Source of the DNA: Bacteroidales bacterium
GTDB taxonomy: Bacteria > Bacteroidota > Bacteroidia > Bacteroidales > UBA932
DNA length: 38,591 bases
NCBI GenBank assembly: GCA_024401925.1
Contig: JAKSKD010000016.1
Location: 1-38,591, forward strand
Reading direction: 5' to 3'
Shown: positions 1 through 38,591 of the stretch, piece by piece
Layout: every line of letters begins with the position of its first letter
How positions within the stretch are numbered: position 1 is the stretch's first letter
The notes under the pieces: model-generated
The model's database searches: none
Told to the model about the DNA's origin: nothing
The model's input: the letters and a program-made list of their open reading frames with translations, nothing else
Translations under genes and position numbers: made by a program

Positions 1-22
1 TTCTTTTTTTTATACGAAGTTC

Positions 23-51
23 GTACATACGCGAATCATTCGCGTTTGTAC
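23..51. repeat. 29-bp near-perfect palindrome, copy 1
   Basis: Arms of 14 nt (GTACATACGCGAAT and ATTCGCGTTTGTAC) flank a single central base, with one mismatched pair. It lies 8 nt beyond the stop codon of the GH67 gene. A nearly identical palindrome, perfect in its arms, occurs at 37983-38011 and also lies just past a stop codon. No T tract follows it in the direction of the GH67 transcript, so it is not a canonical intrinsic terminator. A smaller palindrome (TACGAA, one base, TTCGTA) abuts it at 13-25. Confidence 0.85.
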
Positions 52-59
52 AACTTTTG

Positions 60-1748
60 TTATTCCGGGAGAGGCATCCCTGAGAATTGTTGGAAGTATC
101 CTATGCAGGCGTCGCGCCAAATGACGGCGTCATCATACTGGATTACCAGTTTGTCCGCAACTTCCTGCCAAATTTCAGGAGCAACATATTTTTTTACGGA
201 TTTCCAAAGTTCCTGATATCCGACAACTTTCTCAACTCCCTCAAAATATCTTCTGCACATCTCATCCCACAGGGTGTTGCCATTCTTCATTTGATAATCC
301 CAAGGAACGTGATGGAACCAGAGCAACAGGTTCTCCGGGCAGGAATCCAACGATTCATACTGTGATGCAAGAGGCTCCGGATACTGTTTTGTGTTGCCGC
401 TTCCGCTCGCTGCTGTCCTGTCGAAACCGACTCCTGCGCTGTCTGCCTTGTGATAATATGGAGGCGTCCAGTCTTTCCTGACTCCTGCAGGCTCATACCA
501 TGGCTCCGGTCCATAATGATGATTTCCTGCGAATATATGGTGCAGACCGAGAGGCATCATATAATTAACCATATTTTCGCGGCTTTCCATCATCATCGCT
601 TTTACAGGTTCTACGAATTCCGCATTATATTTCTTTGCGCTGCACCACCACGGCTTCGGGAAGGTACCACGTATCCATTCGTCTGCAATCTGTTCCGCGC
701 TCAGTGTCGGATCCCAGGCGAGCCTTCCGAATGCGTACCAGTTGGCTTGGGCGAAGATGTGGCCGCACCAGTTGGCGTCCTGTCCGGTGTTTGCCACACC
801 TGCAATTACCGATGGCGTGCAGCCCTGAGGCCTGCAACCATTATTAGTGAGTGTATCAAGGCATTCCTTCCACATTGTCCCCAGATAGCACAGCTGTTTG
901 CTCTGTCCTAGATATTCCTGGGTGATCTGTAACTCGGGAGCGAATGCCGTTTCCTTCAGGGCGAAGAAAAGCGGACTAACAGGCTCGCGCGGCTGGAAAT
1001 CCACAGGTCCGTTCTTGATTTGGATTATTACATTATCATTGAACCGTCCGTCCAGAGGAACGAATTCATCATATGCCTGATTTGCTCTGTCCGGGCTGTT
1101 CGGAGCATAAACGAATGCTCTCCACATTACGATTCCTCCGTGCTTTCCGACTGCATCTGCAAGCATGTTCGCTCCGTCCACGTGAGTTCTTCCGAAGTCC
1201 TGAGGCCCCGGCTGACCTTCGCTGCAGGCCTTTACAAGAAAACCTCCGAAGTCCGGAACTAATTCATAAATCCTGTCCACCTTCTTATTCCACCATTCCA
1301 CTACGTCAGGGTCAAGTGGGTCTGCTGTCGGTAGTTCACCGAGCGCCTGCGGGGTCGCGAAATTGACCGCCAGATATGCTTTGATGCCATATTCGCGAAG
1401 TATGTCGGCAATTGATGCAACCCTTTGCAGAATTTCTTCCTCCAACATTCTAGGGGAGGCGTTGACGTTGTTAAGAACCGATCCGTTTATCCCTATTGAT
1501 TTGTTCAAACGTCCGTATTCGTGTATCCTTTCTGAAGGAATCTCCTCTGAGGTCCACTCCCACATACTTTTTCCGGCATATCCTCTTTCGACACTGTCGT
1601 CAAGGTTGTCCCAGTGATCCAGAATACGGTATTCATATGCTGGATCACCGGTGGGTTCCGGTGTTCCTCCGGCCATCCATAGGGCGCCTTTTTCGCTGCA
1701 GCTGACTGCAATTATGCCTGCCAGAACTGCCAATATTACTTTCTTCAT
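60..1748 (-). CDS. GH67 alpha-glucuronidase, lipoprotein, no N-terminal domain
   Basis: Removes (4-O-methyl)-glucuronic acid side chains from xylo-oligosaccharides. The 562-residue product starts at the ATG at 1748, followed by a lipoprotein signal with the lipid-acceptor Cys at residue 17. Family signatures are clear: HWDNLD near residue 45, then SEGQPGP (Glu177), GPVDFQ (Asp250) and QITQEYLG (Glu278). The spacing of these three acidic residues equals that of the catalytic residues of the Cellvibrio enzyme (292, 365, 393), with a constant offset of 115. The usual N-terminal domain before the barrel is absent, and the protein goes from signal peptide straight to the barrel. The upstream gene ends 11 nt before this start and is intact, so a frameshift does not explain the loss. 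It is the last gene of a three-gene xylan operon. Confidence 0.93.
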   Translation of the reverse strand: MKKVILAVLAGIIAVSCSEKGALWMAGGTPEPTGDPAYEYRILDHWDNLDDSVERGYAGKSMWEWTSEEIPSERIHEYGRLNKSIGINGSVLNNVNASPRMLEEEILQRVASIADILREYGIKAYLAVNFATPQALGELPTADPLDPDVVEWWNKKVDRIYELVPDFGGFLVKACSEGQPGPQDFGRTHVDGANMLADAVGKHGGIVMWRAFVYAPNSPDRANQAYDEFVPLDGRFNDNVIIQIKNGPVDFQPREPVSPLFFALKETAFAPELQITQEYLGQSKQLCYLGTMWKECLDTLTNNGCRPQGCTPSVIAGVANTGQDANWCGHIFAQANWYAFGRLAWDPTLSAEQIADEWIRGTFPKPWWCSAKKYNAEFVEPVKAMMMESRENMVNYMMPLGLHHIFAGNHHYGPEPWYEPAGVRKDWTPPYYHKADSAGVGFDRTAASGSGNTKQYPEPLASQYESLDSCPENLLLWFHHVPWDYQMKNGNTLWDEMCRRYFEGVEKVVGYQELWKSVKKYVAPEIWQEVADKLVIQYDDAVIWRDACIGYFQQFSGMPLPE

Positions 1749-1759
1749 TCTTGATGTGA

Positions 1760-3109
1760 TTAGTTGTTTCCTAATATTACATTTACGGCTCTCTCCCCGA
1801 GGGTCTTCTTGTCCTGAGGGTGTATGTCGTTCCACTCTCCGAGATCCCTGTTAGGGATGAGGAATACATTCTCCATCTTCTCGCAGACGCTTCTCTGAAG
1901 ATCCTGCAACTTAACCCATCCGCTGGTTTCCGCTGTTTCTCTTTCTGAATGTTCGAAGGCGGCGAGTTCGACGATGTAGAACGGCAGGTCCGGATTGTTG
2001 AATAACTTTCTCCAAGATGTAATCATATTCTTCAGCATCTCTCCGTAGTTATCTGGATTACCGGCGTTGGATTCTCCCTGATACCAGATTACTCCCTTCA
2101 CCTTAATGTTCTCATCACGTGCGATAGGTGCAATCATCGAATTATAAAGTCCTGAAGGTTTGTATTGAAGGAAGACTTGAGCATCCCTGCGTGGCATTTC
2201 CTTGCCGTCCTTGTGCTCCCAACCTTGCAACAGGCTTACCTTGCCGCGTACGGTCTCAAGGCTGTAGTCCTTGTCCGCCACGAATGATGCGACATTCTCG
2301 GCGGCATAAAGGTGTATTTCTACGGTATTCTTTCCTTTGTGAAGATATTCTGCCGGGACTTTGTAGTTCCTTGGAGGGTACATATATGTGATGTTGCCTA
2401 CATAATGTCCGTTCACAAAGGTAGAATCTGCATCCCTCATCGCACCGAGGTGCAGGATAGCGTCTCCTTTGGCTTGGGCTGTGCTGAGCTTGAATGTATT
2501 GCGCAGCAGATGGCTTCCGAATTCCGGCCTGCCGTCTTTGAGACCCCATTCTCCGAACATATCCACAGCTTCCCATTTTGCATCAGGATTCTCAGGCAGT
2601 GCATTGTGTTTTTCCTGCCAGTCTGTGTAGAGATGAGCGTTGTGATATAGTGTCTTTGCCATCCATTCCGGAGTGCGTATTACTTTAAGTTCTTCCTGGG
2701 CGTATGCCGGAAGTTCCTCTGCAGGAAGCCACGCCTCGATGGGGGAGCCTCCTACAGAGGAATTCAGAAGATAGATTTTCTCCCCTGTTCTTTCGTGAAG
2801 ATAGCGTCCCACATAGTAGCAGAGAGCGCCCCAGTGCTGTGCCGTCTGCGGTGTGTCCAGATTCTCCCAGTTGTGCGCCGGAAGCTCTTTCTGCGGCCAA
2901 TCGAAATTGTATGCAATAGGAATCTTTGTGTAATTGATGTCTTCGCAGGCATAGTCCTTGACGTCATCAGCTACGACATCGAGACATCTGCTGATAGGAA
3001 GTTCCATATTTGACTGGCCGGAACACAGCCATACTTCACGGCTCTGACCTGAGGCACAGAGCGGAATCAAAAGCGCTGTCAGTGAAGCGCAGATTACCAG
3101 TTTATCCAT
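1760..3109 (-). CDS. Sialate O-acetylesterase-like SGNH esterase
   Basis: A 449-residue secreted esterase of the SASA (DUF303) family, probably removing acetyl groups from xylan in this setting. A type I signal peptide covers about residues 1-21. The nucleophile lies in SGQSNME (Ser33), the WYQGESNAG block follows at mid-protein, and the catalytic Asp/His block is NDIHPQDK near the C terminus. Between the SGNH blocks is a jelly-roll-like insertion (about residues 200-275, including FVNGHYVG), as in other sialate O-acetylesterases. The start overlaps the end of the CE15 gene by 16 bp, so translation is probably coupled. The substrate is inferred from the neighbours: family members act on sialic acid as well as on plant polysaccharides. 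Confidence 0.88.
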   Translation of the reverse strand: MDKLVICASLTALLIPLCASGQSREVWLCSGQSNMELPISRCLDVVADDVKDYACEDINYTKIPIAYNFDWPQKELPAHNWENLDTPQTAQHWGALCYYVGRYLHERTGEKIYLLNSSVGGSPIEAWLPAEELPAYAQEELKVIRTPEWMAKTLYHNAHLYTDWQEKHNALPENPDAKWEAVDMFGEWGLKDGRPEFGSHLLRNTFKLSTAQAKGDAILHLGAMRDADSTFVNGHYVGNITYMYPPRNYKVPAEYLHKGKNTVEIHLYAAENVASFVADKDYSLETVRGKVSLLQGWEHKDGKEMPRRDAQVFLQYKPSGLYNSMIAPIARDENIKVKGVIWYQGESNAGNPDNYGEMLKNMITSWRKLFNNPDLPFYIVELAAFEHSERETAETSGWVKLQDLQRSVCEKMENVFLIPNRDLGEWNDIHPQDKKTLGERAVNVILGNN

Positions 3110-4356
3110 TTTTCTGCATTTGTGTTTTCAAACATAGGTGCGATGCGTACGTCTGTATCCGCTTCTTTTTCGAGAAGGAACCTGTCAACGAAGGCCTCCA
3201 ACTCGGGATATTGGGATTCCGGCAGTTGGCAGTGACCGTGACCGTCAGCGAAGGACCATCCCATCCTGTCCGCTATTCCGAATCTTTCCCATACTTTCCT
3301 TGCCGCATAGCAGGATACATAACCTGATTCGTCAGCAAGCCACGGATAGTCCGGATTCCCGAACACGAGCAGTGCCCTCGGTGCCACCAGAGCGCACAGT
3401 TCGTGATGGTCAATCGGCATTCTGGCTACATTCTCCTCTGAGAACTGCCTCATACTTTCCTTGAACCAGGTGTAGTCTGTACGGGCCACCGTCTCCACTT
3501 CTCCAAGTGTCTCGGATACCCTCCAGGATGCGGCTCCGCCACCACCCGGCTCCTGCGCTATCGTAAGCGCAATCCTTTCATCGAATGCGCCGGCGAATAA
3601 AGCCATCTTCCCGGCGAATGAACAGCCAGAGATGGCGAGATGTTTCAGGTCGATCCTGGATTCATCACCAAGGTATTCGAGTGCGTCTATCACGCGACTT
3701 ACGCCCCAAGGCCAGGCTGTGTATGCGCCCATTTCGCTGAGCTCCGGATAAAGAACGTTTATCGGCTCCTCTCCTCTCGTCTGATGGTGGGCCATCACAT
3801 CTGAGAACGGGAACCCTATCATTGCTATGTTTCTTTCTGTGAAAATCTTTGTCGGGAGACTGCCTGCTCCGGCCCAGAAACCGATTCCTATGATGGCAGG
3901 GAACGGCCCGTCACCTTCGGGATATACGACCGGGCAGTTGATGGAAATTTCCTTGCCTTCTACAGTCACGTGAACCGCTATTGTGTCTTTGGCAAGCGGA
4001 ATATCCGGGATATTGGCAAAGAACCCGTTTGTTCGGACGGAGTCCGTATTGCCGTGCCGTATCTCTGCTCTGACGCATTCCTTCGATGTTTCAGGTCGCT
4101 TGCCTGTTTCGTAGTACTGAATCATCTCCATTATTTCGCTCCGCCTTTGCTCCCACTGACGGAAGCTTCTGACCTTGCTCCCGTCCGCAAAAGTGAAAGG
4201 GTCAGGGAGTGTTTCTATTGCAGGGAGTTGATCTATTTCCGGCATCTGAGGGGCAGTGAAAGCCTCTGCTGGTTTTTCCCGGTCGTAAACGAGCGGAATT
4301 TCTGTTTTGCAGCCGATTGCAAATAGAAAAAACATAAGAGGAAGCAGTCTTTTCAT
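3094..4356 (-). CDS. CE15 glucuronoyl esterase, lipoprotein
   Basis: Family CE15 enzymes cleave the ester between xylan glucuronic acid and lignin alcohols. This 420-residue protein has a lipoprotein signal (Cys16). The alpha/beta-hydrolase core has its nucleophile Ser246 in GCSFAGK, the acidic residue in QEPGGGGAASW (Glu269) and a C-terminal HGHCQLP histidine (His385). In most characterised CE15 enzymes the residue after the nucleophile is Arg (GCSRxGK); here it is Phe. It is the first gene of the operon, upstream of the acetylesterase and GH67, which fits stepwise unmasking of lignin-linked, acetylated glucuronoxylan. A 26-bp palindrome lies 12 bp upstream of the start. Confidence 0.88.
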   Translation of the reverse strand: MKRLLPLMFFLFAIGCKTEIPLVYDREKPAEAFTAPQMPEIDQLPAIETLPDPFTFADGSKVRSFRQWEQRRSEIMEMIQYYETGKRPETSKECVRAEIRHGNTDSVRTNGFFANIPDIPLAKDTIAVHVTVEGKEISINCPVVYPEGDGPFPAIIGIGFWAGAGSLPTKIFTERNIAMIGFPFSDVMAHHQTRGEEPINVLYPELSEMGAYTAWPWGVSRVIDALEYLGDESRIDLKHLAISGCSFAGKMALFAGAFDERIALTIAQEPGGGGAASWRVSETLGEVETVARTDYTWFKESMRQFSEENVARMPIDHHELCALVAPRALLVFGNPDYPWLADESGYVSCYAARKVWERFGIADRMGWSFADGHGHCQLPESQYPELEAFVDRFLLEKEADTDVRIAPMFENTNAEKWINW

Positions 4357-4367
4357 AAAACCTATTA

Positions 4368-4393
4368 TTAATTCACTAAATTTAGTAAATTAA
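4368..4393. promoter_or_regulatory. Palindromic operator candidate for the xylan operon
   Basis: A 26-bp inverted repeat with one mismatched pair. Its core is the perfect 12-bp palindrome ACTAAATTTAGT (4375-4386), flanked by TTAATT on the left and AATTAA on the right. It lies 12 bp upstream of the CE15 start. Read on the minus strand it contains a TAAATTTA sequence that resembles the Bacteroidetes -7 box, so a bound regulator would cover the likely promoter. The regulator is unknown. Confidence 0.5.
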
Positions 4394-4412
4394 TTTGAAA
4401 AAGACAATTCAC

Positions 4413-4790
4413 CTATTTCAATGTTCTACAGATATTGAACAGCCTGTTTTGCGTCATAAAGTATTTTATCTCGTAGCATCTGAACTCGTCGTGCGTGCGT
4501 ACTTTGTGATAACTTGTGGAATAGTCCGGTGAAAATCCCATCTGTACCACATCAGGAATGTCAATTGAAGATATTCCGAGTTTCACCAATTTGTCCAGTA
4601 TTTCATAATTGCGGTTTATGCATCCGACCACCTTGTAATGTACTGCACGTATGTCGTGGGTGCGTCTGTTATGATATGCGTTCTTACATTTCGCTCCGCA
4701 GAATTTTCTGTCACTTCGCCCGTAATTGAGCGTGTCTCCGCATTCCAGACAGCGCGGAGTTTCTTCGTTTTCATTAGTCTTGTAGCCCAT
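4413..4790 (-). CDS. Small zinc-ribbon protein of unknown function
   Basis: A 125-residue protein with an N-terminal zinc ribbon: Cys14 and Cys17 (CLEC), then Cys31 and Cys35 (CGAKC), followed by YHNRR. The ribbon resembles those seen in small Bacteroidetes hypothetical proteins and suggests nucleic-acid binding. The C-terminal 80 residues (KLVKLGISSIDIPDV and YEIKYF) match no family I recognise. The gene stands alone between the xylan operon and the divergent pilin operon. A TATTTTTG sequence on the minus strand at 4845-4852 matches the -7 consensus and could be its promoter, although no clear -33 box accompanies it. Confidence 0.75.
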   Translation of the reverse strand: MGYKTNENEETPRCLECGDTLNYGRSDRKFCGAKCKNAYHNRRTHDIRAVHYKVVGCINRNYEILDKLVKLGISSIDIPDVVQMGFSPDYSTSYHKVRTHDEFRCYEIKYFMTQNRLFNICRTLK

Positions 4791-5125
4791 AGTTTTTGGT
4801 TTTTCCGGCGAAAATGGTGTATCAAATCTTCATTTCAAAGCATCCAAAAATACATATGCAATTATTATAAGAATCTTTTGCTGCATCATTATTTTTAATC
4901 AACATCATTTTTGTTCGTTCATATAAATTACAAGATTTTTTTCCTGCATTTTTTATGAACGGCATTACATTTCTTAAATTTTTTGAGATTGTTCTTTTTG
5001 ATATGCCAGAAAAATGATCGGAACTGTATTCCTTTGCAGCGTTCCTTTTTCCAGCGCGCAGAAGAAGGATCCCGCCGGACTTTGTCCGCGGATAACAACC
5101 AGTATTAGTGTTTAATGATTCAATT
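4791..5125. other. 335-bp AT-rich divergent intergenic region
   Basis: No gene is supported here. It separates the zinc-ribbon gene (minus) from the pilin operon (plus). It holds a minus-strand TANNTTTG match at 4845-4852, an inverted repeat at 4916-4927/4950-4961 (CGTTCATATAAA against a near-complementary arm with one mismatch and a 22-nt loop), and a small CGGAC-TTT-GTCCG hairpin at 5076-5088 upstream of the first pilin gene. No full plus-strand TTTG/TAnnTTTG promoter was found. Confidence 0.6.
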
Positions 5126-6121
5126 ATGAAAAATTTCAAATTCCTTGCACTGCTTTTATTCGCTGCAGTGTCCATCCTTTCTTCTTGTACTAAAGTGCTT
5201 TCATCGGATTTCGATCCCGACAAGGGAGAAAAATATGCTGTGAAGGTACGGGTGGTTACACCATCTACAAAGGCAATTATCACAAATTCCAGTCAGGATC
5301 TCAATGTCCATTCGCTCCAGGTGTTCGCTTTTCTCAATGGTGCTCTTGACGTGTACGGAGAGGCCCAGGATGACTCTCTGGTCCTCAGCTGCACCCAGGG
5401 CCCGCGAAAATTCTATGCCCTGATCAATGCACCATCTTTGAAATCTATAAAAACTGAGACAGAATTACTTGCTACTGCATCCGATCTCGCAAACAGCAGC
5501 CTGACATCTCTCGAGATGTTCGGAAACAAGGAAGCAGACATAAGCAAGGATAACAAAACTGTAAAAATTGAAGTCACGCGTCTTGCGTCCAGGATTGTCG
5601 TCAGCAAGATTACAAAACAATTTGCATCTGCTGCTCTACAGGAACAGCCTTTCACAGTGAAGAGAATCTATCTTGTAAATGCTTCAGGTCGGGCGAAATA
5701 TGGAACGCCGGGAACGCCTGAATTGTGGTGCAATCAGATAAAATTTGATGAGGACCTCTCTCCGGATTACAAGAAGTTTATGATAGATACGCTTAACGCC
5801 CAAGTCAATACTGAATATAAAACGGAGCATACTTTCTACTGCTATCCGAATGGTACTGAGAAAGATGTGAACGGAGGAGAAAATTTCAGCGACAGGTACA
5901 CAAGACTTGTTATCGAGGCTGAACTGGGGTCACAGATATGCTATTATCCAATAAACCTTCCTGACTTGAAAAGCAATACATCGTACAATATAGCAGACAT
6001 TAAGATTACTAAACCGGGTTCTACAAGTCCTGACGAACCTGTCACAGCGATAAATTGTGAGGTGACCATTGTCGTGAAGCCTTGGGATAATGTAAATGTC
6101 ACTGAGGGAGCAACAGTCTGA
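5126..6121 (+). CDS. FimA/Mfa1-type fimbrillin-like lipoprotein
   Basis: A 331-residue pilin-family lipoprotein. The ATG at 5126 is chosen because it directly precedes a lipoprotein signal ending in LSSC; a GTG further upstream would add residues that do not look like a signal. Features typical of Bacteroidales type V pilins are an early beta-strand (YAVKVRVVT), an Arg-containing strand (VTRLASRIVVSKI) in the region where gingipain-type proteases cut FimA-like proteins, and a C-terminal VTIVVKPWDNV strand. It is the first gene of the operon; the next starts 5 nt after its stop. It could be the shaft or an accessory pilin, which sequence alone does not settle. Confidence 0.8.
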   Translation: MKNFKFLALLLFAAVSILSSCTKVLSSDFDPDKGEKYAVKVRVVTPSTKAIITNSSQDLNVHSLQVFAFLNGALDVYGEAQDDSLVLSCTQGPRKFYALINAPSLKSIKTETELLATASDLANSSLTSLEMFGNKEADISKDNKTVKIEVTRLASRIVVSKITKQFASAALQEQPFTVKRIYLVNASGRAKYGTPGTPELWCNQIKFDEDLSPDYKKFMIDTLNAQVNTEYKTEHTFYCYPNGTEKDVNGGENFSDRYTRLVIEAELGSQICYYPINLPDLKSNTSYNIADIKITKPGSTSPDEPVTAINCEVTIVVKPWDNVNVTEGATV

Positions 6122-6126
6122 GCCAT

Positions 6127-7176
6127 ATGAAAAAGGTGTTTTTCTTTCTGGCGGCAATTGTTCTTACTGCAGCCTGCTCCGGAGACGCTTTGTCTCCGGA
6201 AAAGCGGGCGTCGGGAGAAACAGTTATGGTGGATCTGTCCCTGGAACCTGTCGTACAGCAGACAAAGAGCACTGCGGATGTTGATGAGAATCGTGTGAAT
6301 AATGTGACTCTGCTGGTCTTTGACGGCGGTGGAAACAGACTTGTATATGAAAAATTCAACAGTAAGACTACCTACAATCTGTGTTTGCCCGGCAAGAAGA
6401 ATATCAAGATTTACGCGGTTGTAAATTCTTCCTACCAGTTCGATAACGTATTGGACTATGCAAGTTTCAAGACAACTCTTTCTCAGTTCCAAAACAACAC
6501 AATGACTAATTTCGAGATGGTCGGATTTATAGACACTGCTTTGGTTACGGACTGTTCGCTTTCTATGCCTGTTAACAGACTTGCATCCAAACTGCATATT
6601 GAATCAATCAGAATCAACAGTAATTTGAAAGGTCCTTCGACAAAATCTACTTTGAAATACTTTAGGTTGAAGTCAGTTTATATAATGAATGCGGCATCAA
6701 CATATCCCTATTCTCTCGAACGCTCTATTACGGCACAATTCATCAGTAAGGATGAAGACAATCCTATGATTTATTATCCGATGAAATCTTCATATACATG
6801 GACATCTGACGGAGGATACAGTTATTATACTTATAATGAGGCAATGGATTTTTACCTTTATCCAAATACTTCCGATTACTCCGCAACGAGTCTGGTTCTT
6901 TATATTGAAGAAGAAACGCTAACATCTGCGATAGGAGGAGGTTACTATAGTGACACCAAAAAATATAAATACAATATTAGATTACCTGAACTCCGTCCGA
7001 ACACTATGTATAACATCAGACAACTGACAATCAAGAATCCGGGAAAGGATCCCAGTTTGTCTTTCCCGGACAATAACCTCAATATGATGGCAGAATACTC
7101 TATTGAGGTCAAAGGATTGTCAGACGGTAAAGTTTTGGAATCGATAAACAAAAAGGAGGTCGCATATGCATTTTAG
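6127..7176 (+). CDS. Second fimbrillin-like lipoprotein
   Basis: A 349-residue lipoprotein (lipobox LTAAC) related in layout to the preceding pilin: an opening strand VDLSLEP, then NVTLLVFDGGGN, IKIYAVVNSS, VNRLASKLHIESI and a late NIRLPELRPNTMYNI block found in Bacteroidales fimbrillins. The C terminus (KKEVAYAF) lacks the tryptophan-containing end of the first pilin, so it may hold a different place in the fibre, such as tip or accessory. Its 3' end overlaps the start of the next gene by 11 bp and carries a strong GGAGG ribosome-binding site (7155-7159) for that gene, which is uncommon in Bacteroidetes. Confidence 0.78.
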   Translation: MKKVFFFLAAIVLTAACSGDALSPEKRASGETVMVDLSLEPVVQQTKSTADVDENRVNNVTLLVFDGGGNRLVYEKFNSKTTYNLCLPGKKNIKIYAVVNSSYQFDNVLDYASFKTTLSQFQNNTMTNFEMVGFIDTALVTDCSLSMPVNRLASKLHIESIRINSNLKGPSTKSTLKYFRLKSVYIMNAASTYPYSLERSITAQFISKDEDNPMIYYPMKSSYTWTSDGGYSYYTYNEAMDFYLYPNTSDYSATSLVLYIEEETLTSAIGGGYYSDTKKYKYNIRLPELRPNTMYNIRQLTIKNPGKDPSLSFPDNNLNMMAEYSIEVKGLSDGKVLESINKKEVAYAF

Positions 7177-7927
7177 ATTCTTATGCCTGTGTGTTCTTGT
7201 ACTGTCAGTATCCTGTACGGTAAAGGAAGACAGAATTGACTGCCCGTGCGAATTCATACTGGATTTGTCTGAGTGCCGGATAAAAGACGATGTGCTGACA
7301 TTTTCGATCTGGGATGAGGGAAAGAAAATTGTGTCGGAATATTATTATGGTGATGACCTTGGAAAAAAATATTCTTTTCAACTGGGAAGAAAGGAATATT
7401 GTGGCTCTGCTTATACGGGAGATTCCAATTCTCTTCACGATGGATGGAATCTGATGGTGAAGTATGGACTCCAGGCAGATTCGTTGTACGCGTGGGCTCA
7501 GAGGATTGATGCAATAGGGGAGAATGCCAATGAGGTTGTCCTCCTACATAAACAATTCGCTACTGTTACATTTGATCTCACTGCATATGACAAGGCTGAA
7601 AGTCCTCTTCTTGTACGTTTGACTAGCAATTATGGAGGAATTTATTTGCTTTCATTGGAACCGGCCAAAAATGATTTCTTATATGAGTTCAATACAGATG
7701 GATCCTGTTTTTATCCGGTCAGGTTGACGCGTCAGGGGGACAACTCTCTTACAATGGAGATATTCTCCGGTGGAGTCTCCATCGCTAAGATTAATATTGC
7801 ATCGATTCTTGATTCCAATGGATATGATTGGTCGGCCACTGACCTTTCTGACATTACGGTTCCTGTAAGTGTGAAAGATGCTGATATTACGGTGATGCCG
7901 GATCCCTGGACTGATGTCGATATTTGA
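7166..7927 (+). CDS. Mfa2/FimB-like fimbrial anchor lipoprotein
   Basis: A 253-residue lipoprotein (lipobox SVSC) whose mature start contains DRIDCPCEFILDLSE, the Cys-Pro-rich opening typical of the FimB/Mfa2 family that anchors and limits pili in the outer membrane. The rest is beta-rich (VVLLHKQFATVTFDL, PLLVRLTSNYGGIY) and ends in VMPDPWTDVDI. It overlaps the upstream pilin and has a GGAGG Shine-Dalgarno sequence 6 nt before its ATG. The gene order, pilin-like proteins then anchor, matches known Mfa/Fim loci. The family call is moderately secure; the anchoring role is inferred from family and position. Confidence 0.7.
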   Translation: MHFRFLCLCVLVLSVSCTVKEDRIDCPCEFILDLSECRIKDDVLTFSIWDEGKKIVSEYYYGDDLGKKYSFQLGRKEYCGSAYTGDSNSLHDGWNLMVKYGLQADSLYAWAQRIDAIGENANEVVLLHKQFATVTFDLTAYDKAESPLLVRLTSNYGGIYLLSLEPAKNDFLYEFNTDGSCFYPVRLTRQGDNSLTMEIFSGGVSIAKINIASILDSNGYDWSATDLSDITVPVSVKDADITVMPDPWTDVDI

Positions 7928-7950
7928 AAAATTTATTTATCTTAGCGACT

Positions 7951-9486
7951 ATGAAAAGAAATTTGTTTGTATTATTGGCTGTTATCGCACTGGTGGTATG
8001 CGGGTGCGCTGAAGAAAAGACTCATTGTGTTAACTCTCTGACTTATACGGATATCCCGGACAACGATGTACTTCGTGTGGGAAAGGACTACTATATGATC
8101 AGTACTACAATGTATTTCTGCCCTGGAGCTCCGATAATGCATTCCCGCGACCTCGTTCACTGGCAAATCATCAGTTATGTCTATGACTGTCTGGAAGATG
8201 ATGATGTGTACAATCTGAGAGAAGGCCGCAATGCATACGGCAAAGGACAGTGGGCTGCTTCCCTGAAATATCACAACGGGGAATATTATGCGCTTTTCAT
8301 AGCCAATGATCAGGCAAAAACCTATATCTATCATACGAAAGATATCACATCCAGTTTTTGGGACAGGTACGTTATCGACCGTCCTTTCCACGACGCCGGA
8401 CTGCTTTTTGAGGATGACCGGGTGTTCATAGCCTGGGGCAACAGAAACATATATCTGACCGAACTGGAACCTGACTTTTCGGGTGCAAAAGGAGAGGACA
8501 GACTTATTTTCTGTACTCCGGATGGGTATATGCTTGGCGATGAAGGATCTCACTTCTATCATATCGGGGACTGGTATTATGTGCTGACAATCAACTGGCC
8601 GATGGGCGGTGTCCGTACGGAGACCTGCTGGCGCAGTCGGAATATAGACGGTCCATATGAAAGTCGCACGATATTGCAAGGTGCATTTGACGGAAGGCGT
8701 GATGGTGTGGCTCAGGGTGCTATTATTGACACCCCGAAGGGCGATTGGTATGCAATTATGTTTCAGGATCACGGTGCTGTCGGACGTATTCCGACTTTGC
8801 AGCCTGTGACCTGGGAAGACGGATGGCCTGTTCTCGGTGACGGTGGAGTTCCTGTAAAGGAATTCGATGTCAGACTCCGTCCGGACGGTGAGAATAGGGT
8901 ATGCTCTTCAGATGATTTCGATACTGCGGAACTTGATCTTGTCTGGCAGTGGAACCACAAGCCTCTCGAAGGGGGATGGTCTCTCACTGAACGTCCTGGC
9001 TATATGAGGATTTATGCGAATCCGGCAAATGGCATCTTTGATGCGCGCAATGTCCTTACTCAAAGAACAAAGGGACCGGAGTGCGCTACCGAAGTCCATC
9101 TTGAGACAACTGGGCTGAAGCCTGGCTCTCACGCCGGAATCTGTGCTTTTCAGAGCAAGTTCTGCGCTATCGAAGTCGAATCTTCCGCTGACGGGAACAA
9201 TATTGTTGTCAGGGACCGCGATAGGGAGATCTTCCGAGACGTGATGGACGGGGATGATGTACTTTTCCGTATCGATTATGATTTCAATGAAGATAAGGCT
9301 TTCTTTTCATATTCTTATGACGGGGAAATCTGGCTTGGACCGGATTATTCTCTGGAGATGCGTTACACCCTTGATTTCTTCACCGGCTACAGGACTGCAC
9401 TGTATTCGTACATCGATAATTCTGCAGAAAATGTACCGGGGTGTGACGTAGCCGGTTATGCCGACTTTGACTATCTGCATTTCTAA
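7951..9486 (+). CDS. GH43 beta-xylosidase/arabinofuranosidase lipoprotein
   Basis: A 511-residue glycosidase with a lipoprotein signal (VVCGC). The ATG at 7951 opens the signal directly; an in-frame TTG at 7924 would overlap the previous stop and is less likely. The five-bladed propeller carries the GH43 acidic triad: Asp37 in DIPDNDV (base), Asp148 in FHDAGLLF (pKa modulator) and Glu208 in DEGSHFY (acid). A C-terminal beta-sandwich (about residues 330-511, with FDTAELDLVWQWNHKP) is the GH43 C2 type. Similarity is closest to xylosidase/arabinofuranosidase subfamilies such as GH43_12, but the exact activity is uncertain. It lies only 23 nt after the fimbrial anchor gene, apparently in the same operon. 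Confidence 0.88.
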   Translation: MKRNLFVLLAVIALVVCGCAEEKTHCVNSLTYTDIPDNDVLRVGKDYYMISTTMYFCPGAPIMHSRDLVHWQIISYVYDCLEDDDVYNLREGRNAYGKGQWAASLKYHNGEYYALFIANDQAKTYIYHTKDITSSFWDRYVIDRPFHDAGLLFEDDRVFIAWGNRNIYLTELEPDFSGAKGEDRLIFCTPDGYMLGDEGSHFYHIGDWYYVLTINWPMGGVRTETCWRSRNIDGPYESRTILQGAFDGRRDGVAQGAIIDTPKGDWYAIMFQDHGAVGRIPTLQPVTWEDGWPVLGDGGVPVKEFDVRLRPDGENRVCSSDDFDTAELDLVWQWNHKPLEGGWSLTERPGYMRIYANPANGIFDARNVLTQRTKGPECATEVHLETTGLKPGSHAGICAFQSKFCAIEVESSADGNNIVVRDRDREIFRDVMDGDDVLFRIDYDFNEDKAFFSYSYDGEIWLGPDYSLEMRYTLDFFTGYRTALYSYIDNSAENVPGCDVAGYADFDYLHF

Positions 9487-9521
9487 GGCGAAGTAGTATA
9501 ATATCTTATTTTTTTAGAAAT

Positions 9522-9544
9522 TACCCTATGCGTTTCATAGGGTA
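9522..9544 (+). promoter_or_regulatory. Perfect stem-loop between GH43 and the OmpA-like gene
   Basis: The arms TACCCTATG and CATAGGGTA form a perfect 9-bp stem with a CGTTT loop, 33 nt upstream of the next ATG. No T tract follows on the plus strand, so it is not a standard terminator. It could be a processing or stability signal or an operator in the leader of the OmpA-like gene. Confidence 0.5.
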
Positions 9545-9577
9545 TGGCTCTCCTGTCAAATAACCGAATAAAAGGCT

Positions 9578-11587
9578 ATGAATAAGTTTCGTTCTTGTAT
9601 TGGTAAAAAAATAATACCAATAAGTTTATATTTTTTCATTGCTTTGCTGTCAGTATCCTGCGGTACGAGTGCGAAAGTGACACGGCTCCAACATCAGGAC
9701 ACGCATGCTAAACTTGAACTGAGCAATGTGGCCAATGATATTCCGGAGCTCAGTGTTTCCGTTGCGAAACGTGATACGATTGTAGTCCAGGATGCCTCAG
9801 GAAAGAACTTGCTTGTGATGAAGGCCCACAAAGATGCCGCCAGCGGAGAAATGGTTGCCACAGAGGTGCTGGATGCCGCTGTGGTCACTTCTCGCTTCCA
9901 GAATCTTGCTGAGCGTAACGGAAAAGTTGATATTTCTTTTCAAATCATTGTCCCGGAGAAGATGCAGGATAGTAAATGGCAATTGCGCTTTTATCCTGAT
10001 ATGCTTGTATTGGGAGACAGCATAAGACTGGATCCTGTCATTATTACCGGAAAAGACTACCGTGAGGCACAGCTCCGCGGCTACGAACAGTATGACAGGT
10101 TTATCAGTAAGATTATATCTGATTCCACAGAATTCGTGAATCTTAATCAACTTGAGATATTCCTGCAACGTAATATTCCGCAGATTTTCGCATTCAAAAC
10201 AGACTCTTCATATGTGTCAGATGAGGAATTCTTCTCTAACTATGGTGTAAGCGAGCGTGAGGCTGTAGAACATTATACTAACAGGAATGCTCAGATTATC
10301 AATGAACGCAGGAAGTCAAGGATGCAGGATATGTATCAGAAATATATTAAGTCACCAATTGTAACTGAGGGAATCCGGCTTGATACAGTGATTATGGCGT
10401 CCAATGGTGACTTTATTTACAATTACATCCAGCCTGTCAATGTGCGTCCAAAGATGAAAAGAATCGATGTAATACTTTCCGGGGAAATTTATGAACAGGA
10501 TAGAAAGGTATTTGATATCCCCAATTGTCCGCCATTGACATTCTACATCAGTACATTGTCATCACTCGCGGTCGATCTCGACAAGTATTTGTCAAAGGTT
10601 ATCGAGCGCAAGGTCTATGCCAATACTGCGAGCAATATCGACTTTGAACTTGGCCGCAGCGAGGTGAAAACAGATCTTGGAAACAATGCCGAAGAGATAA
10701 ATGCAATCTGTGAGAACATCAAAATGCTGATTGATAATAAGTTCTTCGACCTTGATTCAATCACGGTCGCAGCAACTGCATCTCCTGAAGGATCTCTTGC
10801 ATTGAACTCAAGCCTTGCCAAATCACGTTCTACCAGCGTCCTTTGCTATTTTGATGCTTTTGCGAAGCATTATACTGATTCTTTGAAACGGTATGGAGGC
10901 TTCAGTATCGGCGCGGATAATAAGGTTAGCCGTGAAGACCAGCATTTTGGAAAGATTGAGTTCAATGCCATCACTATCCCTGAAAATTGGGAGGATCTTG
11001 ACAGATATATGGTGGATGATGATTTTCTCTCTGCTGAGGCCCGGAATTCATACTTCAGTTTCAAGAATATCGTCAATCTCGACGAAAGGGAGCACAGGAT
11101 GCAGCAGGAGGACTGGTACAATTATGTGAAGGATAAATACTATCCGTCACTCCGCACAGTAAAGTTCCGCTTTTTCCTGCACAGAAAGGGAATGGTCAAA
11201 GACACTATTCATACAACTGAGCTTGACTCAGTTTATATTAAGGGAGTACAGTTCCTGAAAGATATGGACTACGAAGATGCTCTCGAGTATCTGCGCCCAT
11301 ATAACGACTTCAACACAGCAATCGCATATACTGCTCTCAATCGCAATAGAAGTGCGATGATGATTCTCTCTCCTTTGGAGCGCACAGCTGAAGTCAACTA
11401 CCTGTTGGCTATCCTATATGCGCGTCTCGGAGAAGACCAGAAGGCAGTTGATTGTTACATCAAGGCCTGTCGCCTGAAAGGCAGTTACGTCCATCGCGGC
11501 AATCTCGACCCTGAAATTTCACACCTCATCAAGGCCTATGGTCTCAACAAGGTCATTGACGAGATGTTCTTTGCTCCGGTTCTGTGA
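9578..11587 (+). CDS. Large OmpA-like/TPR outer-membrane lipoprotein
   Basis: A 669-residue lipoprotein (LLSVSC lipobox). The N-terminal 300 residues are beta-rich (LSVSVAKRDTIVVQD, VDISFQIIVPE) and not assignable. Residues about 345-420 (NIDFELGRSEVKTDLGNN, ITVAATASPEGSLALNSSLAKSRS) match the OmpA C-terminal peptidoglycan-binding pattern. The last 120 residues (YLRPYNDFNTAIAYTALN, NYLLAILYARLGEDQKAVDCYIKA) are TPR-like. OmpA-like lipoproteins accompany several Bacteroidales pilus loci, which fits its place at the end of this operon. A structural tether between pilus base and cell wall is a reasonable inference, not shown here. Confidence 0.75.
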   Translation: MNKFRSCIGKKIIPISLYFFIALLSVSCGTSAKVTRLQHQDTHAKLELSNVANDIPELSVSVAKRDTIVVQDASGKNLLVMKAHKDAASGEMVATEVLDAAVVTSRFQNLAERNGKVDISFQIIVPEKMQDSKWQLRFYPDMLVLGDSIRLDPVIITGKDYREAQLRGYEQYDRFISKIISDSTEFVNLNQLEIFLQRNIPQIFAFKTDSSYVSDEEFFSNYGVSEREAVEHYTNRNAQIINERRKSRMQDMYQKYIKSPIVTEGIRLDTVIMASNGDFIYNYIQPVNVRPKMKRIDVILSGEIYEQDRKVFDIPNCPPLTFYISTLSSLAVDLDKYLSKVIERKVYANTASNIDFELGRSEVKTDLGNNAEEINAICENIKMLIDNKFFDLDSITVAATASPEGSLALNSSLAKSRSTSVLCYFDAFAKHYTDSLKRYGGFSIGADNKVSREDQHFGKIEFNAITIPENWEDLDRYMVDDDFLSAEARNSYFSFKNIVNLDEREHRMQQEDWYNYVKDKYYPSLRTVKFRFFLHRKGMVKDTIHTTELDSVYIKGVQFLKDMDYEDALEYLRPYNDFNTAIAYTALNRNRSAMMILSPLERTAEVNYLLAILYARLGEDQKAVDCYIKACRLKGSYVHRGNLDPEISHLIKAYGLNKVIDEMFFAPVL

Positions 11588-11598
11588 GAAGACGTAGT

Positions 11599-12924
11599 TT
11601 ATTCTTTGCCGCCGCCGAGGGCTTGGTAGAGGTCTACGATGGAGGTAAGGATAGAGCAGGTGTTGCTGATTTCGTCAATCTGGGCGTCCAGAAGGTCGTT
11701 CTGGGCGGTGAGGACTTCGAGATAGGTGCCACGGCCGAACTTCATCTTGAGCTGTGTTGCTTCGAGAGCGCGGGTCATTGCCTCCACCCTGTTGCGGCAG
11801 TCGTCAATCTGGTCTCTGTAGGACCTGATGCCTGCAACGGCATTATTCACATCCGTACCGGCATTCAGCAAAGCGCTGGCATAAGCCATCTTGGACTCTT
11901 CGTACTGGCTCTTGCTGACTCTGAGCGCAGCGATATTTTCGCCGGCATTGAAAAGTGGCTGCAGGAGGCCTCCGATGGCGTTGTAGAGCAGTCCGCCGTT
12001 CGCCCATCCTATCGTTCCTCCGAGAGTGATGCTAGGACAGCAGTTGGCGCGTGCGAGGTTGACGTTATAGAACGACTGGGCAAGCCTCATTTCGGTCGCT
12101 CTGACATCAGGACGTACGCGTACGGCATTGAGGTCCAGGCCTTCCACAGTCTCCAAATTTATCTTCGGATTCACGGCAGCAGAGATAGGTCCACGCATCA
12201 GATCGTAGCTCTCGGAACTCAAGAGTAGGTGCAGGGAATTCTCGGCAACGGTGCGGACGTAGCGCAGGGACTTGCCTGCAGTACGTGTGGCGTAGTACGA
12301 GCCCTCGAACTGGGAGACTCCCGCTTCGTCTGCGAGGCCTGCTTCTTTCATCTCCTTCATAGCTCGGACTGATTCCTCCCAGTTGTGTTCGGCGGCATCT
12401 GTTGCTGCAATCTGGGCGTCAAGCATCTGCAGCGTGTAGTAGAGGGTGGCGACTGCTGAAACAAGTTCCGTGCGAGCCGCCTGCTCGTAGTCCTTCATCT
12501 GCTCCAACGTCATCTTCGCGATGCGCTTGCGGTTGGTGAGCCGTCCGAAGATGTCAATTTCCCAGGCTGCGGTGCCCATAGTGTATGTCAGGGTGGAAGC
12601 GCCTGAGGCCGCGTTCATTGTGACTGCCGGACTGCCTCCGATGTGGATATGCGGCAGGTAGGCGAGCTTGGCTGCAGTGAACTGAGCGTCCGCCTGATTC
12701 ACTCTCTCGTGCGCCATTCTGAGGTCCAGGTTGTGGGCGAGGGCGGTGTCGATGAGGCTCACGAGCTCCGGCTCGGTAAAGATCTCGCGGTATGAAGGTA
12801 CGCTTATCTGCTCCTCGATGACGCCATTGTCGGATTTGTATTTTCCGTAGATGCCGCAGGAACTGACAGAAATTATCATTGCCGCTATAGCGACAGAAGT
12901 GGCTATAGCTCTATAATTCTTCAT
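11599..12924 (-). CDS. RND efflux outer-membrane factor, NodT/TolC family
   Basis: A 441-residue outer-membrane lipoprotein channel. The ATG at 12924 is preferred over an upstream TTG because an AAAGGAG ribosome-binding site precedes it and the signal reads cleanly to the lipobox SVSSC. The two TolC-type repeats are visible: the first holds DLRMAHERVNQADAQFTAAKLAYLPHI, the second DVRATEMRLAQSFYNVNLARANCCPSI. The C-terminal repeat ends in FGRGTYLEVLTAQNDLLDAQ, a strong family match. It is the last gene of a three-gene pump operon and overlaps the pump gene by 14 bp. Confidence 0.93.
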   Translation of the reverse strand: MKNYRAIATSVAIAAMIISVSSCGIYGKYKSDNGVIEEQISVPSYREIFTEPELVSLIDTALAHNLDLRMAHERVNQADAQFTAAKLAYLPHIHIGGSPAVTMNAASGASTLTYTMGTAAWEIDIFGRLTNRKRIAKMTLEQMKDYEQAARTELVSAVATLYYTLQMLDAQIAATDAAEHNWEESVRAMKEMKEAGLADEAGVSQFEGSYYATRTAGKSLRYVRTVAENSLHLLLSSESYDLMRGPISAAVNPKINLETVEGLDLNAVRVRPDVRATEMRLAQSFYNVNLARANCCPSITLGGTIGWANGGLLYNAIGGLLQPLFNAGENIAALRVSKSQYEESKMAYASALLNAGTDVNNAVAGIRSYRDQIDDCRNRVEAMTRALEATQLKMKFGRGTYLEVLTAQNDLLDAQIDEISNTCSILTSIVDLYQALGGGKE

Positions 12925-15900
12925 ATTCTTTCTCCTTTTCAAGTGGTTTGATTTTTTCCTGGATAGTTTCGAAGAGCACGAAGAGGGCTGGGACGAGGAA
13001 GAGAAGGCCGAGACAGCCTATGAGCATTCCGAACACAGCTCCGATACCGAGGCTTATGTTACCCATCGCGCCCACTCCCGTACTCGTGATGAGAGGGAGA
13101 AGTCCGATGACCATTGTTCCCGCCGTCATAAAGATAGGACGGAGACGGGCTTTCGCCGCCTCAAGAGCTGAGTCCTTGATGCTGAGTCCCTCGTGACGCT
13201 TCTGGAGCGCGAATTCCACGATAAGGATACCGGTCTTCGCGAGAAGTCCGATGAGCATTACGACTCCCGTCTGGAGGTAGATATTGTTGTCCAGTCCGAA
13301 TAGTTTCGTGAAGAGGAATGCTCCCATAAGTCCCATAGGAACTGCCAGCATTATGGCGAAAGGAATGACGTAGCTCTCATAGAGGCAGGACAGGATGAGG
13401 TAGATAAGAAGGGCGGAGATACCGAAAATAATGAGCATACTTGAGCCCTGACTCTGCTCCCTGGTCATTCCACCGAATTCGATCGTGTAGTCGGAAGGAA
13501 GTACTTCATCGGCGACATCCTTGACTGCCTGGATGAGATCTCCGGTAGAAGCCCCATCGGCAGGGGATGCATTGATCTGAATGGAGTTCAGAAGGTTGAA
13601 GCGTGAGAGACTTGCAGAACCGTATATCCTTCTGAGGGATAGATAGTTGCTTAGAGGGGCAAGCTCGCCCGAAGCGGTCCTGACGAACATCCTGCTGAGG
13701 GAAGTCTCGTCCACGTGGCTCTCAGGGGTTCCCTGCACCATCACCTTGTACGTCTTTCCGTAGAGATTCACGTCATTGACGTATGCACCACCCATATAGG
13801 TGGAAAGCGTGCTCATAAGGTCAGGAAGGGCTATGCCGGACTTTTTGCATCTTGCGATGTCTACATTGACATACCACTGGGGATTGTCCGCCGTGAATGA
13901 TGAATAAGCGGAGCCGACGGACGGATTCCTGTTGAGGGCGGCGACATATTCATCCCTCATTGCAGCGAAATCGGTAATTTCCCCACCGACCTTGTCCTGC
14001 AAGTAGATCTCTGCATCGGATGATGCTCCATATCCCGGAATCATAGGGGTCATAAATGGCAGTAATTCGGCATCCGGATAATGGCTCCCGATTCTTGTGT
14101 AGATATCCTGCATTACTGCATAGATGGACATAAAGTCACGTTCTGCCCATTCCTTGAGGGTAATGACAATGAATCCGGTGTTGGAGCCTCGTCCGGAAGT
14201 GAATCCGAATCCCGCGTTGATGCCGACATTGACGACTTCATCTATTTTCTCGATTTCGGCTGCAATCTGCTGCATTGTTGTGGTGGTTACGCTGAGGGAT
14301 GTGCTGGCTGGCATCACAACGTCACACATAAACACGCCTTTGTCCTCCATCGGGACGAATCCTGTAGGAGTGTTCTTGATTGACCAGACCATTAGTACGA
14401 CTGATGCGATAACTACAAGAATTGACAGCCAAGGACGTTTGATGAACGGTTTGATGCCGTTCTTGTATTTTTCTGACATTTTCTCAAAAGCGGTATCGAA
14501 GGCCATTGAGAAACGCTTGTAAAGTCCCGGTTTCTTCCCATCCGACCCGGCACTGTGCGGTTTGATCAGTAGGGCGCATAAGGCAGGGGAGAGGGTGAGA
14601 GCGTTGATTGCGGAAATACCCACTGCCACAGCCATCGTGAGTCCGAACTGCCGGAAGAATGTTCCGCTGGTGCCCGGCATCATACTGACAGGAATGAACA
14701 CTGCCATGAAAACGAGCGAAGAAGTGATGACGGCCGTGGTGATTTCGTCCATAGCATCGACGGCGGCCTTCATCGGGGACGAGTAGCCTGCGTCAAGCTT
14801 GGTGTGGACTGCTTCCACGACCACGATACTGTCATCCACGACGGTACCGATGACCAGCACGAGAGCGAACAGCGAAATCATATTCACCGAGAATCCGGCT
14901 ATCATCATAAATGCGAAAGTACCGATGAGGGATACGAAGATGCCTACGAATGGAATGAGGGTGGACTGCCAGTCGTGAAGGAAGAGCAGCACGATGATGA
15001 TGACGAGTGCTAGGGCCTCCAGTAGGGTCTTGATTACCTCGTGGATGGAGGCGTTCAAGAAGTCGTTGGTGTCCATCAGTATGTCGAACTTTATATCCGG
15101 TTGGGCAGCCTGCTCCTCGGCAATGAGTTCGGTGATGGATTCATTAACGACCTTTGCGTTGGAGCCCGCTGTCTGATAGACGACGCAGATGGCTCCGGCG
15201 TGGCCGTTAATCTCACTGTTGAACATATAGTGCTCGGCTCCGAGTTCGACGTCAGCGACCTGGCCGAGATAGAGAATCTCGCCGTTGGAGTTTTCCCTGA
15301 CGATGATACGTTCGAATTCCTCCACACTCTTGAGACGTCCGGAATAGATCATTGTGTATTGAGACTGCTCCGGACTGTTGTCTCCGAAGGTACCTGTGGC
15401 AGCTTCTATGTTCTGCTCCGAGAGGGCGGCAAGAATGTCGGATGGAGTCAGGTTGTGTCCGGCAAGCACTTCCGGCTTCAGCCATACCCTCATCGAGTAT
15501 TCCGCTCCGAACATCTCGAGCTTTCCAACGCCCGTGATGCGCATTATCTTCGGCTTTAGATTGATATTGAGATAGTTGGAGAGGAAATTACTGTCGAATC
15601 TGTCGTCCGGCGACGATATCGCGAAAATCTGCAGAATGGAGTTCTGCTGCTTCATCGTTGTCACACCGTTCTGACGCACTTCTGCAGGCAATTTAGCAAG
15701 AGCTTGTGACACACGGTTTTGTACGTTGACAGTGGCCTTGTCCGGGTCCGTACCCTGCTCGAAGAAGATTGTAATTTCTGCGGATCCGGTGTTGCTGGAT
15801 GTGGATGTCATATACATCATATTCTCCACACCGTTGATTGCTTCCTCGAGCGGCGCGATGACGGATTTTTGGATGGTCTGTGCGGATGCTCCGTAGTAGG

Positions 15901-16045
15901 ATGCCGTTACGGAGACTGTCGGCGGGGCGATGTCCGGATACTGCTCGACAGGGAGTGAGGTCAGACCCATGATGCCGACAATGATAATCAAGATACTGAT
16001 GACGGAACTCAGCACCGGTCTTTTAATGAATGTCTTGAGTTGCAT
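12911..16045 (-). CDS. RND inner-membrane efflux pump (AcrB/MexB, HAE-1)
   Basis: A full-length 1044-residue proton-driven multidrug pump. The N terminus (FIKRPVLSSVISILIIIVG) and the PVEQYPDIAPP motif are typical of AcrB. TM4 keeps the paired proton-relay aspartates (GTVVDDSIVVVEAV), and TM10 has the matching lysine (GLLAKTGILIVEFA). Two large periplasmic loops and twelve membrane helices can be followed. It lies 7 nt downstream of the adaptor gene and overlaps the outer-membrane factor, so all three are probably co-translated. The substrate cannot be read from sequence. Confidence 0.97.
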   Translation of the reverse strand: MQLKTFIKRPVLSSVISILIIIVGIMGLTSLPVEQYPDIAPPTVSVTASYYGASAQTIQKSVIAPLEEAINGVENMMYMTSTSSNTGSAEITIFFEQGTDPDKATVNVQNRVSQALAKLPAEVRQNGVTTMKQQNSILQIFAISSPDDRFDSNFLSNYLNINLKPKIMRITGVGKLEMFGAEYSMRVWLKPEVLAGHNLTPSDILAALSEQNIEAATGTFGDNSPEQSQYTMIYSGRLKSVEEFERIIVRENSNGEILYLGQVADVELGAEHYMFNSEINGHAGAICVVYQTAGSNAKVVNESITELIAEEQAAQPDIKFDILMDTNDFLNASIHEVIKTLLEALALVIIIVLLFLHDWQSTLIPFVGIFVSLIGTFAFMMIAGFSVNMISLFALVLVIGTVVDDSIVVVEAVHTKLDAGYSSPMKAAVDAMDEITTAVITSSLVFMAVFIPVSMMPGTSGTFFRQFGLTMAVAVGISAINALTLSPALCALLIKPHSAGSDGKKPGLYKRFSMAFDTAFEKMSEKYKNGIKPFIKRPWLSILVVIASVVLMVWSIKNTPTGFVPMEDKGVFMCDVVMPASTSLSVTTTTMQQIAAEIEKIDEVVNVGINAGFGFTSGRGSNTGFIVITLKEWAERDFMSIYAVMQDIYTRIGSHYPDAELLPFMTPMIPGYGASSDAEIYLQDKVGGEITDFAAMRDEYVAALNRNPSVGSAYSSFTADNPQWYVNVDIARCKKSGIALPDLMSTLSTYMGGAYVNDVNLYGKTYKVMVQGTPESHVDETSLSRMFVRTASGELAPLSNYLSLRRIYGSASLSRFNLLNSIQINASPADGASTGDLIQAVKDVADEVLPSDYTIEFGGMTREQSQGSSMLIIFGISALLIYLILSCLYESYVIPFAIMLAVPMGLMGAFLFTKLFGLDNNIYLQTGVVMLIGLLAKTGILIVEFALQKRHEGLSIKDSALEAAKARLRPIFMTAGTMVIGLLPLITSTGVGAMGNISLGIGAVFGMLIGCLGLLFLVPALFVLFETIQEKIKPLEKEKEYEEL

Positions 16046-16052
16046 GGCCGGT

Positions 16053-17171
16053 CTAGTTCTTTGGAACGATCTGCATTCCGTTAGTCATCCTGCTTACGCC
16101 CTCTACAACAATCTCGTCTCCGTCCGTAAGTCCTTCGGTAATAATATATTCTGAATCATTCAGACGATACACTCCCACTTCTGCGGAATTTGCCGTCGCA
16201 GTTCCGTCAGTTGCTCGTTCAATCAAGTAAACGAAATGTTTGTCCTGGATTTCGTAAGTGGCTGAACGTGGGACGGTGATGCCGTCATATTCCAGTTCTA
16301 TGCGTGCGGTACCGCTTGCTCCTGCGGAAAGGAGACCGTCAGGGTTTGGAAATGCCACACGAGCGCTGATTGAGCCTGTGAGTTGGTCGATGATGCCTGA
16401 CATAGTCTCAAGATGTCCCTTTTGCTCATAAATGATGTCGTTACCGAGGATAAGGTCGAATTCCGGAATCGTTTTCATCAATTCCTCCTTGCTTCCGTAT
16501 TCTCTCAACAGTTCCATATATTCGTCCGCATTTAATGAGATATATGCATATACGGTGCTGTTGTCGCTGACAATTGTAAGCGGTTCGGCAATACCCGGGG
16601 CAACAAGGCTTCCCTGACGGTAGTTGATAGTTCCTACTACGCCATCATGGGGCGAGCATACAATCGTGTGGCTCAGGTCGTTGCGCGCATGCTTGAGGGC
16701 CGCTTCCGCCTCTGCGAGCTGTGCCTGTGCAACGAGGAGCGCATTTTCGTCAAGCTTGTACTGATGTTCGGCCACGACACCTTTCTCGAACAACTGCTTT
16801 GTCGCGTTTAACTCAAGTTCGTGGGTACCTACATTAGCCTTGGCTACATTCACTGCCGCTGCGGCATTGTCCACTGCGGCCTGATATGATGTTGCATTGA
16901 TTGCAAAGAGCTTCTGTCCCTGCTTTACGTTCTGCCCTTCACTGACATATACTGCATCGAGGGTTCCCGTTACCTGAGGGAAAATGCTGATGTCCTGCTT
17001 CCCGCGAATCTGTGCCGGATAGGAGAAAGGAACAAGGTTAGCTTTTGTCTCAACCTTCAGGACTCTTTTTTCGGGGATTGAAGATTCCTGCTCTGAGGTG
17101 TTGCTGCCTTTGTGCCCGCAAGACACAAGCGCCAGGGCGACCATAACTAAGTAGATTACTGCTCGTTTCAT
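16053..17171 (-). CDS. RND efflux periplasmic adaptor (AcrA/MexA family)
   Basis: A 372-residue membrane-fusion lipoprotein (lipobox ALVSC). Order of parts: barrel strand (VPFSYPAQIRGKQDISIFPQV), lipoyl half-motif (GTLDAVYVSEGQNVKQGQKLFAI), coiled-coil hairpin (about residues 95-160, NATKQLFEKGVVAEHQYKLDENALLVAQAQLAEAE), second lipoyl half (IVCSPHDGVVG), then the beta-barrel and membrane-proximal domain ending in DGDEIVVEGVSRMTNG. It is the first gene of the pump operon. A consensus-like promoter and an overlapping palindrome lie just upstream. Confidence 0.95.
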   Translation of the reverse strand: MKRAVIYLVMVALALVSCGHKGSNTSEQESSIPEKRVLKVETKANLVPFSYPAQIRGKQDISIFPQVTGTLDAVYVSEGQNVKQGQKLFAINATSYQAAVDNAAAAVNVAKANVGTHELELNATKQLFEKGVVAEHQYKLDENALLVAQAQLAEAEAALKHARNDLSHTIVCSPHDGVVGTINYRQGSLVAPGIAEPLTIVSDNSTVYAYISLNADEYMELLREYGSKEELMKTIPEFDLILGNDIIYEQKGHLETMSGIIDQLTGSISARVAFPNPDGLLSAGASGTARIELEYDGITVPRSATYEIQDKHFVYLIERATDGTATANSAEVGVYRLNDSEYIITEGLTDGDEIVVEGVSRMTNGMQIVPKN

Positions 17172-17189
17172 ATTTTGTTATATCTATTA

Positions 17190-17228
17190 TATCTTTCGAA
17201 GATACATAATATTCCAATTATAAGCAAA
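17190..17228 (-). promoter_or_regulatory. Promoter and overlapping palindrome of the efflux operon
   Basis: On the minus strand a TTTG -33 box (plus-strand CAAA at 17225-17228) is followed after 20 nt by TATCTTCG (17197-17204), one base from the TANNTTTG -7 consensus. A perfect inverted repeat, TATCTT-TCG-AAGATA (17190-17204), covers the -7 box and would suit a TetR- or MarR-like repressor. No regulator gene is adjacent. Confidence 0.55.
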
Positions 17229-17306
17229 TCCAAATCCTTGAAAGGGGTTTTCCCTAAGCCCCTACTTTTCGGGACGAAGGCTTTTGCGCTTGACGATTGC
17301 CTAATC

Positions 17307-17500
17307 GTGTGCGAAATGGAGGCTTTGCACTTGTTGGTTGCTGAAAAATGACATTCCGTGTGCAGAATAGCGTGTTCTGCACGTATTTCGCCTGTCAGGA
17401 GGTTAATTATGGGCAAAATGGGCGTACATGCCCGTAAAATCGCTGTCTTCCATAATTTTTACGTGCAAATTGTCGCATTTCGCACACGTTTATAGCCTTG
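17307..17500. repeat. Left array of degenerate ~51-bp palindromic repeats
   Basis: Four units start at about 17307, 17358, 17409 and 17460, a spacing of 51 bp each time. Each has a left half like RTGNGCRRAAWG and a right half like TTTGCNCGTA about 7 nt later, so each forms an imperfect hairpin. The second unit has a perfect 8-bp stem (GTGCAGAA, 7-nt loop, TTCTGCAC, 17360-17382). Related units recur downstream of the transposase gene. Sequence identity between units is too low for a CRISPR. Confidence 0.7.
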
Positions 17501-17626
17501 CGCGGAAACAACGACTATTCACAATATAGATTTAAAATAAATGTTTATTTAATGTGTTATTTCCCCTGACTCGACACATGGCAAGTAAGTTAATGTTACC
17601 TTTACTGAAATTAATTTATAATCGAT

Positions 17627-18529
17627 ATGGAGGGTTTGGATTTTATCAAAGATAATGCTGTTAGTCAACAACAAAAGTCCTATTTTCATTTTTGCACCAG
17701 GGAAGATCATCCCGTTATTTTTCACAATGATGACGAATATAAAATAGGAATGAATTTATTCGCGTTGTCATTGAAACTTCATACAGGAATCAGTGTATTG
17801 ACATTTGAACTGATGAGCAACCATATTCATGCGCTTTTTTATGGTGAAGATACTGATATTAGAGCGTGGTTTAAATGTTTCGTGAAACTGTTGAAACATA
17901 ATCTGGACCATGCGTCTGATGCAATCATTTCACTTGAAGGAAAATGCTTCCCGATAAATAATGATGATTATTTAAGAAATACGCTTTTATACATCAACAG
18001 AAATGGGTTTGTGATTTCTCCTGAAGAAAGTCCTTTCAGCTATCCGTGGGGTGCAAATCGATATTATTTCAATCCGGAAGCAAAACTCCGTTTTTCAGTA
18101 TCAAAAAAAGTTTTGAAATTCCGAGAAAAGAGGGCGATGACTCGGAGTGCGTTATTCGACAAGGCAGAGGGACTTTTTCTTGTTGACGGGTACATCTCTC
18201 CTATGTGTTTCTGCGACATAACTGCGGGGGAGAGCCTTTTCCGTAATGCAAGGCAATATTTCACCAAAGTGTCCAAGAACCTGGAATCCAATAAAGATAT
18301 AGCTGCTATAATTATGGAATCGTCCTACTACATTGATGATGATTTATATGCGTATCTGGTTGCTTTCTGTTCAAAACAGTATGGGTGTAAGAATCCGACA
18401 ATGTTGCCGGCCGCAGAGAAAATAGAGCTTGCCAAGAAACTTCATTATGACTTCAATGCGGGAAATAAACAGATTGCCAGAATGCTTAAAATGGATTTGT
18501 CTGCGGTATATTCGCTGTTCCCGTTATGA
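17627..18529 (+). CDS. REP-associated tyrosine transposase (RAYT, Y1_Tnp)
   Basis: A 300-residue single-strand DNA transposase of the IS200/REP-associated class. The HUH pair is in MSNHIHALF (His66, His68). A candidate catalytic Tyr122 lies in YINRNGFV, which aligns with the YIHLNP-type helix of RAYTs, and SPFSYPWGANRYYF matches the conserved Pro-Trp-Ser segment that follows. The C terminus (AGNKQIARMLKMDLSAVYSLF) looks like a helix-turn-helix of the kind appended to RAYTs. No terminal inverted repeats of a classical IS are seen. Arrays of palindromic repeats flank the gene on both sides, which is the hallmark of a REP/RAYT system. RAYTs are usually single copy and vertically kept. Confidence 0.82.
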   Translation: MEGLDFIKDNAVSQQQKSYFHFCTREDHPVIFHNDDEYKIGMNLFALSLKLHTGISVLTFELMSNHIHALFYGEDTDIRAWFKCFVKLLKHNLDHASDAIISLEGKCFPINNDDYLRNTLLYINRNGFVISPEESPFSYPWGANRYYFNPEAKLRFSVSKKVLKFREKRAMTRSALFDKAEGLFLVDGYISPMCFCDITAGESLFRNARQYFTKVSKNLESNKDIAAIIMESSYYIDDDLYAYLVAFCSKQYGCKNPTMLPAAEKIELAKKLHYDFNAGNKQIARMLKMDLSAVYSLFPL

Positions 18530-18568
18530 CATGTTGATTCGTGTTTTTTGCCCAGGAACAGAAACGCC

Positions 18569-18815
18569 GTGAGCTAAATGGGGATTTTACACAGCGAATT
18601 TGAAGAAATATGGGCAGAAAGGCGGGATTTGCACTTGCGCTTGAAGAAAATACTTCATCTTGTGAGCAGAATGGAGTGCTTTGCTCGTAGTTTGCCTCCT
18701 TACACTCGAATTATGAGCGGAAAGACGTCATTTGCTCGTAAAATTGCCAATTCCCAGTATATGCACGTGCGTGATGACGCTATTTGCTCACGTTTCGGAA
18801 AATGCCGTAAGTAAA
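18569..18815. repeat. Right array of degenerate ~51-bp palindromic repeats
   Basis: Five units start near 18569, 18610, 18662, 18713 and 18764, with spacings of 41, 52, 51 and about 51 bp. The clearest are those at 18662 and 18713: GTGAGCAGAATG or ATGAGCGGAAAG, seven bases, then TTTGCTCGTA and a TTTGCC or ATTGCC tail. They share the consensus of the left array across the transposase gene. No protein-coding gene is supported in 18530-18977; a short open frame here only reflects the repeats. Confidence 0.7.
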
Positions 18816-18936
18816 ATTTCTTGATTTGCACATATTTATGGTCGGCTATGGTGATGTCGGAATCGCCCTGTGTCTGTAAACTGATCCAGAACGCACGGCG
18901 GAAACTTGGCTGCGGCAACAAAATGTTTGCGACATT

Positions 18937-18967
18937 TTTGGAGAAATGAATTCTTTTCGTAACTTTG
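18937..18967 (+). promoter_or_regulatory. tRNA-Ala promoter
   Basis: A TTTG -33 box (18937-18940), a 19-nt spacer and a perfect TAACTTTG -7 box (18960-18967) match the Bacteroidetes housekeeping sigma consensus. The mature tRNA begins 11 nt after the -7 box, so the 5' leader would be very short. Confidence 0.8.
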
Positions 18968-18977
18968 CAACGCAAAT

Positions 18978-19050
18978 GGGGGTATAGCTCAGTTGGTAGA
19001 GCACCTGCTTTGCAAGCAGGGGGTCAGGAGTTCGAATCCCCTTATCTCCA
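18978..19050 (+). tRNA. tRNA-Ala (TGC)
   Basis: A 73-nt cloverleaf with a 7-bp acceptor (GGGGGTA with TATCTCC, two G-T wobbles), D arm GCTC/GAGC, anticodon stem CCTGC/GCAGG with loop TTTGCAA (anticodon TGC), a five-base variable loop and T loop TTCGAAT. Discriminator A is at 19050 and CCA is not encoded. The T stem AGGAG/CCCCT has one A-C mismatch (positions 52-62), where an A-T pair would be expected. Confidence 0.96.
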
Positions 19051-19053
19051 CAA

Positions 19054-19087
19054 AAAAGAGGCTGAACCGTAAGGAACAGCCTCTTTT
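19054..19087. terminator. Bidirectional intrinsic terminator
   Basis: A perfect 11-bp stem (AAAAGAGGCTG with CAGCCTCTTTT) and a 12-nt loop begin 3 nt after the tRNA. The A and T tracts at the two feet let it stop the tRNA-Ala transcript on the plus strand and the VOC-protein transcript, which ends at 19095, on the minus strand. Confidence 0.88.
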
Positions 19088-19094
19088 CGATTTG

Positions 19095-19946
19095 TTACGC
19101 TTTTGCCTGTGGAGAGTCCGGGTGAATCATCATAAGTTCGATCTTGTTGCCGTCAGGATCGTGTATCCAAGCCTGCCAGTTGAGATCGGAGCCTGTCTTC
19201 GGCTCCTGGTCAATCTCCACGCCTATGGATCTCAAGCGCTCGATATCTTCGAGAAGGCTGTCGGATTCAAGACAGAGGTGACTGAAACCGCGGGAGTTCC
19301 AGCCGATATTAGGGTTTTCTCCCTGGCCGTCAGGAAGCAGTTCCAGATAGACTCCGTCAGCTATTCTGACATAGTGAATCCAAGGCTTGCCTTCGTCATT
19401 TTCCTGGATGCCGACAAGTTTCATTCCGAGTTTGGTGCAATAGAAATCGAGTGAAGCATTGATATCCCTGCATACGAAGCAGGCGTGGCCGATGCCGACA
19501 TATCCGTCCTGCCCGAATTCGTATGGCGCTTCATTGCTCTGCATCTGGATGCATTCAGGTGTGTATTCCTGAAGCTCGATACCGTTGCCGTCCGGGTCAT
19601 AGAGCCAGCGGTTCTTGCACTTGCTTTTTTCGGTTTCCGGCTCCGGGGAGTCTATGTAACCCTTTTTGTGAATCTCTTGAAGGGTTTTGCGGATATTGCC
19701 TACTGTTACGCAAAGATGGTTGTAGCCTGTCTTCTTGAAATCAAATGCGTAGTCGCGATCATTGATTACGTCATAGAAAAGCTCCAGAAAATGCCCCTTG
19801 CATATCTTCATATAGACAATCCAAGGGTCGTCATTGTCGTGGTGAAGTTCAAAGGACTTCTTCCACCCGAACACGTTCTCGAAAAACGCCACGCTCCTGT
19901 CCATATCCAATGGATTAAGGGCAACGTGTGCTATATCCTTTATCAT
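19095..19946 (-). CDS. Tandem VOC-domain (glyoxalase-like) protein
   Basis: A 283-residue protein made of two vicinal-oxygen-chelate domains. Metal-ligand positions are filled in both: His7, Glu55, His77 and Glu124 in the first half, His154, Glu202, His223 and Glu270 in the second. Each half ends in a DPDGNxIEL block. The family includes glyoxalase I, dioxygenases and bleomycin-resistance proteins; the substrate here is not evident. Its ATG overlaps the stop of the upstream transporter gene by one base (TAATG), so the two are translationally coupled and may share a substrate pathway. Confidence 0.88.
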   Translation of the reverse strand: MIKDIAHVALNPLDMDRSVAFFENVFGWKKSFELHHDNDDPWIVYMKICKGHFLELFYDVINDRDYAFDFKKTGYNHLCVTVGNIRKTLQEIHKKGYIDSPEPETEKSKCKNRWLYDPDGNGIELQEYTPECIQMQSNEAPYEFGQDGYVGIGHACFVCRDINASLDFYCTKLGMKLVGIQENDEGKPWIHYVRIADGVYLELLPDGQGENPNIGWNSRGFSHLCLESDSLLEDIERLRSIGVEIDQEPKTGSDLNWQAWIHDPDGNKIELMMIHPDSPQAKA

Positions 19947-21220
19947 TATCTGTTTGCTTTCTGAGGGTCCTTGAAGAGGAACATGAAGGCTATTGCCACT
20001 ACGAAAGAGTAGGCGGCGAAAATGTACCAGGCCTTTGACCAGGACGGGGAGGCCGCATTATATACGCATGCGTCAACCACCGCTCCGGCGGCAAGCGTTC
20101 CGACCGATGCGCCGATTCCGTTGGTCATCAGCATAAATACTCCCTGTGCGCTTGAACGAATTTCTTTACCTACATTCTGCTCCACATAAAGTGAGCCGGA
20201 GATGTTGAAGAAGTCGAAAGCGACACCATAGACGATGCAGCTGAGGATAAAGAGCAGGATGCCCGGGAAGTCCGGTGCTCCAAGTCCGAAGAAAGCGAAA
20301 CGCAGAACCCAGCCGAACATAGCTATGAGCATTACTTTTTTAATACCGAATTTCTTCATAAAGAAAGGTATGAGGAGTATGCAGAGGGTCTCTGATGTCT
20401 GCGAGATGGCCAGGAGCGCGTTGGAGTTCTTGACGGCAAATGTGTCAGCCAGCGCCGGGTTCTCTCCGAAGGAACCGAGGAAAGTGTTGGCGTAGCCGTT
20501 AGTTATCTGCAGGGCGGCTCCGAGAAGCATCGAGAAGAGGAAGAATACTGCGAACTGACCGTCCTTGAAGAGCGCGAATGCCTTCAGCCCGAAGTTCTCC
20601 ACGAAGCTGTTCCTGCCCTCGGATTTCTTGGTCTCACAAGCCGGCATTGTCAGTGCGTAGGCGCAGAGTATGAGGGAGAGGACTCCTGAGGAGATGAGCT
20701 GCGTGTATGAATCCTGCATTGCCACTCCGCCGATTTTCACCCAGTTGGTGGCGAGCATGCTGCAGATGAAGCCGATGGTGCCGAACACGCGGATAGGAGG
20801 ATATTCCTTTACCGGGTCCAGACCTTCCTTGCCGAGTGCGTTATATGCGACTGAGTTTGCAAGGGCGATGGTCGGCATGAAGAAAGCTACGCTGATGCTG
20901 TAGAGCACGAAGAGAGGTGCGAAAGCGATTGTGGAACCTGCACTAAGACAGTATAGTCCGGCTCCCGCCATAGCGATTCCGGCGATGCCGTGGCATAGGG
21001 AAAGTACCTTCTGTGCCTGTATGTGACGGTCGGCGATGATGCCCATAATGGTCGGCATGAAGATGGAAACGATTCCCTGCATTGCAAAGAACCATTTGAT
21101 CTGGCTGCCGAGACCTATATTACCGAGATATCTTCCAAGGGATGTGAGATAGGCGCCCCATACGGCGAACTCCAGAAAGTTCAGTACGATGAGCTTGATG
21201 GTCAAGTTTGATTTCTTCAT
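19946..21220 (-). CDS. MFS transporter, NupG-like nucleoside:H+ symporter family
   Basis: A 424-residue protein with about twelve membrane helices. The N terminus (LNFLEFAVWGAYLTSLGRYL) and the MPTIMGIIADRHIQAQKVL loop are characteristic of the NupG/XapB nucleoside symporter branch, as are PPIRVFGTIGFI in the middle and NGIGASVGTLAAGAVVD near the end. Nucleoside transport is the family role; the true substrate is not shown. It leads a two-gene operon with the VOC protein. A TACATTTG -7 box lies upstream on the minus strand (21247-21254). Confidence 0.85.
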   Translation of the reverse strand: MKKSNLTIKLIVLNFLEFAVWGAYLTSLGRYLGNIGLGSQIKWFFAMQGIVSIFMPTIMGIIADRHIQAQKVLSLCHGIAGIAMAGAGLYCLSAGSTIAFAPLFVLYSISVAFFMPTIALANSVAYNALGKEGLDPVKEYPPIRVFGTIGFICSMLATNWVKIGGVAMQDSYTQLISSGVLSLILCAYALTMPACETKKSEGRNSFVENFGLKAFALFKDGQFAVFFLFSMLLGAALQITNGYANTFLGSFGENPALADTFAVKNSNALLAISQTSETLCILLIPFFMKKFGIKKVMLIAMFGWVLRFAFFGLGAPDFPGILLFILSCIVYGVAFDFFNISGSLYVEQNVGKEIRSSAQGVFMLMTNGIGASVGTLAAGAVVDACVYNAASPSWSKAWYIFAAYSFVVAIAFMFLFKDPQKANR

Positions 21221-21246
21221 ATTAATTATTTGGTTATTGCAGGAGA

Positions 21247-21254
21247 CAAATGTA
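21247..21254 (-). promoter_or_regulatory. -7 box of the MFS/VOC operon
   Basis: The minus strand reads TACATTTG, an exact TANNTTTG match, 26 nt upstream of the transporter ATG. No good -33 box was found at the expected spacing. Confidence 0.5.
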
Positions 21255-21276
21255 ACATTTTTTCATCGGATTTGTC

Positions 21277-21284
21277 TATCTTTG
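21277..21284 (+). promoter_or_regulatory. -7 box next to the tgt start codon
   Basis: TATCTTTG is an exact -7 match that ends only 4 nt before the tgt ATG at 21289. If used, transcription would begin at or within a few bases of the start codon. Confidence 0.5.
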
Positions 21285-21288
21285 AAGG

Positions 21289-22419
21289 ATGAAATTCAAG
21301 TTGACAGACCGGGACAGGGGAAGCGACGCACGTTGCGGCGTCATTTTCACTGACCACGGAGAGATTGAGACACCGATATTCATGCCGGTCGGGACCGTAG
21401 GGTCTGTGAAAGGCGTGTATCACAGGGATCTCAAGGATGATATCAATGCAGAGATCATCCTTGGGAATACCTATCATCTCTATCTCCGTCCCGGACTGGA
21501 CACTCTCCGCAAGGCCGGTGGGTTGCACCGCTTTGAGGCGTGGGACAGGCCTATCTTGACGGACAGCGGCGGCTTCCAGGTGTTCTCGCTGACGCAGATT
21601 CGCAAGATTACGGAAGAGGGATGCACCTTCCAGAGTCATATCGACGGCTCCCGACACACCTTCACTCCGGAGAACAATGTGGATACGCAGAGGACTATCG
21701 GTGCCGACATTATGATGGCGCTGGACGAATGTTGCCCGGGGGATGCGGATGAAAAGTATGCCGCGAAGTCCTTGAAACTGACGCAGAACTGGCTCGAACG
21801 TTTCGACAAACGTTTCCGGGAGACAGAACCTCTGTACGGGTATGACCAGACCTATTTCCCGATTATCCAGGGTTGTGTCTATCCTGAGCTGAGGAAACGT
21901 GCCACAGAACACGCTCTGCGCTATTCTGATTGCGGAATTGCCATCGGAGGACTGGCTGTCGGCGAGCCCGTTGAGAAGATGTATGAGATGCTGGAGATCG
22001 TATGCCCGATGATTCCGGATGAAAAGCCGAGGTATCTGATGGGAGTGGGGACTCCGGCGAACATTCTCGAAGGCATTGCGAGGGGAGTGGATATGTTCGA
22101 CTGCGTGATGCCTACGAGGAACGGAAGAAACGGTATGCTGTTCACTTGGAACGGCATTATGAATATGAGAAATGCGAAGTGGGAGGATGATTTCTCGGAG
22201 TTGGACCCGGAGGGTACGTCTTTTGTTGACCATACCTACACCAAGGCCTATCTCCGCCATCTTTTCATCGCCAAGGAAATGTTCGCGGGAATGATTGCTA
22301 CGGAGCACAATCTCGCTTTCTATCTCGATGTGGTGCGTCAGGCGCGCATTCATATCAAGGGCGGGGATTTCGCATCGTGGAAGGATGAGGCGGTAAGGAA
22401 AATAACAGGCAGACTGTAG
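21289..22419 (+). CDS. tgt: Queuine tRNA-ribosyltransferase
   Basis: A 376-residue enzyme that exchanges guanine 34 for a queuosine precursor in tRNAs with GUN anticodons. The TIM-barrel landmarks are intact: TDSGGFQVFSL with catalytic Asp92, LDECCPGD, GGLAVGE and the nucleophile region MFDCVMPTRNGRNG with Asp271. The structural zinc site is not: the CxCxxC of bacterial enzymes is replaced by Gly309, Ser311 and Asp314, while the fourth ligand, His340, remains at the right spacing. The downstream permease gene begins 3 nt after the stop. The start at 21289 gives the usual MKFKL N terminus. Confidence 0.96.
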   Translation: MKFKLTDRDRGSDARCGVIFTDHGEIETPIFMPVGTVGSVKGVYHRDLKDDINAEIILGNTYHLYLRPGLDTLRKAGGLHRFEAWDRPILTDSGGFQVFSLTQIRKITEEGCTFQSHIDGSRHTFTPENNVDTQRTIGADIMMALDECCPGDADEKYAAKSLKLTQNWLERFDKRFRETEPLYGYDQTYFPIIQGCVYPELRKRATEHALRYSDCGIAIGGLAVGEPVEKMYEMLEIVCPMIPDEKPRYLMGVGTPANILEGIARGVDMFDCVMPTRNGRNGMLFTWNGIMNMRNAKWEDDFSELDPEGTSFVDHTYTKAYLRHLFIAKEMFAGMIATEHNLAFYLDVVRQARIHIKGGDFASWKDEAVRKITGRL

Positions 22420-22422
22420 AAA

Positions 22423-23511
22423 ATGGATATTGCTCCGAGAAAGATAGACAAGTACATTGTGAAGAAGTTCCTTTCGACCTTCTTCCTGGCACTCCTTTTC
22501 ATTATCGTGGTGGTCATTATCTTCGATGTCAGCGAGAAGATAGACAAGTTCGTCGCGAATCAGCCTACGCTCAATGAGATTCTCTTCGACTACTACCTGA
22601 ACTTTGTGCCGTACTTCATAAATATGTTCAGTCCGCTGTTCATATTCATTACGGTAATTTTCTTCACTTCCAAGATGGCGCAGAATTCGGAAATTATCGC
22701 CATTCTGTCCGGCGGAGTCAGCTATCAGCGGATGATGATGCCGTTCATGTTCTGCGCCGCATTGATTTCCGCGATGTCGCTGGTACTCGGCCTGTGGATC
22801 ATTCCGAACGCCAACAAGACGAGGGTGAAATTCGAGAATACCTACGTCAAGGACGAAAGCGAACTTGTCCGGGATATCCATTTCCAGATAGCCCCGAATG
22901 AGTTCGTCTATGTGGAGTCTTTCAGCTCGTGGAACAGTACGGCATATAATTTCACGCTGGAAAAACTCGATAATAATAAGATAGTCAGTAAGTTGTCTGC
23001 TGAATCGGCGGTATGGGACACAAGCTTCGACGGCTGGCGGCTCCGCAATTATTTTATCAGAGATTTTTCTGATGACCTGGATGACAAGATTACTACCGGG
23101 GCCCAGATAGACACCGTCATTAATCTTGTGCTGACGGATATGTACCGCAACAAGAGTACGGTGGAGGCACTTCCTTTGAGAGAACTCAACGATATGATCG
23201 AGACCCAGAAGATGAGGGGAGATGCCAATGTGATGTATGCCCAGATAGAGAAGAATACGCGCTTTGCGATGCCGTTCTCCGCTTTCGTGCTCACGATTAT
23301 GGGTGTCTGCCTGTCGTCGAGACGCAAGAGGGGAGGACTCGGATGGAACCTTGTAATCGGAATTGCGCTGAGCTTCTCCTACATATTGTTTATGAAGTTC
23401 AGTCAGATGTTCGTCTACACGGGGACAATGTCCGCCGGTCTTGCGCTCTGGCTTCCGAATATGATCTACACGGCGATAGCGGGATATTTATATTACAGAG
23501 CGCCTAAGTAG
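22423..23511 (+). CDS. LptF/LptG-family lipopolysaccharide export permease
   Basis: A 362-residue YjgP/YjgQ protein, the membrane subunit that with LptB moves LPS from the inner membrane to the Lpt bridge. An N-terminal RKIDKYIVKKFLSTFFLALLF helix and the SPLFIFITVIFFTSKMAQNSEIIAILSGG segment are typical. There are about three helices, a periplasmic beta-jellyroll domain (about residues 130-250) and three more helices (ending LALWLPNMIYTAIAGYLYY). Whether it is the F or G paralogue is not clear. It follows tgt at 3 nt, an arrangement seen in Bacteroidetes. Confidence 0.9.
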   Translation: MDIAPRKIDKYIVKKFLSTFFLALLFIIVVVIIFDVSEKIDKFVANQPTLNEILFDYYLNFVPYFINMFSPLFIFITVIFFTSKMAQNSEIIAILSGGVSYQRMMMPFMFCAALISAMSLVLGLWIIPNANKTRVKFENTYVKDESELVRDIHFQIAPNEFVYVESFSSWNSTAYNFTLEKLDNNKIVSKLSAESAVWDTSFDGWRLRNYFIRDFSDDLDDKITTGAQIDTVINLVLTDMYRNKSTVEALPLRELNDMIETQKMRGDANVMYAQIEKNTRFAMPFSAFVLTIMGVCLSSRRKRGGLGWNLVIGIALSFSYILFMKFSQMFVYTGTMSAGLALWLPNMIYTAIAGYLYYRAPK

Positions 23512-23549
23512 TTTGATGCGCCGAACGTTGTCGGCATAAGCCTGAAAAT

Positions 23550-23984
23550 ATGAAAGTCAAGATAGTCAACAAATCAAAATGGGATGTGCCGGCATATGCG
23601 ACCCCCCTTTCTGCAGGTGTGGATCTCCACGCCAATATTGATGAAAACATCACTCTGAAGTCTTTGGAGAGGACTTTGGTCCCGACCGGGCTCTATATGG
23701 CCATTCCTGCCGGGTATGAGGGACAGGTGAGACCGCGCAGCGGTATGGCGGCAAAGCACGGCATCACAGTTCTGAATACGCCGGGTACAATCGACGCTGA
23801 CTACAGGGGCGAGATAAAGGTCATCCTTGTGAACCTTTCCAATGAGCCGTTTGAGATTGTGCCGGGCGAGAGAATTGCCCAGATGGTGTTCGTTAAGCAC
23901 GAGACCGCTGAATTCGAGGAGGTCGGAAGCCTCGATGAAACGCAGAGAGGACAGGGGGGATTCGGTTCTACAGGTACAAAATAG
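23550..23984 (+). CDS. dut: dUTP diphosphatase
   Basis: A 144-residue trimeric-type dUTPase, which hydrolyses dUTP to dUMP and keeps uracil out of DNA. All five family motifs are present: [39 protein letters not shown] (uracil-binding loop), GERIAQMVF and the C-terminal P-loop-like [10 protein letters not shown]. The murF start lies 8 nt after its stop. Confidence 0.98.
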
Positions 23985-23992
23985 ATTATACA

Positions 23993-25276
23993 ATGTTCGA
24001 TTATATATGCAGTTGCGCCGTCGAGTGCGGATGCAGGGTTGTCACGGACAACAGAGCCGTTAAAGGCGGCGAGATGTTTTTTGGAATCAAGGGGGAGAAC
24101 TGTGACGGAAGCGATTATGCTGAGGCCGCTTTGAAGGCTGGGGCGAAGTACGCCGTCATCAACAGGGGATCCAAATGCGCCGGCATTTCGGGAACAATAG
24201 AAGTTGAAGATACCCTTGAAACACTGAAACAGCTCGGCATCTGGAATCGCAGGAGATTCGGAGTGCCTGTGGTGGGCTTGACCGGTACCAATGGAAAGAC
24301 CACGACCAAGGAACTGATCAGGGCCGTCCTGGCGAAGAAATACCGCGTGACAGCTACTGAAGGCAATCTTAACAGCGACATCGGTGTGCCGATCAGTCTG
24401 CTCCGGATTGACGGAGATACGGAAGTCGCGGTAATAGAGATGGGCGCTAACCATCCTGACGATATTGCAAAACTGGTGGAGATTGTGGAGCCTGATATGG
24501 GACTGATAACCAATGTCGGCCGTGCCCATCTGCTGGGATTCGGAAGTTTCGAGGGCGTGAAGGCTGCAAAGGGAAGGCTTTATGATTATCTTGTGGCGAA
24601 TGACCGCCCAATTTTCCTGAATGAGGATGATGCGGACCTCGTCGGTATGGTTGCGGAGCGCCAGGGCGCAAGCGTAGTTCCTTACGGCGCTGAATATGAG
24701 GGCGTTGATATTCTTCCTGCGACAACTGATGAGCCTTTCCTGCGCTTCGTTATCGATGGCGTACAGGTCAATACAAGGCTTGTAGGCGGTTATAATGTGA
24801 ATAACGCCCTTGCTGCCATCTGCGTGGGTCGCTATTTCGAGGTGACGCTGGAGGATGCCGCAGAGGCAATCAGTAAGTACGAACCGAACAACAAGCGCTC
24901 GCAGATGGTTCGTACGGAGAAGAATATCCTCATCGTAGATGCATATAATGCCAATCCGTCGTCTATGGCAGCTGCGGTCAGAAATTTTGCCCTTGTGGAA
25001 TCTCAAAAGAAAGTTGCGCTTCTGGGCGAGATGCGCGAACTCGGGACTGAGTCGGAGGCTGAGCACAGGAAAGTGGTTGAATTGCTGAAGGAGAAAGGCG
25101 TGCAGGCAATCCTTGTGGGTGAGGAGTTCGCCAGGGTGTCCGGCGGAGACTTTGAAGTATTCCTTACGAGTGAGGCGCTTGCCGCTGAACTGGAAAAGAA
25201 GGGCCTTGAGGGCTGGACCGTGCTTCTGAAGGGTTCCAGAGGCGTTGAGATGGAAAAAGTCATCAAATCTCTATAG
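23993..25276 (+). CDS. murF: UDP-N-acetylmuramoyl-tripeptide--D-Ala-D-Ala ligase
   Basis: A 427-residue cytoplasmic ligase that adds D-Ala-D-Ala to the UDP-muramyl peptide. The order is an N-terminal UDP-binding domain (DNRAVKGGEMFFGIKGENCDG), the ATP-binding P loop GLTGTNGKTTTKE (residues about 96-108), the Mur metal site (EGNLNSDIGVP, VIEMGANHPDDI) and a C-terminal domain with DAYNANPSSM. The length is normal. Its last 14 bp overlap the convergent HhH/barrel gene. Confidence 0.96.
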   Translation: MFDYICSCAVECGCRVVTDNRAVKGGEMFFGIKGENCDGSDYAEAALKAGAKYAVINRGSKCAGISGTIEVEDTLETLKQLGIWNRRRFGVPVVGLTGTNGKTTTKELIRAVLAKKYRVTATEGNLNSDIGVPISLLRIDGDTEVAVIEMGANHPDDIAKLVEIVEPDMGLITNVGRAHLLGFGSFEGVKAAKGRLYDYLVANDRPIFLNEDDADLVGMVAERQGASVVPYGAEYEGVDILPATTDEPFLRFVIDGVQVNTRLVGGYNVNNALAAICVGRYFEVTLEDAAEAISKYEPNNKRSQMVRTEKNILIVDAYNANPSSMAAAVRNFALVESQKKVALLGEMRELGTESEAEHRKVVELLKEKGVQAILVGEEFARVSGGDFEVFLTSEALAAELEKKGLEGWTVLLKGSRGVEMEKVIKSL

Positions 25277-26810
25277 TGCAGGCGGCACTGAGACCGAATT
25301 TTCCATTGTTTCTGTCCGATTTCTGATATTCCCCTCTCAGATAGAATTTAGTATGCTTCAATTTCATTGAGGCATAGATGCTTGCGGCAATGCCCGTCCC
25401 GTAGTATGCCGGGACACTGAAATTGCCGGGGGCGTTACGCTCGTAAACATAGATTCTGTCGTCCCAGTTCTTGATCCGGAAGCCGGTCAGACGGGCGTAA
25501 ATCGCTATTTTTTCGACTTTGAAGGAAGTTTCTGCGTAGTAAAGCTGCGCGAGAGCTTTGCAGTATGCGAGGTTTGAGCGAAGGACGAAGCCCCAGGGAG
25601 CGGAGCCCCCGGAGATATTGGCCCGAAGGTCGTGCTTCATAGGCTCGGAAGGCTTGTAGGTTTCACAGAGCCGGAAGGAAAGGGTGAGGCCCCGCCCGGG
25701 GGAGAGAGTGGAGGTGGCGAGGAGGCGCAGACGGGCGGGGCCGGCCTCGAAACTCAGGAAGTGCGTCTTGAAACGGACGGCTGCGGAGGCGGCGGACTTC
25801 GACTTACCGCAGCTGAAGCGCGCGGCGGCCTGCAGGTCGTACGACACGTTCCATATCACCCCGGCGCAGCCTTCAAACTGGTTCTGCGGAAAGTCGAAGC
25901 AGGCTTCGCCGAATACGTCGAAGCCTCCGGCGGAAAACCTTCCGTCCGCCGCCGCCTTCCCGCTGCCTTTTCCATCGTATAATGCCGTAACCCCTGCTTG
26001 CCCGTTCCTCCAGTATCGGGCATACCGGGCTCCTGCCTGCCTGTCTATTGTGGCATAGAGGCTTTCTTCGCCTGCCCCTTTTTCCCATATTGCCGCCAAT
26101 CCTCTCAGGTAGCTGTCCGGGCTGTATGTCCACGCAGGGGCTATCCCGGACCCCTTTTTCATAAAAGAGCCGATGGATGTGTATCCTTCTATGCTGAATC
26201 CGCTCCACTGCGCCAGTCCCTGCCCGAAACGGGCTGCGAAGTCGCCGGCGATAATTGTAAGATTCTGATTTCTGCTGTGGTATTCCAATGCTCCTGAGAG
26301 GCTTTTCTTCCAAGCGGCGCGGGCGCTGAACCTCTCTCCGTATTCGTATTTCGCTTTTGCGCCCGCGCTCCATTTTCCTCCGTTTAGGCCTCCCTTCGCC
26401 TGAAGACTGCGGCGGTGGGCGTCCCTGCGGGCCGCCTCGCCGGGGCTTCTCCCTGATTCAAGGCTCACAAAGCGACTGAGCGCCCCGGCGACGGCTTCCG
26501 AGAAGCCGTCCACCGCCGCCAGTTCCGCGAACGAAAGAATGTCGCCGCAGCGCTCCCTGTAGTCAATGAGAGATGCGACCTGAAATGCCGAAAACAGTCC
26601 GCAGGAAAGCAGCCTGCTCCTGGACGCCGTGTTGACGGGGATGGGATGTGAAGCCAGCCCTTCGTACTTTTCAAGAACGCTCCCATCCAACTCTTCCATC
26701 GTTGATGCCCCTGAAATCAGCAGGATATCCTGCTCCAATATTTGTGCTCCGAGGCTTATGGTGACGCATAATTGCGCTAGAATAAATACTACTTTGGTTT
26801 TCATTTTCAT
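25263..26810 (-). CDS. HhH-domain outer-membrane beta-barrel protein
   Basis: A 515-residue exported protein. After a signal peptide (about residues 1-22) comes a tandem helix-hairpin-helix module (residues about 57-118: IPVNTASRSRLLSCGLFSAFQVASL, then LSFAELAAVDGFSEAVA), as in ComEA-type proteins. The remaining 390 residues alternate polar and hydrophobic residues with many aromatic strand ends (LTIIAGDFAARFGQGLAQWSGF), consistent with a beta-barrel. Related HhH/barrel proteins are widespread in Bacteroidetes but uncharacterised; a role in DNA binding or uptake is only a guess. The interior (25630-26500) is markedly richer in GC than its neighbours. Confidence 0.78.
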   Translation of the reverse strand: MKMKTKVVFILAQLCVTISLGAQILEQDILLISGASTMEELDGSVLEKYEGLASHPIPVNTASRSRLLSCGLFSAFQVASLIDYRERCGDILSFAELAAVDGFSEAVAGALSRFVSLESGRSPGEAARRDAHRRSLQAKGGLNGGKWSAGAKAKYEYGERFSARAAWKKSLSGALEYHSRNQNLTIIAGDFAARFGQGLAQWSGFSIEGYTSIGSFMKKGSGIAPAWTYSPDSYLRGLAAIWEKGAGEESLYATIDRQAGARYARYWRNGQAGVTALYDGKGSGKAAADGRFSAGGFDVFGEACFDFPQNQFEGCAGVIWNVSYDLQAAARFSCGKSKSAASAAVRFKTHFLSFEAGPARLRLLATSTLSPGRGLTLSFRLCETYKPSEPMKHDLRANISGGSAPWGFVLRSNLAYCKALAQLYYAETSFKVEKIAIYARLTGFRIKNWDDRIYVYERNAPGNFSVPAYYGTGIAASIYASMKLKHTKFYLRGEYQKSDRNNGKFGLSAACTIEI

Positions 26811-26844
26811 AGTTCAAGTAGTCGCTAATTAAGGAAATATTTTT

Positions 26845-26852
26845 TAAATTTG
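26845..26852 (+). promoter_or_regulatory. -7 box of the hpt/adk transcript
   Basis: TAAATTTG is an exact TANNTTTG match, 19 nt before the hpt ATG, in the short divergent gap with the HhH/barrel gene. The -33 box is weak. Confidence 0.5.
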
Positions 26853-26871
26853 AGGCTTGGAAAACGTTTAT

Positions 26872-27414
26872 ATGAAAAAGATAAAAGTTTACGACAAAAC
26901 CTTTTTACCTTATATTTCTTATGAAGAGATATCAAAGGATATCGATGCTCTTGCTGCAAAGCTGAATAAGGAATATGCTGGCGGTGAGGATATTCCGATA
27001 TTACTGTGTGTGCTGAACGGAGCTATGTTGTTCACGGGAGAAATTATGAAAAGGCTTGATTTCGAATGTGAACTGATGTCAATCAAGCTTAAGTCCTATT
27101 CCGGCTCCCATTCAACGGGCGTCATACGCGAGACTATGGGACTTACAGGTGATGTCAGTGGACGCCGCGTAATTATTGTGGAAGATATCGTTGATACTGG
27201 CAACACCATGGCGTATCTGCTTGATATGCTGAAGGATGCCGGAGCGAAGGATACAAAGATATGCACGATGCTCTTCAAAAGAGAGGTGTTTAAGAAGAAC
27301 TTTCCTGTCGATTTTATCGCAAGGGAGATTCCGAACAAATTCATATTGGGATTCGGACTTGACTATGACGAAAGGGGCAGGTGTCACAAAGATATTTACA
27401 TTCTGGAACAATAA
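26872..27414 (+). CDS. hpt: Hypoxanthine phosphoribosyltransferase
   Basis: A 180-residue purine-salvage enzyme that makes IMP or GMP from the base and PRPP. The start is the ATG at 26872; a TTG 15 bp earlier is less likely. Diagnostic are the PRPP loop VIIVEDIVDTGNTM, the LCVLNGAMLF segment and the flexible-loop SYSGSHSTG region. The C-terminal FILGFGLDYDERGR block is typical of bacterial HPRTs. adk begins 8 nt downstream. Confidence 0.96.
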   Translation: MKKIKVYDKTFLPYISYEEISKDIDALAAKLNKEYAGGEDIPILLCVLNGAMLFTGEIMKRLDFECELMSIKLKSYSGSHSTGVIRETMGLTGDVSGRRVIIVEDIVDTGNTMAYLLDMLKDAGAKDTKICTMLFKREVFKKNFPVDFIAREIPNKFILGFGLDYDERGRCHKDIYILEQ

Positions 27415-27422
27415 TCTTATAT

Positions 27423-28001
27423 ATGAAATATTACATCCTATTCGGTCCTCCGGGTGCGGGAAAAGGCACTCACGCAGGCGCTGTCGCCGAGAAATACAAT
27501 CTGAAACATCTTTCCACCGGAGAACTTCTCAGAAATGAAATTGCTGCCGGTACGGAGCTCGGGAAAAAGGCAAAGTCTCTCATCGAAGCCGGCTCTCTTG
27601 TTCCGGATGAGGTAGTGGAAGGAATAATCGAGTCTGCATTCGACACCATCAGGGGCGTTGATGGATTCCTTCTCGACGGTTTTCCGCGCACTATTGCACA
27701 GGGTGAGGCTCTTGACAGAATCCTCGCAAAACGCGGAGAGAAAGTGGATGCTGTCATCGCCATTATGATTCCTGACGAGATTGTTAAAGAAAGGATAGCC
27801 GGACGTGCAAAGGTGGAGGGACGTGCAGATGATGCGAATGAAGAGGTAATACAAAACCGTATCCGAACCTATCACGAACTCACCGAACCGCTAATTGCCT
27901 TTTATAAGGAAGCCGGCAAATACCACGAGGCAGTCTGCTACCCGGGCACTATCGAGGAAAACCGTGCAAAGGTGCTGGCTCTCGTGGATTCCATTCAGTA
28001 A
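27423..28001 (+). CDS. adk: Adenylate kinase, short form
   Basis: A 192-residue nucleotide kinase that interconverts ATP + AMP with 2 ADP. The ATG at 27423 puts the P loop at the expected place (GPPGAGKGTH, residues 8-17). STGELLRNEI, LLDGFPRTIAQ and the short LID (GRAKVEGRADD, without zinc cysteines) identify the short class. It is probably co-transcribed with hpt and the peptidase that follows. Confidence 0.96.
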   Translation: MKYYILFGPPGAGKGTHAGAVAEKYNLKHLSTGELLRNEIAAGTELGKKAKSLIEAGSLVPDEVVEGIIESAFDTIRGVDGFLLDGFPRTIAQGEALDRILAKRGEKVDAVIAIMIPDEIVKERIAGRAKVEGRADDANEEVIQNRIRTYHELTEPLIAFYKEAGKYHEAVCYPGTIEENRAKVLALVDSIQ

Positions 28002-28023
28002 GAACAATCAATACGATATTACA

Positions 28024-29226
28024 ATGAAAACAGCAAGAACTTTGACAATCCTTGCGGCTCTTATGCTCATTTCTTCAGCCGCGTACGCTCAGTCGAGACC
28101 AACGGTACAATGGCCTGACTATCAGTTTACTACAGTGAAGGCAAATCCTATCACATCAATCAAGGACCAGGCATCGAGCGGTACCTGCTGGGCTTTCTCC
28201 ACAATCGCTTTTCTTGAGTCTGAAGTGATCCGTATCAACAATATCAAGGATGAGGCTAAATATCCTGACCTCTCTGAGTTTTTCGTTGTAAGCCATTCAT
28301 ATTCAGACCGTGCAGACAAATATGTACGTCTCGACGGCAAGCTCGGTTTTAGCGCTGGAAGTGGAGCAGGTGACGTCATCGAGACCATCAGACGCTACGG
28401 TATCGTTCCTAATGCCGATATGACGGGAATGAACTACGGCACGGAACTTCCTCGCCAGGCAGAGCTCGACGCTGTCCTCCTCGGATACGTACAGGCTGTT
28501 GCCAGAATCCCTAACAAAACTCTCACGACTGCGTGGAAGAGAGGTTTCGACGGCATTCTCGAGGCTTACCTCGGAGCATATCCGGAGACTTTCACCGTTG
28601 ACGGAAAGACCTACACCCCTGAATCATACAGGGATGCCCTCAAGATCAATCCTGATGACTACATTTCACTTACATCATATACCCACCATCCTTTCTACAA
28701 GCCTTTTGTTCTCGAGGTTTGTGACAATTGGAGATGGGACGAGTCCTACAACGTTCCTATTGATGAATTTATGGAGGTAGTTGATTATGCAATCAATAAC
28801 GGCTACACCATTGCTTGGGGCGCAGACGTAAGTGAATTCGGATTCACTAGGGACGGATATGCAATCTTCGCTGCCAGTGCGCCAACCACTAAGAGCGCCG
28901 GTTCGGACCAGGCTCATTGGGTAGGCCAGGAAGATAAACCTGATGAGATTGTTGCTCCAGAGGAGAAAGAGGCTACACAGGAGACCCGTCAGCGTGATTT
29001 CGACAACAAGACCGTTACTGACGACCACGGTATGCAGATTTACGGTATCGCAAAGGATCAGTGGGGCAACAAGTACTATCTTGTAAAGAACTCATGGGGA
29101 ATTACTGGCAAGTATGACGGTATCTGGTACGCTTCAGAGGCTTTCGTCAAGAATCAGAGCCTTGACATCCTCATTCACAAGGACGCTCTTCCTAAGGATT
29201 TGAAAAAGAAGCTTGATATCAAGTAA
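28024..29226 (+). CDS. Exported C1B cysteine peptidase (PepC/bleomycin hydrolase-like)
   Basis: A 400-residue papain-fold peptidase with a signal peptide cut near AYAQS, so it acts outside the cytoplasm, unlike classical PepC. The catalytic residues are Cys55 in SSGTCWAFS, His335 in DDHGMQIYG and Asn356 in VKNSWG. Between them is a long C1B-type insertion (PFYKPFVLEVCDNWRWDESYNVPIDEF). The ATG at 28024 begins the signal; an earlier frame extension covers adk. Its TAA overlaps the pssA ATG (TAATG), so the two are coupled. Bacteroidetes often encode such exported C1B peptidases. Confidence 0.92.
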   Translation: MKTARTLTILAALMLISSAAYAQSRPTVQWPDYQFTTVKANPITSIKDQASSGTCWAFSTIAFLESEVIRINNIKDEAKYPDLSEFFVVSHSYSDRADKYVRLDGKLGFSAGSGAGDVIETIRRYGIVPNADMTGMNYGTELPRQAELDAVLLGYVQAVARIPNKTLTTAWKRGFDGILEAYLGAYPETFTVDGKTYTPESYRDALKINPDDYISLTSYTHHPFYKPFVLEVCDNWRWDESYNVPIDEFMEVVDYAINNGYTIAWGADVSEFGFTRDGYAIFAASAPTTKSAGSDQAHWVGQEDKPDEIVAPEEKEATQETRQRDFDNKTVTDDHGMQIYGIAKDQWGNKYYLVKNSWGITGKYDGIWYASEAFVKNQSLDILIHKDALPKDLKKKLDIK

Positions 29227-29948
29227 TGAAAAGGATCATCAAGTTTATACCTGATTTTATCACCTCCATGAATCTCGTTTGCGGAATCGTGGGGGTGGTA
29301 TTCACTTTTAAGGGACGCTTCGACATTGCTTTTCCTCTGATGCTGGCCGCTGCGGTCTTTGATTTCTGTGACGGATTGGCGGCAAGGGCTCTGGATGCAT
29401 ATTCCGACCTCGGCAGGGAACTGGATTCCCTCTGCGATATGGTGAGTTTCGGAGTGCTGCCTTCAGTGATGCTCTACCAACTAATGAGAATCTGTACCTA
29501 TTCGGAATCAGTCCTTTGCTATGTACCGCTATTTATCGCGGTCTTTTCGGGCCTGAGGCTTGCGAAGTTCAATGTGGACGAGAGGCAGCACGAGAATTTC
29601 CTTGGAATGGCTACTCCTATCGGAGCCATCCTGTGCGGTTCTCTTGCTTATTTTGTTGCATATGAGCCTGATTCCTTTCTTTCCGCGTGGGCTTCCGGGC
29701 TTGTCTTCATACCACTGCTCTCAGTCATCCTCTGCGCACTGCTGGTATGCGAGATCCCAATGTTCTCGATGAAGTTCAAGAGAGGGCAGGACAAGGTGCT
29801 TCTCCGCAAGAGGATCTATTTTGCAATCAATGTCCTTCTCATCGTCGGCATCGTGGTCGCCCTCGGTCTCAACTGGTCGCTCGTCGGCCTTCTGACCTCC
29901 GTATTCTACGTCTTCATGAACGTAGTCTACGCCCTCTTCAAAATATAA
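29226..29948 (+). CDS. pssA: CDP-diacylglycerol--serine O-phosphatidyltransferase
   Basis: A 240-residue membrane enzyme that makes phosphatidylserine, the precursor of phosphatidylethanolamine. The CDP-alcohol phosphotransferase motif DG-x2-AR-x8-G-x3-D-x3-D is present as CDGLAARALDAYSDLGRELDSLCD (about residues 48-71). There are about seven hydrophobic helices, and the N-terminal FIPDFITSMNLVCGI matches PssA. Its start shares a base with the peptidase stop. Confidence 0.93.
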   Translation: MKRIIKFIPDFITSMNLVCGIVGVVFTFKGRFDIAFPLMLAAAVFDFCDGLAARALDAYSDLGRELDSLCDMVSFGVLPSVMLYQLMRICTYSESVLCYVPLFIAVFSGLRLAKFNVDERQHENFLGMATPIGAILCGSLAYFVAYEPDSFLSAWASGLVFIPLLSVILCALLVCEIPMFSMKFKRGQDKVLLRKRIYFAINVLLIVGIVVALGLNWSLVGLLTSVFYVFMNVVYALFKI

Positions 29949-29955
29949 TCCCTTT

Positions 29956-30123
29956 ACATATCAGGCAGATAGGATGCGCTCCTCAGAGCGCACGGCGGAG
30001 GCCGGGATGGAGCGAAGCGATATCGGTAGGCCGGGAGCCGCAGGGGATGTTACGGGGGCAGAGCCCCCGTCAACTAACCATGGGCGGCCACAGGCCTTCC
30101 CCAATAGTCCTGTCCTGATATGT
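29956..30123. ncRNA. GC-rich multi-hairpin element bounded by a 10-bp inverted repeat
   Basis: A 168-bp stretch between pssA and the hydrolase. A perfect terminal inverted repeat (ACATATCAGG at 29956-29965, CCTGATATGT at 30114-30123) closes four internal stems: TGCGCTC/GAGCGCA with loop CTCA (29975-29992); CGGC and GGCC pairing with GGCC and GCCG (29993-30040); ACGGGGGC-AGA-GCCCCCGT (30052-30070); and TGGG-GGCC-ACA-GGCC-CCCA (30081-30103). AGGCCGGGA occurs twice. It could be a structured RNA or a small non-autonomous mobile element. No target-site duplication is seen and no coding is supported. Confidence 0.6.
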
Positions 30124-30139
30124 CGAAATTTCCTTTTTT

Positions 30140-30733
30140 ATGAAAGTACTATACATACATGGTATGAGGGGAGGTGAGGACAGCAGGATACCTGCGATCC
30201 TGGCCGGAAGGTTCGATGTATGTATAAGGACATACGATTTCGATCCGGAGATCGCGCACAGACAGATTGCGCTTTGGGTCGATGAATTTAAGCCGGATGT
30301 CGTCGTAGGGGAGTCCATGGGCGCTACACATGCACTTGCCGTGAAAGATGTGCCGGTCTTGCTGGTGTCGCCGGCGCTGAATGTCGGGAAACTGTTCAGC
30401 AGGCTCGCTTGGGCCACGAAGATACCGGGAATGAGACCTATGCTGGAAAAGAAATACGCCCCACGCAGCGAAAGAAGGCAGAAAGTCCGCTTCGAATATG
30501 ATCTGCTACGCAAATGGGAACACTACCGGGATGTTGCGCTCGGCACGGAGCACAATGAAATCCACGCCTTTTTCGGTGCGAAAGACAGCTACCGCCGTAG
30601 CGGGGTGGTCAGCATAAAGACATACTCCGAAAAGTTCGGAGACAGGTACACCGTCTATGACGGCACGCACTATATGGAGGAAGAATATATAGAAAGCCTC
30701 CTGATTCCCGCTATCTTGAATTATAAGCCTTGA
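30140..30733 (+). CDS. YqiA-like alpha/beta-hydrolase
   Basis: A 197-residue small esterase-family protein. The opening strand is KVLYIHGMRG, the nucleophile Ser59 lies in VGESMGATHAL, the acid is probably Asp149 in FFGAKDSY, and the base is His177 in YDGTHYMEE. This layout matches the YqiA/YcfP family of short-chain esterases. It begins 16 nt after the GC-rich element and is preceded by TTTTTT instead of a ribosome-binding site. Its 3' end overlaps the convergent aminotransferase by 23 bp. The substrate is unknown. Confidence 0.8.
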   Translation: MKVLYIHGMRGGEDSRIPAILAGRFDVCIRTYDFDPEIAHRQIALWVDEFKPDVVVGESMGATHALAVKDVPVLLVSPALNVGKLFSRLAWATKIPGMRPMLEKKYAPRSERRQKVRFEYDLLRKWEHYRDVALGTEHNEIHAFFGAKDSYRRSGVVSIKTYSEKFGDRYTVYDGTHYMEEEYIESLLIPAILNYKP

Positions 30734-31907
30734 GCCCTTCCTCAAGTATGTGGAAAGCCTTCTTCAACTCAGGAACCTCAAGAACATACGCAATTCGGAC
30801 CTGGTTTGCCCCTACTCCTTCCGTGCGGTAGAATGATGCCGCAGGAGTGATCATTACAGTCTCGCCATTAATCCTGAAATCAGTGAGCATCCATTTTGCG
30901 AAATCCTCGGCATCCTCCACAGGAAGTGATGCTATGGTGTAGAATGCTCCGTAGGTCATAGGAGAATATACGCCAGGGATGGAGTTCAGAGTGCTGATTG
31001 CGAAATCGCGTCTCTTTATGTATTCCCGGCGTACGGACTCGAAATATGATACGGGAGCCTCGAGGGCACCTATCGTTGCAATCTGGCCGAGTACCGGTGG
31101 ACACAGACGCGCCTGCGCGAACTTTGTGATGGCGTCAATGACAGCCTTGTTCTTGGTTGCGATGGCACCTATTCTGGCACCGCAGAGATTGTACCTCTTT
31201 GATACTGAATCCACAAGGATGGTGTTCTCCTCAAGTCCCGGGATATTCATCACGGAATAATACGGGTCCTCGGTGTAACAGAATTCCCTGTAAACCTCAT
31301 CCGAAATGAGGAAGAGGTCGTGTCTCTTGCAGAAATCACCCATCTGGAGAATATCTTCCTTCGAATAAAGGGTTCCGGCAGGATTGGCTGGGTTGCATAT
31401 CAGCATAGCCTTCGTCCTCGGAGTGACAACAGCTTCGAAAGCATCGATTCCCGGCAGCCGGAAATCATTCTCGATGACGGTAGGGACTGCAATGACATCC
31501 ACTCCATACTGGCAGGCGATGGAATAATAGTTCGTATAGAAAGGCTCTATGACGATAATCTCATCTCCCGGGTTGCAGACTGTCTCCACAGTGAATGCAA
31601 GGGCTTCGCTCCCGGCTGTTGTGATGAGGATGTCATCAATGGTGAGGTCCATACCCAGACGTTTGTAATATTTTTCCAGCATTGCCTCGCGAAGTTCATA
31701 GATTCCCGCTGAATTAGAGTATTCGAGATGCTTGAAATCAAAGTTTCTGACAGCCTGTTTGACTGTCTCCGGCGAGTCTATGTCAGGGGACCCGATATTC
31801 AAGTGATAGACCTTTATCCCCTCGCGTTCCGCGCGGTCGGAGTAGGGACTCAGCCTTCGGATTGCTGACGATGGAACCTTTATGGCTTTTGCTGAAATGT
31901 CAGGCAT
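30711..31907 (-). CDS. Class I/II PLP aminotransferase (aspartate-type)
   Basis: A 398-residue fold-type I aminotransferase. The ATG at 31907 gives the usual N terminus (MPDISAKAIKVPSSAIRRLSPYS); an earlier in-frame start would add residues that do not resemble the family. Key residues are Asn182 (CNPANPAGT), Asp203 (ISDEVYREF), PLP-Lys237 (VDSVSKRYN) and a C-terminal Arg in NQVRIAY. Acidic or aromatic amino acids are the likely substrates, but this is not resolved. A hairpin GAAAGCT/AGCTTTC (31923-31943) lies upstream of its start. Confidence 0.9.
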   Translation of the reverse strand: MPDISAKAIKVPSSAIRRLSPYSDRAEREGIKVYHLNIGSPDIDSPETVKQAVRNFDFKHLEYSNSAGIYELREAMLEKYYKRLGMDLTIDDILITTAGSEALAFTVETVCNPGDEIIVIEPFYTNYYSIACQYGVDVIAVPTVIENDFRLPGIDAFEAVVTPRTKAMLICNPANPAGTLYSKEDILQMGDFCKRHDLFLISDEVYREFCYTEDPYYSVMNIPGLEENTILVDSVSKRYNLCGARIGAIATKNKAVIDAITKFAQARLCPPVLGQIATIGALEAPVSYFESVRREYIKRRDFAISTLNSIPGVYSPMTYGAFYTIASLPVEDAEDFAKWMLTDFRINGETVMITPAASFYRTEGVGANQVRIAYVLEVPELKKAFHILEEGLKAYNSR

Positions 31908-31973
31908 TGTTAATCTTATTACGAAAGCTGGTAAATAGCTTTCAAAAAATCCCATAAAGATATAGATTTTTTA

Positions 31974-31981
31974 TACCTTTG
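31974..31981 (+). promoter_or_regulatory. -7 box next to the lipoprotein start codon
   Basis: TACCTTTG is an exact TANNTTTG match that ends 5 nt before the ATG at 31987, as at tgt. No good -33 box was found. It suggests a leaderless or near-leaderless mRNA. Confidence 0.45.
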
Positions 31982-31986
31982 TGCAA

Positions 31987-32985
31987 ATGAAAATACCAAG
32001 ACTTAGTCTATATTTTGCAATTAGTTGCTTTTTTTTGCTGACTGCCTGTTCGTATGTCGAGCAAGGAAACGGAAATATGCTTCCATATGTGGCGGAAATT
32101 CTGTCCGACAGTAGCTCAGACGTGTATCAAAGACTCAGTAATTTCAATGAGCCTTCCAGCCGTGGGAATATAGTCGTAATGGATAAGTCCGATAGAGTGG
32201 AAGCCTTCGCGGATTATTTCTTGAAGTGCGATAAATATGACAATATAAACGGAAATGACGGAAGCGATTTGCTTCCGGACTATGCCGGTGAACGTGTTGT
32301 AGAGATTTCCGATAACGGGAATGCACCTTATTCTGCTTTTCTTGATGACAGAACGGCTATGAGAGAGGCCACTGTGAAGACTGTGCTCGCCACTCTTGAC
32401 TCAGTTGCATCAGCGAAGATTGCAGTCCTTCCGTCTCCTTTTATGGCTGCATATGGAATGAATGATGTCGACACCCTGCTTTATGCAAGTGGTTGCGCTT
32501 TGCAGGTGGTGTCCCCATTGAGACTTCTTGCCGCCAGAACACGAAATGTCGGCAGGATAGCTGTTTTCGCGGACAGCGAGGCGGCTGGTACGGATATCTA
32601 TTCCGAAATTTTCGGTGAAGACCGGATTTACGTGTACGACTGTGATTCTCTTCCGACGCTGAAGGCTTTCTTCGACGAGTATGGGATGCAGGAAGACCAC
32701 AAAGCAGTTGACCTTATGGTGATTGATAATGTCAATATCGACGTAGATGCTCTCGAGAAAGAACATGCAACTTTTTTCAGCGTCGAGAATTTTGATAATC
32801 TTGCCATCAGACAGATGATAGGCTCTGATTTCAGTATTGCTGATACGCGGGATGTGGCTGCACGCGAGGTCTACAGGATTATGCGTAATAAAAACCTTTT
32901 TACGCATATAATATCATATCCGGTTAATCTTAGTTTGAGAACGGACTTCATAGGCGATTACAGTTTGTATAATGTTCAAGATTAG
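31987..32985 (+). CDS. Unknown Bacteroidetes lipoprotein
   Basis: A 332-residue lipoprotein (lipobox LLTAC). The sequence shows no family I recognise. It has alpha/beta character, with several hydrophobic strands followed by helices (AKIAVLPSPFMAAYG, VGRIAVFADSEAAG, VDLMVIDNVNIDV) reminiscent of periplasmic-binding-like or Rossmann folds. It heads an overlapping three-gene set: the exonuclease starts 14 bp before its stop. Function is unknown. Confidence 0.8.
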   Translation: MKIPRLSLYFAISCFFLLTACSYVEQGNGNMLPYVAEILSDSSSDVYQRLSNFNEPSSRGNIVVMDKSDRVEAFADYFLKCDKYDNINGNDGSDLLPDYAGERVVEISDNGNAPYSAFLDDRTAMREATVKTVLATLDSVASAKIAVLPSPFMAAYGMNDVDTLLYASGCALQVVSPLRLLAARTRNVGRIAVFADSEAAGTDIYSEIFGEDRIYVYDCDSLPTLKAFFDEYGMQEDHKAVDLMVIDNVNIDVDALEKEHATFFSVENFDNLAIRQMIGSDFSIADTRDVAAREVYRIMRNKNLFTHIISYPVNLSLRTDFIGDYSLYNVQD

Positions 32986-33625
32986 CGTCACTCCTGAAGA
33001 AATTGAAAAGTTGCAGATGGCCTCGTTCCCCGGTGAAATCGTTGTCATCGACCATTTCGGTACCAAATTCCTGAAAGCTGTAAAATATCTGTCTTCCCAA
33101 AATGTGATAGGTTTTGACACCGAGTCACGTCCGAGTTTCTCCCCCGATCAGCCTCATTACGGCGTATCTCTATTGCAGCTTTCTGCCGGGGATAAGGCGT
33201 TTCTGTTCCGCGTGAAGAAACTTGGAATACCGCGTTCCCTCAAGAAGATACTTTCAAATAATAAGATAATCAAGGTGGGAGCCGCCGTCGCTGATGACGT
33301 GAGGGGCCTGAGGAAAATTTCTGATTTAGAGCCGGACGGGTTCGTCGATCTGCAGAAAATTGTCTGGGAATACGGAATAAAGGACAAGAGCGTGAAAAAA
33401 ATGTCCGCCATTATTCTTGGAATCAGGATTTCCAAGACCCAGCAATTGTCCAACTGGGAAGCGCAGAACCTTTCCGAAGCTCAAAAGAAATATGCGTCTA
33501 CTGATGCCTGGGTATGCAGAGAAATGTATCTGCGCCTTATGGCTTCCCCTAAAAATCCATTGACACCGGAGCAGATGGCCCCGGTCCAGAACAACAATGA
33601 TCAGGATAACTCTAAAAAAGCATAG
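32972..33625 (+). CDS. DEDDy 3'-5' exonuclease, RNase D/WRN type
   Basis: A 217-residue stand-alone exonuclease domain. Catalytic acids are Asp49 and Glu51 (GFDTESRP), Asp109 (AVADDVRGL) and Tyr174 with Asp178 (YASTDAWVCREMY), which define the DEDDy subclass. There is no HRDC domain, so it is shorter than RNase D. The C-terminal tail is low complexity (NNNDQDNSKKA). Overlaps on both sides place it in an operon between the unknown lipoprotein and an rRNA methyltransferase, which hints at a role in RNA maturation. Confidence 0.92.
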   Translation: MFKISVTPEEIEKLQMASFPGEIVVIDHFGTKFLKAVKYLSSQNVIGFDTESRPSFSPDQPHYGVSLLQLSAGDKAFLFRVKKLGIPRSLKKILSNNKIIKVGAAVADDVRGLRKISDLEPDGFVDLQKIVWEYGIKDKSVKKMSAIILGIRISKTQQLSNWEAQNLSEAQKKYASTDAWVCREMYLRLMASPKNPLTPEQMAPVQNNNDQDNSKKA

Positions 33626-34790
33626 GGAGGAATCTCTCCTCCGTTTCCACCCCTGGGTATTTTCCGGCGCCATAGCCGAAATCGGCGGAAGCCCTGCCGA
33701 AGGTGACCTTGTGGGAGTCTATTCTGCCGAGGACAAATTTCTTGCGTGCGGACATTATCAAATAGGCTCAATATCCGTGAGAGTGCTGAGCTTCACCACT
33801 GACAAACTCGGGGACGAATTCTGGTATGATATGATCGCCAGAGCCTATGAAGTGAGGGCCGCTGTCGGGCTTGACGACTCGGAGACGACCAATTGCTACC
33901 GTCTCGTGCACGGGGAAGGAGACAATCTGCCGGGTCTTATTGTGGATTATTATGATGGCGTGTGTGTACTGCAGGCCCATTCTGTCGGTATGTTCAGGGC
34001 CAAGAAACAGATATGCGATGCATTGGTGAGACTCTATGGCGACAGGCTAAAGGCTGTATATGACAAGAGCTCCGGTACCGCTCCTTTCAAGGCCGGACTG
34101 GACCTTGTGGACGGTTATCTCTATCGGAAGGATGGATACGTGCAGGATTCCGAGTCTGTGCTTGAGAACGGTCATAAATTCATAGTGGATTGGACTGAAG
34201 GCCAAAAGACGGGCTTCTTCCTCGACCAGAGGGAAAATCGGGCACTTGTGGGAAGATACTCGAAGGGACGTAATGTCCTTAACCTTTTCTGCTACACGGG
34301 AGGATTCTCCATATATGCCCTTGCGTCGGGTGCAGTCCACGTGGATTCAGTGGACAGTTCCGCCAAGGCAATGGCGCTTGTGGAAAAGAATGTCGCTCTG
34401 AATGGATTCGGCCCTGAGATGCATACAGGATATTGCGTGGATGCAATTGATTTTCTCAAGGATGCACCAGAAGACAAATATGACCTTATGATAGTTGATC
34501 CTCCGGCTTTTGCGAAGCACAGGGGCGCACTCAACAATGCTCTGAGGGCATATCAGAGGCTTAATGCCGCCGCAATAGCAAAGGTGGCTCCAGGAGGCCT
34601 CATATTCACGTTCAGTTGTTCACAAGTAGTGAATAAGGAATCTTTCGCGCTTGCCGTTTTCTCTGCAGCCGCGTCCGTTGGACGCAGTGTAAGAATAATC
34701 GACAGACTGAACCAGCCTGCCGATCATTCCGTGTCCATATATCATCCGGAAGGGGAGTACCTTAAAGGACTTCTTCTCTATGTCGAATAG
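33597..34790 (+). CDS. RlmI-like 23S rRNA cytosine methyltransferase
   Basis: A 397-residue protein of the RlmI/YccW family, which makes m5C1962 in 23S rRNA. An N-terminal PUA-like domain (FHPWVFSGAIAEIGG, about residues 1-75) is followed by a Rossmann domain with the SAM motif VLNLFCYTGGFSIYAL, the DPPAF motif (MIVDPPAFAKHRG) and the FTFSCSQ block with the candidate catalytic Cys. The ATG at 33597 overlaps the exonuclease by 29 bp. It ends 10 bp from the convergent antiporter gene. Confidence 0.9.
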   Translation: MIRITLKKHREESLLRFHPWVFSGAIAEIGGSPAEGDLVGVYSAEDKFLACGHYQIGSISVRVLSFTTDKLGDEFWYDMIARAYEVRAAVGLDDSETTNCYRLVHGEGDNLPGLIVDYYDGVCVLQAHSVGMFRAKKQICDALVRLYGDRLKAVYDKSSGTAPFKAGLDLVDGYLYRKDGYVQDSESVLENGHKFIVDWTEGQKTGFFLDQRENRALVGRYSKGRNVLNLFCYTGGFSIYALASGAVHVDSVDSSAKAMALVEKNVALNGFGPEMHTGYCVDAIDFLKDAPEDKYDLMIVDPPAFAKHRGALNNALRAYQRLNAAAIAKVAPGGLIFTFSCSQVVNKESFALAVFSAAASVGRSVRIIDRLNQPADHSVSIYHPEGEYLKGLLLYVE

Positions 34791-34800
34791 AAAATCGGAC

Positions 34801-37047
34801 TTATTTATACCATTCGATTGATTCCTTGAGGCCGGCGAGCCATACTTCGTCCCCTTCCTCGAAAATGAATCCGCTATCCGGGTTAGTAACAATCCGTCCA
34901 TTTCTTTGCACTTCGATTACCATACAGCCGGATGCCTTCATTCCTGTATCTCCAAGCCGTTTCCCTACGATTGACGAATTGCTGTCAAGCACTATGTCCT
35001 CCACAGCAAAATTGTCTTCCTGTGCAGGGATGGTGACAGTATGTTCGTCCATTATCTTATTGAAACGACGGATTTGCTCCTCTGTGCCCACGGCAAGGAG
35101 TAAATCGCCCGGCATAATCATTTCGCCACCATTTGGAATCAGGATGCTTCTTGATCCTCGCTGAATCTTTATGATGTTGACCCCGGAGTCGCTTCTGAAA
35201 GGCATTTCAGCTAACTTTTTACCTGCGAGTTCGAAATCCGGGGAGACGGAGATTTTCTTGATTTTTACGTCATGTCCCTCCATTTTTCTGGACATCAGCG
35301 AAGCAACTGGAGCTTTTGTCCGTTCCAAATTTTCCTTTGCGTTGAGATTGGAGAAGAACCTGTCCTCGAGGCTTGACTGGCTCTTTGTCTTGACGTTCTT
35401 CCAGAGGAAAAGCACTATGAATAAGTTGAATATCAATGCGGTCATCCATCCCGGTATCTCGGTGAAAATCTGAATTGCCGCCAGTATGAAGATAACGGCC
35501 AGGTTAATCTTCAGAAGCGTAAAGGCAATGATTGGAAGACGCATCTTCTGATCCTTCATAGCGAGTCTCCTGATTATTGTCTTGAGCTCCGGGCCGGTGC
35601 TGGTAAGCCCGAACAGGAATGGAAACAGCACAATGAGGGTTGTCGCCACTTCAAGAAAATTGCGGAGGCTAGGATTTGATTTAGGCAGTATCTTCTCTGC
35701 AAGTAGAGGAAGATATTCCTTAGCGGCAAGAAGAATAACGTAGATCAACAGTGAGTAAATGGCCAGCCTTATCGAGTACTTTTTCAGAAACTCCTTGAAA
35801 AGATTCATTTCGGCACCGCTTTTCTTTGATTCATCATTTGCCCTCTTGTTGAGGAAGTTGAGTACATTTGCCGGCAGTTTTCGGTGCAGCCATCCGGATA
35901 CCGGGTCGGCTGCCTTGATCATATATGGAGTGGTGAAGGTCGTAATCACAGACACGGATATGATGACCGGGTAGATGAAATCCCTGAGCACCCCAAGCGA
36001 GCATCCCAAACCTGCGATAATGAAGGAGAATTCACCTATCTGTGGCAGGCTGAATCCGACGTGCAGAGCCGTGTCGAGGTTTCTTCCGGCAAGGATAACC
36101 CCTCCGGTAGAGAATATCAGTATGCCGGACATTGCCACAATTGTCAGAATCAGGATGACAGGCCAGTATTGTGCAATGACTGACGGGTCCACCATCATCC
36201 CTACGGAAACGAAGAAGATGGCTCCGAAAAGATTCTTGATATTGACGGTGATCTTCGATATGGATTCACCTTCCACAGTCGATGAAAGGATGGAGCCCAT
36301 AAGGAATGCCCCTATTGCAGATGAAAAGCCTGCATAGTTCGCTATGATGACGAGAAGGAAACAGAGTCCCACGCTGATAAGAAGCAGGATTTCATCCGAC
36401 AGGTACTTCTTCGCACGCTTGAGAAGCGTCGGTATGACGAAGATCCCGATAAGGAAACAAAGTACAAGGAAAGATACAAGTTTGCCGAGCGAAAGCAGCA
36501 TATCAAGTCCGGAGAAACTGTTACTGACCGCGATGGTGGAGAAAAGCACCATAAGCAGGACTGCAAGAAGGTCTTCCACGACAAGCAGGCCGAATACGAG
36601 AGGGGAGTGCTGCGCCTGTTTTATCCCCAGGTCGTCATAGGCTTTGATGATGATTGTAGTGGAACTCATCGAGAGCATTCCGCCGAGGAAAATGCTTTCC
36701 ATCATAGACCATTTCATCAGTGAGCCCGTCGTTACACCGACAACAAGCATTCCGACACAGATTGTTAGTGCAGAAATCAGGGCGGCGCTTCCTACATTCA
36801 GGAGTTTTTTGAAATTGAACTCCAGACCTAGTCCGAACAGAAGGAAAATGATGCCCAGCTCGGACCACACGTGGACGTCATCCGGCGAGAATTGCGGAAA
36901 CAGCCCCAGATGGGGACCTACGAGGAATCCGGCCACAATATAACCTAGAATCAGCGGCTGCTTGAGCGCCTTCGAGATGATTGTGAATATTCCGGCCGCA
37001 ATCAGTATGATTGCCAGCTGGGTTACCAATGATAGTTCTGCAGACAT
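34801..37047 (-). CDS. CPA2 cation/proton antiporter with two RCK_C domains
   Basis: A 748-residue KefB-like membrane protein. The N-terminal 390 residues hold about twelve helices with the CPA2 pattern LILGYIVAGFLVGP and LFGLGLEFNFKKL. A second hydrophobic region (about residues 420-560) is followed by two TrkA_C/RCK_C domains (residues about 595-665, SVSPDFELAGKKL; and 675-748, LDSNSSIVGKRLG), which usually bind small ligands. There is no Rossmann TrkA_N domain between them. Likely role: regulated K+ or Na+/H+ exchange in the inner membrane. Confidence 0.9.
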   Translation of the reverse strand: MSAELSLVTQLAIILIAAGIFTIISKALKQPLILGYIVAGFLVGPHLGLFPQFSPDDVHVWSELGIIFLLFGLGLEFNFKKLLNVGSAALISALTICVGMLVVGVTTGSLMKWSMMESIFLGGMLSMSSTTIIIKAYDDLGIKQAQHSPLVFGLLVVEDLLAVLLMVLFSTIAVSNSFSGLDMLLSLGKLVSFLVLCFLIGIFVIPTLLKRAKKYLSDEILLLISVGLCFLLVIIANYAGFSSAIGAFLMGSILSSTVEGESISKITVNIKNLFGAIFFVSVGMMVDPSVIAQYWPVILILTIVAMSGILIFSTGGVILAGRNLDTALHVGFSLPQIGEFSFIIAGLGCSLGVLRDFIYPVIISVSVITTFTTPYMIKAADPVSGWLHRKLPANVLNFLNKRANDESKKSGAEMNLFKEFLKKYSIRLAIYSLLIYVILLAAKEYLPLLAEKILPKSNPSLRNFLEVATTLIVLFPFLFGLTSTGPELKTIIRRLAMKDQKMRLPIIAFTLLKINLAVIFILAAIQIFTEIPGWMTALIFNLFIVLFLWKNVKTKSQSSLEDRFFSNLNAKENLERTKAPVASLMSRKMEGHDVKIKKISVSPDFELAGKKLAEMPFRSDSGVNIIKIQRGSRSILIPNGGEMIMPGDLLLAVGTEEQIRRFNKIMDEHTVTIPAQEDNFAVEDIVLDSNSSIVGKRLGDTGMKASGCMVIEVQRNGRIVTNPDSGFIFEEGDEVWLAGLKESIEWYK

Positions 37048-37124
37048 ACTGTTTGAATTTAGACAAAATTCGCAATTCTTTACGAGAATACGTCACACAA
37101 TCTTTCATTATTGGAAAAAAAGTG

Positions 37125-37132
37125 TATCTTTG
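37125..37132 (+). promoter_or_regulatory. -7 box of the tRNA-Cys gene
   Basis: TATCTTTG, an exact -7 match, lies 64 nt upstream of the tRNA. The -33 box is poor (a TTTC 19 nt earlier). A perfect 7-bp inverted repeat, AATCAAT/ATTGATT (37148-37154, 37175-37181), sits in the leader. Confidence 0.5.
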
Positions 37133-37196
37133 TACTCCCAAGCGGAAAATCAATTGGTCCCGAAGATTGAATTCATTGATTGGCCGTCTTTATATT

Positions 37197-37267
37197 GGTG
37201 CGTTGGCCGAGTGGCTAGGCACAGGTCTGCAAAACCTGCCACAGTGGTTCGATTCCGCTACGCACCT
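37197..37267 (+). tRNA. tRNA-Cys (GCA)
   Basis: A 71-nt cloverleaf: acceptor GGTGCGT/ACGCACC, a three-pair D stem, anticodon stem CAGGT/ACCTG with loop CTGCAAA (anticodon GCA at 37229-37231), a four-base variable loop, and T stem AGTGG/CCGCT with TTCGATT. The discriminator is T, as required for cysteine tRNA, and CCA is encoded (37268-37270), unlike the tRNA-Ala in this window. Confidence 0.97.
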
Positions 37268-37272
37268 CCAGC

Positions 37273-37302
37273 AAATGCCTCTCAGATATCTGAGGGGCAT
37301 TT
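37273..37302 (+). terminator. tRNA-Cys terminator
   Basis: An AAATGCC/GGCATTT stem continues through a T-G wobble into the self-complementary CTCAGATATCTGAG, ending in a short T run. It begins 2 nt after the encoded CCA. Confidence 0.85.
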
Positions 37303-37372
37303 TCAGTCTCTAGACATTGTTACAACATTGTTACAAATAATTTCTATTAAAATTCGTAACTTGCGTCCCGTT

Positions 37373-37960
37373 ATGAGAAAAAGTGTTTCATTGTTGCCGG
37401 TTCTGGCCATTCTTGCTCTATCCGGATGCTCGGAGAATTGGAATGCGGATGAGAAAAGTATCATTTGTTCCGAATCGGATACCCTGCACGTCTTCACTGT
37501 TGATAATCCGGAAGAAGAAGTCCTGTTGCGAAGCATATCAGAGGATCTGTCACCCGCTATGATCAGTAGCGCGGAATATGGCGCTCTGGCGTCCAAGATG
37601 ATTGCTACGGTCACCTCCCCGTCGCAGGACGGAGTTGGAATAGCCGGCCCGCAGGTGGGCATACTCCGTCGTATAGTTGCAGTACAGCGTTTTGACAAGA
37701 ACGGAGAGCCCTTCGAGGTATATCCCAACATCAGCGTTACAAATGTTTATGGAGATCCCGTCCCCGGCCCGGAAGGCTGTCTGTCAGTTCCCGCTTGCCG
37801 TGGCGAGGTGAACCGCTGGCAGGATATAGAAATCAGCTATTGCAGCCCGAAGACCCTCAGGGACACTATAGAGAGAGTCACAGGATTCACAGCGGTAATC
37901 TTCCAGCACGAATGTGATCATCTTCACGGCATTCTTTACACGGACAAGCTGGCAGATTAA
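37373..37960 (+). CDS. Peptide deformylase-like lipoprotein
   Basis: A 195-residue protein with all three deformylase motifs: GVGIAGPQ (from Gly87), EGCLSVP (metal ligand Cys136) and QHECDH (His179, Glu180, His183). Unlike the cytoplasmic enzyme it begins with a lipoprotein signal (ALSGC, lipidated Cys19), so the mature protein should face the periplasm or cell surface. The ATG at 37373 is the first that produces this signal, and it follows the tRNA terminator by 70 nt. Motif I has Gly where the usual deformylase has Ala (GxGxAAPQ). Its substrate outside the cytoplasm is unknown. Confidence 0.88.
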   Translation: MRKSVSLLPVLAILALSGCSENWNADEKSIICSESDTLHVFTVDNPEEEVLLRSISEDLSPAMISSAEYGALASKMIATVTSPSQDGVGIAGPQVGILRRIVAVQRFDKNGEPFEVYPNISVTNVYGDPVPGPEGCLSVPACRGEVNRWQDIEISYCSPKTLRDTIERVTGFTAVIFQHECDHLHGILYTDKLAD

Positions 37961-37982
37961 TCCGTCTGCGCGGGTGATTTTC

Positions 37983-38011
37983 GTACAAACGCGAATGATT
38001 CGCGTTTGTAC
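37983..38011. repeat. 29-bp perfect palindrome, copy 2
   Basis: Arms GTACAAACGCGAAT and ATTCGCGTTTGTAC are separated by one G. It differs from the copy at 23-51 at only two positions and shares the flanks TTC and AA. It lies 22 nt after the deformylase stop and upstream of the hip operators, with no T tract after it. Confidence 0.88.
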
Positions 38012-38035
38012 AAATTCATTTGTCTGCATAAATGT

Positions 38036-38136
38036 TTTATACGCTTTCGGTATACTATTGCCCTACTTTAAATTTTTATACGCGATTTGGTATAAATTCG
38101 AAATTATTATTATATTTGTACTCGATAACGTATAAA
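38036..38136 (+). promoter_or_regulatory. hip promoter with three HipB-type operators
   Basis: Three inverted repeats have centres about 40 bp apart: TTTATAC-N7-GTATACT (38036-38056), TTTATAC-N8-GTATAAA (38075-38096) and TTTGTAC-N8-GTATAAA (38115-38136). The form parallels the TATCC-N8-GGATA operators bound by E. coli HipB. A TTTG -33 box (38086-38089), a 21-nt spacer and a perfect TATATTTG -7 box (38111-38118) lie under the second and third operators, which predicts autorepression by the downstream regulator. Confidence 0.75.
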
Positions 38137-38138
38137 GT

Positions 38139-38333
38139 ATGAGCCTTTCAAAACACATTAAGGACCTTAGGCGGCAAGAGAATCTGACTCAGCAGAATCT
38201 GGCTGACAGGGCGGGCGTGGGTATTCACTTTGTCCGCGACCTTGAACAGGGAAAATCATCGCTTCGCATGGACAAGGTAAACGATGTCCTCAAGCTGTTT
38301 GGCGAAGAATTGGGTGCAATAAAATCCAAATGA
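38139..38333 (+). CDS. hipB: HipB-like XRE antitoxin/regulator
   Basis: A 64-residue helix-turn-helix protein. SLSKHIKDLRRQENLTQQNLADRAGVGIHFVRDLEQGKSSLRMDKVNDVLKLFGEEL covers the complete XRE fold and reads like the HipB/y4mF family. It begins 2 nt after the third operator and its TGA overlaps the next ATG (ATGA). Expected role: dimeric repressor of its own operon and partner of the HipA kinase. Confidence 0.85.
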   Translation: MSLSKHIKDLRRQENLTQQNLADRAGVGIHFVRDLEQGKSSLRMDKVNDVLKLFGEELGAIKSK

Positions 38334-38591
38334 CTATGAGAGAGGCAAGAATATTCAAGAACAACGTCTTCTGCGGTATTCTCAGGGAGGATGAAGAGGG
38401 TTTTCATTTCAGATATGACAGAGGGTATTTGGAACGTGAAGATGCTCTACCTGTCAGCCCGACAATGCCTTTTACCGAAGATGAGTATGAAAAGGAAATG
38501 ATGTTCCCCGTATTTGACGGCCTGATTCCGGAAGGATGGCTGCTGGATATTGCAAGTGAATCCTGGAAGATTGACAGGCGGGACAGAATGC
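38330..38591 (+). CDS. HipA N-terminal domain protein, cut by the window edge
   Basis: An open frame of at least 87 codons continues past the right edge. It begins MTMREARIFKNNVFCGILRED and contains FPVFDGLIPEGWLLDIA, matching the N-terminal subdomain of HipA toxins (LFDNLLPEG type). In many Bacteroidetes HipA is split into a short N-terminal protein and a separate kinase gene; the window ends too early to tell. Start could be the ATG at 38330 (overlapping the hipB stop) or the one at 38336. Confidence 0.8.
   Translation, partial: MTMREARIFKNNVFCGILREDEEGFHFRYDRGYLEREDALPVSPTMPFTEDEYEKEMMFPVFDGLIPEGWLLDIASESWKIDRRDRM

Follow-up and report, generated by a model that had tools for sequence, protein, structure and literature searches.

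The window analysed here, a stretch of 38,591 nucleotides from a Bacteroidales bacterium, holds a gene for a putative transposase between two sets of imperfect palindromes that recur about every 51 bp. This arrangement raises the question of whether the palindromes form true arrays that belong to the gene and, if they do, what kind of system gene and arrays make up together. A sequence-only reading of the same DNA had seen in the gene the HUH and Tyr motifs of REP-associated tyrosine transposases (RAYTs) and had guessed that the locus may be a new subtype. The features of the locus are collected in Table 1.

Table 1. Features of the enzyme-array locus (positions within the window)
Feature	Position	Strand	Remarks
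U1 palindromic unit	17303..17338	+	unit alignment, 10-unit model
U2 palindromic unit	17354..17389	+	top hairpin among the tested window units, z -4.4
U3 palindromic unit	17405..17440	+	unit alignment, 10-unit model
U4 palindromic unit	17455..17491	-	minus strand scores better
RAYT-type Y1 transposase gene (putative)	17627..18529	+	300 aa, ATG start, divergent HUH/Tyr
D1 palindromic unit, degenerate	18564..18599	+	E 0.013 (10-unit model); E 0.29 (upstream-only model)
D2 palindromic unit	18606..18641	+	E 0.004 (upstream-only model)
D3 palindromic unit	18658..18693	+	E 1.8e-4 (upstream-only model)
D4 palindromic unit	18709..18744	+	E 0.026 (upstream-only model)
D5 palindromic unit, degenerate	18760..18795	+	E 0.008 (10-unit model); E 6.4 (upstream-only model)
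D6 palindromic unit, degenerate	18803..18839	+	E 0.005 (10-unit model); E 0.97 (upstream-only model)

Compared with Pfam and NCBIfam, the window protein matched no family at cut-off, Y1_Tnp being reached just at E 0.15. Its relatives were gathered in two alignments, A2 with 40 rows, which includes more distant relatives, and A4 with 68 rows, which holds the closer ones. The NCBIfam model 'REP-associated tyrosine transposase' (NF047646), scanned over A2 and the window protein, matched 19 of the 40 A2 rows at E<=0.01 (best 1.1e-10). Pfam Y1_Tnp matched 13 of the same 40 rows at E<=0.01 (best 1.5e-5) and 4 of the 68 A4 rows (best 1.6e-4). Moreover, profile A2 gave a weak sequence match, limited to the HxH region, to the PDB entry 2xm3 'TRANSPOSASE' (E 0.0046), which we take to be an enzyme of the IS200/IS605 type. 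Because the more distant relatives match RAYT and Y1 models, the window gene is supported as encoding a divergent RAYT (Y1 HUH), an identity that rests on these relatives.

The presumed catalytic motifs of the window protein are H66-x-H68 and Y122. All three residues were invariant in 89/89 family members (89 of 92 loci passed the length filter) and in the 68 A4 rows, which confirmed the HUH/Tyr gene of the sequence-only reading. The members are otherwise very divergent: over all pairs of the 89, with within-genome pairs pooled with the rest, the mean identity was 26%, 20 pairs exceeded 60%, and none exceeded 90%. The Y motif of the window protein is YINRNGF and its W motif WG; in the family, the eight commonest Y-motif strings listed contain no NP, and the W motif is WG or WS. 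Beyond the Y1 core, the window protein carries a C-terminal extension of approximately 150 residues, which is conserved among close relatives. Three C-terminal pieces were compared with Pfam, and neither a convincing match nor a helix-turn-helix (HTH) was found; our impression from the sequence is that the extension may end in an HTH. The left neighbour of the enzyme gene is an HlyD-like efflux gene; to the right there are an apparent tRNA, recognised by reading of the sequence, and a glyoxalase-domain gene. The stretch 19095-19946 encodes a two-domain glyoxalase-like protein, for which a match at E<=1e-60 was present in 1 of 61 genus genomes, its own; this gene was therefore unusable as an empty-site anchor for the window locus. 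No match was obtained with the window DNA against a plasmid collection (megablast) or with the window protein, as a single query, against a genome contig collection.

The regular arrays on both sides of the gene were confirmed as real and beyond chance, with ten units, four upstream and six downstream, in place of the nine first counted. The downstream array ends at about 18839, and D6 thus extends past 17307..18815, the interval that the sequence-only reading had covered. The unit-to-unit steps were 51, 51, and 50 bp upstream and 42, 52, 51, 51, and 43 bp downstream; the step of about 51 bp stood, and there were two short steps (42 and 43) rather than one of 41. A sequence-only model was built from the four upstream units alone, so that its downstream matches are free of circularity. 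Three of the six downstream units are weak on their own, since this model scored them at E 0.29, 0.97, and 6.4. The upstream and downstream sides of the window locus had a similarity of 39, and the highest value in 12 comparisons between loci was 15. The periodicity also exceeded that of shuffled sequence, although modestly (at lags of 50-53 bp the signal was 9, and the highest of 200 shuffles reached 7), and the locus failed the stricter dominant-period cut used in the 110-locus analysis described below.

The hairpin potential of the window units was uneven. When eight of them were folded as single-stranded DNA, only U2 beat all 200 shuffles, and for the other seven, 10 to 87 of the 200 shuffles folded equally well. 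A loose compensatory-pairing test on 14 units gave no signal (110 observed vs 110.2 permuted); a stricter test at one stem position, which was picked afterwards, gave p 0.015. The motif GT[AG]G (and C[CT]AC) was missing around nine of the ten units, and D3 has one GTAG, on its 3' side. A CRISPR-like array was rejected by reading only, as the units become more degenerate along the array and those on one side of the gene match those on the other.

Within the genome itself, similar palindromes were found at one other place. The upstream-only model gave 17 matches at E<=10 in 75,594 bases, all of them in the window arrays or in one array on another contig (C12:1384-1573). The 10-unit model, run over the whole genome in a search that scored 150 of 642 first-look candidates, gave just three further matches, at E 5.2, 7.8, and 9.3. 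The C12 array consists of four units of the same repeat as in the window at steps of 50-52 bp, and two of the four fold better than all shuffles. It has in common with the window the spacer TGTCAGGAGG, which lies between U2 and U3; the two arrays are therefore related by copying over more than one unit. No family gene is listed within 60 kb of this solo array on its contig, which starts 1.4 kb to the left of the array. The gene after it looks like a formate/nitrite transporter, as we presume. Two other observations concern the same assembly. At C65:35620-36492 there is a fourth family match, which is diverged, contains an in-frame TGA, and is possibly a decayed copy. There are also two recA-like genes (C41:475-1497 and C34:40381-41403, with 86-87% identity to the query), and thus the assembly may be a mixed bin.

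Beyond the own genome, many related genes turned out to be flanked by repeats of their own. In 58 of the 89 loci with sufficient flank length (from 92), the two flanks of a gene matched each other above the 99th percentile of cross-locus scores; in the other 31, the match did not go beyond it. In a separate set of 100 loci, which had passed limits on period, flank, and length, a clear upstream-downstream match was present in 66%. Among 65 clear pairs, 60 were direct and 5 inverted. Array similarity between loci followed protein similarity: with at most 40 pairs sampled per identity bin of the 100-locus set, a score of 20 was reached by 0-5% of the pairs whose proteins are <50% identical, which is background, and by 91% of the 23 pairs with proteins >70% identical. 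Many of these genes are thus flanked by private, cognate repeats. Some arrays, such as those of L010 and L037, are long, similar tandem runs.

Whereas the repeat sequences are private, their step is common. In 180 pooled flanks, lags 51 and 52 had the top totals. A 50-53-bp signal above all 200 dinucleotide shuffles was found in 53/92 near flanks versus 8/72 far flanks, where far flanks lie 900-1500 bp away and need 500 bases on both sides and near-flank tests include short flanks; in 39/92 loci there was no such signal. A later set of 59 loci (73 minus L297, which is a short match from Verrucomicrobia, and minus 13 that repeated earlier loci, with only copies identical over a 100-residue stretch removed) gave a 50-53 bp step in 49/59, against 3/46 far-flank controls. 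Since the later set was fetched with patterns of the window's clade, it speaks for that clade. A clear dominant period was present in 71 of 110 loci, at 49-53 or 102 bp in 50 and at another period in 21. On a FastTree protein tree of 109 of these 110 loci (length), the label '49-53 bp' was clustered (21 changes; shuffled mean 35.9, 0/500). Visual inspection of the tree suggests that, with some exceptions, most arrays have a step of 51 bp in the clade of the window protein and of 52 bp in a second clade; three genes that group together have periods of 36, 72, and 73 bp. When the palindromes were compared in pairs with the remaining unit <42% identical, the counts still peaked at 51 (88) and 52 (42), other lags from 36 to 67 having 2-30. 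The step is thus kept after the sequence between the palindromes has been lost, which argues for a constraint on distance.

The proposal that the steps lie close to whole helical turns found no clear support in the family. In 335 flanks, steps of 41, 61, and 62 bp showed no enrichment, and 42 bp, with a count of 30, resembled 39, 48, 54, and 57 bp (24, 24, 21, and 19), which are multiples of three, as in coding DNA. No sharp half-site distance was seen, the inverted-repeat distances forming a broad hump at about 15-35 bp. In 28 loci of a shorter kind of gene, 51 and 52 bp were not dominant (17 and 61 windows vs 384 at 87 bp). Other periods were also noted. The gene of L073 (G016), a family member, is flanked by long arrays with a different ruler, a 74-bp period (8.8 and 8.2 copies; about 650 bp upstream and 600 bp downstream). 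L192, a shorter match from another genus of the same taxonomic family (G260), has 73- and 36-bp lags like the 36/72/73 clade of the main genus.

The family is narrow in its distribution. With the window protein as the query at E<=0.001, matches were found in 33/37 genomes of the same genus group and in 0/24 from other families of the order. With a 40-row profile on 295 genomes of the order, whole-length matches occurred only in genus g1 among the matches listed; in the matches listed from other genera, the N-terminal half or less was covered, and these are taken as probable shorter RAYTs. Within the genus, 53 of 62 genomes, a draw from a larger group, had at least one match at E<=1e-25 (median 4, maximum 11). 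The named relatives are metagenome-assembled genomes (MAGs) of Candidatus Cryptobacteroides, Cacconaster, Egerieousia, or plain Bacteroidales/Bacteroidia, and many come from herbivore guts. The guess of a new subtype is borne out to the extent that this is a lineage-specific family with the same array spacing. RAYTs are not limited to Proteobacteria, as Bacteroidetes RAYTs are already described (Quentin 2018, PMC6006769).

Dispersed copies were searched for with the arrays of six genomes. In G021, the array of one paralogue is matched at six distant sites by elements of 84-90 bp, each made of two palindromes about 52 bp apart; four of the six have no ORF of at least 100 codons over the centre, and two are overlapped by ORFs of 100-174 codons. 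Another array, in G028, has about five matching doublets together with several single units. A G028 doublet folds as one long hairpin (z -8.5), and two G021 doublets gave z -6.0 and -7.2. These dispersed doublets are like REPINs in build. G032 has one other convincing place, G020 one array (on a contig without a listed family gene) and one single unit, and G017 zero dispersed copies in the genome search. Doublets were not seen in these three genomes or in the own genome, where the other copy is the four-unit array. The five relatives have 0 to about 12 other places per genome.

Gain or loss of whole modules of gene and arrays was seen at a recA-like gene, which served as the anchor in place of the glyoxalase gene. 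The gap between this gene and its neighbour, gene X, is about 14, 32, and 47 bp in three genomes; in G009 and G028, enzyme-array modules of two different clades lie between the recA-like gene and the neighbour. Since the site is closed in the former and filled in the latter, modules have been gained or lost there. Of 30 recA loci, 2 contained an enzyme. Gene X was present within 1.5 kb in 7, of which 3 were nearly closed and 4 had other DNA in the gap, and the remaining 21 had neither within the stretch available. G003 (L104) and G011 (L105) share, at 94% identity, a 2.2-kb block that includes an enzyme gene, and this suggests a recent transfer. In L105, an element of about 98 bp is present three times, at distances of 1.1 and 1.5 kb. 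Different family enzymes adjoin the same conserved genes in five groups of loci (L032, L080; L050, L051, L058; L011, L021; L063, L111; L025, L043, L059), and we read these neighbours as presumably recA, cysS, prfA, aspS, and a U32 peptidase gene.

Taken together, we consider it likely that a divergent RAYT here works with private cognate arrays equivalent to REPs and uses as its substrate two hairpins at a set distance. The palindromes would fold into hairpins in single-stranded DNA, for example in the lagging-strand template, and the enzyme, probably a dimer that acts as the ruler, would bind two neighbouring hairpins 51-52 nt apart. By nicking and rejoining the DNA beside the hairpins, it would lengthen or shorten the array beside its own gene in 51-nt units. 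Occasionally, two hairpins together (a REPIN-like element of about 90 nt) or a short block of several units may be exported to other sites, and the solo array may have been copied by the enzyme in such a way; any benefit to the host would be conjectural. The step length would follow the enzyme clade, and the hairpin sequence would drift with each enzyme. That the repeats are the substrates of the enzyme we infer from the cognate pairing and from the dispersed doublets in two relatives. Counting against this reading, four of the six genomes searched show little or no dispersal, and seven of the eight window units tested are weak hairpins. A further generalisation, which we put forward tentatively and regard as possible but somewhat doubtful, is that these are an unrecognised class of array-building HUH enzymes in which the enzyme, rather than the DNA sequence, sets the unit length. 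There would then be clade rulers of 51 or 52 bp (perhaps 36/72), and paralogues would rewrite the sequence of their own arrays at unchanged unit length, giving several mutually private pairs per genome.

The main rival to the hairpin reading, which we judge unlikely, is that the arrays are duplex binding sites, operators or anchors, for the C-terminal part of the protein. They would serve autoregulation or DNA organisation, about five turns in 51 bp would place the sites on one face, and the HUH domain would be a remnant or have a separate job. The weak hairpins of most window units fit this proposal, as do the exact spacing retained where the sequence between the palindromes has diverged and the position of the arrays close to the gene on both sides with rare dispersal in four of six genomes. 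HTH-like C-terminal domains are, in addition, described for RAYT subclass 2.1 (Quentin 2018, PMC6006769). However, H, H, and Tyr are invariant in 89/89, which speaks against loss of the nuclease function, there is no clear excess of steps that differ from 51 bp by one helical turn, the three C-terminal pieces have no Pfam HTH match, and G021 and G028 contain dispersed doublets.

We also hold it to be rather improbable that the enzyme is an ordinary member of subclass 2.6 or 2.1, two known RAYT groups (Quentin 2018), with the usual repeats, in which only the host range would be new. According to that study (PMC6006769), to which all the following comparisons with class 2 refer, typical REPs lie beside five subclasses and atypical structures beside 2.6, whereas no REP-like repeats are reported beside 2.1 and 2.3, and the REP-less subclasses have a large conserved C-terminal domain. 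Subclass 2.6 is found mostly in Bacteroidetes, and its flanking structures, weak atypical hairpins without GTAG, have copies elsewhere; profile A2, for its part, also matches the N-terminal half of genes in other Bacteroidales families. Subclass 2.1 and the TIRYTs resemble the family in carrying a C-terminal extension after the core domain. Nevertheless, the family protein of about 300 aa exceeds the medians of 179 (2.6) and 238 aa (2.1), and the YINRNGF of the window protein, like the eight commonest strings listed for the family, lacks the NP present in every class 2 subclass (YIH[QN]NP in 2.6; YIELNP or Y[IV]HLNP in 2.1), in a comparison made by motif rather than by tree. The family's WG or WS likewise differs from the W[EQ], FQ, WE, WQ, and W[YH] of class 2 (WQ in 2.6), and its up to 11 matches per genome from class 2 means of 1.0-3.9 (1.8 in 2.6). 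TIRYTs have terminal inverted repeats, whereas most clear paired arrays here are direct. Full-length matches, moreover, occur only in genus g1 among the matches listed, and the 28 loci of the shorter kind lack a dominant 51-bp lag.

It seems to us equally improbable that the gene and both arrays make up a single autonomous transposon, similar to IS200/IS605, which moves as a unit with its long repeat ends. The same orientation of paired arrays in 60 of 65 clear cases would be expected of such an element, and the recA-neighbour site, closed in three genomes and occupied by modules of different clades in two others, together with the 2.2-kb block shared by G003 and G011, is consistent with it. 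However, the members are very divergent (mean identity 26%, none >90%), unlike an active IS, and the gain or loss at the recA site could be due to recombination or transfer. Plain tandem repeats arising from replication slippage or unequal recombination, unrelated to the enzyme, could give long similar runs such as those of L010 and L037, but this is very improbable, as it provides no reason for 51-52 bp in dozens of unrelated arrays beside these genes but seldom 900-1500 bp away, or for arrays on both sides of one gene together with isolated doublets at distant sites.

The preferred reading, a divergent RAYT with private cognate arrays, can be set beside the known REP systems. Compared with canonical REPs, the window units lack the GT[AG]G 5' foot, and the many intergenic copies are absent, the own genome having one other array and the relatives 0 to about 12. 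The REPtron or REP-RAYT arrangement (TnpA-REP) is alike in that, according to Quentin 2018 (PMC6006769) and the Di Nocera group 2013 (PMC3733652), a Y1 HUH gene lies between private palindromic repeats, with one repeat per paralogue. It differs from the present system in that the window units have no such foot; in the family, moreover, the C-terminal extension is long, the W and Y motifs are different, many genomes have several and up to eleven matches, dispersed copies are scarce, and one step is common to unrelated repeats.

A search of the open-licence literature found no description of the family or of a step common to unrelated repeats. REPINs have been studied in Pseudomonas fluorescens SBW25, in work that we take to be that of Bertels and Rainey. 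As reported there (PMC3116915), each is a dispersed palindrome doublet that forms one hairpin, clusters lie beside the RAYT gene, and the step is fixed per group (71 bp in GI, 110 bp in GII), with hundreds of doublets. In the present family, by comparison, the 51-52 bp step extends over dozens of dissimilar arrays, and there are about 0-12 other places per genome. Our best reading is that the family probably represents a new RAYT subclass with a conserved ruler and with cognate REPIN-like arrays of low copy number, set apart from the published subclasses by its length, motifs, and copy number.

How and why RAYT genes persist with private repeats is an open question raised in Quentin 2018 (PMC6006769). 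The family also combines features that this study assigns to separate groups, repeats in some RAYTs and large C-terminal domains in others. Since the window member matches no Pfam or NCBIfam family at cut-off, such systems may be overlooked in annotation. The family offers dozens of natural enzyme-array pairs in one genus group, in which the repeats have diverged beyond recognition and the spacing has been retained. With so many pairs and one spacing, two points become open to experiment: the way in which a RAYT recognises its own hairpin, and whether the recognised substrate includes the spacing of two hairpins.
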